Origin: Micromonospora sp. NBC_00389
GTDB lineage: Bacteria > Actinomycetota > Actinomycetes > Mycobacteriales > Micromonosporaceae
DNA: 64,000 nucleotides
Reading direction: 5' to 3'
NCBI RefSeq assembly: GCF_036059255.1
Contig: NZ_CP107947.1
Span: 7,626,001-7,690,000 of the forward strand
Position 1 is the stretch's first letter. Every line of letters begins with the position of its first letter. Made by a program: the position numbers and the translations under genes. Below the pieces are notes generated by a model. The model saw only the letters and a list, made by a program, of their open reading frames with translations. It had not been told where the DNA came from and did not search any database. Positions 1 to 64,000 of the stretch are shown here, in pieces.

Positions 1-519
1 GACGTGGCGGTGCTCGACATCCAGATGCCGCTCCGGGACGGGATCGCCGCCACCCGGGCGATCGTGGCCGAGGAGCTCGCCGACGTGCTGGTGCTCACCA
101 CCTTCGACCTGGACGAGTACGTCTTCGGCGCGCTGCGCGCTGGCGCGGCCGGTTTCCTGCTCAAGGACACCGACGCCCCGGGGCTCGTCGCGGCGGTGCG
201 GACGGTGGCGCGCGGTGACGGGTTCATCGCCCCGGCGGTGACCCGCCGGTTGATCGCGGCCTTCGCGGCCACCGCGCCGGGCGCGTCGGCGGCCACCCGG
301 GCGGCGCTGGAAACGCTCACCCCGCGCGAACGCGACGTGCTGGCCTGCCTCGGCCTGGGCCTGTCCAACCAGCAGATCGCCGACCGGCTCGTGATGGCGG
401 AGAGCACCACCAAGACACACGTGAGCCGGATCCTGGCGAAGCTGGACCTGCGCAGCCGGGTGCAGGCCGCGATCCTGGCCCAGGAGCTGGGCCTGCCCGC
501 CCCTGCCCCGCCGTCCTGA
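1..519 (+). CDS. NarL/FixJ-type response regulator, 5' end missing
   Basis: The reading frame is open from the first base, so the start lies upstream of the window; 172 residues are visible. It shows the end of a receiver domain: the phospho-acceptor Asp in VAVLDIQMP near visible residue 6, the switch Thr in VLTTF and the conserved Lys in FLLKD. A LuxR-type helix-turn-helix follows (LTPRERDVLACL, then SNQQIADRL and STTKTHVSRILAKL). It should be a DNA-binding output protein of a two-component system whose kinase gene presumably lies to the left. The target is unknown. The gene ends 57 bases before the fatty-acid regulator, but nothing in the sequence ties it to that locus. Confidence 0.93.
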   Translation, partial: DVAVLDIQMPLRDGIAATRAIVAEELADVLVLTTFDLDEYVFGALRAGAAGFLLKDTDAPGLVAAVRTVARGDGFIAPAVTRRLIAAFAATAPGASAATRAALETLTPRERDVLACLGLGLSNQQIADRLVMAESTTKTHVSRILAKLDLRSRVQAAILAQELGLPAPAPPS

Positions 520-576
520 GCCCGGACCAGCCAGCCCGGCGTGAAGATCCAGGTCAGGACGTGCCAGGCTGGTGGT

Positions 577-1845
577 GTGGGGAGTACGCCGGGCGGTGGG
601 GAGCTGACGGCCACGCTGCGCCGGATCGAGCGGGCAGCGGGGTCGCTGGCCACTGCCAGCGTCGCCCGCATGGACGAGACGCTGCCCTGGTTCCGCGCCC
701 TGCCGGCCGACCAGCGCTCCTGGGTGATGTTGGTGGCCCAGGCCGGCGCTCAGTCGCTGGTGCAGTGGCTGCGCGAGGGCGGCGGCACGGCGGACAGCAC
801 CCAGGAGGTCTCCGACGAGGTCTTCGCCGCCGCCCCGCAGGCGCTGGCCCGGTCGATCACCCTTCAGCAGACCGTGGCGCTGATCAAGGTGACCATCGAC
901 GTGGTCGAGGAGCAGGTGTCACACCTGGCCGCCGAGGGCGAGGAGCACCAATTGCGCGAGGCGGTGCTGCGCTTCTCCCGGGAGATCGCGTTCGCCGCGG
1001 CCCGGGTGTACGCGCGGGCGGCCGAGTCACGCGGCGCGTGGGACGCCCGGTTGCAGGCGCTGCTGGTCGACGCGCTGCTGCGCGGTGACTCGCCGGACGT
1101 GCTGGCCAGCCGGGCCGCCGCACTGGGTTGGGCGGACGCGCCGCCGGTCGCGGTGGCGGTGGGCCGCTCCCCCGGTGGCGATGTCTCCGCCGTGCTGCAC
1201 GTGGTCTACCGGCTGGCCCGCAGGATCGGCGTGGAGGTGATCGGCGGGGTGCACGGCGACCGGCTGGTGATCGTGCTGGGCGGCGCGGCGGACCCGCTGG
1301 CCGCCACCGGCAAGCTGCTGAGCGCGTTCGGCGACGGCCCCGTGGTGGTCGGTCCGGCCGTACCCAGTTTGGACGAGGCCACGGAGTCGGCGCGGGCCGC
1401 GCTGTCCGGCTTCCGGGCGGCGCCGGCGTGGCCGACCGCTCCGCGGCCGGTGCTGGCCGCGGAGCTGTTGCCGGAGCGGGCGCTCGCCGGCGACGCTGAG
1501 GCCCGCCGCCGGTTGCGGCACGACGTGTACGCGACGCTGGTGCGCGCCGGTGGCGAGCTGCTGGAGACCCTGGACGCGTTCCTGGCTGCCGGTGGCACGT
1601 TGGAGAGCGCCGCCCGTGCGTTGTTCGTGCATCCGAACACGGTGCGGTACCGGCTGCGCCGGATCGCCGACGTGACCAGCTTCTCGCCGCTGGCTCCCCG
1701 GGACGCGTTCACCCTCCAGGTGGCGCTGACCGTCGGCCGGCTGGATCCGGTGGTCTCGGTAACCTCGCCCGTCCCGACCCAGACATTGACCCCGGCCGTC
1801 CGGAAATCCGCCCAAACCGGCGACGACCACCGCCGATCTTTGTAG
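577..1845 (+). CDS. fasR: PucR-type transcriptional regulator of fatty-acid synthesis (FasR-like)
   Basis: A protein of about 422 residues ending in a PucR-family helix-turn-helix (ALFVHPNTVRYRLRRI, then a conserved RDAFTLQVALTVGRL tail). The middle region resembles the GGDEF-like/CdaR sensory region of such regulators. It sits directly upstream of fabD, the position held by FasR in Streptomyces, where FasR activates the fab operon. On that basis I infer that it controls the following five genes and may respond to an acyl-CoA or acyl-ACP signal. Two in-frame GTG starts are possible, 541 and 577; neither has a clear ribosome site, and 577 matches where the family homology seems to begin. The function call rests on family plus position. 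Confidence 0.85.
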   Translation: MGSTPGGGELTATLRRIERAAGSLATASVARMDETLPWFRALPADQRSWVMLVAQAGAQSLVQWLREGGGTADSTQEVSDEVFAAAPQALARSITLQQTVALIKVTIDVVEEQVSHLAAEGEEHQLREAVLRFSREIAFAAARVYARAAESRGAWDARLQALLVDALLRGDSPDVLASRAAALGWADAPPVAVAVGRSPGGDVSAVLHVVYRLARRIGVEVIGGVHGDRLVIVLGGAADPLAATGKLLSAFGDGPVVVGPAVPSLDEATESARAALSGFRAAPAWPTAPRPVLAAELLPERALAGDAEARRRLRHDVYATLVRAGGELLETLDAFLAAGGTLESAARALFVHPNTVRYRLRRIADVTSFSPLAPRDAFTLQVALTVGRLDPVVSVTSPVPTQTLTPAVRKSAQTGDDHRRSL

Positions 1846-1864
1846 GAACCCTCCAAAGGTCCTA
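1843..1864. promoter_or_regulatory. Imperfect inverted repeat in the fasR-fabD intergenic region (candidate operator)
   Basis: The arms TAGGAACC and GGTCCTA flank a seven-base centre; one extra A breaks the symmetry of the left arm. It lies in the 78-base gap before fabD, upstream of TTGGTC (1872-1877) and of the ribosome site GGGAGAG (1909-1915). Its place is right for a FasR site, but I have no established consensus to compare it with. Confidence 0.3.
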
Positions 1865-1923
1865 GTGCGGTTTGGTCGGGGCCGGCACAGCGTTACCCAC
1901 GCGTATCCGGGAGAGTCATAGGC

Positions 1924-3093
1924 GTGCTCGCCGTACTTAGTCCCGGCCAGGGTTCTCAGAAACCCGGCTTCCTGACCCCCTGGCTCGACCTGACCGGCAC
2001 CGAGGCGCGCCTGCGCTGGTGGTCAGCGTTGGCCGGGGTCGACCTGCTGCACCTCGGCACCGCTGCCGACGCCGACGAGATCAAGGACACCGCCCGCACC
2101 CAGCCACTGCTGGTCGCCGCGGCCCTCCTCGCCGCCGAGCACCTCCCGCTGTACGACGTGACGCTCACCGCCGGGCACAGCGTCGGCGAGCTGGGCGCCG
2201 CCGCGCTGGCCGGGGTGCTGCCGGCCGAGGCCGCGATCACCCTCGCCGGCGTGCGCGGCCGGGAGATGGCTGCCGCGTGCGCGCTCGAACCGACCGGGAT
2301 GGCGGCCGTCCTCGGCGGCGACCCGGACGAGGTGCTCGCCGCGATCGCCGCAAACGGGCTGCACCCGGCCAACCGCAACGGCGCCGGGCAGATCGTCGCC
2401 GCCGGTGCGCTGGACGGGCTGGACAAGCTCGCCGCCGATCCGCCGGCGAAGACCCGGATCATCCGGCTCCAGGTGGCCGGCGCGTTCCACACCCCGTACA
2501 TGGCCCCGGCCGAGACCGCGCTGGCCGCCGTCGCCGCCGGGATCACCCCGGCCGACCCGGCCCGGATCCTGCTGTCGAACCTTGACGGCGCTGCCGTCAA
2601 CCACGGCCGGGACATGGTGCAGCGCCTGGTCCGCCAGGTCACCGCCCCGGTGCGCTGGGATCTGTGCATGCGCACGCTGGCCGACCTCGGGGTGACCGGC
2701 GTGATCGAGCTGCCCCCGGCCGGCACGCTCGCCGGGCTGGTCAAGCGAGAGCTGAAGGGCGACCGCGCCCCGGAGATCGTCACCCTGAACACCCCGGACG
2801 ACCTGCCGGCCGCGCGCGACCTGATCGCCCGGCACGGCATGGCGCCCAGCCACGAGCCCACCATGCAGTTCCGCGTGGTGGTGGCACCGTCCGCCGGCAC
2901 CTTCGCCCCGGCCGATGACCTGACCGAGGGCGAGACGATCCGCGTCGGCCAGGTCATCGGGCACGTCGGCACCCGCCAGGGGCCGGTCGAGGTGGCCGCG
3001 CACCAGGGCGGCGTCCTCACCGAATGGCTCGCCCACCACGACGACCCGGTCGCGCCGGGCCAACCGCTCGCCCGCATCGGAGGACACTCATGA
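1924..3093 (+). CDS. fabD: Malonyl-CoA:ACP transacylase with extra C-terminal barrel-like domain
   Basis: Transfers malonyl from CoA to the acyl carrier protein, supplying the extender unit for FAS II in the cytoplasm. The GQGSQ motif is at residues 8-12, the nucleophile Ser86 sits in GHSVGE and the catalytic His is His189 in GAFHTPYM. The enzyme usually ends near residue 310; this one has 389 residues. Residues 314-389 look like a biotinyl/lipoyl-type hybrid barrel (VVVAPSAGTF, GQVIGHVG, GGVLTEWL, PGQPLARIG) but lack the EAMKM-type attachment lysine. The GTG start is 8 bases after GGGAGAG. The stop overlaps the fabH start by four bases, so the two are probably translationally coupled. Confidence 0.95.
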   Translation: MLAVLSPGQGSQKPGFLTPWLDLTGTEARLRWWSALAGVDLLHLGTAADADEIKDTARTQPLLVAAALLAAEHLPLYDVTLTAGHSVGELGAAALAGVLPAEAAITLAGVRGREMAAACALEPTGMAAVLGGDPDEVLAAIAANGLHPANRNGAGQIVAAGALDGLDKLAADPPAKTRIIRLQVAGAFHTPYMAPAETALAAVAAGITPADPARILLSNLDGAAVNHGRDMVQRLVRQVTAPVRWDLCMRTLADLGVTGVIELPPAGTLAGLVKRELKGDRAPEIVTLNTPDDLPAARDLIARHGMAPSHEPTMQFRVVVAPSAGTFAPADDLTEGETIRVGQVIGHVGTRQGPVEVAAHQGGVLTEWLAHHDDPVAPGQPLARIGGHS

Positions 3094-4034
3094 CTGGCAG
3101 TCGCATCGTCTCGATGGGGCACTACCAGCCCTCCCGGGTGGTGACCAACGACGAGATCGCCCAACTCGTGGACACCAACGACGAGTGGATCCGGGACCGG
3201 GTCGGCATCGTCACCCGGCGGATCGCCGACAGTGAGACGGTGGCCGACATGGCCACCGCCGCCGCCGGCAAGGCGCTGGCCAACTCCGGCCTGACCGCCG
3301 CCGACATCGACCTCGTCGTGGTCGCCACCTGCTCCTCGGTCGACCGCAGCCCCAACGTGGCCTGCCGGGTCGCCGCCAAGCTGGGCATCACCGCGCCGGG
3401 CGCGTACGACGTCAACACCGCCTGCTCGGGCTTCGGCTACGCGCTGGGCACCGTCGACCACGCCATCCGGGCCGGGGCATCGCGCAACGCGATCGTCATC
3501 GGCGCCGAGAAGCTCTCCGACTTCACCGACTGGACCGACCGCTCCACCTGCATCATCTTCGCTGACGGCGCCGGCGCGGCGGTGGTCACCGCGACCGCCG
3601 ACGACGAGCCGGCCGGGATCGGTCCGGTGATCTGGGGTTCGGTGCCGGAGAAGAGCGACGCGGTCCGCATCGAGGGCTGGCGGCCGTACATCCAGCAGGA
3701 GGGGCAGGCCGTGTTCCGCTGGGCCACCACCGCGCTGGCGCCGCTGGCCCTGCAGGCGTGCGAGCGGGCCGGGGTCGACCCGTCGGAGCTGGCCGCGTTC
3801 GTGCCGCACCAGGCCAACGGCCGGATCATCGACGGCATCGCCAAGCGGCTCAACATTCCCAACGCGATCATCGCGAAGGACATCGTCGAGTCCGGCAACA
3901 CCTCGGCGGCGAGCGTGCCGCTGGCCCTGTCCAAGCTGGTCGAGCGGCGGGAGGTGCCCTCGGGCGCACCGGTGCTGCTGTTCGGCTTCGGCGGTGGCCT
4001 GACCTACGCCGGTCAGGTCGTCCGCTGCCCCTGA
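3090..4034 (+). CDS. fabH: 3-oxoacyl-ACP synthase III
   Basis: Starts fatty-acid synthesis by condensing an acyl-CoA primer with malonyl-ACP; in actinomycetes it typically accepts branched primers. The 314-residue length is normal. The catalytic triad is visible: Cys112 in NTACSGFGYAL, His240 in FVPHQANGR and Asn270 in ESGNTSAAS. The ATG overlaps the fabD stop in the ATGA arrangement, which fixes the start and suggests coupled translation. It is followed by an 86-base gap before acpP, which could hold its own processing or translation signals. Confidence 0.96.
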   Translation: MTGSRIVSMGHYQPSRVVTNDEIAQLVDTNDEWIRDRVGIVTRRIADSETVADMATAAAGKALANSGLTAADIDLVVVATCSSVDRSPNVACRVAAKLGITAPGAYDVNTACSGFGYALGTVDHAIRAGASRNAIVIGAEKLSDFTDWTDRSTCIIFADGAGAAVVTATADDEPAGIGPVIWGSVPEKSDAVRIEGWRPYIQQEGQAVFRWATTALAPLALQACERAGVDPSELAAFVPHQANGRIIDGIAKRLNIPNAIIAKDIVESGNTSAASVPLALSKLVERREVPSGAPVLLFGFGGGLTYAGQVVRCP

Positions 4035-4120
4035 AGACCCCCTCCGGCGCGTACGCGCCGAGGAGTGGCGGCTGGCGACGCCGGCCGCTGGAGAACCCCC
4101 GATGAAAGGAACCAACCGCA

Positions 4121-4360
4121 ATGACCCGTGACGAGATCACCACCGGCCTCGCCGAGATCCTCGAAGAGGTTGCCGGGGTGAACCCGGACGACGTGGCCGA
4201 GGGGAAGTCCTTCACCGACGACCTCGATGTCGACTCGCTCTCCATGGTGGAGGTCGTGGTGGCGGCCGAGGAGAAGTTCGGCGTCAAGATCCCGGACAAC
4301 GAGGTGCAGAACCTCAAGACCGTCGGAGACGCGGTCAGCTACATCGAGGCGCAGTCCTGA
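4121..4360 (+). CDS. acpP: Acyl carrier protein of fatty-acid synthesis
   Basis: A 79-residue acidic protein that carries the growing acyl chain on a 4'-phosphopantetheine arm. The attachment residue is Ser39 in DLDVDSLSMVEVV. The ribosome site GAAAGGA lies about 8 bases before the ATG. Its place between fabH and fabF, with only two bases to fabF, marks it as the FAS II carrier rather than a polyketide carrier. Confidence 0.97.
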   Translation: MTRDEITTGLAEILEEVAGVNPDDVAEGKSFTDDLDVDSLSMVEVVVAAEEKFGVKIPDNEVQNLKTVGDAVSYIEAQS

Positions 4361-4362
4361 TC

Positions 4363-5589
4363 ATGAGTCGTCCTGACGTCGTCGTCACCGGGCTCGGCGC
4401 GACGACCCCGCTCGGCGGGGACGTCGCGTCGACCTGGGACGCAATGCTCGCCGGCCGCTCCGGGGTGAGTGCCCTCACCCAGGAGTGGGCCGCGCAACTG
4501 CCGGTCCGGATCGCCGCCCAGCTGGCCGTGGATCCGTCCGAGGTGCTGGACCGGGTCCGGCTGCGCCGGCTGGACCGCTCGGAGGCGATCGCCATCATCG
4601 CCGCGCAGCAGGCCTGGGCGGACGCCGGCCTGGCCGACTCCGGCCTCGACTGGGAGCGGCTGGCCGTCAGCGTCGGTTCCGGCATCGGCGGCGCCACCAC
4701 CCTGCTCGCCCAGGACGACATCCTGGAGGCATCCGGGCCGCGGCGGGTCTCCCCGCACACCATCCCGATGCTGATGCCGAACGGTCCGGCCGCCTGGGTC
4801 GGGCTGGAACTGGGCGCCAAGGCCGGCGTGCACTCGGTGGCCAGCGCCTGCGCCACCGGCGCCGAGGCCATCGCGCTCGGCCTGGACATCATCCGCGCCG
4901 GCCGGGCCGACGTGGTGGTGGCCGGCGGCACCGAGGCGGTCATCCACCCGCTGCCGATCGCCGGGTTCAGCTCGATGCGGGCCATGTCGACCCGCAACGA
5001 CGACCCGGAGCGGGCCTCCCGCCCGTGGGACAAGGGCCGCGATGGCTTCGTCCTCGGCGAGGGCGCCGGCATCGTGGTGCTGGAGCGGGCCGAGCACGCC
5101 GCCGCCCGGGGCGCCCGGGTGTACGCGCGCCTCGCCGGCGCGGGGATCACCTCCGACGCGTACGACATCGTGCAGCCGCACGCCGAGGGCGAGGGCGCCG
5201 TCCGGGCCATCGCGAAGGCGATCGCGGACGCGGACGTGGCCAAGCGGGACATCGTGCACGTCAACGCGCACGCCACCTCGACCCCGGTCGGCGACATGCT
5301 GGAGATCGGCGCGCTGCACAAGGCGCTCGGCGATCACCCGGTGCTTGCCGCGACCAAGTCGATGACCGGTCACCTGCTCGGTGCGGCCGGCGCGTTGGAG
5401 TCGATCGCCACGATCCTCGCCATCCGCGACGGTGTCGTTCCTCCGACGATCAACCTCGACGACCCGGAGGACGGCCTCACCCTGGAGGTGGCCGCCCAGA
5501 AGGCGCGCCACATGGAGATCCCCGCCGCGTTGAACAACGCGTTCGGCTTCGGCGGCCACAACGTGGCTCTCGTCTTCACGCGGGCCTGA
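4363..5589 (+). CDS. fabF: 3-oxoacyl-ACP synthase II
   Basis: Elongating condensing enzyme of FAS II, 408 residues, the usual length. The Cys-His-His catalytic set is visible: Cys163 in ASACATGAEA, His303 in NAHATSTPVGD and His337 in SMTGHLLGAAGALE. The start codon is two bases after the acpP stop and has no strong ribosome site of its own, so it probably depends on coupling to acpP. No ketoreductase, dehydratase or enoyl reductase genes lie here; they must be elsewhere, as is usual in actinomycetes. Confidence 0.96.
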   Translation: MSRPDVVVTGLGATTPLGGDVASTWDAMLAGRSGVSALTQEWAAQLPVRIAAQLAVDPSEVLDRVRLRRLDRSEAIAIIAAQQAWADAGLADSGLDWERLAVSVGSGIGGATTLLAQDDILEASGPRRVSPHTIPMLMPNGPAAWVGLELGAKAGVHSVASACATGAEAIALGLDIIRAGRADVVVAGGTEAVIHPLPIAGFSSMRAMSTRNDDPERASRPWDKGRDGFVLGEGAGIVVLERAEHAAARGARVYARLAGAGITSDAYDIVQPHAEGEGAVRAIAKAIADADVAKRDIVHVNAHATSTPVGDMLEIGALHKALGDHPVLAATKSMTGHLLGAAGALESIATILAIRDGVVPPTINLDDPEDGLTLEVAAQKARHMEIPAALNNAFGFGGHNVALVFTRA

Positions 5590-5612
5590 AACCCACAGCC
5601 TTGGAGGCTGAC

Positions 5613-7037
5613 GTGACCACCACCGCCGTCGGTGCGGACACATCCATCGTGGACTACCGGGATCCCGAGGTCCGGCTCCGGGCCCTGTTCGACGCCGGCT
5701 CGCTGCGCCTGCTGGCATCCCGGGACAGTTCCGGGGTGCTCTGGGCGCGCGGCGAGATCGAGGGCACGCCGGCCATCGCGTACGCCACCGACGCCACCCG
5801 GATGGGCGGCGCGATGGGCACCGACGGGTGCCGGCACGTCGTCGACGCGATCGACACCGCCGTCCGGGAGCGGGTGCCGGTGCTGGGCCTCTGGCACTCC
5901 GGTGGTGCGCGGCTGGCCGAGGGCGTGGTCGCGCTCGACGCGGTGGGGCAGGTCTTCGCGGCAATGGTCCGCGCGTCGGGCCGGGTGCCGCAGATCTCCG
6001 TGGTGCTCGGGCCGGCGGCGGGTGGTGCGGCGTACGGGCCGGCGCTGACCGACATCGTGGTGATGAGCGGCGCCGGGCGGATCTTCGTGACCGGGCCCGA
6101 GGTGGTCCGTAGCGTCACCGGAGAGCAGGTCGACATGGAGCGCCTGGGTGGCCCCGAGCCGCACGGCCGGCGCTCCGGGGTGGTGCACGTGACCTGCGTC
6201 GACGACGAGGCGGCGATGACCGAGTCGCGCAAGCTCGCCGCGCTGCTCGGCCACCAGGGCCGGCTCTCCCCCGACGACGTGCCGGCCACCGACGCCGACG
6301 GGCACGACCTGGCGGCCAAGATGCCGGCCGAGACCAACCGGGCGTACGACGTCAAGCCGGTGGTCAAGGCGCTGCTCGACGCCCCTGGTGTGGAGTTGCA
6401 CGCCAAGTGGGCGCCGAACGTGGTGACGACGCTGGGCCGGTTCGGCGGCCGGACGGTCGGTGTGATCGCCAACAACCCGCTGCGCCTGGGTGGTTGCCTG
6501 GACGCGTCCAGCGCGGAGAAGGCGGCCCGGTTCGTGCGGATGTGCGATGCGCTGGGCGTGCCGCTGATCGTGCTGGTCGACGTGCCCGGCTACCTTCCCG
6601 GCCTCGGTCAGGAGTGGGACGGCGTGGTGCGGCGCGGTGCGAAGCTGCTGCACGCGTTCGCCGAGGCGGTGGTGCCGCGGGTGACCCTGGTGACCCGCAA
6701 GGCGTACGGCGGCGCGTACATCGCGATGAACTCCCGCTCGCTGGGTGCCACCGCGGTCTTCGCCTGGCCGAACGCGGAGGTCGCGGTGATGGGTGCCAGC
6801 GCGGCGGTCAACATCCTGTACCGCAAGAAGCTGGCGGCCGCTCCGGCGGAGGAGCGGGAGACGCTGCGCGCGCAGCTGATCGAGGAGCAGACCCGCACGG
6901 CGGGCGGGGTCAACCGGGCGCTGGAGATCGGCGTGGTGGACGACGTGATCAAGCCGGCGGAGACCCGCCGGCGGATCGCCGAGGCGCTGGCCGCCGCTCC
7001 GGCCGCCCGCGGTGCGCACGGCAACATCCCGCTGTAG
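5613..7037 (+). CDS. accD: Acyl-CoA carboxylase carboxyltransferase (beta) subunit, AccD/PccB family
   Basis: Transfers carboxylate from biotin to acetyl- or propionyl-CoA, making malonyl- or methylmalonyl-CoA. The 474 residues hold both halves of the carboxyltransferase fold; oxyanion-hole Gly-rich segments are seen (GPAAGGAAYGPALTD in the first half, RKAYGGAYIAMN in the second). GTG at 5613 is chosen because GGAGG lies six bases upstream; the same frame is open further back only as a shadow of fabF. Being last in the fab operon it probably supplies malonyl-CoA for it. The biotinylated alpha subunit is not in the window. Substrate choice between acetyl- and propionyl-CoA cannot be read with certainty. 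Confidence 0.92.
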   Translation: MTTTAVGADTSIVDYRDPEVRLRALFDAGSLRLLASRDSSGVLWARGEIEGTPAIAYATDATRMGGAMGTDGCRHVVDAIDTAVRERVPVLGLWHSGGARLAEGVVALDAVGQVFAAMVRASGRVPQISVVLGPAAGGAAYGPALTDIVVMSGAGRIFVTGPEVVRSVTGEQVDMERLGGPEPHGRRSGVVHVTCVDDEAAMTESRKLAALLGHQGRLSPDDVPATDADGHDLAAKMPAETNRAYDVKPVVKALLDAPGVELHAKWAPNVVTTLGRFGGRTVGVIANNPLRLGGCLDASSAEKAARFVRMCDALGVPLIVLVDVPGYLPGLGQEWDGVVRRGAKLLHAFAEAVVPRVTLVTRKAYGGAYIAMNSRSLGATAVFAWPNAEVAVMGASAAVNILYRKKLAAAPAEERETLRAQLIEEQTRTAGGVNRALEIGVVDDVIKPAETRRRIAEALAAAPAARGAHGNIPL

Positions 7038-7045
7038 CGGTGTGC

Positions 7046-7077
7046 GAAAGGGCCCCTTCTTGTGAAGGGGTCCTTTC
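7046..7077. terminator. Hairpin terminator between convergent genes
   Basis: A 14-base-pair stem (left arm 7046-7059, right arm 7064-7077) with one G-T wobble and the loop TTGT. It lies between the end of accD and the end of the minus-strand gene at 7084-7302, so it can serve both transcripts. Confidence 0.85.
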
Positions 7078-7083
7078 TGACGT

Positions 7084-7302
7084 TCAGGCCCGGTTGCGGG
7101 GGTGCTGTTTGGCGGTGCGCTCGTTGCCCCGGCGGTAGTTGCCGGTCCAGCGGGCCATCACCAGCTGCGGGTCGTCGTCCACCTCGGCGAGGAACTCCGC
7201 CGCCCGGCCGCCGCGCAGCGTGGTGGCCACCCGCCCGTGGTGCGTGATCACCACCGTGCCGTCGGCCCGTTCCACCCATTCGAAGTCCCGCGCCTGACTC
7301 AT
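7084..7302 (-). CDS. Small conserved actinobacterial protein, function unknown
   Basis: A 72-residue soluble protein beginning MSQARDFEWVERADG. It has a short beta-rich N-terminal half (TVVITHHGRVATTLRG) and a basic C-terminal tail (GNYRRGNERTAKQHPR). The frame extends upstream but the ATG at 7302 is where protein-like composition begins. I do not recognise a named domain; short proteins of this type are common in actinomycetes. It converges on the fab operon across the shared hairpin. Confidence 0.7.
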   Translation of the reverse strand: MSQARDFEWVERADGTVVITHHGRVATTLRGGRAAEFLAEVDDDPQLVMARWTGNYRRGNERTAKQHPRNRA

Positions 7303-7394
7303 GGCCGCGACCGTGCCAGACCCGGGGTGGTCGGCGCGACCGGTTTCCCGACTCCCGCCCACCGCAGGGACCCGGCGGACTGGTTGCCGACGGC

Positions 7395-7400
7395 TACCAT
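7395..7400 (+). promoter_or_regulatory. Candidate -10 element, leaderless start
   Basis: TACCAT lies seven bases before the GTG at 7407 and there is no ribosome site, which fits leaderless transcription, common in actinomycetes. No clear -35 is visible. Confidence 0.35.
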
Positions 7401-7406
7401 GCGGGC

Positions 7407-9275
7407 GTGCCCGACGAGAGCGCGGACGGCGTCGATCTGGATTCCGGTCGGCGGTTCGTGGTCTGCGGGGACAACGCACTGGCCCGCCGGCTGGTCAACG
7501 AACTGGTCGACCGGTACGGCGTGGCGGTGACCGTGGTGTTGCCGTCGCTGACCGACAACCACGCCCCGGACATCGCCGAGTTCGCCGCCGAGGCCGCCGC
7601 AGACCTCCGCCCCGAGGTGGTGGTGGCCCGCCGGCTGACCAGCGAGGTGCTGCAGCGGGTGGGCGTGTGCGGGGCCGCCGCGGTCGCGCTGGTGAGCGCG
7701 GACGACGTGGCCAACGTGGATGCCGCGCTGATCGTCCGGGAGTTCGATCCGGATGTGCGGATCGTCGTGCGGCTGTTCAACCCGGTGCTCGGCGAGGGCG
7801 TGGCGACCATGCTCGGTGACTGCGCGGTGCTGTCCGGGTCGGAGATCGCCGCTCCGGCGTTCGTGGCCGCGACGCTCGGCGATGACACGCCGACCTACCT
7901 GCGGTTGCCCGACGACGAGCTGCTGCGAACAGCCAGCCGCGCCGCGCTCGACCCTGCCACGGCGGACGTGGTCTGTGCGCTGGCCGACACCAGCGGCCCC
8001 GAGCCGGTCACCCTCCCCGCGGACGAGGACGCAGCCGACCTGGTGCTGGTGCGGGCGTACGGCCGCCGGCGGTCGGCGCCGGCCCCACCGCGCCGCCGGC
8101 TGCTGCGGACCGCCCGGTTGGTACTCGGCCGGCGCCTGCGCCTGGCGCTGGGCGCGACAGCCGCGGTGCTCGCCGTTGGCAGCGTGCTGCTTGGGCAGGC
8201 CCGGGACCTGGACCCGGTGCAGGCCGGCTACCTGACGCTGCTGACCGCCCTGGGCAGCGCGGACGCGGACCCGGCCGGATCACCGGTGGAGAAGATCACC
8301 GCCCTGCTGCTGGTGGTCACCGGCGTGGCGCTGGTCCCCACGGTGACCGCGCTGGTGGTCGATTCGGTGGTGCGGGCCCGGCTGGCGGTTGCGGCCGGTC
8401 GGCTCACCGACCCGCTCGACGACCACGTGATCGTGGTCGGGCTGGGCAACGTCGGCACCCGGGTGGTGCAGGAGTTGCACTCGTTCGGCCTGACCGTGGT
8501 GGCGGTGGACCGGGCGACGACGGCCCGTGGCGTGGCGGTGGCCCGGGAGCTGGGAATTCCGGTCCTGATCGGCGACGCGTCCAGCCCGGAGACGTTGCGG
8601 GCGGCGTCCGTGTCGACCTGCCGGGCGCTGGTGGTGCTCTGCGCCGACGACGTGACCAACCTGGAGACCGCGCTCCTCGGGCGCTCGCTGCACCGCGCGG
8701 CGGCGGGCGAGACGGCGGCTCCACTGCGGGTGGTGCTGCGGCTGTTCGACGAGGGGTTCGCGCAGCGGGTGCAGCGCGCCTTCGGGATCAACCACTCACG
8801 GAGTGTCTCCTACCTGGCCGCACCAGCGTTCGCGGCGGCCATGATGGGCCGTGAGGTGATCGACACGATCTCGGTGGGGCGGCGCGTCCTGCTGGTCGCC
8901 GAACTGCCGGTCGGGGCCGGCTCGGATGTGGAGGGCACGTTCTGCCCGCAGATCAGCCGTCCGCGCGAGGCCCGGGTGATCGCCATGCGAACTGGCCGGG
9001 TGGGGCAGACCATCTGGACCCTGCCGCAGCGGCGGCCACTGGTGCGCACCGACCGGCTGCTGGTCGTTGCCACCCGGGCCGGGTTGGCGGCCCTGCTGGC
9101 ACGGACGGTGCCGAGCGACGATCCGCCGCCGATGTCGCCGGGCACGGTCGGTGGGACGCCGTTGCGGTTGCTCACCCCACCGGCGCCACGCCGGACGGGC
9201 ACGGACACCGCGCCGCCACGCCCGCCCACCGGTGATGCCGCCATCGACCGGCCGGTGGCCGGGGACGGCCGCTGA
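7407..9275 (+). CDS. Two-TM channel-like protein with two TrkA-N/RCK domains
   Basis: 622 residues. An N-terminal Rossmann domain (about 15-135, FVVCGDNALARRL) is followed by a membrane segment near 248-268, a short pore-like stretch (YLTLLTALGSADADP), a second membrane segment near 296-319, and a second RCK domain from about 340 (VIVVGLGNVGTRVVQEL). The TM-P-TM-RCK order is that of ligand-gated potassium channels and of Castor/Pollux-type proteins. The selectivity-filter position reads GSAD where channels have GYGD, so ion choice is unclear. I infer an ion channel or a nucleotide-sensing relative rather than a TrkA subunit of a Trk uptake system, because the membrane part is on the same chain. 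Confidence 0.8.
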   Translation: MPDESADGVDLDSGRRFVVCGDNALARRLVNELVDRYGVAVTVVLPSLTDNHAPDIAEFAAEAAADLRPEVVVARRLTSEVLQRVGVCGAAAVALVSADDVANVDAALIVREFDPDVRIVVRLFNPVLGEGVATMLGDCAVLSGSEIAAPAFVAATLGDDTPTYLRLPDDELLRTASRAALDPATADVVCALADTSGPEPVTLPADEDAADLVLVRAYGRRRSAPAPPRRRLLRTARLVLGRRLRLALGATAAVLAVGSVLLGQARDLDPVQAGYLTLLTALGSADADPAGSPVEKITALLLVVTGVALVPTVTALVVDSVVRARLAVAAGRLTDPLDDHVIVVGLGNVGTRVVQELHSFGLTVVAVDRATTARGVAVARELGIPVLIGDASSPETLRAASVSTCRALVVLCADDVTNLETALLGRSLHRAAAGETAAPLRVVLRLFDEGFAQRVQRAFGINHSRSVSYLAAPAFAAAMMGREVIDTISVGRRVLLVAELPVGAGSDVEGTFCPQISRPREARVIAMRTGRVGQTIWTLPQRRPLVRTDRLLVVATRAGLAALLARTVPSDDPPPMSPGTVGGTPLRLLTPPAPRRTGTDTAPPRPPTGDAAIDRPVAGDGR

Positions 9276-9333
9276 CCCGGAGGGGCGGTGCCGCCCAGGT
9301 GCTGCCGGCGGCCGGCGCAACCGGCGCGATCGG

Positions 9334-11076
9334 TCAGGCCGCGCAGGTGGTGGCGGGCAGCCCGGGTACGGCCACCGGGGACCGGCCGCCGGGGCGGGCC
9401 TTGCCGGCCAGCACGGCGGCCAGCGCGGTCATCGACGCCCGGCTGGAGGAGTACGTGGCCAGCAGCGTCGGCGACGCCGCCGTGGCCAGGACGTACGGGG
9501 TGTCCATGGCCACGGTGACCGCGGCGTCGGCGCGCAGGTCGCCGGTGCCGTCGCCGTAGCCGACCAGGTGCACCACCGTGCCGCCGCTGGGCTTGACCGG
9601 CACCCCGGCGGCGGTCAGCGCGGCGGTGAGCGCGGCCCGGGTGCCGTCCCGGCCGCCGGACGAGGTGACGGTGACCGGTCCGCGCACCGCGCCACCGCAG
9701 GCGCCCTTCAGCACGGTGACGGCGCCAGCGGCCAGCGCGTCCGCCGCCGCGCGGTGCGCCGGGGCGTTGAGCGTGGACATCTGCGCGGGCGGGAGCGCCG
9801 CCAGCCGGAACTTCATGGTCAGCACCCGGGTGACCGCCTCGACCAGCCGGGGCCGGGCCAGCGACCCGCCGCGCAGCGCGGCGAGCAGCCCGTCGTACGC
9901 CTGACCGACGTTCGGGGTCATCAGGATCAGGTCGTTGCCGGCGTTCAGCGCCCGGACGGCGGCCTCGCCGGGCGCCCAGCGCTTCGCCGGCGGCATGTTC
10001 ATGCCGTCGGTGATCACCACGCCCTTGAAGCCGAGCTGACCACGCAGCACGTCGGTGAGCAGCTTGTGCGAGAAGGTCGCCGGGGTGCCCGGGTCGATGG
10101 CCCGCGCGTCCAGGTGGCCGGACATCACCGCCATCGCCCCGGCGTCGATCCCGGCGGTGAACGGCGGCCACGCGCCGCTCTGCAGCGCAGCCGCGGACTG
10201 GCTGAGCACGGGCAGGTCCTGGTGCGAGTCGTCGGCGCTGTGGCCGTGTCCCGGGAAGTGCTTCAAGGTGGCCGCGACCCCGGCCGCCTGCAGGCCACGG
10301 ACCGCGCCCCCGACCTGCGCGGCGGCCTGCTTCGGGTCCGCGCCGTACGACCGGGAGCCGATCACCGCGCTGCGGGTGGCCAGCACGTCGGCCACCGGAG
10401 CGAAGTCGACGTTGATCCCCATGGCGGCCAGCTCGGTGCCGGCGGCCCGCCACGCGGCCTCAGTGAGCGCCGGGTTGCCGGCCGCCCCGGCCGCGAGGGC
10501 GCTGGGCAGCACGGTGACCCCGTCGGTGACCCGGGTGACAACGCCGTACTCCTGGTCGGTGCCGATCAGGAAGGGTGCCGGGCCGGCGGCGAGCCGGCCG
10601 GCGGCGGCGCGCAGCCCACCGGTCAGCTCGTGCACCTGCTTCGGGTTGTCGACGTTGCTGGTCTCCTGGTTGCCCTTGGTCGGGTCGTCGGCGCTGAACC
10701 CGACCAGGATCAGCCCGCCCAGCCGGTACTTGGCGATCATCTCGGCTGGGGTGTCGACCCCGGCCAGCGCCCGGTTGCCGGCCGCAGAGCCGGGTGAGAC
10801 CTTCGTCGCCGAGTCGCCGTAGGCGTACGGCATCAGCACCTGGCCGACCAGATCCTCGTCGGGCAGCGTGGCGACCAGCGCGGCGGCCCGTACGGCCGGG
10901 TCGGCCGGGTCACCGGTCGGTGTCGCGCCGGGAGCGCTTGGGCCGGCGGACGTACCGCCCGGGCCGGGCGTCGGGGCGGGGCGGTCCGGCGAACCCGAGC
11001 AGCCGGAGACGAGAAGGGCGGTCAGGGCGGCGACGGCGACGCTTGCGCGGCGCGGGCGAATCGACACGTCGCCCAT
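9334..11076 (-). CDS. Glycoside hydrolase family 3 lipoprotein, NagZ-type beta-N-acetylhexosaminidase
   Basis: 580 residues with a lipoprotein signal: basic start, hydrophobic stretch and lipobox LVSGC with Cys26, then a Pro/Gly-rich linker. The GH3 barrel has the NagZ signature KHFPGHGHSADDSHQDLPV near residues 268-287, which holds the His/Asp acid-base pair, and the nucleophile Asp in VVITDGMNM near 355. A C-terminal region of about 150 residues follows. It should trim N-acetylglucosamine residues from muropeptides or chitin-type oligomers outside the membrane. The gene stands alone between the RCK protein and DUF3145. Confidence 0.9.
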   Translation of the reverse strand: MGDVSIRPRRASVAVAALTALLVSGCSGSPDRPAPTPGPGGTSAGPSAPGATPTGDPADPAVRAAALVATLPDEDLVGQVLMPYAYGDSATKVSPGSAAGNRALAGVDTPAEMIAKYRLGGLILVGFSADDPTKGNQETSNVDNPKQVHELTGGLRAAAGRLAAGPAPFLIGTDQEYGVVTRVTDGVTVLPSALAAGAAGNPALTEAAWRAAGTELAAMGINVDFAPVADVLATRSAVIGSRSYGADPKQAAAQVGGAVRGLQAAGVAATLKHFPGHGHSADDSHQDLPVLSQSAAALQSGAWPPFTAGIDAGAMAVMSGHLDARAIDPGTPATFSHKLLTDVLRGQLGFKGVVITDGMNMPPAKRWAPGEAAVRALNAGNDLILMTPNVGQAYDGLLAALRGGSLARPRLVEAVTRVLTMKFRLAALPPAQMSTLNAPAHRAAADALAAGAVTVLKGACGGAVRGPVTVTSSGGRDGTRAALTAALTAAGVPVKPSGGTVVHLVGYGDGTGDLRADAAVTVAMDTPYVLATAASPTLLATYSSSRASMTALAAVLAGKARPGGRSPVAVPGLPATTCAA

Positions 11077-11173
11077 CCCACCAGTTCACCCTTATCGGGG
11101 CAACTTGACCTTACTGGCCAGCCGCCCCGCGTCACCGCCCCGACGACGTGCGGGCAGGTGGCCGGGTGCCGGG

Positions 11174-11665
11174 TCAGCCGACCCGGGTGAGCAAGGTCAC
11201 CGGGGCGCCGTCGCCGGCGTACCGGTAGGGCTCCAGGTCGGCGTCCCACGCGGTGCCGAGCGCCTTGTCGAGGGCGTGCGCCAGCGCCTCCGGGGCGCGG
11301 GCGCCGGTCATCAGTGCCCGCAGCCGGTCCTCGCCGAGTTGGATGTCGCCGGCCGCACCGACGGTGGCCCGGAACAGGCCGCGTGCCGGCACGTACATGA
11401 AGCGCTCGCCGTCGGCGCCGGGACTCGGCTCCTCGGTCACCTCGAAACGGATCATGGGCCACTGCCGAAGGGCAGCAGCCAGCTCGGCGCCCGTCCCCGG
11501 ACGACCGGTCCACCCGCATTCGGCCCGGCGTACGCCGGGGTCGACGGGCTGAGCCGTCCACTGCAGGTTGACCGGCGCGGCTAGGACGCGCGCGATCGCC
11601 CACTCGACGTGCGAGCACACGGCGAGCGGGGTCGAGTGGACGTATACGACGCCACGCGTTGGCAC
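11174..11665 (-). CDS. DUF3145 family protein
   Basis: 163 residues beginning with the family pattern TRGVVYVHSTPLAVCSHVEWA; a GTG start with GGGAGG just upstream. DUF3145 is an actinobacterial family of unknown function, and the length is typical. The sequence is soluble, with no signal peptide or membrane segment. It is separated by a 308-base region from the next plus-strand gene. Confidence 0.9.
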   Translation of the reverse strand: MPTRGVVYVHSTPLAVCSHVEWAIARVLAAPVNLQWTAQPVDPGVRRAECGWTGRPGTGAELAAALRQWPMIRFEVTEEPSPGADGERFMYVPARGLFRATVGAAGDIQLGEDRLRALMTGARAPEALAHALDKALGTAWDADLEPYRYAGDGAPVTLLTRVG

Positions 11666-11973
11666 GGTGACCTCCCGGAGAGCGAGGTGCGTCTTCCCCT
11701 ACGACCTCGTCCACCCAGGTGGTTGCTGCAACACATGATGACTCGTGTGACGGATGTTGCGCCAGGGAATCGGAAAAATCGCCGGTCGGAATAGCCGGAC
11801 GGGTGGTCTCCGTTACCCCTCAGGACACCGCGACGACCAGCATGATGTCGTGGTCATGTACAGTTCCATCGGCGGCTTCTGCCGCGTTTCACCTTCGCGG
11901 GCCGACCCAGTGTCGCCCCGCACACAGCCCCCGGACGTCCAGTCCTCCCGTACGTCTTGCAAGGAGTACCTCC
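11666..11973. other. Divergent intergenic region without a gene
   Basis: About 308 bases between the DUF3145 start (minus) and the small conserved protein (plus). It holds both ribosome sites (GGGAGG near 11673 on the minus strand, AAGGAG at 11961-11966) and a relatively AT-rich stretch around 11760-11795. Short open frames here have no ribosome site and no recognisable product. Promoters must lie here but I cannot place them with confidence. Confidence 0.5.
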
Positions 11974-12303
11974 GTGGCGAGCAACACCTCTAAGACCGCG
12001 CGCGCGTCCGTCCGGGCCGGCCAGGCTGGCCAGGGTGGCGCCCTCAGCGTGCTGGGCGAGTTCAAGTACCTCATCCCGCTCAACGGCGGCAAGCACGCCT
12101 ACGTGCGGAACCTGACCAACGGCAAGACCGCGCACCTGCGCACCGACTCCGACGCTTTCGTCGAGGAGATCCGTGTGCTGGCCGCCGCCGGCCACGCCGC
12201 CAAGATCCGGGCGGAGATCAACAACCTGGCCGAGACCCACCCGGGTGACGGCTGGGAGGCGACCGAGAAGCGCCTGGTCGCGGCCGGCGTCTTCGAGGGC
12301 TGA
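11974..12303 (+). CDS. Conserved actinobacterial protein of 109 residues, probably abundant
   Basis: Starts with GTG after a strong AAGGAG site. The core VLGEFKYLIPLNGGKHAYVRN, split by a Gly-Lys turn, looks beta-rich; the rest is helical (FVEEIRVLAAAGHAAKIRAE). Codon use is extremely biased (AAG for Lys, AAC for Asn, CTG/CTC for Leu), and a perfect hairpin terminator follows, so I infer high expression. I do not recognise a domain of known function. There is no signal peptide or membrane segment. Confidence 0.8.
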   Translation: MASNTSKTARASVRAGQAGQGGALSVLGEFKYLIPLNGGKHAYVRNLTNGKTAHLRTDSDAFVEEIRVLAAAGHAAKIRAEINNLAETHPGDGWEATEKRLVAAGVFEG

Positions 12304-12326
12304 GCCCTCCCCCACCGCATCATCGG

Positions 12327-12360
12327 AAACCGCCCGCCGGGAGTTCCCGGCGGGCGGTTT
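12327..12360 (+). terminator. Perfect 15-bp hairpin terminator
   Basis: Arms at 12327-12341 and 12346-12360 are exact complements around the loop AGTT, and the stem ends in GGTTT. It lies 23 bases after the 109-residue gene and before the convergent carbonic anhydrase gene, so it may act in both directions. Confidence 0.9.
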
Positions 12361-12390
12361 CGCGTCCGGCCCCGCCGGAGTGACCGGGGT

Positions 12391-13050
12391 TCAGGCCGGG
12401 TCCAGCAGGGCGACCTCACCGGTGGCCAGGTCGTAGAGCCCGCCGACCACGGCGACCTGGCCGGCGGCGACCGGCCCCACCAGCAGGTCGTCGGCGCGCA
12501 GGGTCTGTACCGTGCGCCGGACGTGCCGGCGGATCGCCAGCGGATGCACCGCCGGATCGTTCAGCCCCGCCTCGGTCACCGCCGGGGCGATCTCGTCCAC
12601 CAGGTGCGCGAGTGAGCCACCGGGACGCACCCCGCTGCGCAGCGCGTCCACCGCGGCCTCCACCGCGCCGCACCGTTCGTGGCCGAGCACCATCACCAGC
12701 GGTACGCCGAGCTGGCCGACCACGTACTCGATCGAGCCGCACACCGCGCGGTCGAGCACGTGCCCGCCGGTGCGGATCACGCAGATCGCACCGAAGGTCT
12801 GGTCGAAGATCGCCTCCAGTGGCACCCGCGAGTCGATGCAGCCGAGCACCACGGCGTACGGCTGCTGGTCGCCGGATGCGGCGGCCGCGGCGGCTGTCAC
12901 GTCGTGACCGTGCACCGGCTGGCCGCTGACGAACCGCCGATTACCGGCGAGCAGCTCGGCCAGCGCGGCGCGGGGCGTACCCCCGGCCTGTCGCCCCTGT
13001 GCGGAAGGTCCGCCCAGCGGCGGGCCGGGCGTTGCCCCCGACGACCCCAT
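12391..13050 (-). CDS. Beta-class carbonic anhydrase
   Basis: Interconverts CO2 and bicarbonate in the cytoplasm. The zinc ligands are visible: Cys71 and Asp73 in LGCIDSRVP, and His124 and Cys127 in GHERCGAV; Asp73-Arg75 form the usual catalytic dyad. With the ATG at 13050 the protein has 219 residues, normal for the class; the frame is open further upstream but that part is low-complexity and unlike the family. The gene could supply bicarbonate for carboxylases such as AccD, but it is monocistronic and not linked to that operon. Confidence 0.92.
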
Positions 13051-13198
13051 GCCGTCCAGCTTGGCCCGAGCCGGGCTGCCACGGGCGCGGTCGGGAATGT
13101 TCACACGGACGCGATTGACGTGGTGCGATGGCGGGTAGCCGGTGTTACCGCCGGGTATCCCGGTGCTCGTGGTACCGGACGGCCCTGGGGAGGTGGCG

Positions 13199-14143
13199 AT
13201 GCCGGAGCGGTTCGAGGTCGGTCTGCCTGATGAGGTGCGGCTCCACGTCGAGGCGACGGGGCCGACGGATGCCCAGGTCACCGCCATTCTGCTGCACGGT
13301 TGGACACTGGACGGGCGCAGCTGGCACCGCCAGGTCGACGCGCTCACCGAGCCGGCCGGCGGCGCGGTGCGGGTGATCACCTATGACGCGCGGGGGCACG
13401 GCCGGTCCAGCTGCATGGCGCTGCCCACGGCCACCCTGGCCCAGCTCGGCGACGACCTGGCCGCGGTGATCGACGCGGTGGCGCCGGTCGGGCGGGTCGT
13501 CCTGGTCGGGCACTCGATGGGCGGCATGACGATCATGGAGTACGCGCACCGCCACCCCGCGCACTTCGCGGCCCGCACCGCCGGCCTGGTCTTCGTCTCG
13601 ACCACCGCCGAGGGGCACACGCACACCGTCTACGGGCTCTCGCCGCGGATCGCCCGGCTGATCCGGCTGGCCGAGACGACCGGCGCCGGAGTGCTGGCCC
13701 GGTGCGGCTCGTGGCGACCGCCCCGGGCGCTGCTACGCGCTCTGCAACCGAGCATCCGGTGGATGCTCTTCGGCGACCGCTGCGAGCCGGCCGACATCCG
13801 GTTGGTGACCTCGGCGGTGGCCCGCGCCTCGCTGCGCTCGATCGGCGGGTTCCGCGCCTCGATCGGCACCCAGCACCGGCTGGACACCCTCGCCGCGCTC
13901 GCCCACCTGCCGGCGGCCGCCCTGGTCGGCGACCGGGACCGGCTGACCCCACCGCCGTGCGCCGAGTCGATCGCCGAGGTCCTGCCGGCCACCGAGTTGA
14001 CCGTCTGCCCGGGTGCTGGGCACATGCTGATGATGGAACGTCCGGACGAGGTGAACGCAGCGCTGACCGGCGTCCTGCGCCAGGTGCTCGCCGAGCCGTC
14101 GCCACCCGCGAGCGGCGCGAGCGTCATCGGGGCGGGTGCCTGA
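13199..14143 (+). CDS. Alpha/beta hydrolase
   Basis: 314 residues with the nucleophile elbow GHSMGG (Ser106), the oxyanion segment ILLHGWTLDGR near residue 30, the acid in VGDRDRLTP and the catalytic His in GAGHMLMM. The ATG at 13199 is preceded by GGGGAGGTGG, which decides the start over an earlier in-frame candidate. The substrate is unknown; this is the general esterase/lipase/epoxide hydrolase fold. It is followed by a 107-base gap to the HelD-like gene. Confidence 0.87.
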   Translation: MPERFEVGLPDEVRLHVEATGPTDAQVTAILLHGWTLDGRSWHRQVDALTEPAGGAVRVITYDARGHGRSSCMALPTATLAQLGDDLAAVIDAVAPVGRVVLVGHSMGGMTIMEYAHRHPAHFAARTAGLVFVSTTAEGHTHTVYGLSPRIARLIRLAETTGAGVLARCGSWRPPRALLRALQPSIRWMLFGDRCEPADIRLVTSAVARASLRSIGGFRASIGTQHRLDTLAALAHLPAAALVGDRDRLTPPPCAESIAEVLPATELTVCPGAGHMLMMERPDEVNAALTGVLRQVLAEPSPPASGASVIGAGA

Positions 14144-14250
14144 CCACGTTCCCGCACCTCGGGCGCGGCGGGCCTGGCCGAGGGCCGTACCCTTCTGCGG
14201 TTGGCCCGCGCGGTTCGCGCCGCTTGCCGGCGACATCGAAGGAGCGTGCG

Positions 14251-16365
14251 TTGACCGACCAGACCACCCTGGAGCAGGAGATCGCCGTCGAGCAACGGCA
14301 CCTCGACCGGGTGTACGCCCGACTGGCCGAGTTACGGCAATCGGCGGTCCGCGCCGAGCGGGACGGCTACCGGATGGCCCGGGTGGGCACGTTCGGCGCG
14401 CTGGTCGAGCGCGACGCGATGGTCTTCCACGCCGCGCAACGGCGGCACACCCTGGACGCCGAGCACGAGGGGCTGGTCTTCGGCCGGCTGGACCTGCGGG
14501 ACCGACAGGTGCTGCACGTCGGGCGGCTCGGCATCCGCGACGAGGACGCCACCACGCTGGTCGTCGACTGGCGGGCGCCGGCCGCCGCCGCCTTCTACCA
14601 GGCCACCCCGGCCCAGCCGCAGGGCGTGGTGCGCCGCCGCACGATCCAGTCCCGCAACGAGCGGGTCACCCGGATCGAGGACGACCTGCTGGACCCGACC
14701 GCCGCCCCGGAGGGGATGACGGTGGTGGGCGACGGCGCGCTGCTGGCCACCCTGTCCCGGGCCACCGGCCGGGGCATGCGCGACATCGTGGCGACCATCC
14801 AGCAGGAGCAGGACGAGGCGATCCGGTCGCCCGGCTCCGGGGTGACGATCGTCGCCGGCGGCCCGGGCACCGGCAAGACGGCGGTGGCCCTGCACCGGGC
14901 CGCGTACCTGCTCTACTCCGACCGCAGCCGGTACGCCGGGGGCGGCATCCTGGTGGTCGGCCCGTCCTCGGTCTTCGTCGAGTACATCGCCTCGGTGCTG
15001 CCCTCGCTCGGTGAGGACACCGCGACCCTGCACTCGCTGGGCACCCTCTTCCCGGGGATGACCGCCACCCGCACCGACCCGCCCGAGGTGGCCTCGGTGA
15101 AGGGCTCGTTGCGGATGCGCCGGGTGCTGGAGCGGGCGGTCCGGGACGCGGTGCCGGGTGGTCCGGGCGAGCTGCGGCTGCTCTACCGGGGCGGACTGCT
15201 GCGGCTGGACCGGGCCGAGCTGGACGGGATCCGGGACCGCGTGCTGCACCGGGGCGCCCGACGCAACGAGGTACGCCGGGCCGGTTTCGACGGGGTCTTC
15301 GCCGCGCTCTGGGCGCAGGCCCGGCGGATGAACCTCCGACTGCCGGAGCAGCCGGCGTTCGAGGCGGAGATCGCCGAGCGGCCGGAGTTCCGGGAGTTCC
15401 TCAAGGCGTGGTGGCCGCGGCTGCACCCCCGGCACGTACTCGGCTGGCTGGCCCGGCCGGACCGGCTGCACCGGTACGCCGGCGGGATCCTCTCCACGGC
15501 GGAGATCCGGCTGCTCAGCGCCGCGTACCAGGGCCTGGACGACGCCGGGCTGACCATCGCCGACGTGGCGCTGCTGGACGAGTTGGACGCGTTGCTCGGC
15601 AAGCCGGCACAGCCGGCCCGGGCGCGGCGCGACCCGTTCCAGCTCGCTGGCGGGGTTCGCGAGCTGAGCACCTTCGCCGACCGGCAGCGGGCCGCCCGGG
15701 CGTCGGCCCGGGAGCGTCCGGCGGACTACCGGGAGTACGCGCACGTGGTGGTGGACGAGGCACAGGACGTCTCGCCGATGCAGTGGCGCATGATCGGCCG
15801 GCGCGGCCGGTTGGCCTCCTGGACCGTGGTGGGCGATCCGGCGCAGACCGCGTGGACCGGCGACCCGGAGGAGCTGGACCGGGCCCGTGACCACGCGTTG
15901 GGCCGGCGCAAGCGGCACGATTTCACGCTGACCACCAACTACCGCAACTCGTCGGAGATCTTCGCGGTGGCGGCGGCGGAGATCCGCCGGCTCTACCCCG
16001 ACCTGCTGCTGCCGACAGCCGTCCGCTCCACCGGGGTCGATCCGGTCGAGCTGGTGGTGCCCCCCACCGCGCTGGAGACCGCGATCGTGGAGGCGGCCAC
16101 CGGCCTGCTGGCCGAGGTCGAGGGCACGGTCGGGGTGATCACGCCGGTCCCCCGCCGCGACGAGGTCGCCGGTTGGCTCGGCGTGCTCGGCGCGCCGCGG
16201 CTGCAGGTGGTGACCAGCCTGGAGGCCAAGGGCATGGAGTACGACGGGGTGGTGCTGGTCGCCCCGAGCGAGATCCGGGCGGATCCGGGCGCGGGCGTGC
16301 GCACCCTCTACGTCGCGCTCTCCCGGGCCACTCAGCGGCTCACCACCATCGACCCGATCGGCTGA
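14251..16365 (+). CDS. HelD/HelR-like UvrD-fold ATPase (RNA polymerase recycling)
   Basis: 704 residues starting at TTG after GAAGGAGC. An N-terminal coiled coil (EQEIAVEQRHLDRVYARLAE) as in HelD leads into a superfamily 1 helicase-like motor: Walker A GGPGTGKTAVALHRAAYLL near residue 203, Walker B VVVDEAQDVSPMQ near 499, and a C-terminal motif region (TSLEAKGMEYDGV, YVALSRATQ). HelD proteins release stalled or rifamycin-bound RNA polymerase; actinobacterial HelR gives rifamycin tolerance. I infer that role from the coiled coil and length; a DNA-repair UvrD role is less likely because the N-terminal arm is HelD-like. A -10-like TACCCT lies near 14188. Confidence 0.82.
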   Translation: MTDQTTLEQEIAVEQRHLDRVYARLAELRQSAVRAERDGYRMARVGTFGALVERDAMVFHAAQRRHTLDAEHEGLVFGRLDLRDRQVLHVGRLGIRDEDATTLVVDWRAPAAAAFYQATPAQPQGVVRRRTIQSRNERVTRIEDDLLDPTAAPEGMTVVGDGALLATLSRATGRGMRDIVATIQQEQDEAIRSPGSGVTIVAGGPGTGKTAVALHRAAYLLYSDRSRYAGGGILVVGPSSVFVEYIASVLPSLGEDTATLHSLGTLFPGMTATRTDPPEVASVKGSLRMRRVLERAVRDAVPGGPGELRLLYRGGLLRLDRAELDGIRDRVLHRGARRNEVRRAGFDGVFAALWAQARRMNLRLPEQPAFEAEIAERPEFREFLKAWWPRLHPRHVLGWLARPDRLHRYAGGILSTAEIRLLSAAYQGLDDAGLTIADVALLDELDALLGKPAQPARARRDPFQLAGGVRELSTFADRQRAARASARERPADYREYAHVVVDEAQDVSPMQWRMIGRRGRLASWTVVGDPAQTAWTGDPEELDRARDHALGRRKRHDFTLTTNYRNSSEIFAVAAAEIRRLYPDLLLPTAVRSTGVDPVELVVPPTALETAIVEAATGLLAEVEGTVGVITPVPRRDEVAGWLGVLGAPRLQVVTSLEAKGMEYDGVVLVAPSEIRADPGAGVRTLYVALSRATQRLTTIDPIG

Positions 16366-16408
16366 CCTGCGGCGGTAGCCCTCACCGGGCGACCGCCGGC
16401 CTTACACT

Positions 16409-16435
16409 TGCATACATAGCGATGTGCGCATACAT
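16409..16435. promoter_or_regulatory. AT-rich palindromic site before the metal exporter (candidate metal-regulator operator)
   Basis: Three copies of a half-site occur: TGCATACAT (16409-16417), its near inverse ATGTGCGCA (16422-16430), and GCATACAT again (16428-16435). The first two form a 9-4-9 inverted repeat with seven matching pairs; the forward copies are 18 bases apart. The AT content stands out sharply from the surroundings. Metal-responsive ArsR/SmtB-type repressors bind palindromes of this kind, so a metal-controlled operator is a reasonable inference. Confidence 0.5.
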
Positions 16436-16471
16436 TTGACCAAATCCGGACCGACGGCGGAGGGTGGTTTC

Positions 16472-17389
16472 GTGGGCGCAGGTCATGACCACCACCATGC
16501 GTCGGTCGCCAACGCCGCGCACCAGCACCGGGGCCGACTCTGGACGGCGTTCGGGCTGCTCGCCGCCCTGATGGTGGTCGAAGCGGTGGCCGCCTTCCAC
16601 ACCGGCTCACTGGCCCTGCTCTCCGACGCCGGGCACATGTTCACCGACGTGCTCGGCATCGGGATGGCGCTCGCCGCGATCACCGCCACCCAGCGAACCA
16701 CGGGCGACCCGCAGCGCACCTTCGGGCTCTACCGGCTCGAGGTGCTCGCCGCACTGGCCAACGCCGTCCTGCTCTCCGGCGTGGCGGTCTACGTGGTGAT
16801 CGAGGCGATCGGCCGGTTCGGCGACCCGCACGAGGTGCTGGCCGGCCCGATGCTCGCGGTGGCCACGCTCGGCCTGCTCGCCAATCTGGCCGCCTTCGCC
16901 CTGCTCCGCTCGGGTGCCCGGGAGAGCATCAACCTCCAGGGCGCCTACCTGGAGGTGCTCGGCGACCTGCTCGGCTCGCTCGGCGTGATCGGCGCGGCGC
17001 TGCTCATCCAGGTCACGGACTGGTGGTGGGCCGACCCGCTCGTCGCGGTCGCCATCGGCGTGTTCATCCTGCCGCGCACCTGGCGGCTGGGGCGGGCCGC
17101 GGTCCGCATCCTGGTGCAGGCCGCCCCGGAACACCTCCAGGTGACCGCCGTGCACGACCGGCTGGCCGCGGTGCCCGGCGTGGTCGAGGTGCACGACCTG
17201 CACGTCTGGACGCTCACCTCGGGCATGGAGGTGGCCTCCGCACACCTGACGATGGCGCCCGACGCGGAGGTCGGCGCGGTGCTCACCGCGGCGCGTACCG
17301 CCCTGCACGAAGACTTCCGGATCGAGCACGCGACGTTGCAGATCGAGCCCGGCGCCGCCCCTGGGGCCTGCGGTTCGATCCGGTGGTAA
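16472..17389 (+). CDS. Cation diffusion facilitator, zinc/divalent metal exporter
   Basis: 305 residues with a His-rich N-terminus (GAGHDHHH), about six membrane segments and a cytoplasmic C-terminal domain. The transport-site motif is in the second helix (LLSDAGHMFTD, His55 and Asp59) with a partner in the fifth (LEVLGDLLGS). This is the CzcD/ZitB-like group that exports Zn2+, Cd2+ or Co2+ by proton antiport. GTG at 16472 is chosen because GGAGGG lies just upstream; an in-frame GTG at 16424 lies within the palindromic site. No regulator gene is adjacent, so control would come from a distant repressor. Confidence 0.9.
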   Translation: MGAGHDHHHASVANAAHQHRGRLWTAFGLLAALMVVEAVAAFHTGSLALLSDAGHMFTDVLGIGMALAAITATQRTTGDPQRTFGLYRLEVLAALANAVLLSGVAVYVVIEAIGRFGDPHEVLAGPMLAVATLGLLANLAAFALLRSGARESINLQGAYLEVLGDLLGSLGVIGAALLIQVTDWWWADPLVAVAIGVFILPRTWRLGRAAVRILVQAAPEHLQVTAVHDRLAAVPGVVEVHDLHVWTLTSGMEVASAHLTMAPDAEVGAVLTAARTALHEDFRIEHATLQIEPGAAPGACGSIRW

Positions 17390-17537
17390 CGCCTTTTTCT
17401 GGAGCTTTCCTCAACTTCGCCCGAATTTACCGTGACGACGCACGCACCGTCCGTCACATCGGCTGCATCAGTCCCACCGGCCCCGGTAGGCTCGGTCCCG
17501 GCCTCCACCCAGCGGCGCCCTAACGGCGCCGGTGGCG

Positions 17538-17650
17538 GCCGCCGCCTAATCGCCCGAGCGGGCGAACCGGGGAACCATGTTCCTGGGGTGCATCCGCGTC
17601 AGCGGTAGGGATCTTCCGTCCCGAACCCGTCAGCTAACCCGGTCGGCGGC
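17538..17650 (+). ncRNA. Cyclic di-AMP (ydaO/yuaA-type) riboswitch
   Basis: Conserved ydaO elements occur in order: an outer stem GCCGCC...GGCGGC (left near 17538-17546, right 17645-17650), GAACCGGGGAACC (17564-17576), TGGGGTGCATCC (17584-17595), TAGGG (17606-17610), TCCCGAACCC (17619-17628) and GTCAGCTAACC (17629-17639). In actinomycetes this class sits upstream of cell-wall hydrolase and resuscitation genes and usually turns expression off when c-di-AMP binds. Here it lies 20 bases before a secreted cell-wall-type protein. CCGTCAG at 17627-17633 inside the aptamer is fully complementary to CTGACGG at 17650-17656, directly before the ribosome site, giving a possible switching helix. Confidence 0.88.
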
Positions 17651-17669
17651 TGACGGAAGGACATGCGTA

Positions 17670-18734
17670 GTGGCACCAGCACGACCGCCCGCCGCCCGAT
17701 TGGCGGCCCTGATCGTCGCGATGCTCGCCCTCGGCGTCGCACTCCCGGCCGGCGCCGCCTCGGCCGCTCCCCAGACCGCCCTGCGGGCCGCCGCGGCACC
17801 CGACGGCGACGAGGAGGGTGGCACCCCGGCGCTGCGGGCCCAACTGGAGGCGGCCAGCAAGGGCTACCTGGACGCGAAGCGCGCCCTGGACACCTCCGTC
17901 CAGCGGCAGCAGCAGCTCACCACCCAACTGAAGACCACCGAGACCGAGCTGACCGAACGCAGCGGCAAGGTCGGCGAGATCGCCGGGGTGGCCTACCGCA
18001 CCGGCCGGCTCGGCACGATGTCGGCCTTGCTCAACAGCAACACCCCGGAGGGCTTCATGGACCGGGCCGCCGCGCTGGACGCGGTCGCCGCCAACGAGGA
18101 CCGGGTGCTGCGCGAACTGCTCGCCACCAAGGACGAGGCCAACCGCACCCGGGTGGCCCTGGACGGCGAGATCCGCGAACAGCGCAAGCAGGTCACCGTG
18201 ATGGCCAAGCGCAAGGACCAGGCCGAACGGGCCCTGAAAGTGGCCACCACCAAGCCCCAGACCACGGCCGACAGCGGCTCCAACCGGGGCACCTCCGCCG
18301 CCAACGCCCAGGCCGCGCCGCGCAACTCCGACGGCTCCTGGCCGTCCGAGTCGTGCAGCGTCAACGACCCCACCCCGGCCACCGGCTGCATCACCCCGCG
18401 CACCCTGCACGCGCTCAACCAGGCCAAGGCCGCCGGCTTCACCCGGTACGTGTCCTGCCACCGCTCCGGCGGCTCCGGTGAACACCCGAAGGGCCGGGCC
18501 TGCGACTTCGCCGCGCAGACGAACGGCTTCGGCGGGGACGCCACCGGCGGCGACAAGACGTACGGCAACAACCTGGCCGCCTACTTCATCCGCAACGCCG
18601 ACCGGCTCGCCGTGCTGTACGTGATCTGGTACCGGCAGATCTGGCTGCCCAGCAGCGGGTGGAAGTCGTACAGCGGGGCGGGTGGCGACCCGTCCAGCGA
18701 CCACACCAACCACGTACACCTGTCGGTGTACTGA
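17670..18734 (+). CDS. Secreted coiled-coil protein with C-terminal peptidase-like domain, riboswitch-controlled
   Basis: 354 residues from a GTG preceded by GGAAGG. The signal peptide has a basic start, a hydrophobic stretch and an ALA-rich cleavage region near residue 33. A coiled coil (about 50-190) follows, then an Asn/Ala/Pro linker and a C-terminal domain (about 215-354) with SGEHPKGRACDFA and DHTNHVHLSVY. The His, Asp and HVH residues recall VanY/ARB_07466-type metallopeptidase folds, so a cell-wall hydrolase or envelope remodelling role is inferred. The c-di-AMP riboswitch just upstream supports a cell-wall function. An earlier ATG in the frame at 17577 lies inside the riboswitch and is rejected as the start. 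Confidence 0.85.
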   Translation: MAPARPPAARLAALIVAMLALGVALPAGAASAAPQTALRAAAAPDGDEEGGTPALRAQLEAASKGYLDAKRALDTSVQRQQQLTTQLKTTETELTERSGKVGEIAGVAYRTGRLGTMSALLNSNTPEGFMDRAAALDAVAANEDRVLRELLATKDEANRTRVALDGEIREQRKQVTVMAKRKDQAERALKVATTKPQTTADSGSNRGTSAANAQAAPRNSDGSWPSESCSVNDPTPATGCITPRTLHALNQAKAAGFTRYVSCHRSGGSGEHPKGRACDFAAQTNGFGGDATGGDKTYGNNLAAYFIRNADRLAVLYVIWYRQIWLPSSGWKSYSGAGGDPSSDHTNHVHLSVY

Positions 18735-18740
18735 CCCGAC

Positions 18741-18775
18741 CCGGCCGGCGCCCCGCTGAGCGGGGCGCCGGCCGG
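18741..18775 (+). terminator. Strong GC hairpin terminator
   Basis: Exact complementary arms 18741-18755 and 18761-18775 with the loop CTGAG; pairing could extend to 17 base pairs. It begins six bases after the cell-wall gene stop. No T-tract follows, as is usual in this GC-rich DNA. Confidence 0.85.
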
Positions 18776-18852
18776 AGTACGTCAGCGGGCGTACCCCGGA
18801 TGTCGCCGGCGGTCGGACGACCCCGGCCGGGTCCGGCGGCAGCATCGCTCGT

Positions 18853-19428
18853 ATGCGTCGACTACCGCCCACCGCCCGCAAGGCGCTGCTCACCCTGCAC
18901 CTGGTCACGTCGCTCGGCTGGCTCGGCACCGACCTGGTGCTGCTCACCCTCGGCGTCGCGGCGCTGCGCGGTGCCGACCCGGCCGTCGTCTACCCGGCCG
19001 CCGCGTTGGTCGGCACCGTGCTGTTCGCTCCGCTGAGCGTGCTGGTCTGGCTGGTCGGCGTGGCCAGCGCAGTGCTCACCCCGTGGGGCCTGCTGCGCTA
19101 CCGCTGGGTCCTGACCAAGCTGGTGATCACCACGGTGATGGTCGGCCTGGTGCTGTTCCTGCTCACCCCGAACCTGCGGCACGCCGGTGCGCTGGGCGTC
19201 GCCCTGCCCGCCCGGGATCGCGCCGACCTGGTGATCGCACCCGCGGTGTCGACCAGCCTGATGATCATTGCGACGGTGCTCTCCACGTACAAGCCGTGGG
19301 GGCGACGACCGGTCGCGCGGCCCACCGCCGCCGGCCGGACCGGCCGTGATCGGCAGGGCGCCGGGCCCGGCGCACGGCCCACCATCGAAGGCCGGGCCGC
19401 CCATGATCGCGCTACAACCAGGATGTAG
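18853..19428 (+). CDS. Small integral membrane protein, DUF2269-like
   Basis: 191 residues with about four membrane helices (LHLVTSLGWLGTDLVLLTLG, VLFAPLSVLVWLVGVAS, LVITTVMVGLVLFLL, VIAPAVSTSLMIIATVL), then a hydrophilic basic tail. The pattern resembles the DUF2269 group of predicted membrane proteins, of unknown function. The last nine or so codons run into the left arm of a long palindrome (19401-19480), so the C-terminal tail is encoded by repeat DNA and may have been longer or shorter before its insertion. Confidence 0.75.
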   Translation: MRRLPPTARKALLTLHLVTSLGWLGTDLVLLTLGVAALRGADPAVVYPAAALVGTVLFAPLSVLVWLVGVASAVLTPWGLLRYRWVLTKLVITTVMVGLVLFLLTPNLRHAGALGVALPARDRADLVIAPAVSTSLMIIATVLSTYKPWGRRPVARPTAAGRTGRDRQGAGPGARPTIEGRAAHDRATTRM

Positions 19429-19480
19429 TGGCCTCCAAGCCGAAGCAGGCCACTACATCCAGGATCGAGCGCGATCATGG
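19401..19480. repeat. Nested long palindrome at the 3' end of a gene
   Basis: Outer arms of 13 bases (19401-19413 and 19468-19480, CCATGATCGCGCT and its inverse) enclose inner arms of 14 bases (19421-19434 and 19447-19460, GGATGTAGTGGCCT and its inverse); both pairs are exact. The stop codon of the membrane protein lies inside the structure, and the convergent SRPBCC gene ends 61 bases beyond it. It could act as a two-way terminator or be a mobile palindromic element. Confidence 0.85.
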
Positions 19481-19540
19481 CGCGGGCGCGGGCGCGGGGC
19501 GCGGCGCGGGGCGCGGTGTGAGCGGGGGCGCGGGGTGGGG

Positions 19541-20008
19541 TCAGGTGGGGGGTGGGGGGTCGTCGGGGCGGTCCAGGGCCGCGCCGAGGCGGGTGGCCAG
19601 GGCCAGGTGGGCCGCGCGGGCCTGGCGGAACGCGTACCGAAACAACCGAGCTGGTGCGGTCAGGGTGATCTCGACATCGATCCGGACCAGGCCGTCCGGC
19701 TCGGCACGCAGCCGGGTGTGGTTGTGCACCGTGGTGGCCGGCCACTGGCGGGCCACCGTGACGATCTCGTCGTCCTCGCTGATCAGCACGTCCGCCTGGT
19801 AGGTGGTGCGAAAGTGCAGCGGGCCGGCCACCAGCCGGTCGCTGATCGCGTAGCTGGCCCGGGCACCGGGCCGTGGCGGCAGCCTGCGGACCCGGACGAT
19901 CAGCGGGTGCAGCTCGCCCTGCCGGGTCAGGTCGCTGAGCAACGCCGCCGCGTCAGAGGTTGAGGAGCGGGCCTGAACGGTGTAGCTGAAGGTATCGCTC
20001 CTGAGCAC
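19541..20008 (-). CDS. SRPBCC (START-like) superfamily protein
   Basis: 155 residues from a GTG with GGAGA five bases upstream; the earlier open frame is basic and Pro-rich and is not used. The sequence has the helix-grip pattern of polyketide-cyclase/dehydrase-type lipid-binding proteins: an N-terminal strand (DTFSYTVQARSST), a central set of strands (RTTYQADVLISEDDEIVTVA) and a long amphipathic C-terminal helix (LFRYAFRQARAAHLALATRL). Ligand and role are unknown. It reads toward the palindrome at 19401-19480 and is divergent from the pfkB-surE pair. Confidence 0.75.
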   Translation of the reverse strand: MLRSDTFSYTVQARSSTSDAAALLSDLTRQGELHPLIVRVRRLPPRPGARASYAISDRLVAGPLHFRTTYQADVLISEDDEIVTVARQWPATTVHNHTRLRAEPDGLVRIDVEITLTAPARLFRYAFRQARAAHLALATRLGAALDRPDDPPPPT

Positions 20009-20164
20009 ACCGTCTCCTGCCGTCGATGGTCGCCCGATCGTCCCGTACCCCGGTCGGGCTGGCAACGCCCGGAGGGACACCGGCCGATGCGATGCCGTTC
20101 GGGGCTTCCGTCGCACTAGGGTCGGTTAGCGAGTAATCACCGGCCGTGACGAGGGGCGGAAATC

Positions 20165-20185
20165 ATGAACGGCTACGACCGGTGA
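20165..20185 (+). CDS. Possible six-codon upstream ORF coupled to the sugar kinase
   Basis: ATG at 20165 follows GAGGGGCGGA with good spacing and encodes only MNGYDR before TGA. The stop overlaps the GTG at 20182 in a GTGA arrangement. The kinase has no convincing ribosome site of its own, so the mini-ORF could deliver ribosomes to it. It may be coincidence, as only six codons are involved. Confidence 0.3.
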   Translation: MNGYDR

Positions 20186-21159
20186 GCGGACACGTGATGG
20201 TCTTCGCGCCCACACCGCAGCTGACGGTGACCGTCGACCAGCCGAGCGACCATCCCGAGCTGCACCTGCACCCCGGCGGGCAGGGCGTCTGGCAGGCCCG
20301 CATGGTGATGTCGCTCGGCGTCGACGTGGTGCTCTGCGCCGCACTCGGCGGCGAGATCGGCCAGGTGTTGGAGCCACTGCTGGTCAGCGAGGGGGTGGAC
20401 CTCAAGGTGGTGGTCCGCGACTCCGGTAGCGGGGGGTACGTGCACGACCGTCGGGACGGGACCCGGCAGGAGATCGTCGACGTGCCCGGGCAGCCCCTGA
20501 GCCGGCACGAGCTCGACGAGCTGTACAACCTTGCCCTCGGCGAGGGCCTGCGGGCGTCGGTGAGCGTGCTCAGTGGCCCCAACGAGCCGTGGCTCGTCCC
20601 GGCCGATCTGTACCGGCGCTTCGCCGCCGACCTCGGCGCCAACGGCGGCCGGGTGGTGGTCGACCTCTCCGGCGATCACCTCGGCGCGGTGCTGGACAGC
20701 GGGGTGTTCTTCCTCAAGGTGAGCCACGAGGAACTGATCCGCGACGGCCGTGCTCGCAACGAGGACCGTACGGAGTTGAGCCGGGTGATGTACGACCTGC
20801 ACGCCTCCGGCGCCGAGACGGTGGTGGTGAGCCGGGCCGACGAGCCGGCGCTGGCGCTCATCGACGGGGAGCTGTTCGAGGTGGAGATGCCCCGGTTGGA
20901 GGCCGCCGACCCGCGTGGAGCGGGCGATTCGATGACCGCTGGGGTGGCCGCCGTGGTGGCCGGCGGCGGAGACATCCGGACCGCCATCCGCACCGGCGCT
21001 GCCGCTGGGGCGCTGAACGTGACCCGGCACGGCCTGGGCACCGGGCGGTTGGACTCGATCACGGGCCTGGTGGAGCGGGTGCGGCTGGTTCCGGCGGACA
21101 GCCGTCAGCAGGAGCGGACCACCCCCGACGAGCTGGCCGACCGGGCGGTCGAGCGATGA
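20182..21159 (+). CDS. PfkB-family carbohydrate kinase
   Basis: About 325 residues of the ribokinase/PfkB fold: the N-terminal substrate region (PGGQGVWQARMVMSLGVDV) and the C-terminal signature DPRGAGDSMTAGVAAV with the catalytic Asp in GAGDS. The N-terminal pattern TPQLTVTVDQP, then a HLHPGGQG-type loop, is nearest to 1-phosphofructokinase/tagatose-6-phosphate kinase-like members, but the sugar cannot be assigned. The start is uncertain (GTG 20146, GTG 20182 or ATG 20197). The stop overlaps the surE start, so the two are coupled. Confidence 0.85.
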   Translation: MSGHVMVFAPTPQLTVTVDQPSDHPELHLHPGGQGVWQARMVMSLGVDVVLCAALGGEIGQVLEPLLVSEGVDLKVVVRDSGSGGYVHDRRDGTRQEIVDVPGQPLSRHELDELYNLALGEGLRASVSVLSGPNEPWLVPADLYRRFAADLGANGGRVVVDLSGDHLGAVLDSGVFFLKVSHEELIRDGRARNEDRTELSRVMYDLHASGAETVVVSRADEPALALIDGELFEVEMPRLEAADPRGAGDSMTAGVAAVVAGGGDIRTAIRTGAAAGALNVTRHGLGTGRLDSITGLVERVRLVPADSRQQERTTPDELADRAVER

Positions 21160-21983
21160 CGCTGCGGGTGCTGGTCACCAACGACGACGGGATCGCCGCA
21201 CCGGGCATCCAGGCGCTGGCCTGGGCGGCGGCGCAGCGGGGCCTGGACGTGGTGGTGGCGGCGCCGCTGGAGGAGGCGAGTGGCACCAGCGCCGCGATGA
21301 GCGCCATGGAGCAGGACGGGCGGGTGGTGGTGCACGACCACCCGCTGCCGGAGCTGGCGGGTGTGCCCGCGTACGGGGTCGGCGGCTCCCCCGGCTTCAT
21401 CACGCTGATCGCGCTGCACGGCGCGTTCGGCCCGCCGCCGTCGGTGGTGCTCTCGGGCATCAACCGGGGCGCCAACGCCGGCCGCGCCGTGCTGCACTCC
21501 GGCACGGTGGGTGCCGCCTTCACCGCCGCCACGAACGGCTGCCGGGCGATGGCGGTCTCGCTGGACGTACTCTCCGCGGGCGAGGCGACGGCCGCCAGCG
21601 GTGGTGCCGCCGTGGACGCCGCCGCCCTGGTACGCGACGCCGAGCGGCACTGGAGCACCGCCGCGCGGGTCGCCCTGGACCTGCTCCCCCGGCTGACCGC
21701 CGCGCCGCTGGAGAGCGTGCTCAACGTCAACACCCCGGACCTGCCGCACGGGCGGCTGCGCGGGGTGCGCCGGGGCACGCTGGCCAGTTTCGGTCAGGTG
21801 CAGATGACGGTGGCCGAAGCCGGGCACGGCTTCGTCCGCACCTCACTGGAGGAGCCGGGGCAGGCCGCACAGCCCGGCACGGATGTGGCGCTGCTGGCCG
21901 CCGGGTACGCCTCGGTGACGGCCATCCGGGCGGTCACCGAGATGACCGACGTCGACCTGACCGGTCTGGAGAAACAGCCCTGA
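21156..21983 (+). CDS. surE: 5'/3'-nucleotidase SurE
   Basis: 275 residues. Removes phosphate from nucleoside 5'- and 3'-monophosphates in a metal-dependent way, a survival and salvage enzyme. The N-terminal metal site TNDDGI has Asp10 and Asp11; the second site is in SGINRGANAG, and HSGTVGAA follows as in the family. The ATG overlaps the kinase stop by four bases. The link to a PfkB kinase suggests a shared role in sugar-phosphate or nucleoside metabolism, which is inference only. Confidence 0.93.
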   Translation: MTLRVLVTNDDGIAAPGIQALAWAAAQRGLDVVVAAPLEEASGTSAAMSAMEQDGRVVVHDHPLPELAGVPAYGVGGSPGFITLIALHGAFGPPPSVVLSGINRGANAGRAVLHSGTVGAAFTAATNGCRAMAVSLDVLSAGEATAASGGAAVDAAALVRDAERHWSTAARVALDLLPRLTAAPLESVLNVNTPDLPHGRLRGVRRGTLASFGQVQMTVAEAGHGFVRTSLEEPGQAAQPGTDVALLAAGYASVTAIRAVTEMTDVDLTGLEKQP

Positions 21984-22023
21984 CGCGGGCGATGCCCCGG
22001 AGCTCGGGCACCGGGAGCGGCGC

Positions 22024-22386
22024 TCACGCGCCGGGGAGCACCTCGGGAGTGGCGGCGCCAGCGAAGTAGGGCTCCGGGGCGCCGAAGAGACCGAGCAGGC
22101 CGGTAACCCAGAGCTGCCGGTGCACGAACCGGCTCGGCTCGGTGACCACCAGCTTGACGCCGCTGACCTCGGCGGTCTGGAAGCCGGCGACCATCGCGCT
22201 GATGCCGACCGAGTCGATGAACGTAACCAGCCTCATGTTCAGCTCGATGCGGAGAGGGCGACCCTTGGCCAGCACCTCGGCGATCGCCTCGCGCACCTCG
22301 TACGCGGTATCGACGTCGATCTCGCCCCGCGGGGCGATCTCCACGACACCACCGGACAGAACCGACTTCACGATCGACAGGCTCAC
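22024..22386 (-). CDS. STAS-domain anti-anti-sigma factor
   Basis: 120 residues from a GTG with GGAGG six bases upstream. The STAS fold of SpoIIAA/RsbV-type proteins is seen: VVEIAPRGEIDVDTAYEV, and the phosphorylatable Ser59 in FIDSVGISAM. Such proteins bind a kinase-type anti-sigma factor when unphosphorylated and free the sigma factor. No anti-sigma kinase gene is nearby, so the partner is encoded elsewhere. It converges on surE with a 40-base gap. Confidence 0.88.
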   Translation of the reverse strand: MSLSIVKSVLSGGVVEIAPRGEIDVDTAYEVREAIAEVLAKGRPLRIELNMRLVTFIDSVGISAMVAGFQTAEVSGVKLVVTEPSRFVHRQLWVTGLLGLFGAPEPYFAGAATPEVLPGA

Positions 22387-22749
22387 GAGCACCTCCACCC
22401 GCCCGTCCCCCGGGCGCCTCATCAGTACGCGGGCCGCGACCGAGAGTATTCCTCCGACGGCCTCGGTCGCCACCCCTCGGGATGAGCAATTCGCGGATTC
22501 GAGCACATGAAGTCGCTCATCTCCACAATTTTTCGTTATCTGATCACTCGACGACCGGTCGGAGCCGACGCGTCGCCGGACCAGGGTAGCGGTCCCGGCC
22601 CGACACAGCCGACAACCGGCCTGCCGGCCGTGCCGGGCCCGTGTGACACCGGCGTGTCGTGCCTCGTCCATGCGACTCGGATCCGCCCTACGGTTGCCGA
22701 CGCCGCCTAGCATCGATCCGGACACCCGTCGCGACGGAGAGGATCATCG
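22387..22749. other. Divergent intergenic region, 363 bases, regulatory
   Basis: Lies between the STAS gene start (minus) and the small lipoprotein start (plus). It contains an AT-rich stretch around 22515-22545 (CACAATTTTTCGTTATCTGA), unusual for this genome and a likely promoter area for the STAS gene, and a -10-like TAGCAT at 22708-22713 before the lipoprotein. Open frames here lack ribosome sites. Confidence 0.45.
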
Positions 22750-22893
22750 ATGATCAAGAGACTGGCTGGGCTGGCCGGCGTCGGCGTCCTGCTCGCCCTC
22801 GTACTGGCCTGCGGTTTCGGTGGCGGAGGCGATGATGACGACGACGATGACGATGACTTCGCCCGAGGCGTCGCCGTGGTGGTGCTGCACTGA
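22750..22893 (+). CDS. Small poly-aspartate lipoprotein
   Basis: 47 codons, with GGAGAGG seven bases before the ATG. The product is a complete lipoprotein signal (MIKRLAGLAG, then a hydrophobic run to the lipobox LVLAC, Cys21), followed by GFGGGG, nine Asp in a row, and the tail FARGVAVVVLH. The mature lipid-anchored peptide would have only 27 residues, dominated by the acid run. Nothing like a catalytic domain is present. Metal or calcium binding at the cell surface is possible but untested. It is followed 136 bases later by another small membrane protein gene. Confidence 0.7.
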   Translation: MIKRLAGLAGVGVLLALVLACGFGGGGDDDDDDDDDFARGVAVVVLH

Positions 22894-23029
22894 GGCGGCC
22901 AGTGAGCTGTGCCGGCGCGTTTGCGCCCAGCCGGCACGGGGCACTGCCGGGTGAGCGAGCCGTGATGCGCTGGACAGACGCCGAAGTCCCACCTGGCCGG
23001 CGGCTCCGGCACCCGAGGAGGTAACCACG

Positions 23030-23437
23030 ATGTTCGGAACCAACCTGCTGGACCGCCGCAGCAAGCCGGAGCGGATCGCGGACCAGGCGTGGGAGCACCT
23101 GGTCTCCGCCGTCAGCTCCGCGGGAGACAGCGTACGGGACACCGCCCGCTCGGCCCGTCGCAGCAGCAGCGGCCTGGCCGACGAGGCGGGTGACCTGGTG
23201 GGCTCCGCCGCCGACGAGGCGCGGCGCCGGGCCTCGCTGGCCTTCGACGCGCTCGCCGGCCGCCAGCCGGCACTGCCCTGGACGCTGCTGATCGGCGCGG
23301 CGCTGGTCGGCGCGGCGGTTGGCTGGGCCGTCGGCTCCGCCGCCCGGGCCGCCGGCAGCCGGGACGACCGCGCGGTGGACGACGTCGAGTTCGTCGACGT
23401 CGACCGCCCCAACACCCCCATCGGCCTGGACGGCTGA
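23030..23437 (+). CDS. Small single-pass membrane protein with amphipathic helices
   Basis: 135 residues with a strong AGGAGGTAACC site. The N-terminal 75 residues are helical and charged (KPERIADQAWEHLVSAVSS, GLADEAGDLVGSAADEA), like YtxH/CsbD-type stress proteins. One membrane helix follows (LPWTLLIGAALVGAAVGWAV), then a short acidic tail with DDVEFVDVD. The function is unknown. Probably a membrane-associated structural or stress protein; no named domain recognised with certainty. Confidence 0.75.
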   Translation: MFGTNLLDRRSKPERIADQAWEHLVSAVSSAGDSVRDTARSARRSSSGLADEAGDLVGSAADEARRRASLAFDALAGRQPALPWTLLIGAALVGAAVGWAVGSAARAAGSRDDRAVDDVEFVDVDRPNTPIGLDG

Positions 23438-23452
23438 CCCACCACGCACGCC

Positions 23453-23489
23453 ATGGGCTCCGCTCGACCACCGGTCGAGCGGAGCCCAT
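23453..23489. terminator. Perfect 17-bp hairpin terminator
   Basis: Arms 23453-23469 and 23473-23489 are exact complements with the loop ACC, followed by TTCC. It sits 16 bases after the small membrane protein and before the convergent GH74 gene. Confidence 0.9.
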
Positions 23490-23611
23490 TTCCATTCCCA
23501 GCCCCGGCCGGGGTGGGGCCGATCCGCCGGGGCGCCGGATCCCTCAGGCAGCCCCGGCGGACCGGTGCAGGGGGTGATCCGGGCGCCGCCGACCGCGCCC
23601 GGACCACCCGG

Positions 23612-26299
23612 TCAGCGACTCGTGCAGGTGATGGTGGCCGGTGGCGTGTTGCTGCCGGTCCACGAGCCGAGGAAGCCGGCAGTGGTGCTGGCCCCGGCAC
23701 CGAGCCCGCCGTTCCAACCACTGTCCCGGACGGAGACGACCGCGCCGGTCTGGGTGTACGTGCCGCCCCAGAGTTGGGTGACCCGCTGGCCGTCCGCGAA
23801 GGTCCAGCCCAGCGTCCAACCGGCGATGGGCGCGCTGCCCGGATTGCGCACCACCAGCTCGGCCTGGAAACCACCCGACCACGAGCCGGTCACCCGGTAC
23901 GTCGCCGCGCATCCACCGGTGGGCGGCGGCGTGGTCGGCGGAGGAGTGGTTGGCGGCGGAGTGGTCGGTGTCGGGGTTGGCCCAGGGCCCCCGGTGCGGT
24001 CGGCGACCAGGATGCCGCGCCCGTTGGTGCCGAGGTAGACCCGGCCGTAGACGCGCGGATCCCCGGTCAGCGCCTCGGTCGGGTTGCCGTACTGGTGCCG
24101 GTCGTCGTTGATCCGTACCCAACTCGCGCCGCCGTCGTCGGAGCGGTGCACGCCGGGCTGACCGTCCACCGTGCCGTACAGGAAGACGGCGGGGTTGGTC
24201 CGCCCGGGCGCCGCCTTGCCGAAGCCGACGTTGCCGGCGGCGCTGACGCCAGCCAGCTTGGTGAGGCTGGCACCGGCGTCGGTGGACCGCCAGAGCCCGC
24301 CCGGCCCGGCCAGCCACAGCTCGCCCGCCCGGCCCGGCAGCGCCTTGAACCGCACGTCGGAGGTGGGCAGCCCGGTCGCCGCCGTGGCGGCGAAGCTCGC
24401 CCCGCCGTCGGTGCTCAGGTAGACCCGCCCGCCGCTGAAGCCGTAGAAGCGGTTCGGGTCGACCCGGTCGGACTCGACCGTCGCGTTGGCCGGGATACCG
24501 GCGGACGGCGTCCACGAGGTGCCGAACCCGACCGAGTGGACCACCGGCTGGCCGGCGTCGCCCGGCGCCCAGACGAACCGGCTGCCATCGGCCGCGGCGG
24601 CGACCGTGCCGCCGGCGTTGACCCCCGCCGGCTCGGTGCCCTGGAACCAGTTGGCGCCGCCGTCGGTGGAGAAGGCGACGTGGCTGTCGGCGGGTCGGTC
24701 GGCGTCGGTGAAGTTGCCGGCCCGGACCAGCACGGCCGGTCTGGTCTCGGCGTAGTCCAGGCTGGTGGTGGTCGTGAAGACCGGCTGGGTGAAGAGCATC
24801 GACGGGACCGCGTCCAGGTCGGTGTGCCGGAATCCGCCGATGTCGCCGAGCGCGCTGATCAGCGGTGCGACGCTGGGCGGGCTGACCAGATCGAGCACGG
24901 CGGTCTCCTCCAGCCCACGGGCCATCGGCCGGATCGTGAACTGGCCGCCGGTGTCCCACCTGGTGAGGTCCGTGGTGCCGTAGATGGTGGCGCCGGTGCC
25001 GTACATCATCCGGTTGGAGTCGTGCGGGTCGATCTCCATCGACTCGTTCATCCAGCCGAGCTTGGGTGCCTCCTCCGGCGGGGCCGGGTTCGTGCCGAAG
25101 GTCAACCAGGGCACCGAGCTGACGTCCATCGTGTAGCGACGGGTCTTCTCCGGGTAGTTGCTGAACTCCCAGATCCGGCTCCAGGTCGCCCCGCCGTCGG
25201 TGCTGCCGAAGAAGATCGCGTCCGGCCACCAGGAGACCTGGGTGGCCACCAGCAGCGTGTTCGGGTGCTGCCGGTCGATGGTCAGGCCGCTGTAGCCGAA
25301 GTAGGCGTCCGCGCTGGTGGACGGCACCGGGCTGATCCGCGTCCAGACCCCGGTGGACCGGGTGAACTTCCAGACGTCACCCTTGCCGCCGTCGTACGGG
25401 CCGCCGGTGTCGCTGGTGGCGATGTAGAGGGGGCCGCCGACCGGGTCGACGACGCCCTTGTGGGCCAGGTAGCCGGTGGGCTGGCCGGGGATGCGCGTCC
25501 AGCTGACGCCCCCGTCGGTGCTGCGGTAGACGGGGTTCTCCTTGTCCGCCACGCCCACGTAGATGGTCTGCGTGGCGGAGCCGGCGGTGCCCGTGCTCTT
25601 GTCGAAGCTGACCCAGGTCAGGCCCTGGTTCTGCCCGTTGTACCCGTTCGGGTCGCTGGGGTCGGCCCGGTAGTTGCCGGCGTTCGGGAAGGCGGTGACC
25701 CGGGCCCAGGTCGCGCCGTGGTCGGTGCTGCGCCACAGCCCGTGGCCGCCCTCGGCGCCGTAGTAGACGATGTTGTTCCGGTTGGGGTCGACGGCCAGCC
25801 GCTCCCCCATCGCCCGGCCCGGCATGTTGCCGCCGTTCTTGAACGGCAACTCGGTGACCTGCCAGGTGGCACCCTTGTCGGCCGAGCGCAGGATCGCGCC
25901 GTTGTTCGGGTCCCAGCCGTTGGTGTACATGCCGACCGCCGCGTACACCCGGTTGGTCTGTACGGGGTCGGTGGCGATGCTGACGACTCCGTTGTAGCCC
26001 CACCGGTCGGCGCCCACCCAGTCGAGCAACGGCGTCCACGACTGGCTGGCCTGCTCCCAGCGGTACGCCCCGCCGATGTCCGTCCGGGCGTAGATCAGGT
26101 TCTTCTCGGTGGGGTTGAAGACGATGCCGGGCACGAAGCCGCCGCCGTCGATCCGGACGTTCCGCCAGGTGTACGCCTCCGCGGCGGCCAGGGCTGAACC
26201 GGCGACCGGGGCCGAACCGGCGGCGGTGAACGGGATCGCCACGACGGCCGTGGCGACAGCCAGCGCGGACACGACCGCACCGGCGAGACTTCTCCGCAT
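23612..26299 (-). CDS. Secreted GH74 xyloglucanase with C-terminal CBM2
   Basis: 895 residues. A signal peptide (1 to about 39) leads into a GH74 double beta-propeller made of BNR-type repeats (SADKGATW, STDHGATW, STDGGVSW). Likely catalytic Asps lie in ARTDIGGAYRW near residue 73 and in the DIGGFRHTDL segment of the second propeller. A Thr/Pro linker (about 765-790) joins a carbohydrate-binding module of family 2 with its paired Cys (GGCAATYRV and ITCTSR) and exposed Trp residues. It should cut xyloglucan outside the cell while bound to cellulose. A CebR-type operator upstream predicts induction by cello-oligosaccharides. The ATG has GAGAGGAA upstream. Confidence 0.93.
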   Translation of the reverse strand: MRRSLAGAVVSALAVATAVVAIPFTAAGSAPVAGSALAAAEAYTWRNVRIDGGGFVPGIVFNPTEKNLIYARTDIGGAYRWEQASQSWTPLLDWVGADRWGYNGVVSIATDPVQTNRVYAAVGMYTNGWDPNNGAILRSADKGATWQVTELPFKNGGNMPGRAMGERLAVDPNRNNIVYYGAEGGHGLWRSTDHGATWARVTAFPNAGNYRADPSDPNGYNGQNQGLTWVSFDKSTGTAGSATQTIYVGVADKENPVYRSTDGGVSWTRIPGQPTGYLAHKGVVDPVGGPLYIATSDTGGPYDGGKGDVWKFTRSTGVWTRISPVPSTSADAYFGYSGLTIDRQHPNTLLVATQVSWWPDAIFFGSTDGGATWSRIWEFSNYPEKTRRYTMDVSSVPWLTFGTNPAPPEEAPKLGWMNESMEIDPHDSNRMMYGTGATIYGTTDLTRWDTGGQFTIRPMARGLEETAVLDLVSPPSVAPLISALGDIGGFRHTDLDAVPSMLFTQPVFTTTTSLDYAETRPAVLVRAGNFTDADRPADSHVAFSTDGGANWFQGTEPAGVNAGGTVAAAADGSRFVWAPGDAGQPVVHSVGFGTSWTPSAGIPANATVESDRVDPNRFYGFSGGRVYLSTDGGASFAATAATGLPTSDVRFKALPGRAGELWLAGPGGLWRSTDAGASLTKLAGVSAAGNVGFGKAAPGRTNPAVFLYGTVDGQPGVHRSDDGGASWVRINDDRHQYGNPTEALTGDPRVYGRVYLGTNGRGILVADRTGGPGPTPTPTTPPPTTPPPTTPPPTGGCAATYRVTGSWSGGFQAELVVRNPGSAPIAGWTLGWTFADGQRVTQLWGGTYTQTGAVVSVRDSGWNGGLGAGASTTAGFLGSWTGSNTPPATITCTSR

Positions 26300-26645
26300 C
26301 TGCGGTTCCTCTCGGGATGGACGCCCGGGGACGGGGTCGACCGGGTGGTGACGTCGTCGCCCGGGGGACGGGCACGACGCTGGGAACGGGCTGGAGCTGC
26401 CCTGGCTCCCGCCACCCGACGCGACGGCTCCCGCGATCGAGGAACGCGATTACCGTAACCGATCCCTGACCACTTTGGAAGCGCTCCCACCATCGATGCC
26501 CATGCCCCTGCACGGGCACCCGGCCGTGCCGTCACCCGCTCAGGGCGAGGCCGAGTCACCCCGGGCGGCGGCAGGCTCTACCAACGGCGGACCTCCGGCC
26601 CCGGCCGTCGCCCGGTCCGCCACCCACGCACCCGAGGAGGGACAG
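26300..26645. other. Divergent intergenic region holding the GH74 control site
   Basis: About 346 bases between the GH74 gene (minus) and the BON-domain gene (plus). It holds the CebR-like palindrome at 26476-26489, a -10-like TACGGT for the minus strand near 26453-26458, and the BON gene ribosome site GAGGAGGGA at 26632-26640. No gene is seen. Confidence 0.55.
26476..26489 (-). promoter_or_regulatory. CebR-type operator
   Basis: Reads TGGGAGCGCTTCCA toward the GH74 gene, one base off the perfect palindrome TGGGAGCGCTCCCA bound by the cellobiose-responsive LacI-family repressor CebR in Streptomyces. It lies 177 bases upstream of the GH74 start and just upstream of a plausible -10. The repressor gene is not in this window. 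Confidence 0.82.
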
Positions 26646-27332
26646 ATGGCCATCGCGACGATCAGCCGCACCGACCAGGACATCCAGTCCGCCGTACTCG
26701 ACGAGCTGACCTGGGAACCACGGGTGCAGCCGCACGAGATCGGCGTGACCGTCGCCGAGGGCGTCGTCACGCTGACCGGGCGGGTGGACAGCTATGCGAA
26801 GAAGTGGGCCGCCGAGCGGGCCGCGCACCGGGTCGTCCGGGTCCGGGCGGTCGCCAACGACCTGGCCGTGCGGCTGCCCGGCGGCGCCGAGCGCGCCGAC
26901 CCCGATCTGGCCGCAGCGGCCGGTAACGCGCTGGAATGGGACGCGTTCGTACCCATCGAGAAACTCCAGGTCACCGTCTCGGCCGGCTGGGTGACGCTGC
27001 ACGGCGAGGTCGAGTGGGAGTACCAGCGGCGGGCCGCCGAGCGGGCAGTCTGCCGGCTGAACGGCGTACGCGGGGTGAGTAACGGCATCACCGTCCGCCC
27101 GGCCGCCCCGCCGGACGGCCGAAACGTGGCCGACCGGATCGTCGACGCGCTCGCCCGGGCCGGGGCCACCGAAGTCGAGCGGATCAGCGTCCGGGTGCAC
27201 GGCGACACGGCGATACTCGCCGGGCTGGTGCACTCGATGCCCGAGCGGGCCGAGGTGGAGCAGGTGGTCTGGTCCGCGCCGGGCATCCGGGAGGTGCAGA
27301 ACCACATCGCGGTCGCCCCGGGGCTGGGCTGA
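26646..27332 (+). CDS. Protein with three BON domains
   Basis: 228 residues in three repeats of the BON fold, at about 5-75, 82-150 and 155-225, each with the pattern of a helix, then VTVAEGVVTLTGRV-type strands and a conserved Gly (GVVTLTGRV, GWVTLHGEV, GDTAILAGLV). No signal peptide or membrane segment. BON domains bind phospholipids or membranes and appear in stress proteins such as OsmY. The start is set by GAGGAGGGA before the ATG. It is followed by a peroxiredoxin and a DsbA-type protein in the same direction, suggesting a stress-response group. Confidence 0.85.
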   Translation: MAIATISRTDQDIQSAVLDELTWEPRVQPHEIGVTVAEGVVTLTGRVDSYAKKWAAERAAHRVVRVRAVANDLAVRLPGGAERADPDLAAAAGNALEWDAFVPIEKLQVTVSAGWVTLHGEVEWEYQRRAAERAVCRLNGVRGVSNGITVRPAAPPDGRNVADRIVDALARAGATEVERISVRVHGDTAILAGLVHSMPERAEVEQVVWSAPGIREVQNHIAVAPGLG

Positions 27333-27398
27333 GCGCAAGCGCGGAACCACCCGGGGCGGGTGAGCCGGCCTCACCCGCCCCGGGAGCAGGCTCGGGGC

Positions 27399-27896
27399 AT
27401 GAGTGATCCGAACGGGCTGATCCAACCGGGGCGCCCGGCGCCCCGCTTCACCGTGCCGGGCACACCGGACGGGCGTCTGACCAGTCCCGAGCAGTTCCTC
27501 GGACGGCCGGTCGTGCTCGCCTTCTACCCCGCCGACTGGAGCCCGGTCTGCGGCGACCAGATGTCGCTCTACCAGGCGGCGGCACCGGTGTTCGACCAGT
27601 ACCAGGCGGTGGTGCTCGGCCTCTCGGTGGACAGCATCTGGTCGCACCGGGCGTTCGCGGAGAGCCGGGGCATCACGTTCCCGCTGCTGTCCGACTTCGA
27701 GCCCAAGGGCGAGGTGGCCCGCCGGTACGGCGCGTACACCCCGCAGGGCGAGGCGGCCCGGGCACTGGTGGTGCTCGACCCGGCCGGGACGGTGGCCTGG
27801 AGCCACCTGTCCCCGCCCGACGTCAACCCGGGCGCGGACGGCATCATCGACGCCCTGGACCGGCTCACCGCCGATCGGAAGGTGGCCGCCGGATGA
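27399..27896 (+). CDS. Peroxiredoxin (AhpC/TSA family)
   Basis: 165 residues. Reduces peroxides through the peroxidatic Cys51 in YPADWSPVCG, the family PxxxS/TxxC context. The thioredoxin-fold layout is complete, with a conserved Arg expected near GVARRYG-like EVARRYGAY. No second conserved Cys is seen, so it is probably a 1-Cys enzyme or uses an external thiol; the next gene, a CXXC thioredoxin-fold protein with which it overlaps by four bases, is a natural partner. Confidence 0.88.
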   Translation: MSDPNGLIQPGRPAPRFTVPGTPDGRLTSPEQFLGRPVVLAFYPADWSPVCGDQMSLYQAAAPVFDQYQAVVLGLSVDSIWSHRAFAESRGITFPLLSDFEPKGEVARRYGAYTPQGEAARALVVLDPAGTVAWSHLSPPDVNPGADGIIDALDRLTADRKVAAG

Positions 27897-28441
27897 CCAC
27901 GCCACTGCAGGTCACCGCCCGACTCCGCGACCCGGTGACCGAAGATGACCACGTCCGGGGGCCGGCAGACGCGGCGGTGACCATCGTCGAGTACGGCGAC
28001 TTCCAGTGCCAGTTCTGTGGCGCCGCGTACCCCAACCTGCACGAGATGCTGCGGCAGCGGGCCGACACGGTGCGGATGGTGTACCGCTACTTCCCGATCG
28101 CCAACGTGCACCCGTACGCCGAACGCGCCGCCGAGACGGCCGAGGCCGCCGCGGCCCGGGGCAGGTTCTGGGAGATGCACGACTGGCTCTACGAGCACCA
28201 GGACCAACTGGACCCGGTGCACCTCTCGCTCGGCGTCGAGCAGCTCGGGCTGCCGCCGGACGAGCTGAACGCGGAGGTGGAGAACTGGGTGCACGCCGAC
28301 CGGGTACGCCGGGACTTCGTCGGCGGGATCCGCAGCGGGGTGAACGGCACTCCCACCCTCTTCGTCAACGAGGTCCGGCACGAGGGTGGATACGACCTGC
28401 CCGACCTGCTGGCCGCGGTGGACGCTGCCGCCAACCCCTGA
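27893..28441 (+). CDS. DsbA-family thioredoxin-fold protein
   Basis: 182 residues without a signal peptide, so probably cytoplasmic. The redox motif is CQFC (Cys39, Cys42) in VEYGDFQCQFCGAAYP, and the cis-Pro loop is NGTPTLFVN near residue 150. The inserted helical domain of the DsbA type lies between them. It may act as reductant for the upstream peroxiredoxin. The ATG overlaps the peroxiredoxin stop (ATGA), so the pair is coupled. Confidence 0.88.
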   Translation: MTTPLQVTARLRDPVTEDDHVRGPADAAVTIVEYGDFQCQFCGAAYPNLHEMLRQRADTVRMVYRYFPIANVHPYAERAAETAEAAAARGRFWEMHDWLYEHQDQLDPVHLSLGVEQLGLPPDELNAEVENWVHADRVRRDFVGGIRSGVNGTPTLFVNEVRHEGGYDLPDLLAAVDAAANP

Positions 28442-28480
28442 CCCCGGACGCGGCGCGGCGGCCGACGACCCGCCCGTCGC

Positions 28481-31309
28481 TCAGATCAGCCGCAGCTCAC
28501 GCGCCCGCCGGACCGCCTCACGCCGGCGGGTCGCGTCGAGCTTGCGGTAGATGTTGCGCACGTGGGTCTTCACCGTGTTGACCGAGAGCGACAGCTCGCT
28601 GGCGATCTCCACGTTGGACAGGATGCTCTGCAGGTAGCGCAGGATGGTCAACTCCCGCTCGGTGAGCGGCTCGTCGAGCGTACCCCCCGGTTCGGCCGCC
28701 GGCCGGGCCGTGGTCTGCTCGGCGCCCCGGATCAGGTCGCTGACCAGTGAGAAGTGTGCGGTGCCCGCATCGAGGTGCGCGGCCAACAGGTCCCGCACCG
28801 GCGGTTCGGCACGGGTGAAGACCCGCCGGCAGCCCTGCGGACCGGCCAGGTCGAGCACCTGCTCCAGGATCCGGCCGGCCCGACGCCCATCCCCACCCCG
28901 CTCGGCCAGCACCGCGTCCAGCAGTCCGGCGTCCAGGCGTACCGGCAGGGGCCAGGCCGCGGCCGGCAGCGCCTGCCAGTCCGGCAACGCCCGCCCGGCG
29001 GCGCCCGCGTCCCCGGCCCGCAGCTCCACCCGGGCCAGCGTGACCGCGAGTGCCGGAGCGGCCCCGTCCTCGGTGGCACCCGCCAGCAGGTCGCGGGCGG
29101 TGTCCAGGTCGCCCCGCTCGGCACGCAGGTCGGCCTCGGCGGCGCGCAGCAGGCTCGCCAACTCGGCGGCGGCCGGCCGGTCGGTCAACGACTCCCGGGC
29201 CCGGACGAGCAGCCGCTGGCCAGCGGCCGGGTCGCCGGCGTCGCGGTGCAGTTGGGCCCGACACAGCGCGGCCACCATGGCGGCCACCGGCTCGCCGGGC
29301 GGTCCCGCCGACCAGTCGTCCCCCGACTCCGCCTGCGCGGAGCCGGCAGGGCCGGTCGCCGGGGCGGCAAGGGCGAGGTTGGCCGCGGCCTCCTCGGACT
29401 GGTCACGATGCAGCGCCACGAGGGCCAGCGCCAGGTAGGCGTAGCCACAGTCGAGCCGGCAGGACCAGCCCTGGCGGGGCGGCGTGCCCAGCACGTCCCG
29501 GGCGGCCTGCTCGGCCGCGCGCAACTCGCCGCGCACCGCGAGAAGCAGCGCGCAGCGGCTCGCGGCGACCAGCTCCGTACGGGGCCGACCGGCCTCCCGG
29601 GCCGCCGCCCGGGCCCGGACGAACCGGGCGTGGGGCAGCGCACCGCCGGCCAGCTCGACCAACCCCAGCGCGGTACCCGTGAAGGCCCGCAGGTCCGCGT
29701 CCTCGGCAGCGCTGCCTCCCACGACGGTCTGCGCGGGGTTCGGCACACCGGTCGGCGTCGCCCCGGGCGGACGGGTCCGCAGCAGCCGGGCGGCGGCGGC
29801 CCGGACCTCCACCGGATCGTCGGCGAGCCGGGCCACGGTCAACTCCAGCGCGGTGGCCAGTCGCAGGAAACGGTCCCGGCGCGGCATCGGCAGGCCACCG
29901 GCGTACGCGGCGGCGGTACGCAGGTGACCGGTGGCCGCTGGCAGGTCACCGGCGTACGCCCGCTCGGCGGCGCAGGCCAGGGCAACCTCGGGATCGACGC
30001 GGACGACCTCCGGCGGTGGGGACCCGGGCGCCGGGCCGCTCACCGGCTCGCGGTCGTACCGGGTCAGCTCCGGCCAGTGCGCGACGAACAGGTCGCCGGC
30101 CCGATTCCACCGGCCGGCGGCCAGCGCATGCCAGAGCCCGTCGGCCGGGCGCCCGTCGCCGGCGTACCAGTCGGCCGCCCGCGCGTGCAGCTCGCGCAGC
30201 TCGTCGGCGGGCAGCCGGGCCAGCTCGGCCCGGAGGAGGTCGGCCAGCAGCGGGTCACAGCGGTACCAGGGCGGGCGGCTGTCCTCCCGGTGGAGCAGAC
30301 CGCCAGCCCCGGCCAGGTCGGCCAGCACCCGCCCGGCGTCGGCGCGGCCGGTCAACGCCTCGGCCAGGTCGGCGCAGACCGTCTCGGCGAGGGCGGTGCG
30401 GCGCAGCAGGTCCCGGTCGGCCGGCTCGATCTCGGCGAGCACCTCCTCGTGCAGGTAACCGGCGATTTCCGGTTGGTCGCCACCGAACTGCCCCACCCAG
30501 CGCTCCGGGTCCGGCTGCCCACGCAACGCCAACGCGGCGATGCGCAGCGCTGCCGGCCAGCCACCGCTGCGCTCGCGCAGACGGTGCACGGCGGTGGCCG
30601 GCAGCGGCGCGCCGTGCGCGGTGAGCAGGTCGGCCACCTCGTCGTCGGTGAAGGCCAGCTCGTCGGGGCCGATCTCGGTCAGCTCGCCGGCGAGGCGCAG
30701 CCGGTGCAGGGCCAGTGGCAGCCCGGCCCGGGCACCGACCACCAGGTGCAACCGCTGGTCGGCGTGCCGGAGCAGGAACTCCAGTCCGGTCAGCGCCGCC
30801 GGGTCGGCGACCCGGTGCAGGTCGTCCAGGACCAGCAGCACCGGTCGGTCGGAGGCGGCGAGCGCGGCGGCCAGTACTTCCAGCTGGTCGGGGCGTGGCG
30901 CCCGGTCGGGTACTGGCGCCAACGGGCCGTCGTCCGCCGGCCCGGTGGCCGCGCGCAGCGCCGCCGCCAGGTACGCCCAGAGCCGGTCGCCGTCGTCGCC
31001 AGCCTCCACCGACACCCACGCCGGCCCCGGTCCGGCCTCGGGCGTGCCAGCGGCCAGCCGTACCCAGGAGGCGAGCAGAGTGGTCTTGCCCCAGCCGGCG
31101 GGGGCGGCAACCAGGGTGACGGGTCCTGCGCTGCCCTCGTCGAGACTGCGCAGCAGCCGGGGCCGGGCCACCACCGGTTCGGGCGGCACGGCCGGGGTCA
31201 GCCGGGACGCCAGCAGCGGCGGGTCGGCTGGGCGCCCCGGCGCGGTGCCCACCCGCGCGCGATCCTGCTGTTCCGGCACCCGGCACCCACCCCCATCGAC
31301 GCGTTCCAC
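28481..31309 (-). CDS. Large MalT-like LuxR-family regulator (STAND ATPase)
   Basis: 942 residues. Order: N-terminal P-loop ATPase (Walker A APAGWGKTTLLASW near residue 70, Walker B VLLVLDDLHRV near 155), winged-helix and sensor region, a long Ala-rich TPR-like array (about 430-840), and a C-terminal LuxR helix-turn-helix (LTERELTILRYLQS, NVEIASELSLSVNTVKTHV). MalT-type proteins are activated by binding a small inducer plus ATP. The inducer and targets are unknown. No structural gene is directly coupled; the neighbours are the DsbA-type gene (convergent) and a small protein (divergent). Confidence 0.9.
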   Translation of the reverse strand: MERVDGGGCRVPEQQDRARVGTAPGRPADPPLLASRLTPAVPPEPVVARPRLLRSLDEGSAGPVTLVAAPAGWGKTTLLASWVRLAAGTPEAGPGPAWVSVEAGDDGDRLWAYLAAALRAATGPADDGPLAPVPDRAPRPDQLEVLAAALAASDRPVLLVLDDLHRVADPAALTGLEFLLRHADQRLHLVVGARAGLPLALHRLRLAGELTEIGPDELAFTDDEVADLLTAHGAPLPATAVHRLRERSGGWPAALRIAALALRGQPDPERWVGQFGGDQPEIAGYLHEEVLAEIEPADRDLLRRTALAETVCADLAEALTGRADAGRVLADLAGAGGLLHREDSRPPWYRCDPLLADLLRAELARLPADELRELHARAADWYAGDGRPADGLWHALAAGRWNRAGDLFVAHWPELTRYDREPVSGPAPGSPPPEVVRVDPEVALACAAERAYAGDLPAATGHLRTAAAYAGGLPMPRRDRFLRLATALELTVARLADDPVEVRAAAARLLRTRPPGATPTGVPNPAQTVVGGSAAEDADLRAFTGTALGLVELAGGALPHARFVRARAAAREAGRPRTELVAASRCALLLAVRGELRAAEQAARDVLGTPPRQGWSCRLDCGYAYLALALVALHRDQSEEAAANLALAAPATGPAGSAQAESGDDWSAGPPGEPVAAMVAALCRAQLHRDAGDPAAGQRLLVRARESLTDRPAAAELASLLRAAEADLRAERGDLDTARDLLAGATEDGAAPALAVTLARVELRAGDAGAAGRALPDWQALPAAAWPLPVRLDAGLLDAVLAERGGDGRRAGRILEQVLDLAGPQGCRRVFTRAEPPVRDLLAAHLDAGTAHFSLVSDLIRGAEQTTARPAAEPGGTLDEPLTERELTILRYLQSILSNVEIASELSLSVNTVKTHVRNIYRKLDATRRREAVRRARELRLI

Positions 31310-31426
31310 CCCCCGGTCGGCGAGCGGTTACCCGGCCCGCACCGGTTCACCCCTTCCGGGCGAGCCCGCTTCACCCGGTGCCGACCGACGGTCGAGGGAC
31401 GTGGACCGGAAGGACGGGTGGGGCCG

Positions 31427-31867
31427 ATGGGACGGCTGGTGCGGGCGGGATCCGCCCTCGGCGGCGCGGCGCTGGTCGGGGCGGCGCGGCTGCTCCGCGT
31501 ACCCCGGTGGCGCGGCCGGACCGGCGCGGACGGCGACCCCGCCGCGCGGGCCCGTTGGGAGGTCGTGACGGTGGGCCGGCCGCCGGAGCGGGTGCTACCT
31601 GGCGGCCGGTGGCCCGAGCCGCTGCGCCGCCTCGACGGCGCGGTCGAGGTGCGCATGCGGCCGGCGCCGGGCGACCGGGGCACCGAGCTGGCCGCCCGCC
31701 CACTGGCCGGCGCCACCCCGACCGTGGGGCTGGCCGCGCACCTGGTCGGCGATGATCCGGGGCTGCTGGTCCGCCGGACGTTGCGTCAGGTCAAGCAGCA
31801 CATCGAGACCGGCGAGGTGCTGCGCGCGGACCGGTCCGCCCTGGACCGCCCCCCACACGCCGGGTGA
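31427..31867 (+). CDS. Conserved actinobacterial protein, possibly SRPBCC-related
   Basis: 146 residues from an ATG with GGAAGGAC upstream. An Ala/Gly-rich N-terminal helix (ALGGAALVGAARLLRVP) could associate with the membrane. The rest (RWEVVTVGRPPERV, VEVRMRPAPGDRGTELAAR, LRQVKQHIETGEVLR) has the strand pattern and C-terminal helix of small cyclase/COQ10-like SRPBCC proteins. I am not certain of the family. The gene precedes the enoyl-reductase-like gene by 66 bases in the same direction. Confidence 0.6.
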   Translation: MGRLVRAGSALGGAALVGAARLLRVPRWRGRTGADGDPAARARWEVVTVGRPPERVLPGGRWPEPLRRLDGAVEVRMRPAPGDRGTELAARPLAGATPTVGLAAHLVGDDPGLLVRRTLRQVKQHIETGEVLRADRSALDRPPHAG

Positions 31868-31933
31868 GGACGCCCCCCAGATTCACCTCTGTCATGATCT
31901 TCCGTCCGGGGCGCTGGGTGGCAGACTCTGGGA

Positions 31934-33190
31934 ATGGCTGGCGAGCGGACGTACGACGTGGTGCTGTTCGGCGCCACCGGGTTCACCGGAGGGCTGACCG
32001 CCGAATACCTGGCCCGGCACGCGCCACCCGGGCTGCGCTGGGCGCTGGCCGGGCGCAACCCGGATCGCCTCGCCGCCGTGCGGGGCCGGCTCGCCACGAT
32101 CGACCCGGCGCTGGCCGAGTTGCCGCTGCTCACCGCCGACGCGACCGACGCCGACTCGCTGGGCGCGGTGGCGGAGAGCGCCCGGGTGGTGGCCAGCACG
32201 GTCGGTCCGTACATCCACCACGGGGAGCCGCTCGTCGCCGCCTGCGCCCGCGCCGGCACCGACTACCTGGACATCACCGGTGAGTCGGAGTTCGTCGATC
32301 TGATGTACGTCCGCCATCACGCCGAGGCGACCCGCACCGGCGCGCGGCTGGTGCACACCTGCGGGTTCGACTCCATCCCGCACGACCTGGGCGTCTGGTT
32401 CACCGTCAAGCAGTTGCCGGCCGACGTGCCGATCACCGTGGACGGCTACGTGCGCGCCGGCGGCCGGTTCTCCGCTGGCACGTACCACTCCGCGCTCACC
32501 GCCTTTTCCCGCACCGGGCAGGCCAGCCGGGCGGCCCGGGACCGCCGGGCGGTCGAGCCGCGCCCCACCGACCGTCGGGTTCGGGCGGTGCCCGGCCGGC
32601 TGGCCCGCTCAGCGGAGCTGCGCATCTGGACCGTGCCGCTGCCCACCATCGACCCGCAGGTGGTCCGCCGCTCGGCGGCGGCCCGCCCGGAGTACGGCCC
32701 GGACTTCCGCTACCGGCACTTCGCCGCGGTGAAGCGGCTGCCGACGGTGCTGGCCAGCGCGGCGGGGCTCGGCGCGCTGGTCGGGCTCGTGAAGTTGCCG
32801 CCCACCCGGCGCTGGCTGCTCGGCCGGCTCGCCTCCGGGCAGGGGCCCACCGCGCAGCAGCGGGCGGCGTCCTGGTTCCGGGTCCGCTTCGTCGGCACCG
32901 GAGGCGGGCAACGGGTGGTCACCGAGGTGGCCGGCGGCGACCCGGGATACGACGAGACGGCGAAGATGCTCGCCGAGTCGGCGCTCTGCCTGGCGCTGGA
33001 CGAGCTGCCGCCGACCACCGGCCAGCTCACTCCGGTCGCCGCGATGGGCGATGCGCTGCTCGACCGGCTCATCCGCGCCGGGCTCACCTTCCGGGTGCTG
33101 AAGCAGGGGGCGACGGCGCCGGGTTCGGAAACAGCGCCGAAGCCGGGGCCGGAGGCGGCGCCGAAGCCGGAGGCCGGGGCGCCGGCTTGA
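31934..33190 (+). CDS. Saccharopine dehydrogenase-like trans-acting enoyl reductase
   Basis: 418 residues with an N-terminal NAD(P)-binding Rossmann fold (VVLFGATGFTGGLTAEYL) and the following family pattern (ALAGRNPDRL, GPYIHHGEPLVAACARAGTDY, HTCGFDSIPHDLGVW). This is the group to which mycobacterial Rv2953, an enoyl reductase acting in trans on polyketide synthases, belongs. A lipid-modifying reductase role is inferred; no polyketide synthase is near. The tail (after about 385) is a Pro/Ala/Lys repeat, probably disordered. Confidence 0.85.
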   Translation: MAGERTYDVVLFGATGFTGGLTAEYLARHAPPGLRWALAGRNPDRLAAVRGRLATIDPALAELPLLTADATDADSLGAVAESARVVASTVGPYIHHGEPLVAACARAGTDYLDITGESEFVDLMYVRHHAEATRTGARLVHTCGFDSIPHDLGVWFTVKQLPADVPITVDGYVRAGGRFSAGTYHSALTAFSRTGQASRAARDRRAVEPRPTDRRVRAVPGRLARSAELRIWTVPLPTIDPQVVRRSAAARPEYGPDFRYRHFAAVKRLPTVLASAAGLGALVGLVKLPPTRRWLLGRLASGQGPTAQQRAASWFRVRFVGTGGGQRVVTEVAGGDPGYDETAKMLAESALCLALDELPPTTGQLTPVAAMGDALLDRLIRAGLTFRVLKQGATAPGSETAPKPGPEAAPKPEAGAPA

Positions 33191-33215
33191 CCCTCGACCG
33201 GGTCGAGGGGGCAGG

Positions 33216-34358
33216 ATGCCCGGCGTGGAGAGCGACCTGCACAGCATCGGCGAGCTGGCCCGGGCCAGCGGCCTGACCGTCAGCGCGCTGCGCTTCTACG
33301 ACTCCGCGGGCGTGCTGGCGCCGGCCCTGGTGGACCCGGTCACCGGCTACCGCTGGTACACCGACGAGCAGATCGCCCCGGCCCGGCTGGTGGCCGGGCT
33401 GCGCCGGGTCGGTATGCCGGTGCCGGAGATCGCCGCGGCGGTACGCGCCGAGCCGGCGACGGTGCACCGGCTGCTCGACACGCACCTGCGCCGGCTGTCG
33501 GACGGGCTCGCCGACGCCCGGCGGGAGATCACCCGGCTCCGGGCGCTGGTCGACCCGGTGCCGCCGGCGACCACCACGCTGCTGCTCTCCCCCGCCGAGC
33601 TGGCCGCCGCCGTCGACGCGGTCCGCTTCGCCGTCGGCGCCGACCCGGAGTTGCCGGTGCTCTCCGGCGTGCTGCTCGACGTCGAGCCGGACGGCGTCCG
33701 GCTGGTCGCCACCGACCGGCACCGGCTCGCGCTGGCCCGGGCCGGGGCCAGCGTCGACGGGCCGCCGGTGCGGGTGCTCGTCGGAGTGGACCTGGTCGAT
33801 CGGCTCCGCACGCTGCTCGACGCCGCCGACGCCGGGCCGGTGCGGCTGACCGTGGCCGGCGCGGACCTGCGGGTCACGGTGGCCGGCCGGACGCTCGCGG
33901 GCACGGCCCTGCCCCACGACTTCCCCGACTACCGCCGGCTGCTGCGCGAGGCCGTCGGTGAGCGGCCGGGCGCGTACCGGATCCCGGTGGACGTGGCGGC
34001 GCTGCGGGCGGCGCTGACCGACCCGGCGGCCCCCACGGTGGCCCGCGAGTACGGCGGTGAGCCGCTGGCGGTCACCGTGCTCGGCCTCGACGACCGGGGC
34101 GGCCTGCGACTGCTCCCCGCCGCCGACATCCGCGCCGCCGACCTGTCCGCCGCCGGCCTGTCCCCGGACCCACTGGCGGGCCCCGACCCGGCGGGCGAGC
34201 TGCGGGTCGGGGTGAACAGTGGCTACCTGCTGGACGCGTTGGACGCGGCCGGCGCATCGCAGCTGGTGCTGGAGCTGGACGGGCCGATCGCGCCGCTGGC
34301 CGTACGCCGCCCGGACGATGCGGACACCTTCTCCGTGCTGATGCCGATCCGGCTCTGA
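33216..34358 (+). CDS. MerR-type DNA-binding domain fused to sliding-clamp (DnaN) domains II and III
   Basis: 380 residues. Residues 9-75 are a MerR helix-turn-helix and wing (SIGELARASGLTVSALRFYD, GYRWYTDEQ); 80-110 is the usual dimer helix. From about 121 the protein matches domains II and III of the DNA polymerase III beta clamp: VRLVATDRHRLALA (161-174, clamp ATDGHRLAV), FPDYRRLL (236-243), GVNSGYLLDAL (332-342) and the C-terminal VLMPIRL (374-380, clamp VMPMRL). Domain I is absent. Residues lining the clamp's peptide-binding cleft are largely kept. It may sense or recruit replication or repair proteins, or reuse the fold as a ligand sensor. GGGGGCAGG precedes the ATG; a GTG nine bases on is the alternative start. 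Confidence 0.85.
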   Translation: MPGVESDLHSIGELARASGLTVSALRFYDSAGVLAPALVDPVTGYRWYTDEQIAPARLVAGLRRVGMPVPEIAAAVRAEPATVHRLLDTHLRRLSDGLADARREITRLRALVDPVPPATTTLLLSPAELAAAVDAVRFAVGADPELPVLSGVLLDVEPDGVRLVATDRHRLALARAGASVDGPPVRVLVGVDLVDRLRTLLDAADAGPVRLTVAGADLRVTVAGRTLAGTALPHDFPDYRRLLREAVGERPGAYRIPVDVAALRAALTDPAAPTVAREYGGEPLAVTVLGLDDRGGLRLLPAADIRAADLSAAGLSPDPLAGPDPAGELRVGVNSGYLLDALDAAGASQLVLELDGPIAPLAVRRPDDADTFSVLMPIRL

Positions 34359-34424
34359 ACCGCCCCGTGTGCTCGCGGGCGGTGGGCTCGCGCTCCCCGT
34401 CCCGGCCCGACGGGGGCGCGACGG

Positions 34425-34430
34425 TAGCAT
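34425..34430 (+). promoter_or_regulatory. Candidate -10 element of serS
   Basis: TAGCAT fits the TANNNT consensus and lies 42 bases before the chosen serS ATG. Transcription would begin near 34437, just after the in-frame GTG at 34434, which supports the later start. Confidence 0.4.
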
Positions 34431-34472
34431 CTGGTGGTCCACCTGACCCCGGACGGAGGCGTACGGAGCAGC

Positions 34473-35756
34473 ATGCTCGACATGGAGTTGATCCGGAAGG
34501 ATCGCGAGGCGGTGGCGACCGCGCTGGCGAAGCGACTGGATCCCGCCGAGGTCGAACGGGCCCTGGACGAGATTCAGCGGCTCGACCAGGAGCGGCGCGC
34601 CCTGATCACGGAGATCGACGCCGAGCGGCAGCGCCGCAAGGCGGAGGCCCGGGCGTACGCGCAGGCGAAGCGCGCCGGCACCGAACCGCAGGCCACCGCG
34701 CCGGAGGCCGAGCGCAAGCAGCTCGCCGAGCTGGAGTCCCAGTTGGACGAGGTGCAGGCCCGGCTGCGTGACGCGATGAGCGAGCTGCCCAACCTGCCCA
34801 GCGATGACGTCCTGCCCGGCGGCAAGGAGGCCAACCGGGTCGTCAAGACCTTCGGTGAGCCGCCGGCCATCGAGAAGGTCCGCGACCACGTCGAGCTGTC
34901 CCGCGCGCTGGGCCTGGTCGACTACGAGCGCGGCGTCAAGCTCGGTGGCTCCGGCTTCTGGATCTACACCGGAGTCGGCGCGCGGCTGGAGTGGGCGCTG
35001 CTCAACTACTTCATCGACCAGCACATCAAGGCCGGGTACGAGTTCCTGCTCCCGCCGCACCTGCTGCTGGACTCGGCCGGCTTCGCCGCCGGGCAGTTCC
35101 CGAAGTTCTACGACGACGTCTACCACCTGGACAGGGAGTCCGCCCCGCGCGGGCAGTTCCTGCTGCCCACGTCGGAGACGGCGATCCTCGGCGCGTACCA
35201 GGACGAGATCCTGGAGACCTCGAAGCTGCCGCTGAAGGCGTTCGCCTACACCCCGTGCTACCGGCGGGAGTCGGCCGGCTCGCACTCTGACGAGCGTGGC
35301 ACGGTGCGCGGGCACCAGTTCAACAAGGTGGAGATCTTCCAGTTCACGCTGCCGGAGCAGGCCGACAGGGCGTTGGAGGAGATGCTCGCCCACGCCGAGA
35401 GCCTCGTCGAGGGGCTGGGCCTGCACTACCAGCGCACGCTGCTCTCCGCCGGTGACGCCAGCGCGTCGATGAAGAAGACCCTCGACATCGAGGTGTGGAT
35501 GCCGAGCACCGGCAAGTACAAGGAGGTCTCGTCGGTCTCCTGGGCCGGCGACTACCAGGCCCGCCGGGCGGCCATCCGCTACCGGGAGCCGGGCGGCAAG
35601 CAGACCCGCTTCGTGCACACCCTCAACGGTTCGGCGCTGGCCACCAGCCGGCTCTTCCCGGCCATTCTGGAGCAGTACCAGCAGGCCGACGGCTCCGTGC
35701 TGATCCCCGAGGTCCTCCGCGACCGGATGGGCACCGACCGGCTGACCCCCCGCTGA
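34473..35756 (+). CDS. serS: Seryl-tRNA synthetase
   Basis: Charges tRNA-Ser (and tRNA-Sec) with serine. 427 residues: an N-terminal antiparallel coiled coil (about 25-105) that grips the tRNA, then the class II catalytic core. Motif 2 reads PCYRRESAGSHSDERGTVRG and motif 3 is near TLNGSALATSRLFPAILE. Compared with the common bacterial form (FRxEAGSxGxDTRG, SSCSNCxxFQARR) the motif 2 loop and the stretch EVSSVSWAGDYQARR differ noticeably, so it might be a divergent or second copy. ATG at 34473 has GGAG five bases upstream. Whether it is the only serS cannot be judged here. Confidence 0.9.
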   Translation: MLDMELIRKDREAVATALAKRLDPAEVERALDEIQRLDQERRALITEIDAERQRRKAEARAYAQAKRAGTEPQATAPEAERKQLAELESQLDEVQARLRDAMSELPNLPSDDVLPGGKEANRVVKTFGEPPAIEKVRDHVELSRALGLVDYERGVKLGGSGFWIYTGVGARLEWALLNYFIDQHIKAGYEFLLPPHLLLDSAGFAAGQFPKFYDDVYHLDRESAPRGQFLLPTSETAILGAYQDEILETSKLPLKAFAYTPCYRRESAGSHSDERGTVRGHQFNKVEIFQFTLPEQADRALEEMLAHAESLVEGLGLHYQRTLLSAGDASASMKKTLDIEVWMPSTGKYKEVSSVSWAGDYQARRAAIRYREPGGKQTRFVHTLNGSALATSRLFPAILEQYQQADGSVLIPEVLRDRMGTDRLTPR

Positions 35757-35765
35757 CCCCAACCG

Positions 35766-36677
35766 TCAACGTCCCGCCGATCGTGCAGTTTCGGTCTCCG
35801 GCATGGAGCGCTCCGCGGCTTCTGCCGGGGTAGCAACTGCACGATCGCGGAGGCGGGCGCGGCGGGTCAGGGCTGCCGCCAGCAGGAGGACCGCGAGGGT
35901 GGCGGCCAGGACGGCGGGGCCGGTGGTGTCGAGGGTGTCCGCGAGGGCGTGCTGGACCCGGGACGCCGTCTGGATCACCGGGTCTTGTAGTGCGTTGCGC
36001 TGGCCGGCGGCCAGCCGCAGTTCGTACCAGCCGTACCAGGCGACGTAGCCGCCGGCGACCAGCAGCACCAGGCCGCTGAGCCGGGGCACCAGCGCGCCGG
36101 CAACCCGCAGCCGGGCCACCAGCCCGTCGCGCAGCAGCGCCACCCCGAGCGCGGCGACCGCGACCACCAGCCCCATCCCGAGGGCGTACGCGCCGAACAG
36201 GGCCAGCCCGCGCCCGGTCGAACCGGACTGGAGGCTGGTCACCACGATGGCCAGGAACGGTGCGATGGCGCAGCCGAGCGAGGCCAGCGCGTACGCCGCG
36301 CCGAACAGCGCCATCGACGGCCAGGACCGGGTCAGCCGGGGCGCCCGGGCGGACCAGCCGGGGGCGGGCAGTCGCCGGCCGGCGAGCAGCCAGCACCCGG
36401 CCACCACCAGCAGCAGCCCGAGCACCACGGTCAGCCACGGCAACCGTGGCCGCAGCCAGCCGGCCAGCGGCGCGAGGGCCAGGCCGAAGGCGCCGAAGAC
36501 CAGTACGTACCCCAGGGTCAACCCCACCGCGGCGGTCAGCGCGCGACCGACCGCGCCGCGGGTGTCGGTGGCCCCGGCGACCAGCAGCGAGAGGTACGCG
36601 GGCAGCAACGCGAAGCCGCACGGGTTGACCGCGCCGAGCATGCCGGCGGTCAGCGCGAGCAGCAGCGGGGCGGTCAC
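35766..36677 (-). CDS. ccdA: CcdA-type cytochrome c biogenesis / thiol electron-transfer membrane protein
   Basis: 303 residues with about six membrane helices. It carries electrons from cytoplasmic thioredoxin to extracytoplasmic thiol proteins. The two functional cysteines are Cys20 in AVNPCGFALLPAY and Cys136 in LASLGCAIAPF, each at a helix start as in the family. GTG start overlaps the stop of the thioredoxin lipoprotein (GTGA). Past about residue 270 the tail is polar and is encoded by a palindromic repeat (35778-35847); family members usually end earlier. It would reduce the adjacent lipoprotein. Confidence 0.9.
   Translation of the reverse strand: MTAPLLLALTAGMLGAVNPCGFALLPAYLSLLVAGATDTRGAVGRALTAAVGLTLGYVLVFGAFGLALAPLAGWLRPRLPWLTVVLGLLLVVAGCWLLAGRRLPAPGWSARAPRLTRSWPSMALFGAAYALASLGCAIAPFLAIVVTSLQSGSTGRGLALFGAYALGMGLVVAVAALGVALLRDGLVARLRVAGALVPRLSGLVLLVAGGYVAWYGWYELRLAAGQRNALQDPVIQTASRVQHALADTLDTTGPAVLAATLAVLLLAAALTRRARLRDRAVATPAEAAERSMPETETARSAGR
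35778..35847. repeat. 13-bp inverted repeat at convergent gene ends
   Basis: CGATCGTGCAGTT (35778-35790) and its exact inverse (35835-35847) with 44 bases between. It lies between the ends of serS and ccdA and overlaps the last codons of ccdA. The core GATCGTGCAGTT resembles GATCATGAAGTT in the palindrome at 49158. Confidence 0.8.
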
Positions 36678-37297
36678 GCCCCGGCCAGCGCGGCGACCCG
36701 GGCGGTGAGTGCCTCGCCGTCCAGGAAGCCCTGGTGGACGACCTTGCCGTCCCGGTCGATGATCACGAAGATGCTCTGCTCGGTCACCTTGAACCGGCGC
36801 CAGAGCGCACCGGCACGGTCCTCGATCTGCGGCGTCCCGGCGAGGTCGAACTCGGTGACGAACTCCTGCATGGCCCGCCGCTCGCCGAGCCCGGCGACGC
36901 CGACGATCGGCACGGTGTCCCGGTACCGGGGCGCGATCTCGGCCACCGTCCAGGCCTGACTGGCGCAGGTGGCGCACCACGGCGCCCAGAACCACAGCAC
37001 GACGGGCCGGCCGGCCAGCTGCGCGGCGTCGAACGCGGTGCCGGCGAGGGTGGTCCCGGTGAAGCGCAGGGTGTCCGGCACCCGCGCCGGAGCGGCGGTC
37101 GGCGCGATGGCCGGGGCACTTGCCGGCGCTCCCGGAGACGTGGTCGAGGCCGGCGCGGATCCGGCGGCTGCCGCTCCGGACGGCACCGTGCCGGTGCAGG
37201 ATGCCGTGCCGAGCAGGGCGACGACGAGCGCCCCGGCAGCGGCGGCGCGGGGTACCCGCCCAGCCGTTGTTCGCCCCATGCCCATCCGCATCTCCAT
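36674..37297 (-). CDS. TlpA/ResA-like thioredoxin lipoprotein
   Basis: 207 residues with a lipoprotein signal (lipobox GTASC, Cys34), a long Ala/Pro/Ser linker to about residue 75, then a thioredoxin fold with the motif WCATC (Cys108, Cys111). It should reduce disulfides outside the membrane, using electrons from CcdA, with which it overlaps by four bases. Starts at 37297, 37291 and 37285 are all possible; 37285 has the best-placed GGAG. It lies directly downstream of the flavoprotein-ferredoxin gene. Confidence 0.9.
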   Translation of the reverse strand: MEMRMGMGRTTAGRVPRAAAAGALVVALLGTASCTGTVPSGAAAAGSAPASTTSPGAPASAPAIAPTAAPARVPDTLRFTGTTLAGTAFDAAQLAGRPVVLWFWAPWCATCASQAWTVAEIAPRYRDTVPIVGVAGLGERRAMQEFVTEFDLAGTPQIEDRAGALWRRFKVTEQSIFVIIDRDGKVVHQGFLDGEALTARVAALAGA

Positions 37298-37339
37298 TCG
37301 ACAGTGAAGAGACCCCGCTGCACGAGGCGTGAAGGTGCC

Positions 37340-38806
37340 CTACTCGGCCTTGGCGAGCCGGAGGGCGAGCTCCGGGCAGACCTTGACGGCCTTCAGCGCG
37401 CCCTCCCGCAGCCAGGTCGGCACCGGGGTGGTCGGGAAGGCGGGATATCCGTTGCCGTCGAGCCGGATGAAGTCCGGCACCACGTGCGCGCAGAGCCCGT
37501 GCCCGTCGCAGCGGGACCAGTCCAGGGTGAGCTTCTGCGGGTTGGAGTCGGGTGCGCCCGGCAGCCCCATCACGCCCTTGACCCGCCGGCCGCAGCCGTC
37601 GCCGGTGCTGTGCAGCCGCAGATCGTCGGCGAAGACCTCGATAGCGGAGAGGGCGAACCGGGCGGTGCCGTCCGGGTGGCTGCACGCTCCCCGGCCCTTC
37701 ACCTCGCCGGCGGCGGCCCGCACCACGTCCGCGGGTTGGCTCCCGGCGACCGCCAGGTCCACCGCGCGGGCCAGGTCCGGCAGGCCCATCTTGCACGGTC
37801 CGCACTGTCCGGCGGACTCGCCGGCCAGGTAGCGCACCACCTGGGCGGCCTCGCCGAGCGGGCAGGTGTCGACGCCGAGCGGAACTATGATGCCCGCGCC
37901 GAGGGTGCCACCGACCGCCGCCAGGCCCCTACGGGAGATCTCCGCCCGGTCCGCCGCCTCCGGGGTGATCCACTTGCCGTGATAGCCGCCCATCAGGATG
38001 CCCGGGCCGTCCGGGACCTCACACAGGTCGAGGATCTCGCGCAGCGGGGTGCCGGCCGCGCACTCCACGACCGCGGGCCGGGCCGCCGCGCCGGTCACGG
38101 TGAGCAGCACGGTGCCCGGCTCGTCGTCGGTGCCGAGCGCCGCGTACTCGTACGGGCCGAGCCGGGCGGCGACGGCGAGCTGGGCGTACGTCTCGGCGTT
38201 GGAGAGCAGGGTGGGCAGGCCGCCGACGCCGGAGTCGCTGGAGCGCTTCTTGGTGCCGGGCGGGATGTGCGGCAGCCCGTTGATCCCGTTGACCAGCGCG
38301 CCGCCCTCGCCGGAGATGAACCGGTGCGGCACGGTGACGATGGTGGCCGACACCGGCATCCGCCGCTCCGCCAGCGCCTCCATCAGCGAGTCCCGGCCCA
38401 CCCCGTCGTCGGCCACGCCGATCACGATCTCCTCGGCGTCCAGCGCGTACGCGGCCAGCGCCGCGCCGTCCAGGATCAGGTGCGGGGCGCGGGTCAGCAG
38501 CACCTTGTCCTTCCAGCTGGCCGGCTCCCCCTCGCTGGCGTTGACCACCACGACGGCAGCGAGGTCCTGCCGCTCGCAGGACTCCAGCACCGCGCGCAGC
38601 TTGCGGGCGAACGGGAAACCCGCCCCGCCCTTGCCCTTGAGCTGCATGCCCTCGGCGAGCCGGAGAAGCTGGGCCGGTTCCATCGGGCCGATCGGCCCGT
38701 GCACCTCCTCGTGCGCGGCCAGGTCCAGCCGGCCGAACTCCGCGAAGCCGGCGGTCAGCCGTGGCTCACCCACGCAGGCCACCGGGGGCACGGTCGTACG
38801 CATCAC
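37340..38806 (-). CDS. NuoF-like flavoprotein fused to a C-terminal ferredoxin
   Basis: 488 residues. The FMN/NADH part has GKGGAGFPFARKL (58-70), NASEGEPASWKD and SGEGGALVNGINGLP, matching NuoF GRGGAGFP, NADESEPGTFKD and CGEETALLNS. The iron-sulfur region reads ESAGQCGPCKMG and later GRGACSHPDG, so one of the four NuoF cluster Cys is Ala. A ferredoxin domain ends the chain (SRCDGHGLC and VKVCPELAL). It could pass electrons from NADH to the di-heme membrane protein whose gene overlaps it upstream. It is not part of a complex I cluster. Confidence 0.85.
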   Translation of the reverse strand: MMRTTVPPVACVGEPRLTAGFAEFGRLDLAAHEEVHGPIGPMEPAQLLRLAEGMQLKGKGGAGFPFARKLRAVLESCERQDLAAVVVVNASEGEPASWKDKVLLTRAPHLILDGAALAAYALDAEEIVIGVADDGVGRDSLMEALAERRMPVSATIVTVPHRFISGEGGALVNGINGLPHIPPGTKKRSSDSGVGGLPTLLSNAETYAQLAVAARLGPYEYAALGTDDEPGTVLLTVTGAAARPAVVECAAGTPLREILDLCEVPDGPGILMGGYHGKWITPEAADRAEISRRGLAAVGGTLGAGIIVPLGVDTCPLGEAAQVVRYLAGESAGQCGPCKMGLPDLARAVDLAVAGSQPADVVRAAAGEVKGRGACSHPDGTARFALSAIEVFADDLRLHSTGDGCGRRVKGVMGLPGAPDSNPQKLTLDWSRCDGHGLCAHVVPDFIRLDGNGYPAFPTTPVPTWLREGALKAVKVCPELALRLAKAE

Positions 38807-40464
38807 TTCGCCTCACCCCGCAACCCGGCCCAGTACGCCCCGTCCACGGCGTCGGCGCTGGCCTTGCGGCGCTTGGACCGACCCTCGCCGGCGGCCCGCC
38901 GTGCCCGCCGCGACGCCAGGTCGACCAGGGTGGGGGTGTCGTCGACGGGCGGTGGCACCTCCTCCGGCACGTACCGGGCCGGCGGGCGCCAGTAGTCCGG
39001 CTCCTCCGGCAGTTCGTCCTCGACGCTGTGCCGGCCGCTGCCGCTGCGCGGCGCCGCCGAGATCGGGCCCGCGGAGATCGGCTCGGCGGACACCGGGCCA
39101 GCCGAGATCGGCTCGGCGTCCTGCCACCGGAGCGGGCTGTCCCACGGCTCCTCGGGCTCGTCGACCAGCCGCTGCGGCGGCGCCGAGTACCTGCTGCCGT
39201 CGTCGTCGGTCCGGGACCGGCGGGCGGACCGCTCACCGGCCGGCTCCTCGACCGGCGCGCCACCCCGCCGCCGCCTGGCCGGGGCCTCGTCCCGGTCCCG
39301 GGTACGCTCGCCGCGCCGTCGGGCCACCGGCTCGAACTCTTCCTCGTCGCGCCGACGGCTGACCGGCTCGAACTCCTCCTCGTCGCGCCGACGGGTGACC
39401 GGCTCCTCCGCGCCTCGGCGGCCCGACCGGCGGGTCGACGGCTCCCGCTCGTCGCGCCGGCCGCGCGCAGCCCGTTCGGTGTCCCGCCGGGCCGCCGGCT
39501 CCTCGTCCCGCCGGCGCCGGCTGGGCCGGACCGGCTCGGTGAGCGAGCCCGGCTCGGGCACCACCGGCACCGTGAACCGCTCGGGGTCGCGCCGCCGCGC
39601 GCCGGCCGGCGCCGTCCACGAGGCGGTGGTGGCCTCCGCCCAGGCGGGACGCTTCTCCTCGCCGCTCTCGCGGCGGCGGCCCAGCCCGGCCAGCAGCGAT
39701 CGGCCGCGGCCCTCCTCGCCGGCCCGGCCAGCCATCGCCGTGTTCCGCACCGCGGCCTGGTGCTGCTCGCGGCTGCGTCGGCCGACGGTGACCGAGAGCC
39801 GGACCAGCAGCGCCAGCACGACCAGCAGGATGCAGCCGAGGTAGCTGAGCACCACCCAGGAATTCGCGACCCGGCCGGCGTTGAGGCCGTGCAGCACGGC
39901 GAACGGCCAGGCGACGTACGCCGTGGAGTGCAGCGCGCGCCACAGCCACTTCGGACCGATGCCGGCGAAGCGGGCCCGGATGATGCCGGTCCAGATCACG
40001 CTGACCATCAGCAGGGCGGCCACCGTGCCGAGCCCGACGTAGAGCCCTCCGCCGCCCACGAAGGGCACCAGGGCGTCGGTCGGTGCCGCCCGACCGGTGG
40101 CGATCTTGGTGAGTACGTGGAAGGCCAGCCCGGCCACGCCCAGCACACCGAAGGCCCGGTGCGCCGACTGCAACAGCACCCGGTGCGAGATGCGCAGCAC
40201 CAGCCGGTCCGTGGCGAGCAGGCCGAGCATCACGGTGAGGCTCAGCGCCACCAGCGCGATGACGCCGGCGAAGAACTCCGTGAAGAAGAACCCGTACGCG
40301 TACGCCGTCTGCCCAGCCCCGGTCAGCATGATCGCCGCCCAGAGCGCGGCGAGCAGCGACGCGATCAGCATGGCGGTCGCCGACCGCGACCGGGTGCGTA
40401 CCCCCCGACTGCTGGCGCCGGTCCGGACGGTGGCCGCCTTCTGGTTCTGCTTTGCCCGGGCCAT
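38803..40464 (-). CDS. Ferric-reductase-like di-heme membrane protein with long charged tail
   Basis: 553 residues. Six membrane helices lie between about 30 and 228. Two His pairs, 102/116 and 179/192, are spaced 14 and 13 residues apart as in the heme-b-binding helices of ferric reductases and NADPH oxidases. The C-terminal 320 residues are charged and low-complexity with near-repeats (RRRDEEEFEPVS, RRRDEEEFEPVA) and should be disordered. There is no FAD/NAD domain on the chain; the overlapping next gene (NuoF-like) may supply it. ATG at 40464 follows GAGGAG; the longer upstream frame is unlike protein. Confidence 0.82.
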   Translation of the reverse strand: MARAKQNQKAATVRTGASSRGVRTRSRSATAMLIASLLAALWAAIMLTGAGQTAYAYGFFFTEFFAGVIALVALSLTVMLGLLATDRLVLRISHRVLLQSAHRAFGVLGVAGLAFHVLTKIATGRAAPTDALVPFVGGGGLYVGLGTVAALLMVSVIWTGIIRARFAGIGPKWLWRALHSTAYVAWPFAVLHGLNAGRVANSWVVLSYLGCILLVVLALLVRLSVTVGRRSREQHQAAVRNTAMAGRAGEEGRGRSLLAGLGRRRESGEEKRPAWAEATTASWTAPAGARRRDPERFTVPVVPEPGSLTEPVRPSRRRRDEEPAARRDTERAARGRRDEREPSTRRSGRRGAEEPVTRRRDEEEFEPVSRRRDEEEFEPVARRRGERTRDRDEAPARRRRGGAPVEEPAGERSARRSRTDDDGSRYSAPPQRLVDEPEEPWDSPLRWQDAEPISAGPVSAEPISAGPISAAPRSGSGRHSVEDELPEEPDYWRPPARYVPEEVPPPVDDTPTLVDLASRRARRAAGEGRSKRRKASADAVDGAYWAGLRGEAK

Positions 40465-40663
40465 CTGCTCCTCGATCGTCTCGCGGCGGCGTACCACCGG
40501 CCGACCCCTGCTCCCCCATCCAGTACGGAACGGCGGGGTTCGCGGATCACCCCGGGGTGGAAATTTCTCGGGCGGATCGAACCAACCGACGCCGGGACGC
40601 GTGTAGCGGCGGCGCGGGTAGGCGCACCATCGGCCGAAATGGACAGTGACAGATGTCCATGCA

Positions 40664-40693
40664 TTGACAGTCACTGCAACACGCTTGTAACCT
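40664..40693 (+). promoter_or_regulatory. Sigma-70-type promoter of the amylase gene
   Basis: TTGACA at 40664-40669 and TAACCT at 40688-40693 with an 18-base spacer. It lies about 92 bases before the amylase ATG. The -35 is a perfect consensus, rare in this genome. Confidence 0.65.
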
Positions 40694-40712
40694 TTCGGAA
40701 AATTTCAGCCTG

Positions 40713-40733
40713 GCTTGCAAGAACCCGGCAAGC
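40713..40733 (+). promoter_or_regulatory. Inverted repeat near the amylase promoter, possible MalR-type site
   Basis: GCTTGC (40713-40718) and GCAAGC (40728-40733) frame nine bases, and CTTGCAAG occurs at the left arm. In Streptomyces the LacI-type repressor MalR/Reg1 acts at CTTGCAG-like repeats near amylase and maltose genes. The position just after the predicted start of transcription suits a repressor site. Confidence 0.4.
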
Positions 40734-40785
40734 AGGCTCTCCCCCGCCGCGCCACCACCCACCCCCGCCCCCGTCAGGAGTCCCG

Positions 40786-42231
40786 ATGCACCGACGTCGA
40801 CGCGGCTCGGCGATCCTCGCCCTCGGCCTGGTCGCCAGCCTGCTCGTCCCCCTCACCGTGACGGCTCCCCCGGCCGTCGCCGCCCCGTCCGGCGGCAAGA
40901 AGGTCATCGTCCAGCTCTTCGAGTGGAACTGGCCCTCGGTGGCCAGCGAGTGCCAGAGCACGCTGGGCCCCAAGGGCTACGGCTACGTCCAGGTGTCACC
41001 CCCGCAGGAGCACGTGCGGGGCAACCAGTGGTGGCTGGCGTACCAGCCGGTCAGCTACCGGGTCGAGTCCCGCAAGGGCACCCGCGCCCAGTTCCAGTCG
41101 ATGGTGAACACCTGCCACGCGGCCGGGGTCAAGGTGATCGTCGACGCGGTGGTCAACCACATGTCCGGCCAGGACAACGGCGGCACCGGCTGGGCCGGCT
41201 CGTCGTACTCCCACTACGACTACCCGGGCATCTACCAGACGCAGGACTTCCACCACTGCGGGCGCAACGGCGGCGACGACATCGCCAACTACAACGACCG
41301 GTACGAGGTGCAGAACTGTGAGCTGGTCAACCTCTCGGACCTGAAGACCGAGTCGGACTACGTCCGCACGAAGATCGCCTCGTACCTCAACGACCTGCTC
41401 TCGCTGGGCGTGGACGGCTTCCGGATGGACGCCAGCAAGCACATGCCGGCCGCCGACATCGCCGCCATCAAGGGCAAGCTCTCCCGCTCCGCGTACATCG
41501 TGCAGGAGGTCATCTACGGCGCCGGCGAGCCGGTCCAGCCGACCGAGTACACCGGCATCGGTGACGTGCACGAGTTCCGCTACGGCAAGGACCTGGCCCG
41601 GGTCTTCCGCTCCGAGCGGCTGGCCTACCTGCAGAACTTCGGCACGGGCTGGGGGCACCTGCCCAGCGGGCCCTCCTCGGTGTTCGTGGACAACCACGAC
41701 ACCCAGCGCGACGCCGGTGGGGTGCTCACCTACAAGGATCGCGGGATCTACGCCCTGGCGAACGCCTTCATGCTGGCCTGGCCGTACGGCTCGCCGACGG
41801 TGATGTCCAGCTACACCTTCAGCAACCGGGACGCCGGCCCGCCGTCGGACGGCGCCAACAAGACGCTGAACACCACCTGCTACTCCGGCTGGGAGTGCGA
41901 ACACCGCTGGCCGGTGATCGCCAACATGGTCGGCTTCCGCAACGCCACCGAGGGCGCCGGCGTGGCCAACTGGTACGACAACGGCAACAACCACATCGCG
42001 TTCAGCCGCAGCGGCAAGGGCTTCATCACGGTCAACGACGAGGACTCCGCAGTGAACGGTCGCTCGTACTACACCGGGCTGCCCGCCGGCCGGTACTGCG
42101 ACGTCATCCACGGCACGTACGCGGGCGGCACGTGCAGCGGTCCGGTGATCACGGTGGACGGTAGCGGTTGGTTCCCCGCCAACGTGCCGGCACACGACGC
42201 CGTGGCCATCCACATCGGCGCGCGAGTCTGA
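40786..42231 (+). CDS. Secreted alpha-amylase, GH13
   Basis: 481 residues with a signal peptide (about 1-32). Hydrolyses internal alpha-1,4 bonds of starch outside the cell. The barrel opens with VIVQLFEWNWPSVASEC; conserved regions are VDAVVNHMSG, GFRMDASKH (nucleophile Asp near 215), IVQEVIYG (acid Glu near 241) and FVDNHD (Asp near 305). It resembles the animal/streptomycete type of amylase. A short C-terminal beta domain ends the protein with no starch-binding module. AGGAG is six bases before the ATG. Confidence 0.95.
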   Translation: MHRRRRGSAILALGLVASLLVPLTVTAPPAVAAPSGGKKVIVQLFEWNWPSVASECQSTLGPKGYGYVQVSPPQEHVRGNQWWLAYQPVSYRVESRKGTRAQFQSMVNTCHAAGVKVIVDAVVNHMSGQDNGGTGWAGSSYSHYDYPGIYQTQDFHHCGRNGGDDIANYNDRYEVQNCELVNLSDLKTESDYVRTKIASYLNDLLSLGVDGFRMDASKHMPAADIAAIKGKLSRSAYIVQEVIYGAGEPVQPTEYTGIGDVHEFRYGKDLARVFRSERLAYLQNFGTGWGHLPSGPSSVFVDNHDTQRDAGGVLTYKDRGIYALANAFMLAWPYGSPTVMSSYTFSNRDAGPPSDGANKTLNTTCYSGWECEHRWPVIANMVGFRNATEGAGVANWYDNGNNHIAFSRSGKGFITVNDEDSAVNGRSYYTGLPAGRYCDVIHGTYAGGTCSGPVITVDGSGWFPANVPAHDAVAIHIGARV

Positions 42232-42238
42232 GCCGCCG

Positions 42239-42274
42239 GGGGCCCCCGGCCGGTATCGCCGAACCGGGGGCCCC
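42239..42274 (+). terminator. GC hairpin after the amylase gene
   Basis: Arms 42239-42249 and 42264-42274 are exact complements of 11 bases with a 14-base loop. It starts eight bases after the amylase stop. Confidence 0.75.
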
Positions 42275-42302
42275 GGACTGTCCTCCACCGTAGAGTGGTT
42301 TG

Positions 42303-43214
42303 GTGCCGTTTGACCGATTGACTCCGTACCGCCGTCGAGGCGCATGGGTGGCCGCCGCCGTCGCCGTGGCCGCGTTGCTCATCGCCGCGCTGCTGGTCGG
42401 CCAGGCCCTCACCCCCCGTTCGGCCACCCCCGACCGACCGGCCGCCGCCGCGTCCGACCCGACGCCGAGCAGCGTCGAGCAGAGCCCCGAGGAGCAGGTG
42501 CTGCCGGCCGCGCCCGCCCCGGCCGGGCTACCGGTGATCGACTACGACCCCGCTCCCCGGGGATTCCCGGCCGATCCGGCCACCATGGACACCACGCCGC
42601 TGACCGAGGGCGCACACCCGACGCGGCGGATCGCCGCGTACAACGCGCCCGGCGGGCGCCCGCTGGCCTTCCTCGAACCGACGCTCGCCGGTGTCGAGCT
42701 GACCGTGCCGATCGCCCAACGGCGGGCCGGCTGGACGGCCGTCCTGCTGCCCTCGGCCAACCGGCGGATCGCCTGGCTGCCGCCCGGCGGGTTCGACACC
42801 GTGGCGCTGCGCGACCAGATCGTGGTGGAGCGCAAGACGCACCGGCTCACCTGGTACCGAGCCGGCAAGGCGATGCGCACCTGGCAGACCAGCCTCGGCC
42901 AGCGTGGGCAGGAAACCCCGCTCGGTCGGACCTTCATCCTGGGCCGCACCCCGCCGCCGCAGGACGTCTACGGCGGCGTGGACATCTACGCCCTCGGCTC
43001 GGTGCCCGACGACCCGGAGTCGGTGCCGACCGGGCTGCGCGGCGCGCACATCGGGCTGCACACCTGGTACAACGACGACGACCTGGGCGAGAACACCACC
43101 AACGGCTGCATCCGGGTGACCCCCAGCGGCCAGCGGGAACTGCTCGCCGAGGTCCGCCCCGGCAGCAGCCTGGTGGTGGTCGACCGACTGCCCACCCCGC
43201 CCCCGACCGCCTGA
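42303..43214 (+). CDS. L,D-transpeptidase (YkuD domain) with N-terminal anchor
   Basis: About 303 residues. One membrane helix near the N-terminus (VAAAVAVAALLIAALLVG) is followed by a Pro/Ala linker and the YkuD domain (about 175-295) with HIGLHTWYN and TTNGCIRV, catalytic Cys near 268. It should form or edit 3-3 cross-links in peptidoglycan. The middle region (about 95-170) is an extra domain of SH3-like pattern. A -10-like TAGAGT at 42291-42296 lies a few bases before the GTG/TTG start, so it may be leaderless. Confidence 0.9.
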   Translation: MPFDRLTPYRRRGAWVAAAVAVAALLIAALLVGQALTPRSATPDRPAAAASDPTPSSVEQSPEEQVLPAAPAPAGLPVIDYDPAPRGFPADPATMDTTPLTEGAHPTRRIAAYNAPGGRPLAFLEPTLAGVELTVPIAQRRAGWTAVLLPSANRRIAWLPPGGFDTVALRDQIVVERKTHRLTWYRAGKAMRTWQTSLGQRGQETPLGRTFILGRTPPPQDVYGGVDIYALGSVPDDPESVPTGLRGAHIGLHTWYNDDDLGENTTNGCIRVTPSGQRELLAEVRPGSSLVVVDRLPTPPPTA

Positions 43215-43225
43215 AACGGCAGCCG

Positions 43226-43870
43226 TCACTCGCCGAGCAGCCAGCCGTTCTGCTCGGCGATCCGGACCGCCTCGGCCCGGTTGCGGGCGCCGGTCTTGCC
43301 GATCGCCGCCGACAGGTGGTTGCGCACCGTCCCCTCGGACAGGTGCAGCGCCCCGGCCAGGTCCGCGACCGTGCCGCCGCCCCGGGCCGTCCGCAGCACC
43401 GCGGTCTCCCGCTCGGTAAGCGGGCTGGCCCCGGTGGCCAGCGTCTCCGCGGCCAGCGTCGGGTCGACCACCCGCAGGCCGGCGTGCACCCGGCGGACCG
43501 CGTCGGCGAGTTGCCGGGCCGGGGTGTCCTTGACCACGAAGCCGTTCGCGCCGGCCTCCATCGCCCGGCGCAGGTAGCCGGGCCGGCCGAAGGTGGTCAC
43601 CACCAGCACCCGGCAGGCCGGCAGAGCGGCCCGCAGCGCGGCGGCCGCCGCAATCCCGTCCAGGCCGGGCATCTCCACGTCCAGCAGGGCCACGTCGGGC
43701 GTGGTCCGGCGGGCCTCGGGCACCACCTCGTCGCCCCGGCCGACCTCGGCCACCACGGTCAGGTCGGGCTCCAGCGAGAGCAGTGCGGCCAACGCGCCAC
43801 GGACCAGTGCCTGATCGTCGGCGAGCAGCAGCCGGATCGGCACGGACTGCTCGCCAGCGGGGCCGGTCAC
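43226..43870 (-). CDS. NarL-family response regulator
   Basis: 214 residues: receiver domain with Asp64 in VALLDVEMPGLDG and Lys in GFVVKD, then a LuxR helix-turn-helix (LTERETAVLRTAR, LSEGTVRNHLSAAI). It overlaps the kinase gene by four bases (ATGA). The operon order (ABC ATPase, permease, kinase, regulator) suggests that it controls the transporter genes upstream. Confidence 0.93.
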   Translation of the reverse strand: MTGPAGEQSVPIRLLLADDQALVRGALAALLSLEPDLTVVAEVGRGDEVVPEARRTTPDVALLDVEMPGLDGIAAAAALRAALPACRVLVVTTFGRPGYLRRAMEAGANGFVVKDTPARQLADAVRRVHAGLRVVDPTLAAETLATGASPLTERETAVLRTARGGGTVADLAGALHLSEGTVRNHLSAAIGKTGARNRAEAVRIAEQNGWLLGE

Positions 43871-45003
43871 CGGGCCTCCCCTGGCGCGTGCACCCGCAGC
43901 AGGAAGCCCGTACCGTCCGGACGGCGACCCACCGTCACCGCGGCGTCCAGCCGCCGCGCCCGCTCGCGCAGACCGACCAGGCCGTGTCCGGCAGTGTCGG
44001 CGTCGGGAGTGGACGGACCCCGGCCGTCGTCACTCACCTCGACCCGATCCGGGTACACCCGGATCGTGCAGCACCGCGCCGCGCTGTGCCGGACCACGTT
44101 GGTCACCCCTTCCCGTACCGCCCAGCCGAACAACCGGTCCCACTCGTCCGGCAACGCCGGCACCTCGGCCGGCAACTCCGCCGCGATGCCCGCCGCGGCC
44201 AGCGCCGAACGGGCGCCGGCCAACTCACCGACGAGGGTCACCTCGCGGTACGCCCCGACGGTCTGCCGTACGTCGGACAACGCCGCCCGGGCCAGCGCCT
44301 CCACCTCGGCGATCTCGATGGCGGCCCGCTCCCGGTCCACCTCGATCAGCCGGCCGGCCAGCTCGGCCTTGATCGCCACCACGGTCAGCGAGTGCCCCAG
44401 GATGTCGTGCAGGTCGCGCGCGGCACGGGCCCGCTCCTCGGCGACCGCGAGCCGGCCGATCTCCTGTTGGGCGGCCTGGAGTTCACCGTTGCGCTGGGCC
44501 AGCCGGGACACCCCGAACATGGCGAACGAGGCGAGCAGCACCGCGAACACGATGGTGCTCTCCGCCTCCCAACCCGGCACCAGCGAGGACGCCACCAACG
44601 GGGTCACCGCGCAGACCACCACGGACGCCAACGCCTCCCGTGACGGCAGCAGGAACACCGCCGCGGCGGCCACGTACACCAGGGTGGCCAGCCAGTCCCC
44701 GTCGGTGCCCGGGATGCTGACCAGGCCCACCGCGAGCAGCAGCAACAACCCGGCCCGCGCCCGGCGTACCGGGATCGGCCGCAGCGCCTGGCGTAGCTGG
44801 CGGGCCCACTGGAACAGCAGCACGTAGCCGACGCCGAAGGCAACCAGGGCGGCCACGCCGAGCACCCGTCGCCACAGATGTGGCTGGTGCAGCGCGGTGG
44901 CGAGCGGCACGTTGAGGAAGAACAGCCACACTGCGGCCAGCAGCCAGCCGGTGAACCGCCAGTGGCGGCTCACCGGCCGGGGCTGACCCGTCGAGAGGTC
45001 CAT
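43867..45003 (-). CDS. DesK/NarX-type histidine kinase
   Basis: 378 residues. Four to five membrane helices (about 17-165) form a small membrane sensor; the phospho-acceptor His199 is in RDLHDILGHSLTVVAIK, a HisKA_3 domain, and the ATPase domain has WAVREGVTNVVRHS and SDDGRG with HGLVGLRERA. With no large extracellular loop it probably senses the membrane or acts with the adjacent ABC transporter. Confidence 0.92.
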   Translation of the reverse strand: MDLSTGQPRPVSRHWRFTGWLLAAVWLFFLNVPLATALHQPHLWRRVLGVAALVAFGVGYVLLFQWARQLRQALRPIPVRRARAGLLLLLAVGLVSIPGTDGDWLATLVYVAAAAVFLLPSREALASVVVCAVTPLVASSLVPGWEAESTIVFAVLLASFAMFGVSRLAQRNGELQAAQQEIGRLAVAEERARAARDLHDILGHSLTVVAIKAELAGRLIEVDRERAAIEIAEVEALARAALSDVRQTVGAYREVTLVGELAGARSALAAAGIAAELPAEVPALPDEWDRLFGWAVREGVTNVVRHSAARCCTIRVYPDRVEVSDDGRGPSTPDADTAGHGLVGLRERARRLDAAVTVGRRPDGTGFLLRVHAPGEAR

Positions 45004-45029
45004 CGCGTCCACGCTAACGGTCGGAGTGG

Positions 45030-45836
45030 TCAGACCCGAGCGGTGTCCCGGCGGAACAGCCGGGCCGCGCCGATGCCGAAGACCAGTGCCCAGAAGGCGA
45101 TGTTGGCCACCCCGGCCATGCTCACCCCGTCCCCGGTCAGCGGGGCGCGGGACAGCTCGCCCATGCCGTACACCGGGGTGAACCTGGCGACCTGCTGGAG
45201 CACGTCCGGCAGCACCTCGACCGGGACGAAGAGCCCGCCGAACATGGCCAGCACCGCCAGGATCGGGCCGATGAACTGCATGACGTTCTCGGCCGGCACC
45301 AGGTAGCCGATGAAGAGCCCGAACGCGGCGAAGACCAGCGAGCCGAGCCAGGCGGCGAGCCCGGCGAGCAGCCAGACGTGCGCCGGGATGCGGACGCCGG
45401 CGGCGGCGCCGACCAGGAACTCGACGACGACCGCCAGCAGGCCGAGGGCCATCGCGGTGATCAGCTTGGTGGCCACGTAGGCGGTCGGTCGCAGCGGGGT
45501 GAGCCGCAACTGCCGGCTCCAACCCAACGCCCGCTCGGTGGCCACCGCGCCGCCGGCGCTGGTGGTCGCCACCATGGCCGCGTACACCGCCAGGCTGATC
45601 ATGACGTACGCCGTCACCGGGCGGCCGTTGTCCAGCGTCTGCCCGCCCTGGGGCAGGCCGAAGATGAGGAAGAAGGCACCCGGCATGATCAGCGTGAAGG
45701 CGAGGGTACGGCGGTTGCGCAGCACCCGGCGCAGCTCGATGCCCAGGACGGCCGGGGCGAAGCCGCCCAGGGCGGGCAGCCGGCGGTCCGGCCGGTCGGT
45801 ACGGGTGGCGGCGGGGGTGGCCGGCAGGGTGGTCAT
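45030..45836 (-). CDS. ABC-2 type transporter permease
   Basis: 268 residues with about six membrane helices and the ABC-2 pattern (LRRVLRNRRTLAFTLIMPG, then GWSRQLRLTPLRP). It pairs with the ATPase gene one base upstream, giving a DrrAB-like exporter. The substrate is unknown; antibiotics or lipids are typical. It is followed by the kinase gene after a 26-base gap. Confidence 0.9.
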   Translation of the reverse strand: MTTLPATPAATRTDRPDRRLPALGGFAPAVLGIELRRVLRNRRTLAFTLIMPGAFFLIFGLPQGGQTLDNGRPVTAYVMISLAVYAAMVATTSAGGAVATERALGWSRQLRLTPLRPTAYVATKLITAMALGLLAVVVEFLVGAAAGVRIPAHVWLLAGLAAWLGSLVFAAFGLFIGYLVPAENVMQFIGPILAVLAMFGGLFVPVEVLPDVLQQVARFTPVYGMGELSRAPLTGDGVSMAGVANIAFWALVFGIGAARLFRRDTARV

Positions 45837-45837
45837 C

Positions 45838-46737
45838 TCAGACTCCGGTGTGCTCGGTGGTCAGGGCGAGGAAGGCGTCCTCAAGGTTGCGGGAGGTGAT
45901 CTCCACGTCCCGGGCGGCGGTCCGGGTGAGCAGGTGTCGGGCGATCGCGTCCGAGTCGCCGGTGCGCACCAGCACGCTGTCGCCGCGCACCTCCACGGCG
46001 TCCACGTCGGGCAGTGCGGCGAGCGCGGCCTGGTCGGCGCCGGGCAGGGTGGCCCGGACCGTACGGCCGGCGGCCAGGTTCTTGATCTCCGCGGTGGTGC
46101 CGTCGGCGACGACGCGCCCCTGCCGCACCAGCACGATCCGGTCGGCGTACGCGTCCGCCTCGTCCAGGTAGTGGGTGGCGAAGATGACGGTCCGTCCGGC
46201 CCGCGCGTCGCGGCGCAGCGCCTGCCAGAAGTCCCGTCGACCCTCCACGTCCATCCCGGTGGTCGGCTCGTCGAGCACCATCAGGTCCGGGTCGGGCAGC
46301 AGGGCCAGCGCGAAACGCAGCCGCTGCTGCTGGCCGCCGGAGCAGCGCCCGACCACCCGGTCGGCGAGGTCGGCGATGCCGGCCCGCTCCAGCACCTCCG
46401 CGGCCGGGCGGGTGTGCCGGTAGAAGTGGGCGGTCATCCGGACCGTCTCGCCGACGGTGAGGTCCTTGAGCAGGCCACCGGTCTGGAGCACGGCGGCGAC
46501 CCGGCCCCGGGCCACCGCGTCGTCCGGGGTGCCGCCGAGGATGCGGACCGTGCCCGTGTCCGGGCGGGCCAGGCCGAGCAGCATGTCGATGGTGGTGGTC
46601 TTGCCCGCGCCGTTGGGGCCGAGGAACGCCACCACCTCGCCGGGCTGCACCCGCAGGCTCAGCCCGTCGACCGCGGTGACCGCGCCGAAGGTCTTGGTGA
46701 GGCCGTTCAGCTCGACGGCCGGAAGCGTACTGGTCAT
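45838..46737 (-). CDS. ABC transporter ATP-binding protein, DrrA-like
   Basis: 299 residues. Walker A GPNGAGKTTTIDML, signature CSGGQQQR and Walker B LMVLDEPTTGMD are present, and a C-terminal extension (about 220-299) as in drug-exporter ATPases. ATG at 46737 is chosen; the upstream open frame is not family-like. First gene of a four-gene minus-strand operon with the permease, kinase and response regulator. Confidence 0.92.
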   Translation of the reverse strand: MTSTLPAVELNGLTKTFGAVTAVDGLSLRVQPGEVVAFLGPNGAGKTTTIDMLLGLARPDTGTVRILGGTPDDAVARGRVAAVLQTGGLLKDLTVGETVRMTAHFYRHTRPAAEVLERAGIADLADRVVGRCSGGQQQRLRFALALLPDPDLMVLDEPTTGMDVEGRRDFWQALRRDARAGRTVIFATHYLDEADAYADRIVLVRQGRVVADGTTAEIKNLAAGRTVRATLPGADQAALAALPDVDAVEVRGDSVLVRTGDSDAIARHLLTRTAARDVEITSRNLEDAFLALTTEHTGV

Positions 46738-47073
46738 GGCATTGATGCTCCGGCGGCGCGGGGGCTGGTACCCGGAGCGGTCGTCACGTTCCGGCCGTGA
46801 CATTTGTCAGGGGCCGTCCCGGCGGTCACGGCCTGGGCGACACGGAGCGTGACGTCCACGGGGGCGAACACCGCAACGAGCGTGATGACTGTGAGGCATA
46901 TTTATGCCGCACAGTCATCACGCTCACCGGCGCAATCGCCTCCGAGCACGACACGCCGGGTCCGGACCGGTCCGAGGCGCAGCGGCGGTGTGCAGCCGTC
47001 CTGCCAGCGGAGGATTTCCGCGCGCGGCAGCGGGTACCCGCCGGCCGGGACGCCGCGACACCGGGAGGACGCG
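46738..47073. other. Divergent intergenic region with a long palindrome
   Basis: About 336 bases between the ABC ATPase start (minus) and the hydrolase start (plus). It contains the palindrome at 46878-46925 and the hydrolase ribosome site GGGAGGAC near 47063. No gene is seen. Confidence 0.5.
46878..46925. repeat. Near-perfect 48-base palindrome
   Basis: Two 23-base arms (46878-46900 and 46903-46925) pair with a single mismatch around a two-base centre. The outer part reads GAGCGTGATGACTGTG and its inverse; the centre is AT-rich (GGCATATTTATGCC). It lies between divergent genes, not after a gene, so a simple terminator is unlikely. It may be an operator, a cruciform or a mobile palindrome. 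Confidence 0.85.
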
Positions 47074-47928
47074 ATGGGTGCCACGCCGCAGGGCCGGGCC
47101 GACACGGTCGTGCTGATCCACGGGCTCTGGATGACCCCGCGCAGCTGGGAGGGGTGGGCGCAACGGTATGCCGCCCGGGGTCTGCGAGTGCTCGCGCCCG
47201 CCTGGCCCGGAATGGACCGGGAGGTCGAGCAGTTGCGCGACGATCCCACCCCGATCGCTCAGCAGAGCGTCGCGACGATCGTCGCGCACTACGACCAGAT
47301 CATCCGAGGGCTGCCCCAACCGCCGATCATCATGGGGCACTCGTTCGGTGGCCTGATCACGCAGCTTCTGGTTGACCGGGGCCTCGGCGCGGCAGCCGTG
47401 GGGGTACACCCCGCGCAGGTCAAGGGGGTGCTGAAGTTGCCGCTGAGCACGCTGCGCTCCACGTTCTCGATCCTGCGCAACCCCGCCAACCGGCACCGGG
47501 CCGTCCCGTTCACACCGGAGGACTTCCACTACGCCTTCGGTAACACGATGACCCGCGCCGACTCCGATCGGGCCTGGCGGCGCTACGCCGTCCCGGGCGC
47601 CGGGCGGGTGCTCTTCGAGGGTGCCTTCGCCAACCTCGACCCGACGTCGCCGACGAAGGTGGACAACGGCCGCAACGACCGCGCGCCGCTGCTGCTGATG
47701 GCCGGGGAGCTCGACCACGTGGTGCCGCCGTCGGTGGTCCGCTCGAACGCCGGGCTCTACCAGAAGTCCCGGGCGCTCACCGCGTACGAGGAGTTCCCCG
47801 GACGCTCGCACTTCACCGTCGGGCAGGACGGCTGGGAGGAGATCGCCGACTACGCGTTGGACTGGGCGCTGCGTGCGGCGGCGCTGCCCCGCGAGGCGAC
47901 CATCGCCAGCGAGACCCCGCGTCGCTGA
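47074..47928 (+). CDS. Alpha/beta hydrolase
   Basis: 284 residues; the ATG is preceded by GGGAGGAC. Nucleophile Ser90 in IIMGHSFGG, oxyanion segment LIHGLWMTPRSW and C-terminal His in FPGRSHFTVG are visible; the acid is in AGELDHVVP. The fold resembles epoxide hydrolase/haloperoxidase-type enzymes; the substrate is unknown. Confidence 0.87.
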   Translation: MGATPQGRADTVVLIHGLWMTPRSWEGWAQRYAARGLRVLAPAWPGMDREVEQLRDDPTPIAQQSVATIVAHYDQIIRGLPQPPIIMGHSFGGLITQLLVDRGLGAAAVGVHPAQVKGVLKLPLSTLRSTFSILRNPANRHRAVPFTPEDFHYAFGNTMTRADSDRAWRRYAVPGAGRVLFEGAFANLDPTSPTKVDNGRNDRAPLLLMAGELDHVVPPSVVRSNAGLYQKSRALTAYEEFPGRSHFTVGQDGWEEIADYALDWALRAAALPREATIASETPRR

Positions 47929-47968
47929 ACCGTGGCATGAGCGGACCGACCGGGGGTAACGGGGAGGG

Positions 47969-49120
47969 ATGAAGGCGAGCTTCCGGCTTGGCCGGATCGC
48001 GGGGGTACCGGTCGGTGTCAACTGGAGTGTTCTGGTCATCTTCGCCCTGATCGCCTGGGGGCTGGCCGCCAACCAGTTCCCCCGCTCGTACCCCGACCGC
48101 TCCCCGGTGGCGTACACCCTGGCCGGGCTGGCTGCGGCGGTGGTCTTCTTCGTCGGCCTGCTCGCCCACGAGGTGTCGCACGCCGTGGTGGCCAAGCGCA
48201 ACGGGCTGACGGTCGACGGCATCACGCTCTGGCTGTTCGGCGGGGTGGCCGAGCTGAAGGGCGAGCCCCGCGACCCGGGCGCGGAGCTGCGGATCTCCGG
48301 GATCGGCCCGCTGGTCAGCCTGCTGATCGGGGCGTTCTTCGGCGCCATCGCGGTAGTGCTGGCGCTGGCCGGGCAGGGTGGGCTGCTGCTCGGGGTGATG
48401 GCCTGGCTGGCCGGCATCAACGTGCTGCTGGCGGTCTTCAACGTGCTGCCGGCCGCGCCGCTGGACGGCGGTCGGTTGCTGCGCGCCGCGGTGTGGAAGG
48501 CGACCGGTGACCGGACCCGGGCGTCGGTGGTCGCCGCCCGGGCCGGCTGGGTCCTCGGCGCGCTGTTGATCGGCCTCGGGCTCTGGCAGTTCCTGTCCGG
48601 AGTCGGCTTCGGCGGGCTCTGGCTGGCGCTGATCGGCTGGTTCCTGATCGGAGCCGCCGGAGTGGAGGAACGGCAGGCCCGCGCCGGCAGCGCGCTACGC
48701 GGGATCCGGGTCGGCGACGTGATGACTCCGCAGCCGCAGACCGCCTCGGCGGACATGACGGTCGCTGACTTCGTGGACCACTACCTGTTCGCGTACCGGC
48801 ATTCGGCGCTGCCGCTGACCGCGGAGGGCCGGCCGACCGGCCTGGTCACCCTGGATCGGGTGCGGGGCGTACCGGCCGACCGACGGGCGTCGACCACGCT
48901 GGCCGAGGTGGCCTGCCGGGCCGACCAACTGGTCCTCGCCCAGCCCGGTGAACAGCTCAACGACCTGCTCCCCCGGCTCAGTGAGTGCGCCGACGGCCGC
49001 GCCCTGGTAGTGACCGACAACGGTCAACTCGCCGGAATCATCTCGCCCAGCGACATCAGCCGAGCCGTCCAACGAGGCAGCCTCCGCACCAACCAACCCA
49101 CCCCCACCGCACCCGGCTAA
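47969..49120 (+). CDS. Site-2 protease (M50) with CBS domains
   Basis: 383 residues. A membrane metalloprotease with HEXXH in LAHEVSHAVVAKRNG near residue 68 and the third ligand in PLDGGRLLRAAVW near 168; about six membrane helices. The C-terminal 130 residues form a CBS pair (GDVMTPQPQTASADMTV). Such Rip-type proteases cut membrane-bound anti-sigma factors or similar targets; CBS domains sense adenylate nucleotides. No anti-sigma gene is adjacent. Confidence 0.93.
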   Translation: MKASFRLGRIAGVPVGVNWSVLVIFALIAWGLAANQFPRSYPDRSPVAYTLAGLAAAVVFFVGLLAHEVSHAVVAKRNGLTVDGITLWLFGGVAELKGEPRDPGAELRISGIGPLVSLLIGAFFGAIAVVLALAGQGGLLLGVMAWLAGINVLLAVFNVLPAAPLDGGRLLRAAVWKATGDRTRASVVAARAGWVLGALLIGLGLWQFLSGVGFGGLWLALIGWFLIGAAGVEERQARAGSALRGIRVGDVMTPQPQTASADMTVADFVDHYLFAYRHSALPLTAEGRPTGLVTLDRVRGVPADRRASTTLAEVACRADQLVLAQPGEQLNDLLPRLSECADGRALVVTDNGQLAGIISPSDISRAVQRGSLRTNQPTPTAPG

Positions 49121-49157
49121 CCCACCCACCCACCCGCCCACCCACCCCGCCCAACCA

Positions 49158-49224
49158 CCCGGTGATCATGAAGTTAGCGTCACGACACGCCGCCATCGAC
49201 ACCGCTAACTTCATGATCACCGGG
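49158..49224. repeat. Perfect 22-bp inverted repeat between convergent genes
   Basis: Arms at 49158-49179 and 49203-49224 are exact complements (core GGTGATCATGAAGTTAGCG) around 23 bases. It lies between the ends of the site-2 protease and the alditol oxidase genes, so it could terminate both. Its core GATCATGAAGTT is close to GATCGTGCAGTT at 35778. Confidence 0.9.
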
Positions 49225-49260
49225 GGATGGCGGGGGCACGGAGAGGGGGAGGGGTGGGGT

Positions 49261-50544
49261 TTAGCGGGGGAAGTAGTGGTCCAGGAGGCTGGTGCGGAGT
49301 TTGCCGGATGGGTCCAGGTGGGTCAGGAGGGTGGTGAAGTCGGTGTGGCGGGGGTAGCGGGCGGCCAGCGCAGTCGGGTCGGTGACGAAGACCTTGCCCC
49401 AGTGTGGGCGGAAGGCGAACGGGGCCAACCGCTCCTCCATGGCGGTCAGCACCGGTAGCACCGCGGCGGTGTCGGCGATCCAGGTGAAGTGCAGAACGAA
49501 GCTGTCCCGCTGGTGGTTCGGGCTGAGCCACAGCTCGTCCGCCGCCACCGTACGCAGCTCGCAGACCTGCAGTACCGGGGCGATCAGGTGCGCCACGTCG
49601 TCCAGGGCGGCGAGCGCGTCGGCCGCCGCCGCGCGCGGCACGTGGTACTCGGACTGGAGTTCGTCGCCGTTGCTCGGGGTGAAGCCGAGCTTGAAGTGCG
49701 GCAGCCGCTCGTGCCACGGACCCGGCACGCCGAGCTGCGGGGTGCAGTTCTCCGGCGGCATCCCGAGCACCGGGTGCCGCGGCTGGTCGGCGGCCGTGGT
49801 GCCGAGCCAGTCCGCCGGGGGCGGCGGTTGGTCGGCCAACTGCTTGCGCCACACCTCGCGCAGTCGCGGCCCCCGCCAGTCGGTGAACGCGCTCACGCTG
49901 TACGCCGAGCCGAGCGCCTCGTCCAGCGCTTCCCGGTGCAGGTCGAGCCGCACGTACTGGCGCACCTCGAAGGACGGCACCACGTCCAGGGTGACCCGGG
50001 TGACCAGGCCGAGCGCGCCGAGCCCGACCACCATGCCGGCGAACGTGTCGCCATCGGTGTCGCGGTCGACGTGCAGCAGGTCGCCGTCGGCGGTGACCAG
50101 CTCCAGGGCGGCGACCGAAGTGGCCAGGTTGCCGTGAGTCTGGCCGGAGCCGTGGGTGGCGGTGGCCACCGCGCCGGCCACCGAGATGTGTGGAAGTGAG
50201 GCGAGGTTGGCCAGGGCGTACCCCTGGGCGTGCAACTGTCGGGCGACGTCGCCGTAGCGCAGGGAGCCGGTGACGGTGACCCGCGCGCGCTCGGGGTCCA
50301 CGTCGATCACCGGGGGCAGCCCGGCCAGGGTGACCAGGTCCCCTTCGGTGTCGCCGAACCGGTTGAAGGAGTGCCCGGTGCCCACCGCCCGGATCCGGGC
50401 GCTGCCGGCGACCAGCCGGCGCAGCTCGTCGGTGGAGGTGGGTCGGTGGAAGGCCCGGGCGGCGTAGCGCACGTTGCCGGCCCAGTTGTGGCGCGGGACG
50501 CCGGCAGCGGTGGCCGGCGGGCCACCCTGTTCCGACGCGGTCAC
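49261..50544 (-). CDS. Alditol oxidase-like FAD enzyme
   Basis: 427 residues. FAD-binding PCMH-type domain with GTGHSFNRF at 55-63, where His58 corresponds to the His that binds FAD covalently in Streptomyces AldO, then the substrate domain of the D-arabinono-lactone oxidase family. It oxidises polyols such as xylitol or sorbitol with O2, giving H2O2. The GTG start overlaps the stop of the PH/DivIVA-like gene by four bases. The length matches AldO (about 420). Confidence 0.9.
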   Translation of the reverse strand: MTASEQGGPPATAAGVPRHNWAGNVRYAARAFHRPTSTDELRRLVAGSARIRAVGTGHSFNRFGDTEGDLVTLAGLPPVIDVDPERARVTVTGSLRYGDVARQLHAQGYALANLASLPHISVAGAVATATHGSGQTHGNLATSVAALELVTADGDLLHVDRDTDGDTFAGMVVGLGALGLVTRVTLDVVPSFEVRQYVRLDLHREALDEALGSAYSVSAFTDWRGPRLREVWRKQLADQPPPPADWLGTTAADQPRHPVLGMPPENCTPQLGVPGPWHERLPHFKLGFTPSNGDELQSEYHVPRAAAADALAALDDVAHLIAPVLQVCELRTVAADELWLSPNHQRDSFVLHFTWIADTAAVLPVLTAMEERLAPFAFRPHWGKVFVTDPTALAARYPRHTDFTTLLTHLDPSGKLRTSLLDHYFPR

Positions 50545-51395
50545 GTGGCGATCTCCCGATCGGTGGACGGGTGGTCGGCCAACGCGGCGACGAGGGCGTC
50601 CAGCGCCGCGTCGACCTGGAGCCGGGCGTAACCCCGCTGGGCGACCGGCAGGCCGGCCGCGGAGACCCGTTCGATCTCCGCCCGAGCCTCCTGCCGGGTC
50701 GGCACGTCCCCGGACACCAGGGCGTTCTGGCCGCGCCGGATCAACTGGTCGACCTGGTCCATCCGGTAGCCCCGCAGGCTCGCGGTGAGGTCCGGGTCGG
50801 CGAAGGCGGCGCGGCGCAGCGCTGGCAGGTCCACGAACCGGTCGCCGGCGTACTGGCTGAGCGCGGCGGACACCTGCTCCGGCTGCTCCCGGACCTGGTC
50901 GAGGACGAGCAGCTCGACAGCGGGCCGGCCGTCGAGCGGATGGCGGGCGGTCACCGGTGGCCCCAGCGTCACACCCGGCGCGGGCACCAGCAGCAGTCGC
51001 GGCGGCTCCGGACGGCCGTCCCGCCGGGGCGGCTCGTCGAGGACCAGCGCGTCGACCTCGGCCCACCGGATCGTCCGTCGCAGGCCCGGCCGCCGGATGG
51101 TCAGCCCGTCCGCGCCGATCCCGAACCGGAACGGCCGCAGCGCGCTACCCAGCGCCACGACGCCGAGCACGACGGCCCCCACCGCGACGATCGTCCGTAG
51201 CAGGGCGCCTTCGTGGGGCAGGGCCAGCAACACCACCCCACCAAGTACGCAGGCCAGGGCGAGCACCCGGGCTCCCCGACTCCGGCGCAGTTCCACGCTC
51301 GGACCCCCGTTCATGACCGTGGCGTCGGTCCCAGCATCCTCTGACAGACCGGGCTCCACGGATACCGGACGATCGGGCACGGTTGTTCTCGCCAT
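50541..51395 (-). CDS. Membrane protein with PH-like domain and DivIVA-like repeats
   Basis: 284 residues. Two membrane helices (VLALACVLGGVVLLALP, IVAVGAVVLGVVALGS) are followed by a PH-like strand-rich domain (FGIGADGLTIRRPGLRRTIRWA). Two DivIVA-type motifs end the protein (LRGYRMDQVDQLI and QRGYARLQVDAALDAL). DivIVA motifs target proteins to curved membranes and poles. It is coupled to the alditol oxidase by a GTGA overlap. The function is unknown. Confidence 0.75.
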   Translation of the reverse strand: MARTTVPDRPVSVEPGLSEDAGTDATVMNGGPSVELRRSRGARVLALACVLGGVVLLALPHEGALLRTIVAVGAVVLGVVALGSALRPFRFGIGADGLTIRRPGLRRTIRWAEVDALVLDEPPRRDGRPEPPRLLLVPAPGVTLGPPVTARHPLDGRPAVELLVLDQVREQPEQVSAALSQYAGDRFVDLPALRRAAFADPDLTASLRGYRMDQVDQLIRRGQNALVSGDVPTRQEARAEIERVSAAGLPVAQRGYARLQVDAALDALVAALADHPSTDREIAT

Positions 51396-51415
51396 CGTCG
51401 GGGAACCCTACGCCC

Positions 51416-51853
51416 ATGAGCACTTACCGTGATCCGGCCCCGCGGGGCGACGTCTTCCCTTCCGAAGAGGAGTTGGACCCGACCGGCAGTGGGGTCGAGC
51501 CGGCCAGCGCGCCCACGGTCGGCGCGTTGCCGGGCCATCCGGCGCCAACGCCCGGTCCCCGACCCACACCGGCACCCGCGCCGGCCCCGACGCCGGTGCC
51601 GGCACCCGGACCGCCGCCGCGTGCCCCCGGCGCCGGGGCGCAGTCGATCGTGACCCGGCACCTGGACGGCTCGGTGGAGGTGGTCACCGACCTTGACGGC
51701 GACGGCGTCGCCGACATCGTGCAGGTCGACCTCAATGGAGACGGGACAACCGACGTCACCTATGTGGACAGTGATCGCGACGGCCGGCTGGACACCGTGC
51801 TGCGCGACCCGGGCCTGGTCGGGACGGGCGGCGGGGCGCACCGGGCGGCGTGA
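51416..51853 (+). CDS. Small Pro-rich protein with three Asp-rich calcium-binding-like repeats
   Basis: 145 residues. An N-terminal part rich in Pro and Ala (about 30-85) is followed by three short repeats of the pattern DxDxDG: DLDGDGVADIV, DLNGDGTTDVT and DSDRDGRLDTV (about 99-136). These match EF-hand/dockerin/thrombospondin-type calcium loops. There is no signal peptide, so a surface role is unproven. The gene starts only 20 bases from the divergent membrane protein start. Confidence 0.72.
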   Translation: MSTYRDPAPRGDVFPSEEELDPTGSGVEPASAPTVGALPGHPAPTPGPRPTPAPAPAPTPVPAPGPPPRAPGAGAQSIVTRHLDGSVEVVTDLDGDGVADIVQVDLNGDGTTDVTYVDSDRDGRLDTVLRDPGLVGTGGGAHRAA

Positions 51854-51887
51854 GACCGCGTTCCGCGAGCGCGCCCGGCCGCCGGGC

Positions 51888-52817
51888 TCAGAGCTTCGCC
51901 ATCACCTCGCTGGCGACCAGCTCGAGGTGTTCCAGATCGGTGAGGTCCAGCACCTGGAGGTAGATCCGCTGGCTGCCGATGTCCGCGTACCGCCCGATGG
52001 TGTCGAGGACCTCGGCGGGCGTACCGGCCAGGCCGTTGGCCCGCAGTTCGTCCGGGTCGCGGCCGATGGCGGCGGCCCGGCGGGCCACCTCGGCGTCGTC
52101 GCGCCCGCAGCAGAGCACCAGGGCGTTGGACCAGACCAACTCGGCCGGGTCCCGGCCGATCTCGGTGCAGGCCGCCCGGACCCGGTCGAACTGGGCCGTC
52201 GTGTCCGCCGGTGAGGCGAACGGCAGGTTGAACTCGTCGGCGTAGCGGGCGGCCAGCCGCGGGGTGCGCCTCGGGCCCATCCCGCCGAGCAGGATCGGCG
52301 GGCGGGGCTGCTGCACCGGCTTGGGCAGGGCGGGCGAGTCACTGATCGGGTAGTACCGGCCGGCGTGGTCGAACCGCTCCCCCGCCGGGGTGGCCCAGAG
52401 CCCGGTGATGACCTCGAGCTGCTCCTCCAGCCGGTCGAACCGCTCGCCGAGGGGCGGGAACGGAATGCCGTACGCGGTGTGCTCGTCGGCGTACCAGCCG
52501 GTGCCGATGCCCAGCTCCACCCGGCCGCCGCTCATCTGGTCGACCTGCGCCACGGTGATCGCCAGCGGGCCGGGCAGCCGGAAGGTGGCGGCGGTCATCA
52601 GGGTGCCGAGCCTGATCCGGCTGGTGTCCCGAGCGAGCCCGGCCAGCGTGGTCCACGCGTCGGTGGGGCCCGGTTCGCCGGTCACCGCCCCCATCATGAG
52701 GTAGTGGTCGGACCGGAAGAACGCACCGTAACCGGCGTCCTCGGCGCAGCGGGCCACGGCGAGCACCTGGTCGTAGCTGGCACCCTGCTGAGGTTCGGTG
52801 AAGATCCGCAGTTCCAT
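51888..52817 (-). CDS. LLM-class F420-dependent oxidoreductase
   Basis: 309 residues of the luciferase-like monooxygenase TIM-barrel: opening MELRIFTEPQQGASYDQVL, FRSDHYLMMG, and the GVGTGWY-type loop read here as GIGTGWYADE. In actinomycetes this subgroup uses cofactor F420; the substrate is unknown. It is divergent from the ArsR pair with 99 bases between. Confidence 0.9.
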   Translation of the reverse strand: MELRIFTEPQQGASYDQVLAVARCAEDAGYGAFFRSDHYLMMGAVTGEPGPTDAWTTLAGLARDTSRIRLGTLMTAATFRLPGPLAITVAQVDQMSGGRVELGIGTGWYADEHTAYGIPFPPLGERFDRLEEQLEVITGLWATPAGERFDHAGRYYPISDSPALPKPVQQPRPPILLGGMGPRRTPRLAARYADEFNLPFASPADTTAQFDRVRAACTEIGRDPAELVWSNALVLCCGRDDAEVARRAAAIGRDPDELRANGLAGTPAEVLDTIGRYADIGSQRIYLQVLDLTDLEHLELVASEVMAKL

Positions 52818-52873
52818 GATCCGAGCATAGGGACCGGGCTTCGGTGCCGCTCCGGGACGGCAAGCACACCCTC

Positions 52874-52910
52874 ATATGCCTTGACAGTCATATGCCCAGA
52901 GAGGCATATT
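52874..52910 (+). promoter_or_regulatory. ArsR promoter-operator with ATATGCC repeats
   Basis: ATATGCC occurs at 52874 and 52890 and its inverse GGCATAT at 52903, giving a 7-6-7 palindrome (52890-52909). TTGACA (52881-52886) and CATATT (52905-52910), 18 bases apart, form a promoter overlapping the palindrome. The GTG is six bases after the -10, so translation is probably leaderless and the ArsR protein probably represses itself here. Confidence 0.75.
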
Positions 52911-52916
52911 CGGTCC

Positions 52917-53228
52917 GTGACCCTCGACGCGTTCACGATCCTCGCCGAGCCCACCCGGCGCCGGATCCTCGACCAGCTCCGCGACGCCGAGCACAGCGTC
53001 GGCCAACTGGTGGACAGCCTGGGGGTCAGCCAGCCGGCCGTCTCCAAACACCTGCGGGTGCTCCGCGAGGCCGGCTTCGTCTCCTGCCGGATCGCCGCCC
53101 GGCAGCGGATCTACCGCCTCGACCCGGGCCCGCTGCGGGCGGTCGACGGGTGGCTGGACCCGTACCGCCGGCTGTGGAACCGGCATCTGGACGCCCTGGA
53201 ACGGCATCTCGACAGTCAGGAGCAGTGA
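52917..53228 (+). CDS. ArsR-family winged-helix repressor
   Basis: 103 residues: LDAFTILAEPTRRRILDQL and the recognition helix VSQPAVSKHLRVL, typical of the ArsR group that pairs with AHSA1 proteins. No metal-binding Cys set is seen, so it is not a metal sensor. The stop is directly followed by the ATG of the AHSA1 gene. The operator upstream suggests autoregulation. Confidence 0.9.
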   Translation: MTLDAFTILAEPTRRRILDQLRDAEHSVGQLVDSLGVSQPAVSKHLRVLREAGFVSCRIAARQRIYRLDPGPLRAVDGWLDPYRRLWNRHLDALERHLDSQEQ

Positions 53229-53759
53229 ATGGACCGCGACGCGTTCCGCCCCAGCCCACCCACCGAGGTGCGCGCCGAGCCCGCCGACGGCGGCGCCACC
53301 CTGGTCTTCGTCCGCGACCTTCGGCATCCGCCGGCCACCGTCTGGGCGGCGCTGACCGATCCGGCCCGGCTCGCCGAGTGGGCACCTTTCCTCGCCGACC
53401 GGGACCTCGGCTCCCCCGGTTCCGCCGTGCTCACCCTGATCGACGGCGAGACCACCACGCCGACCACGGCGACGGTACGCCGGGCCGAGCCGCCGCACCT
53501 GCTGGAGTACACCTGGGGCGACGACCTGCTGCGCTGGGAGCTGAGCCCGCTGGGCACCGGCACCCGACTCACCCTGCGGCACACGGTCGCCGACCCGGGC
53601 ATGCTGCCGATGGTCGCGGCCGGCTGGCACCTCTGCCTCGACGTGGCCGACCGGCTGCTCGACGGCGACCCGGTCGGCCCGATCCGGGGTGCCGAGGCCA
53701 AGGACTTCGGCTGGCCCGAGCTGCGCGACGCGTACGCCGAACGACTCGACCAGGGCTGA
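53229..53759 (+). CDS. AHSA1/SRPBCC family protein
   Basis: 176 residues with the Aha1-like START fold (ATLVFVRDLRHPPATVWAAL, PARLAEWAPFL, YTWGDDLLRWELSP). ArsR-AHSA1 pairs are widespread; a hydrophobic ligand is presumed but not known. Zero bases separate it from the ArsR stop, so it is co-translated and under the same operator. Confidence 0.88.
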   Translation: MDRDAFRPSPPTEVRAEPADGGATLVFVRDLRHPPATVWAALTDPARLAEWAPFLADRDLGSPGSAVLTLIDGETTTPTTATVRRAEPPHLLEYTWGDDLLRWELSPLGTGTRLTLRHTVADPGMLPMVAAGWHLCLDVADRLLDGDPVGPIRGAEAKDFGWPELRDAYAERLDQG

Positions 53760-53780
53760 GCCGCCGGGCCGGCGGCCCGG

Positions 53781-54812
53781 TCAGACGTACGGCCGGGTGG
53801 CGTACGCGGTCCGGAGCGCGGCCAACCCGGCCGCTTTCGGCGACAGGGTGCCGGAGTTGAAGTAGTTGGTCCGGGCGATCCGTGGCCCACGCTCGGCGTT
53901 GAGCTTGGCTATGGCCGCCGGGACGGTGGCGATCCAGGCGGGTTGGTTCGGGATCTCGGCCGAGCGCACCCCCCACTCCGCGATGATCACGGGCCGGGAC
54001 AGCGCCACCGGGCCGAGGTCCGCCACCGCCCAGTCCTTCGTGCGGCGAAACCGGGACAGCGCGGTGTCGTTGGCGTTGGTGGCGTAGGCATTCCATTGAA
54101 GGAAGTCAAGCCGGGACATCAGCGACTCCGGGTGGGTGCGCTGGAAGCAGGCCCGGTCGAAGCCGCCGAGACCAATCGAGAACGTCGTGCCGGCGGGCAG
54201 CGTCCGCGCCTTGAACCAGGTGAGGATGTAGTTCATCGCCTGCACCGCCCGCGCGTCCGACTCGGCCCAGGTGTACGCCTTGCCGTCCTCGGTGGTGCCG
54301 AACTCGTGGTCGGTGTCCAGCTCCGAGGCGAGCTGGATGTTCACCGCGAACCCGAGCGTGCGGTACTGCGCCAGGGCGCGGTGGAACAACCCGTCGCACT
54401 GGCCGTTGATCACCTGGCTGTATCCGTACGCCCTCGGCCAGGCGGTGCCGGGGCGCTGTTGGATGGTCATCGACGGCGCCGGGACGGTGTAGTTGGTGCC
54501 GTCGACGGTGAAGCTCTGCGGCCCGTTGTTCGGGGCGCCGTAGTGCTTCAACTCGAGGACCATGTTCATCTGCACCCCGGCCTTGCCCAGATTGATCAGC
54601 CAGGGCCGGTTGTAGCCGGGGAAGATGTACCCGTCGGCGAAGCTGCGGTACTGGGTGAGCGAGCGGAAGTTGCCGCCGGCGATGTCGGCGGTCGGGTCGG
54701 CGCCTCCGGAGAGGTAGTAGCCGCCGAGCACCGGCTGGCTCATGGCGTAGTCGGCGGTGGCGGTGGCGGTGTTTCCGGCGACGTCACGGACCTGAACGGT
54801 GACCCGGGGCAT
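53781..54812 (-). CDS. GH26/GH5-like glycosidase-fold protein, phage minor-tail type
   Basis: 343 residues. Residues 1-23 (VTVQVRDVAGNTATATADY) look like the last strand of an Ig-like domain; the rest is a TIM-barrel with Glu in QLASELDTDHEF (near 163) and IIAEWGV (near 278), the positions of acid and nucleophile in clan GH-A. No signal peptide. In actinobacteriophages such proteins are minor tail or receptor-binding components. The start overlaps the stop of the upstream Ig-like ORF. Confidence 0.7.
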   Translation of the reverse strand: MPRVTVQVRDVAGNTATATADYAMSQPVLGGYYLSGGADPTADIAGGNFRSLTQYRSFADGYIFPGYNRPWLINLGKAGVQMNMVLELKHYGAPNNGPQSFTVDGTNYTVPAPSMTIQQRPGTAWPRAYGYSQVINGQCDGLFHRALAQYRTLGFAVNIQLASELDTDHEFGTTEDGKAYTWAESDARAVQAMNYILTWFKARTLPAGTTFSIGLGGFDRACFQRTHPESLMSRLDFLQWNAYATNANDTALSRFRRTKDWAVADLGPVALSRPVIIAEWGVRSAEIPNQPAWIATVPAAIAKLNAERGPRIARTNYFNSGTLSPKAAGLAALRTAYATRPYV

Positions 54813-55081
54813 CACGCCACCGCCCGGTACACGGCCACCGCGCCGTTGTCGGAAACCCGGGTCCAGGTGCGCCCGGAGTTGTCGGTGACGGTCAGGGAGA
54901 GCGGGTCGATGACTGCGGTGACCTTGACGGGGGCGCTGCTGTTGCCCTGCGCGTCGGTGACCACGATGGTGACGGTCAGCGGTTTGGTGTCGGCGTCGGA
55001 GTAGGTGACGGTCAGCAGCATCTGCTCGCCCGGTGCGTACACGGGTGCGTTCAGGGCTGCGATCGCGGTGGGAGCGGCCAT
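54812..55081 (-). CDS. Small Ig-like protein, phage-tail-like
   Basis: 89 residues with AGAAGG seven bases before the ATG. A beta-sandwich pattern (VTYSDADTKPLTVTIVVTD, then SSAPVKVTAVIDP) ends in SDNGAVAVYRAVA. No signal peptide. Its stop TGA shares a base with the next ATG, so the two ORFs act as a unit or are a split gene. The compositional type and the next gene suggest phage-tail origin. Confidence 0.6.
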   Translation of the reverse strand: MAAPTAIAALNAPVYAPGEQMLLTVTYSDADTKPLTVTIVVTDAQGNSSAPVKVTAVIDPLSLTVTDNSGRTWTRVSDNGAVAVYRAVA

Positions 55082-55549
55082 GTCGGGCCTTCTCTCTGGT
55101 TCGGTCGCCGGCCGGAGTGCGGATGAGCGACGCCGGACCGGGCGGGGTCCTCAGTGCGAAGAGGCCGGCGGGGGCACGGGCGCGGTGGCGCAACCGGTGG
55201 GCGGCGGCACGCGGCTGCCGGCGGGTGATGACGTCCTTGTCCCGGTGGGCGGTGTCACCGCTGCGGGCGCCCGGAGCGGCGTGGACGGCAGCCACGGGTG
55301 GGCCGTACGCGTGGTCGGGCCGGCGGCTGCGCCGTGTCCGCCGCGGCGACGGGGCCGGGCTGGGTGAGGGCGGCGCCGGCGTGGACGGTGCTGTCCCACC
55401 GGGCCGGAGGACTGGGATGTGGCCCGCCATCCGTTCGCCTCTCCACCTGCCCCAACAGTGCTCTACCAGGGGCTTTACCGTCTTGTCCGGTTTTCGACAC
55501 CGCCCTCGTACCCCGTGGACGGGTCCCGGGCCGGCCGGGTGTGTCAGCT
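55082..55549. other. Intergenic stretch without a supported gene
   Basis: About 468 bases between the Ig-like ORF start and the end of the PduX-like gene. Open frames in both strands are Arg/Pro/Gly-rich and have no ribosome site. A slightly AT-richer part around 55450-55500 (GCTTTACCGTCTTGTCCGG) could hold a promoter for the minus-strand pair. I see no repeat or RNA here. Confidence 0.4.
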
Positions 55550-56485
55550 CTACCCGGCGAGTTCACCGGTGCCGAGCGACCGGTGCACGGTCACCGTGCC
55601 GGGCAGCGCGACGCACGCCGCGCGCACGTGGTCGATCTTCGCGGCGCGTTCCGGGTCGTCCCGGTCGAGCAGGACGCCGAGGGCGGTGCCGCTGTGCGCG
55701 ATGACCAGGCCGTAGCCGTCCACCTCGCGGCAGAGCCGGTGCAGCACGTCGAAGTGCCGGCGCGGGCGCAGTTTGCCGTTCAGCACGGCGCTGCGGGTGG
55801 TGACCTCGCCAACGGCAGGAAGGTCGCCGGCGCGTACGGCCGCGGTGAGCGCGGCCAGCAGCCGCGCGTACTCCCGCTTGTCGGCCTCGTCGAACGGCTT
55901 GGGGATGCGGTTGAAGCGGATGGTGTCCACCGCGCCGCCCTCGTCGTGCGCCACCACGGTGAGCGGGGGCAGCACGCCGATCCGTTCCCGCAGCCGCACC
56001 TCCCGGTGATGGAAGGCGACGATCCCGTCGTACATCACACCGTCGGAGGGCTCGATCCGGCGCAGCAGCGACTCGATGGTGCGCTCGCTCAACGTCCTGC
56101 CGAACGCGTCGCCGACCGCTCGAGCGGTGGCCACCAGGTCCGCCGACGAACTGGCGTAGCCCTTCCCCTCGGCCAACCCGCCGCCCAGCTCCAGCACCCC
56201 ACCGCCGGGAAGGCCGAACAGGTCCATCATCGTGGCGGCCAGCCGGGCCGACTTCCGCTTGTGTTGCGGGAAGACCCGGATCCGGGCCAGCTCGCTGGAC
56301 GGCCAGAAGGTGGCGGTCGCCCACTGCGCCATCGGGAACGTCACCAGGAAATCCCGGTCGGCGTCGGGTAGCACGCCCTGCAACAGCTCACCGAAGGTGC
56401 CGAACGCGGTGCCGACGCCGAGTCGGCCGGTGGCCGCCGGCAGCACATCCGGGTCGGCCGTGCACGCCACCTCGCCCGGTCTCAC
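55550..56485 (-). CDS. GHMP kinase, PduX (L-threonine kinase)-like
   Basis: 311 residues. GHMP-kinase ATP motif GLAEGKGYASSSADLVA near 104-120 and the opening GTFGELLQGVLP match PduX, which phosphorylates L-threonine for the cobalamin side chain. The GTG follows GGGGGAG. No other cobalamin gene or cobalamin riboswitch is near, so the role is inferred from the fold only. A related GHMP small-molecule kinase is possible. Confidence 0.75.
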   Translation of the reverse strand: MRPGEVACTADPDVLPAATGRLGVGTAFGTFGELLQGVLPDADRDFLVTFPMAQWATATFWPSSELARIRVFPQHKRKSARLAATMMDLFGLPGGGVLELGGGLAEGKGYASSSADLVATARAVGDAFGRTLSERTIESLLRRIEPSDGVMYDGIVAFHHREVRLRERIGVLPPLTVVAHDEGGAVDTIRFNRIPKPFDEADKREYARLLAALTAAVRAGDLPAVGEVTTRSAVLNGKLRPRRHFDVLHRLCREVDGYGLVIAHSGTALGVLLDRDDPERAAKIDHVRAACVALPGTVTVHRSLGTGELAG

Positions 56486-56609
56486 GATCAGACTCCCCCG
56501 TTGCGTCGGTTGCCGCCGGTCACGTTACGTCGCTGCTACCGATGCCGGGCGCGGCTGACCAGACTAACGTTCCAGCAGTCAACATCATCTTTGGGAAGCA
56601 GCTTCTGAC

Positions 56610-57179
56610 GTGCGAAAACTGACCTACTACATCGCCACCAGCCTGGACGGCTTCATCGCCGGGCCGGACGGGGAGTTCGACTTCTTCGCGTTCGAGGGAG
56701 ATCTGGCGGCCGCCATCCTGGCCGACTACCCCGAGACCATGCCAACCCACGCGCGGGAGCCGCTGGGGATCGCCACAGCGGCGAACAACAGGTTCGACAC
56801 CGTCCTGATGGGCCGCGCGACCTACGAACCGGGCCTGGCCATCGGCGTCACGAGCCCGTACGGCCACCTGCGGCAGTACGTGTTCTCCCGGACGCTGGAG
56901 CAGCGTGATGCGGCGGTGGAGATCGTCGCCGGCGAGCCGGCGGAGTTCGTCCGCGAGCTCAAGCACCTGGACGGGATGGGCATCTGGCTCTGCGGCGGCG
57001 CGACGCTCGCCGGCCAACTGGTCGATGAGATCGACGAGCTGATCATCAAGCGTTACCCCGTGGTCCTCGGCTCCGGCATTCCCCTGTTCCGGGCGCCCTT
57101 CGCCGTGACGGGCTTCGCGCTGGCCGACACCCGGGTGTTCAACACCGGCGCGACCATTTCCACCTATGTCAAGCACTGA
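56610..57179 (+). CDS. Dihydrofolate reductase-fold (RibD C-terminal type) protein
   Basis: 189 residues from GTG: KLTYYIATSLDGFIAGPDGE at the start and GIWLCGGATLAGQL near 130, typical of the NADPH-binding DHFR-like family of reductases. The substrate is unknown. It precedes the GNAT gene by ten bases in the same direction. Confidence 0.88.
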   Translation: MRKLTYYIATSLDGFIAGPDGEFDFFAFEGDLAAAILADYPETMPTHAREPLGIATAANNRFDTVLMGRATYEPGLAIGVTSPYGHLRQYVFSRTLEQRDAAVEIVAGEPAEFVRELKHLDGMGIWLCGGATLAGQLVDEIDELIIKRYPVVLGSGIPLFRAPFAVTGFALADTRVFNTGATISTYVKH

Positions 57180-57189
57180 AAGAGGGCCG

Positions 57190-58131
57190 ATGTTGTTCCG
57201 CGCCACCACCGGGGCCGATCTCGACCGGGTCACCGGCTTCTCCATCGACGACGCGGTCAGCGCGATCGACGCCGACCGCTACCTGGACGAGTTGGGCCAG
57301 GGGATGTACCGGCCGGAGTGGACCTGGATCGCCGAGGTCGACCAGCGGGTGGTGGGCCGCGCGCTGTGGTGGGGGCAGGCGTCCAGCGCGCACCCGGTCG
57401 CCCTGGACTGTCTGCACGTCGAGGCGTCTGTCGACGACCGTGCGGCCGTCGCGGCCGACCTCCTCGGCGCGGGGCTGCGGGCCTTCGCGCAGCAGGGTGC
57501 GCCGAAGCCGCCGCTGTACAACCTGACGCTGCCCAACGACTGGCGCGCCGATGAGTCCGTCTCCGCGGCGGTGGCCTGGCGGCGCAGAGCGGCGCTGGCG
57601 GTCGGGCTGACCGACGAGGTGGAGCGGCTGCGGCTGGAGTGGACGCCGGAGGTCGGGGTGCCCTCGGCCAGCGGCAGGCTCGTCTTCTCGACGGGCTCCG
57701 ACGAGGAGTTCCTGGACGTGTTCCGTCGGATCGCGGTGGGCAGCCTGGACACCGAGACCCGCCGGAACCTTGCGGTCAAGGGCCCGGAGCTCACCGCCCG
57801 GGAGGAGATGGACTTCTACCTGGACTGCCCGGGCGAGCGGGCGTGGTGGCGGCTGGCCCACACCGCCGATGGGACGCTCGCCGGGCTGGCGATCCCGTCC
57901 GCGACACCGTACAACCGCAATGTCGGGTACCTGGGCGTGGTGCCCGAGCTGCGCGGGCACCGCTACATCGACGACGTCCTCGCCGAGATCACCCGGTTCC
58001 ACGCCGAGCAGGGGGCCGAGCTGATCACCGCCACCACCGACACGACGAACGTGCCGATGGCCGCGGCGTTCGCGCGGGCCGGTTACCGCACCGCGCAGAT
58101 CCGGCTGCTCTACTCGGCTCCGGAGTCATGA
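57190..58131 (+). CDS. GNAT-family N-acetyltransferase
   Basis: 313 residues from ATG 57190 (GAGGG upstream). The C-terminal half carries the acetyl-CoA pattern (NVGYLGVVPELRGHRYIDD, then TDTTNVPMAAAFARAGY). The N-terminal half is a degenerate GNAT-like copy, so it is probably a tandem GNAT. The substrate is unknown. Its stop overlaps the end of the convergent LuxR gene by six bases. Confidence 0.85.
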   Translation: MLFRATTGADLDRVTGFSIDDAVSAIDADRYLDELGQGMYRPEWTWIAEVDQRVVGRALWWGQASSAHPVALDCLHVEASVDDRAAVAADLLGAGLRAFAQQGAPKPPLYNLTLPNDWRADESVSAAVAWRRRAALAVGLTDEVERLRLEWTPEVGVPSASGRLVFSTGSDEEFLDVFRRIAVGSLDTETRRNLAVKGPELTAREEMDFYLDCPGERAWWRLAHTADGTLAGLAIPSATPYNRNVGYLGVVPELRGHRYIDDVLAEITRFHAEQGAELITATTDTTNVPMAAAFARAGYRTAQIRLLYSAPES

Positions 58132-60786
58132 GGCGAGCACCGTGGCGAGGTCGGTGCGGGAGGTGACACCGAGCTTGGGGAACGCCCGGTACAGGTGGTG
58201 CCCGACGGTTCGTGGGCTCAGGAACAGCTGCGCGGCGATCTCCCGGTTGGTCGCGCCCGTCGCGGCCAACCGGACGACCTCGCGTTCCTGAGGGCTCAGC
58301 CGGCTGAGCGGTCCGCCCAGGGACGGTTCCGCCGCGTCGCCGCTGGCCCGCAGTTCCGCCCTGGCCCGGTGGGCCCACGGCTCGGCGCCGAGCGCCGTGA
58401 AGGTGTCGAGTGCGTCCCGCAGGTGGCCGCGCGCTTCGAGTTTCCGGCGTGCGCGGCGCAGCCACTCCCCGTAGAGCAGCCCGGTCCGGGCCTGGTCGAC
58501 AGCGCTGCCGGCCCGGTGTAGCCGGACGGCCGACCCGAAATGCTGCTCAGCCTCGCCGTCCGATGCGGTCAGGGCACGACAGCGGTGGGCCAGCGCGGCG
58601 AGCGCCGGGCGACCGGTCGTCTCGGCCCACTCGTCGAGGAGACGCACCGGTTCGGCGGCCCGCTCGGGTCGCCCGGCGCGCACCGCCGCTTCGACGAGAT
58701 CGGGCAGCAGGAAGACGCCGAACAGCGGATGACCGGATGCCGCCCGCGCCGCCTCGAACCGCTGCAGCGCAGCGTCCGCGCGGCCGAGGCCGAGGTCGAG
58801 CAGGCCCAGCGCCCACAGGGCGTCCGCCGTTGCCCGGCCGATTCCACGTGGCTGGGTGTACGACATCGCGTCCCGCGCCAGCCGACGGGCCTGCTCCTCC
58901 TCCCCGCGTACCGCCGCCAGGGTCGCCAGGACGGCGCGCAGGTGGGCGGCCCGGTGCGCCAGGTCGTACCCCTCGGCCAGCCGGAGTCCCTCGGCTGCGT
59001 GCATGGACGCGGCGTCGTGCTGCCCGAGGGTCAGCTCCACCCGGGCGAGCAGGTGCAGCGCGGTGGGCAGCCACCCACCCATGCCGCTGTCCCGGCAGTG
59101 GTCGACGGCCTCGGTCGCGATCTCGTACGCGGCCTCGTCATCGGCGGTCAGGTGGCAGTAGATCCCGGTCATCAGGCGGTCCATGAACCCGGTGTCGGTG
59201 CGACCGCGCGCCGCCACGAGTGGTCGGAGCGCGCGCAGCGCCCCGGGCACATCGCCGGCGAACAGGCAGCCGGGCACGGCCAGCACCGGCTCCGCGGGGG
59301 CCTGGGCCGCTACCGCCGCGATCAGGTCGGCGTTCCCCGAGGAGAACGCAGCGTGCAGGGCGTCCACCAGCAGCGCGGGGAGTTTGTCCGGCCGGCGGGG
59401 ACCGATCTGGTTGGCGCAGTCGAGCAGTATGCGGCCGGCGACGTCCGGGCTGCCGTACCCGAGCTCTACCACCGCCCGGACCCGCGCGAGGTCCGCGGCC
59501 AGGCCGGGGTCCTGCGACGCCACCTCGACCATCGCCGCGAGCCGACCGCCCCGCTCGTCCTGGCCCGCGTCGGCGGCGGCCTGCGCGGCGGCGATGAACC
59601 GGCGCGCCCGGTCCTCCGGCTCGGCCGTGAGTTGGGCTGCCCGCTCGTACGCCGCGGAAGCCGACGCGAGCGCCTGCCGGCCGCCGGCCCAGACCGCGAC
59701 CCGCTCCAACTCGTCGGCGACCCGGTCGTCCGGCCCGGTCGCCGCGGCGGCCAACTGCCAGGCGCGCCGATGCGCGTGCTCGGGTGCGACGAGTACCGCC
59801 GCCATCGCCTGGTGCGCGGCGACCCGGCCGGCGAACGGGCTGCCCTGGTACGCCGCGTACCGGATCAGCGGATGCCGGAAGCGCAGCACACCGCCGGTCA
59901 GCACGATGAGATCGGCGCGCTCGGCAGGCTCCAGGTCACCGACCGTCGCGCCCGCGGCCCGCAGGATCAGGTCGAGTGTTCCGGTGTCGTCCGCGGCTGC
60001 CATCAGCAGCAGCGCCCGGGTGGCCTCGGGGAGCCGGCGGATCTGATCCTGGAAGGCGTCCAGGACCCGGTTCGAGGGCGCGGACAGCGTCAACGGGCTG
60101 AGCTGACCGGCGCGCTGTGTCGGAGTCAGTGCGGCGGAGAGTTCCCGCAGCGCGAGCGGGTTGCCCTGCGCCTCGTCCAGGATCCTCTCCCGGACGTACG
60201 GCGGCAGGTCCACGACCAGTGCCGCGGCGGCCTCCTGGTCGAGCCCCGCGAGGTGCAGCGTGGGAAGCCCGACGACCCCGGCCACGCCGGCGGTGTCCCG
60301 GGCGGCGAAGATCAGCACGACGCCCTCGACCTGCAAACGGCGGGCGGCGAACGTCAACGCGTCCACCGATGCCCGGTCGAGCCACTGCACGTCGTCCACC
60401 AGGCAGAGCAGCGTCCCCTCGCCGGCCGCCTCCGCCAGCATGGTGAGCACGGCCAGGCCGATGACGAAGCGGTCCCGCACCGTGTCGTCGGTGAGCCCGA
60501 AGACCGCCCGCAGTGCCCTGGCCTGGGGGCCGGGCAGCTGGTCGACGAGGTCCATGACCGGCAGGAACAACTGGTGCAGGCCGGCGAAGGCCAGCTCGGT
60601 CTCCGACTCCAGGCCATCGATCCGCAGCACCCGCATCCCGGACGCGCGAGCGGCGGCGTAGTCGAGCAGCGCGGTCTTGCCGATGCCGGCTTCGCCGTGG
60701 ATCAGCAGAGTGCTGCTCGCGCCGTCCACGGCAGCGTCCAGCATCCGGTCGATCTGGTCGCGCTCGACCGCCCGGCCCTGCATCAC
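58126..60786 (-). CDS. Large LuxR-family (LAL) regulator with AAA ATPase
   Basis: 886 residues. Walker A GEAGIGKTALL near 32-42, Walker B LLCLVDDVQWLD, a helical TPR-like middle region and a C-terminal helix-turn-helix (LSPQEREVVRLAATG, LFLSPRTVGHHLYRAF). LAL regulators control sugar use or secondary metabolism; the targets here are unknown. GTG 60786 or ATG 60783 is the start. A -10-like TAGGTT on the minus strand lies near 60877. Confidence 0.9.
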   Translation of the reverse strand: MMQGRAVERDQIDRMLDAAVDGASSTLLIHGEAGIGKTALLDYAAARASGMRVLRIDGLESETELAFAGLHQLFLPVMDLVDQLPGPQARALRAVFGLTDDTVRDRFVIGLAVLTMLAEAAGEGTLLCLVDDVQWLDRASVDALTFAARRLQVEGVVLIFAARDTAGVAGVVGLPTLHLAGLDQEAAAALVVDLPPYVRERILDEAQGNPLALRELSAALTPTQRAGQLSPLTLSAPSNRVLDAFQDQIRRLPEATRALLLMAAADDTGTLDLILRAAGATVGDLEPAERADLIVLTGGVLRFRHPLIRYAAYQGSPFAGRVAAHQAMAAVLVAPEHAHRRAWQLAAAATGPDDRVADELERVAVWAGGRQALASASAAYERAAQLTAEPEDRARRFIAAAQAAADAGQDERGGRLAAMVEVASQDPGLAADLARVRAVVELGYGSPDVAGRILLDCANQIGPRRPDKLPALLVDALHAAFSSGNADLIAAVAAQAPAEPVLAVPGCLFAGDVPGALRALRPLVAARGRTDTGFMDRLMTGIYCHLTADDEAAYEIATEAVDHCRDSGMGGWLPTALHLLARVELTLGQHDAASMHAAEGLRLAEGYDLAHRAAHLRAVLATLAAVRGEEEQARRLARDAMSYTQPRGIGRATADALWALGLLDLGLGRADAALQRFEAARAASGHPLFGVFLLPDLVEAAVRAGRPERAAEPVRLLDEWAETTGRPALAALAHRCRALTASDGEAEQHFGSAVRLHRAGSAVDQARTGLLYGEWLRRARRKLEARGHLRDALDTFTALGAEPWAHRARAELRASGDAAEPSLGGPLSRLSPQEREVVRLAATGATNREIAAQLFLSPRTVGHHLYRAFPKLGVTSRTDLATVLAS

Positions 60787-61020
60787 GTACCCCCGTCGTC
60801 ACCGGTCCCGCCGGCCGCCGTAGCGCCGACGCGACGCCGTGCAGCCGCCCGCCGAACCTCGGAGGCGCAGGTCATGAACCTAGCCGATTGCATTTCTTTC
60901 GCCGCGCCGAGCGTCTGGGCGTCAGCGGCGGCCGACTCCGCGCGCGCCGCGGGTCGGGCGGTGGCCCGGCCCGCGGCGTCGGTCGTTCCGGGGCCGGACG
61001 CATCCGCCGCGAGTCGCGGA

Positions 61021-62358
61021 TCACCCCGAGGCGACGGCCTTCAGGATCGCGTCGCGGGACGCGGTCACCTCCCGGCGCAGCTCGTCCAGGTCCACGCCGA
61101 CCAGGTGCCCGCCCGCCTTGCGAATCCGTCCGGCCACCACGACGGTCTCGATGTTGCGGGGGTCCGCCCCGAGCACCAGGGTGCCGACCGCGTCGTTGAG
61201 CGGCATCGTGTTGATGTCATCGGCCCTGACCACCAGCAGGTCCGCCTGCTTGCCCGGGGTGAGGGAGCCGGTCACGTCGCCGAGTCCGTTGGTACGGGCC
61301 CCCTGCAGCGTGGCGAAGTCCAGCACGTCGCGGGTGGTGATCCGGTACGGCACGGTGTCCGTGCCGTAGGCGGCGTCTACCGCACGCATGCGCTGGATCG
61401 CGTGCACTGCTCGCATCTGGGTGAACATGTCGCTGGCCAGTGCGACCTCCACGTCGATGCTGAGCCCGGGCCGGATACCGGCGGCCAGCGCCTCCTCGAT
61501 CGCGGGCACCGCCGTCTCCAGACCGATCTGCGCGTCGGAGGTCGGCGCCAGCGACACGGTCACCCCGGCGTCGCCCATCGCCCGCCACGCGTCCGCAGTG
61601 AGGCCGGTGGCGTGGATAAGGGTCAGGCCCGGGTCGAGCAGGCCGTCGGCGGCCCAGCGCAGGATCGCCGCAGAGGACGGCGCGCCGAACACCGCGTCGA
61701 TACTGACACCGAGGCCGAGATCGTGGGCGACGGCCGCGAGTTCCCGCCCGTAGGCCAGTGCCGGGCCGGCGATCTCATCGGTGGCCAGCGCTGCGAGGCG
61801 CAGCGTCACCAGGCCGTCACTAACCCCGTGGTACGCCCCACGCAGGCGTTCCAGGTCGCCGGGCCACTGGCGGTCCCAGTCGCCGAAGTGTGGCCCCATC
61901 GATGCGTGCACGCCCCGGATGCCGGTGTCGACCAGCGCCTGGATCGCCGCGTCCGAATGCGCCGCCGTGCGGGAGTTGTGCGAGAAGTCCAGCATCGTGG
62001 TGATGCCGGCATCGAGGGCGGTGAGCGCGGCGAGGCGGGTGCCCACGTACATGTCGTGCGGCGTGTATGCGGGCGCGACCCTGGCCAGCGTCGACATCAC
62101 GTACTCCCCCAGGTCGGTCACGTCGGGGATGCTGCGACGCAACTGCGCCTGCCAGGCGTGCCGGTGGGTGTCGACGAATCCGGGGCTGACGATCCGCCCG
62201 GCCGTGTTGATCACGGTGGCGCCCGCCGCTTCCGGATGCGACCGAAGGTCGGGGCCGACCGCGACGATCCGGTCCCCGCGTACCAGCACGTCACCTCGCT
62301 CCAGGTCGCCGATTCGCGGGTCCATCGTGACGACCGTGCCTCCGGTGAACAACAGCAT
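61021..62358 (-). CDS. Metal-dependent amidohydrolase (ATZ/TRZ-like)
   Basis: 445 residues from ATG 62358, with GAAGGAG eight bases upstream. Metal-binding HxH is His65/His67 in VDTHRHAWQ; further ligands are likely in the LIHATGL and SIDVEVALASDMF segments. The composite beta domain ends in GSLTPGKQADLLVVRADD. The family removes amino or chloro groups from heterocycles or guanine-type substrates; the exact one is unknown. An earlier GTG at 62388 overlaps the stop of the upstream gene, so coupled translation is possible. Confidence 0.88.
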   Translation of the reverse strand: MLLFTGGTVVTMDPRIGDLERGDVLVRGDRIVAVGPDLRSHPEAAGATVINTAGRIVSPGFVDTHRHAWQAQLRRSIPDVTDLGEYVMSTLARVAPAYTPHDMYVGTRLAALTALDAGITTMLDFSHNSRTAAHSDAAIQALVDTGIRGVHASMGPHFGDWDRQWPGDLERLRGAYHGVSDGLVTLRLAALATDEIAGPALAYGRELAAVAHDLGLGVSIDAVFGAPSSAAILRWAADGLLDPGLTLIHATGLTADAWRAMGDAGVTVSLAPTSDAQIGLETAVPAIEEALAAGIRPGLSIDVEVALASDMFTQMRAVHAIQRMRAVDAAYGTDTVPYRITTRDVLDFATLQGARTNGLGDVTGSLTPGKQADLLVVRADDINTMPLNDAVGTLVLGADPRNIETVVVAGRIRKAGGHLVGVDLDELRREVTASRDAILKAVASG

Positions 62359-62384
62359 TGGGGTGTCTCCTTCGCTACGTGTGG

Positions 62385-63113
62385 TCACTGCTGGTGGAAC
62401 ACGTATCCGGCGTGGTGCAGCACGCCGTCGGTGAACAGGCCATACGCCCAGAAGCCCAGGTCGTCGTGGTAGACGATCCGGTCGCCGTCGATCCAGAACG
62501 ACCCCTGGTACGCGTGTGGCCGACCACCCCGTGTCTCGTCGTACCGGCCGTCGGCGGTGAGTTCCTGGTGCACGAAGCCGCTCTCATCGATCCACATGCC
62601 GAGGTACGGGCTCTGCTCCGACCGCGGGCCGACGTCGGGCTCGATCGGGGCGGGCGTGAGCCGGCGGCCGTTGAAGAGCGCGATCTCACCGTCGACGACG
62701 ATCGCGGCTGCCTGTTCCGGCCACCAGACGATCATCTCCAGGACGGACGCGCCCGAGGTCCGGTCGGCGACCACGGCGAAGGTGGCAGGGTTACCGGGCG
62801 TGAGCGCGCCGACCCGGTCGGCGGGGCGGGCGCGCAGGCCGGCGACGGCGACACCGTCGATGACCGCCGGCACGATGGTCAGTCCGGTGCAGTCGACGAC
62901 GATCGCGCCGTCGTCCTCGGCCGCAGTGTGCAGGCCCGGCCCGACTCCGACGATCACCTCGCCGTCGAGCAGCAGGTCGGCGGCAGAAAGGTCACCAATC
63001 GCCGGGTCGAGCGTGTGGATGGTGGCGTTGACGAACATCAGTGGGCGACGCCGGTCACCGGTATTCGCGGTGATCCTCGCCAGCACCGCCTCGTCGAGCA
63101 TCGGGATGCTCAC
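62385..63113 (-). CDS. Degenerate amidohydrolase composite domain fused to an Atu4866 domain
   Basis: 242 residues from GTG 63113 (GGAGG upstream). Residues 25-145 match the composite beta domain of amidohydrolases (VNATIHTLDPAIGDL, LTPGNPATFAVVAD), but the barrel is missing: where an HxH should follow, the text is VPAVIDGVAVAG. Residues 170-242 match the Atu4866 family (YLGMWIDESGF, GRYDETRGGRPHAYQG, GVLHHAGYVF). It is first in a two-gene operon with the real amidohydrolase. Confidence 0.8.
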   Translation of the reverse strand: MSIPMLDEAVLARITANTGDRRRPLMFVNATIHTLDPAIGDLSAADLLLDGEVIVGVGPGLHTAAEDDGAIVVDCTGLTIVPAVIDGVAVAGLRARPADRVGALTPGNPATFAVVADRTSGASVLEMIVWWPEQAAAIVVDGEIALFNGRRLTPAPIEPDVGPRSEQSPYLGMWIDESGFVHQELTADGRYDETRGGRPHAYQGSFWIDGDRIVYHDDLGFWAYGLFTDGVLHHAGYVFHQQ

Positions 63114-63243
63114 GACGTACCTCCGAAAGGGGTTGGGGTTTGGTCCTCCCACCGTCGGACGTATCGGGGCCGGCAACCAGACCGGGCGTAACCGGGGTGC
63201 GGCGCACCCTGCCTGGTCGAAGCCAGCCTGGTTACCGTTGGTG

Positions 63244-64000
63244 GCATGCCAACCACCGCGCTCGGGACGTTCCTCACCGCTCGGCGTGCCCGGCTCACGC
63301 CGGGCGACGTCGGCCTCGTGTCCAGCGGCGTCCGGCGGGTCGCGGGTCTGCGCCGCGAGGAGGTCGCGGTGCTGGCCGGGGTGAGCGTCGACTACTACAC
63401 CCGTCTGGAGCAGGGACGGGAGCGCAACCCGTCAGCTTCGGTGCTGGACGCCGTGGCCCGGGCGCTGGACCTCGGACCGGACGCCCGCGACCATCTCTTC
63501 CGACTGGCGGACATATCGCCCGGCAGCGCGCCGGGTCCCGCCCGGCCCCGGGTCGAGCAGAGCCTGCGGGAACTGCTCGACGCCTGGCCGGACACTCCGG
63601 CGATCGTCATCGACCGGCGGCTCGACCTGCTGGCCCGCAACGCGCTGGCGGATGCGTTCTACGCGGACTTCGCCGAGGCGGACAGCATCGTCCGGATGAC
63701 CTTCCTGGACCCGGCTGGCGGCACGTTCTTCGTCGACTGGCAGCGAGCCGCCGAGGCGTGCGTGGCGAACCTGCGCCTGGCCCTCGGCCACGACCCGCAC
63801 GACCGGCGGGTGCGGGAGCTGGTCCAGGAGGCGGGTGCGGCCAGCCCGGAGTTCCGCCGGCTGTGGGCGCGCAACGACGTGCAGGGCAAGACGCACGAGA
63901 CGAAGACGTTCCGGCACGGCGCGGTGGGCGAAATGACGCTGTCGTATCACACGTTCGACGTGCGGGGCGCTCCCGGCCAGCAGTTGATCGTGTACCGCGC
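63244..64000 (+). CDS. XRE-family regulator with MmyB-like ligand-binding domain, 3' end cut by window
   Basis: 252 complete codons visible; the frame is open at the window edge. An N-terminal helix-turn-helix (VAGLRREEVAVLAGVSVDYY, RLEQGRERNPSASVLDAVA) is followed by the MmyB/MLTR-type PAS-like ligand domain from about 95 (LLDAWPDTPAIVIDRRLDLLARN). The gene is divergent from the Atu4866-fusion operon with 130 bases between, so it may regulate it. No ribosome site lies before the ATG, so it may be leaderless. Confidence 0.88.

Follow-up and report, generated by a model that had tools for sequence, protein, structure and literature searches.

A MerR-type regulator fused to sliding-clamp domains II and III in Micromonospora, and the genes preceded by its predicted operator

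Analysis of a 64,000-nucleotide stretch of the genome of Micromonospora sp. NBC_00389 (contig NZ_CP107947.1, positions 7,626,001 to 7,690,000; hereafter, the window) revealed a gene, MerR-clamp, in which a MerR-type DNA-binding domain is fused to domains II and III of the sliding clamp DnaN, with the protein-binding pocket of the clamp kept. The gene is preceded by a palindromic operator within a leaderless promoter layout, and the same operator is found upstream of a limited set of other genes. We consider it on balance probable that MerR-clamp is an autoregulated, drug-sensing MerR regulator, the sensor of which is a non-ring remnant of the clamp that mimics the target of the drug; our confidence in this reading is lowered because Streptomyces and a distant clade show no second targets with the patterns used. 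Database labels for the protein are limited to 'MerR family transcriptional regulator' or 'DNA polymerase III subunit beta family protein', and a literature search across titles and the openings of abstracts, with subscription papers mostly outside its range, yielded no published description of such a regulator.

The initial annotation had proposed a MerR DNA-binding domain joined to clamp domains II and III, with domain I missing, and this architecture was borne out by matches to Pfam models, PDB sequences and DnaN profiles (Table 1). At the N-terminus, the Pfam model MerR_1 matches residues 10-77 (E 1.7e-12) and the MerR model matches as well (E 1.9e-10), both above the cut-off, and among PDB sequences BmrR aligns with residues 6-81 or thereabouts (E 3.5e-12). 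The remainder of the protein matches DNA_pol3_beta_2 at residues 125-238 (E 5e-14) and DNA_pol3_beta_3 at residues 327-379 (E 3.6e-5; 24 bits against a gathering score of 27), and residues 123-380 match solved clamps with a best E of 2.2e-16. In a profile-profile comparison of 46 MerR-clamp relatives with seven DnaN proteins, family columns 118-358 aligned with DnaN 122-377 (probability 99.8, E 6e-30). Judging from these matches, domains II and III are both present (residues 118-380, approximately) and domain I is not: it was absent from the Pfam and profile-profile results, a weak PF00712 match overlapping domain II. A TipAS or GyrI-like domain was not found either, the Pfam matches up to E 1 being MerR, clamp and weak HTH models. 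The motifs ATDRHRLAL (residues 165-173), FPDYRRLL (236-243) and, at the C-terminus, VLMPIRL are positioned as originally described. Elsewhere in the genome, the clamp central domain occurs in a single further place, the ordinary dnaN.

Table 1. Coordinates of the MerR-clamp gene, its promoter and its domains within the window
Feature	Position	Strand	Remarks
-35 element TTGACC	33187..33192	+	overlaps TGA stop (33188-33190) of upstream gene
19-bp spacer with palindrome CCTCGACC-G-GGTCGAGG	33193..33211	+	palindrome arms from 33192
-10 box CAGGAT	33212..33217	+	
MerR-clamp ORF with ATG start, stop included	33216..34358	+	380 aa
GTG, likelier leaderless start	33225..33227	+	377 aa; start codon 6-8 nt past -10 box in 30/30 genus relatives
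MerR winged HTH, residues 10-77	33243..33446	+	Pfam
Clamp domain II, residues 125-238	33588..33929	+	Pfam and profile-profile
Pocket motif ATDRHRLAL, residues 165-173	33708..33734	+	
Pocket motif FPDYRRLL, residues 236-243	33921..33944	+	
Clamp domain III, Pfam-matched part, residues 327-379	34194..34352	+	Pfam; profile comparison spans whole domain III
Pocket motif MPIRL, residues 376-380	34341..34355	+	

The fusion is conserved and recurs in other actinomycete genera. Of 8000 candidates scored in a search with the MerR-clamp protein (P0001), 1292 reached E <= 0.001, and precomputed Pfam annotation places both the MerR and the clamp domains in all 120 of these relatives that were listed, which rules out a chance or broken chimera. 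Searches from Streptomyces and Nocardia relatives returned 2400 and 721 proteins, respectively, with clamp-only pieces of 257 aa accounting for two of the 120 proteins listed for the Nocardia relative. Relatives of the same architecture are found in Streptomyces, Nocardia, Rhodococcus, Saccharothrix, Amycolatopsis and Prauserella. The gene is present in 152 of 160 genomes of the genus Micromonospora (E <= 1e-40), in 113 of 200 genomes of the family (E <= 1e-20, a count that includes a few short MerR-only matches, such as that in G493) and in 11 of 396 genomes drawn from the phylum. One scan for viral relatives, using six peptide patterns, confirmed none.

The pocket of the E. coli clamp comprises 18 residues, according to the accessible text of PMC11139829. 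MerR-clamp is identical to the DnaN of its own genome at 13 of these 18 positions versus 42 of the 205 other aligned positions (Fisher 1e-5, with columns taken as independent), in agreement with the original suggestion that the cleft residues are largely kept. Conservation of the cleft among orthologues had been named beforehand as a point on which the idea could fail; in an alignment of 46 relatives, selected from 360 proteins returned by three relative searches and with an effective number of about 8, the mean entropy of the pocket columns is 1.08 bits versus 1.68 bits, and only 495 of 200000 random column sets were as low. Positions T172, G174, R176, P242, M362 and P363 are invariant in all 46 relatives, the G174 position being occupied by Arg both in the MerR-clamp family and in the genome's own DnaN. 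Arg365, which belongs to subsite II, is kept in 23/23 rows of Micromonospora and the closer Streptomyces proteins; in the distant clade, subsite II is largely lost and Arg365 is found in 4 of 23 rows. The alignment indicates that the protein-binding pocket between domains II and III is retained. A point against the drug-sensing reading is that, of the 21 near-invariant clamp columns, 15 are not part of the listed pocket. In the clamp, this pocket is the binding site of griselimycin and mycoplanecin A, with hydrogen bonds to Arg365 and a movement of Met362 (PMC10817943).

In MerR promoters, the operator typically lies within a long spacer, of 19-20 bp (PMC9909328), and a MerR-family palindromic operator is present between the -35 and -10 elements of MerR-clamp, in a spacer of 19 bp. 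A common layout (TTGACC, 19-bp palindromic spacer, -10 box and then the start codon) is shared by the upstream regions of MerR-clamp and ten relatives, in which the start codon stands 6-8 nt past the -10 box and, in a few, farther; the palindrome is weaker in the distant clade. The layout recurs upstream of the gene itself in 30/30 genus relatives and in 20/20 relatives from other genera, with matrix scores of 15 to 50, the latter 20 genomes being our own choice from 76 that carry the gene. Because the -10 box runs into the annotated ATG (33216-33218), translation more likely begins at the GTG at 33225, which is the start conserved among relatives, and the transcript would be leaderless. Matches to the core operator pattern number two in the window, versus 0.03 expected; the other (889-910, + strand, one mismatch) has GTGACC instead of TTGACC as its -35. 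By eye, the upstream gene (31934-33190, +), the stop codon of which overlaps the -35 element, is of the saccharopine-dehydrogenase type, the downstream gene (34434-35756, +) is seryl-tRNA synthetase-like, and a 942-aa ORF on the opposite strand (28481-31309, -) resembles a large regulator of the LuxR type, with an ATPase at its N-terminus.

Across the host genome, a strict operator pattern, allowing up to three mismatches, found two sites, and a relaxed pattern, allowing up to two, found seven, versus none for the reversed control. The five best sites precede MerR-clamp itself, the dnaA-dnaN (oriC) region and genes encoding an MFS transporter of 419 aa, a YunG protein (PF24585, E 2e-40) and a TPR-like protein of 160 aa; the MFS, YunG and TPR genes begin 6-7 nt past the -10 box. 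The two weakest sites both have two mismatches. One, L275, is probably a chance match, and the other, L274 (C1:3234754-3234784, - strand), is the related self operator of a different MerR gene; cross-talk between the two regulators is therefore possible.

The same gene families recur at operators in other genomes. The operator was found in 38 of 41 genus genomes, at 77 places (reversed control, 0), of which 49 were read (30 loci, 17 further regions and the host's own two sites). All of these except one (L066) precede MerR-clamp, either of two kinds of MFS gene, a TPR gene, a YunG gene or the dnaA-dnaN region, the self places having been compared with the genus-wide search for the gene. The first transporter kind, MFS_A, is similar to models of H+ antiporters and of macrolide/tetracycline efflux, with scores below the cut-offs; the second, MFS_B, is followed in several loci by a MarR-GNAT gene, and its start is not directly past the -10 box. 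The TPR matches are weak and below the cut-offs, and one operator-bearing YunG copy (L062) is short. Seven YunG sequences (L014, L056, L067, L241, L264, L270 and L290) keep Cys, His and Asp within the motifs QCGVTAL, HYWN (HWWN in L290) and DLT/DFT, which, as a guess from sequence, could form the Cys-His-Asp site of a peptidase-like enzyme. YunG, TPR and MFS relatives are again the genes that follow second sites in the family's other genera.

An exact operator search of named genomes gave at least 80 loci, and among those listed, 77 precede, by sequence match, MerR-clamp (54) or the named targets MFS_B (11), TPR (7), MFS_A (2), dnaN (2) and YunG (1). In L277, a MerR HTH is cut by the end of the locus, and nothing was recognised at the operator in L300 and L345, the latter a locus of just 105 bases that is of the origin type by eye. 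The Blastococcus locus L300 carries an exact operator with no recognised gene there and an MFS_A-like frame 1.2-2.5 kb upstream. The classified targets, namely, 48 of the 49 places read, 77 of the 80 loci listed and the sites in the host genome, included no recognised DNA-repair or SOS gene. In some of the listed loci, one operator precedes two genes: in Rhodococcus (L307, L308) it is followed by a TPR gene overlapping MerR-clamp, and in Oerskovia (L333) and a MAG (L306) by MFS_B and then MerR-clamp; in Geodermatophilus (L304), an MFS_B-like frame lies downstream of MerR-clamp. As read from these gene orders, operon links tie the same TPR and MFS partners to MerR-clamp by a second route.

With up to one mismatch allowed, the operator was found in 17 of the 20 gene-positive genomes of other genera versus 1 of 27 gene-negative family genomes, 19 of the latter being our own choice among genomes outside the genus without a match. 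Because the self site comes with the MerR-clamp gene, the count of second sites is the fairer comparison, and these were present in 11 of 20 versus 1 of 27 genomes (Fisher 9e-5, overstated as the genomes are related); the reversed-pattern controls gave 0. Among Streptomyces-type genomes, the operator was found in 4/4 with the closer gene type, in 0/2 with the distant type and in 0/3 without the gene. Those four contained self sites and no second targets, only self sites were seen for Streptomyces and Kitasatospora among the named-genome loci listed, and in the distant Nocardia and second Streptomyces clade a pattern built from self sites likewise found self sites only, in four of five gene-positive genomes. 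The possibility that second sites belong to neighbouring MerR genes was examined in 30 loci and not seen: a MerR-type HTH was not found near any of the 26 distinct sites, within a reach of about 1.5 kb where the locus was short and of 4-5 kb in most of the long loci (positive controls, 4/4). The predicted regulon is well supported in Micromonosporaceae.

The site in the dnaA-dnaN region has a narrower distribution. In the host genome, it lies about 95 bp past the dnaA stop, immediately ahead of the DnaA boxes and 690 bp from the dnaN start; the origin is located between the operator promoter and dnaN. A scan with a matrix built from self sites (score 20 or more) placed it 688-704 bp before dnaN in 46 of 52 gene-positive genus genomes (30/30 and 16/22) versus one of eight gene-negative ones (Fisher 3e-5, overstated as the genomes are related). 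The six gene-positive genomes without the site carry divergent MerR-clamp copies of 54-64% identity. The sole gene-negative genome with it (G643), in 590 contigs, has TGGACT as the -35 there and also a TPR site, and its MerR-clamp gene may be unassembled or recently lost. The origin site was found in none of 20 gene-positive genomes of other genera, none of 20 gene-negative family genomes (one of which, G606, is also among the eight above) and at none of 24 clamp loci from 22 genomes belonging to other families, nine with a MerR-clamp gene. We reject the operator at dnaA-dnaN as a general feature, since it was seen in Micromonospora only. In a subclade near the host strain (regions upstream of dnaN L098, L102, L103, L104, L105 and L210), TGGACT replaces TTGACC, as if the site were decaying.

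In the mechanism we propose, a MerR-clamp dimer would sit in the 19-bp spacer of its target promoters and keep them weak, until the pocket is occupied by a clamp binder such as those of the griselimycin or mycoplanecin type; the ligand-filled protein would then distort the DNA and turn on its own gene, the MFS exporters, the YunG protein and the TPR proteins and, in Micromonospora, also the dnaA-dnaN promoter facing oriC and dnaN. We infer that MerR-clamp binds these predicted operators and activates transcription, and that the ligand is a griselimycin-type clamp binder. The promoter at the origin might affect dnaN, origin activity or both. The full proposal, in which a decoy of the target serves as the receptor and couples clamp-binding natural products to a defence regulon (exporters, YunG perhaps acting on the drug, and TPR partners) and to the origin promoter facing dnaN, so that the drug would set clamp supply or origin activity, is tentative, and we regard it as plausible rather than probable.

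The leading alternative is that MerR-clamp senses the state of the clamp or replisome inside the cell; its pocket would bind the clamp-binding motifs of replication and repair proteins, or their free partners when clamps are short, and adjust dnaN supply or origin activity. The initial annotation had made a similar suggestion, that a clamp pocket might couple replication or damage to transcription. A MerR-type regulator, a conserved pocket and the operator that 46 of 52 gene-positive genus genomes have between dnaA and dnaN, beside the DnaA boxes, all fit that suggestion, whereas its link to damage found no counterpart among the classified targets, in which no repair gene was recognised. Moreover, the other targets include drug-exporter-like MFS transporters, and the dnaA-dnaN site is missing in 20/20 gene-positive genomes of other genera. 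The MFS, YunG and TPR targets point to a clamp-binding drug more than to polymerase or repair peptides, which are accordingly the less favoured ligand, and we consider an internal sensor unlikely.

In a further reading, distinctly improbable in our view, the signal is sensed elsewhere and the clamp half serves for docking or dimerisation with a different partner, for instance the TPR protein. In its favour are the Rhodococcus loci, where a single operator precedes overlapping genes for the TPR protein and MerR-clamp, and the many conserved clamp columns outside the pocket. Against it, conservation of the pocket columns exceeds that of random sets, a QLxLF-like clamp-binding motif occurs in 0 of 12 TPR sequences, and in Micromonospora the TPR gene is not adjacent to MerR-clamp. 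Finally, the unusual ring imagined by the initial annotation, a PCNA-like trimer on DNA with two clamp domains per chain and hence six in all, is hardly credible. MerR proteins act as dimers, and clamp domain I is absent. Furthermore, Ile272-Leu273, which pack in the dimer interface of the E. coli clamp (PMC11139829, accessible text), fall in an alignment gap in MerR-clamp, in a region where the alignment is uncertain.

If the drug-sensing reading is correct, MerR-clamp would be a sensor derived from the very target of the antibiotic that it detects, and a ready reporter for new clamp-targeting antibiotics, and its regulon a list of genes to test for coping with such compounds, among which griselimycins and mycoplanecins are anti-tuberculosis leads (as described in the available part of PMC10817943). 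The origin region at dnaA-dnaN would also be linked to a transcription factor that descends in part from the clamp.

MerR-clamp resembles DnaN in having its domains II and III and the majority of its pocket residues, but lacks domain I, leaves the dimer-interface residues unaligned and is fused to a DNA-binding domain. BlaR1 and MecR1 are antibiotic receptors with a sensor that resembles the drug's target or a drug-inactivating enzyme; like the proposed MerR-clamp, they would exemplify a target-like antibiotic sensor, but they are membrane receptor-proteases, unrelated in family and mechanism. GriR and MypR, second DnaN proteins that act as resistant targets in the griselimycin and mycoplanecin clusters, are likewise clamp-derived and, in the portion of the source available, tied to clamp-binding antibiotics (PMC10817943); unlike these complete DnaN proteins of biosynthetic clusters, MerR-clamp holds a two-domain fragment within a regulator and is encoded between a dehydrogenase-like gene and serS. 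One genus genome that also carries MerR-clamp (G430) encodes a second full-length clamp (C1:2030268-2031380, - strand), 60% identical to its own DnaN, which is possibly, by analogy with GriR, a resistant-target copy. The closest parallels are the multidrug regulators TipA (PMC7762955) and BmrR, which have a MerR HTH, an operator in a 19-bp spacer (PMC9909328), a layout implying autoregulation, drug-exporter-like targets and a C-terminal sensor domain. In MerR-clamp, predicted operators stand before its own gene and before MFS genes, and autoregulation with an exporter gene as target may apply there too. MerR-clamp differs from both in having a site at dnaA-dnaN and a sliding-clamp fragment in place of the TipAS or GyrI-like sensor, and with a MerR protein on long-spacer promoters, exporter-like targets and a clamp pocket as the sensor, a receptor working by target mimicry would be the simplest reading.
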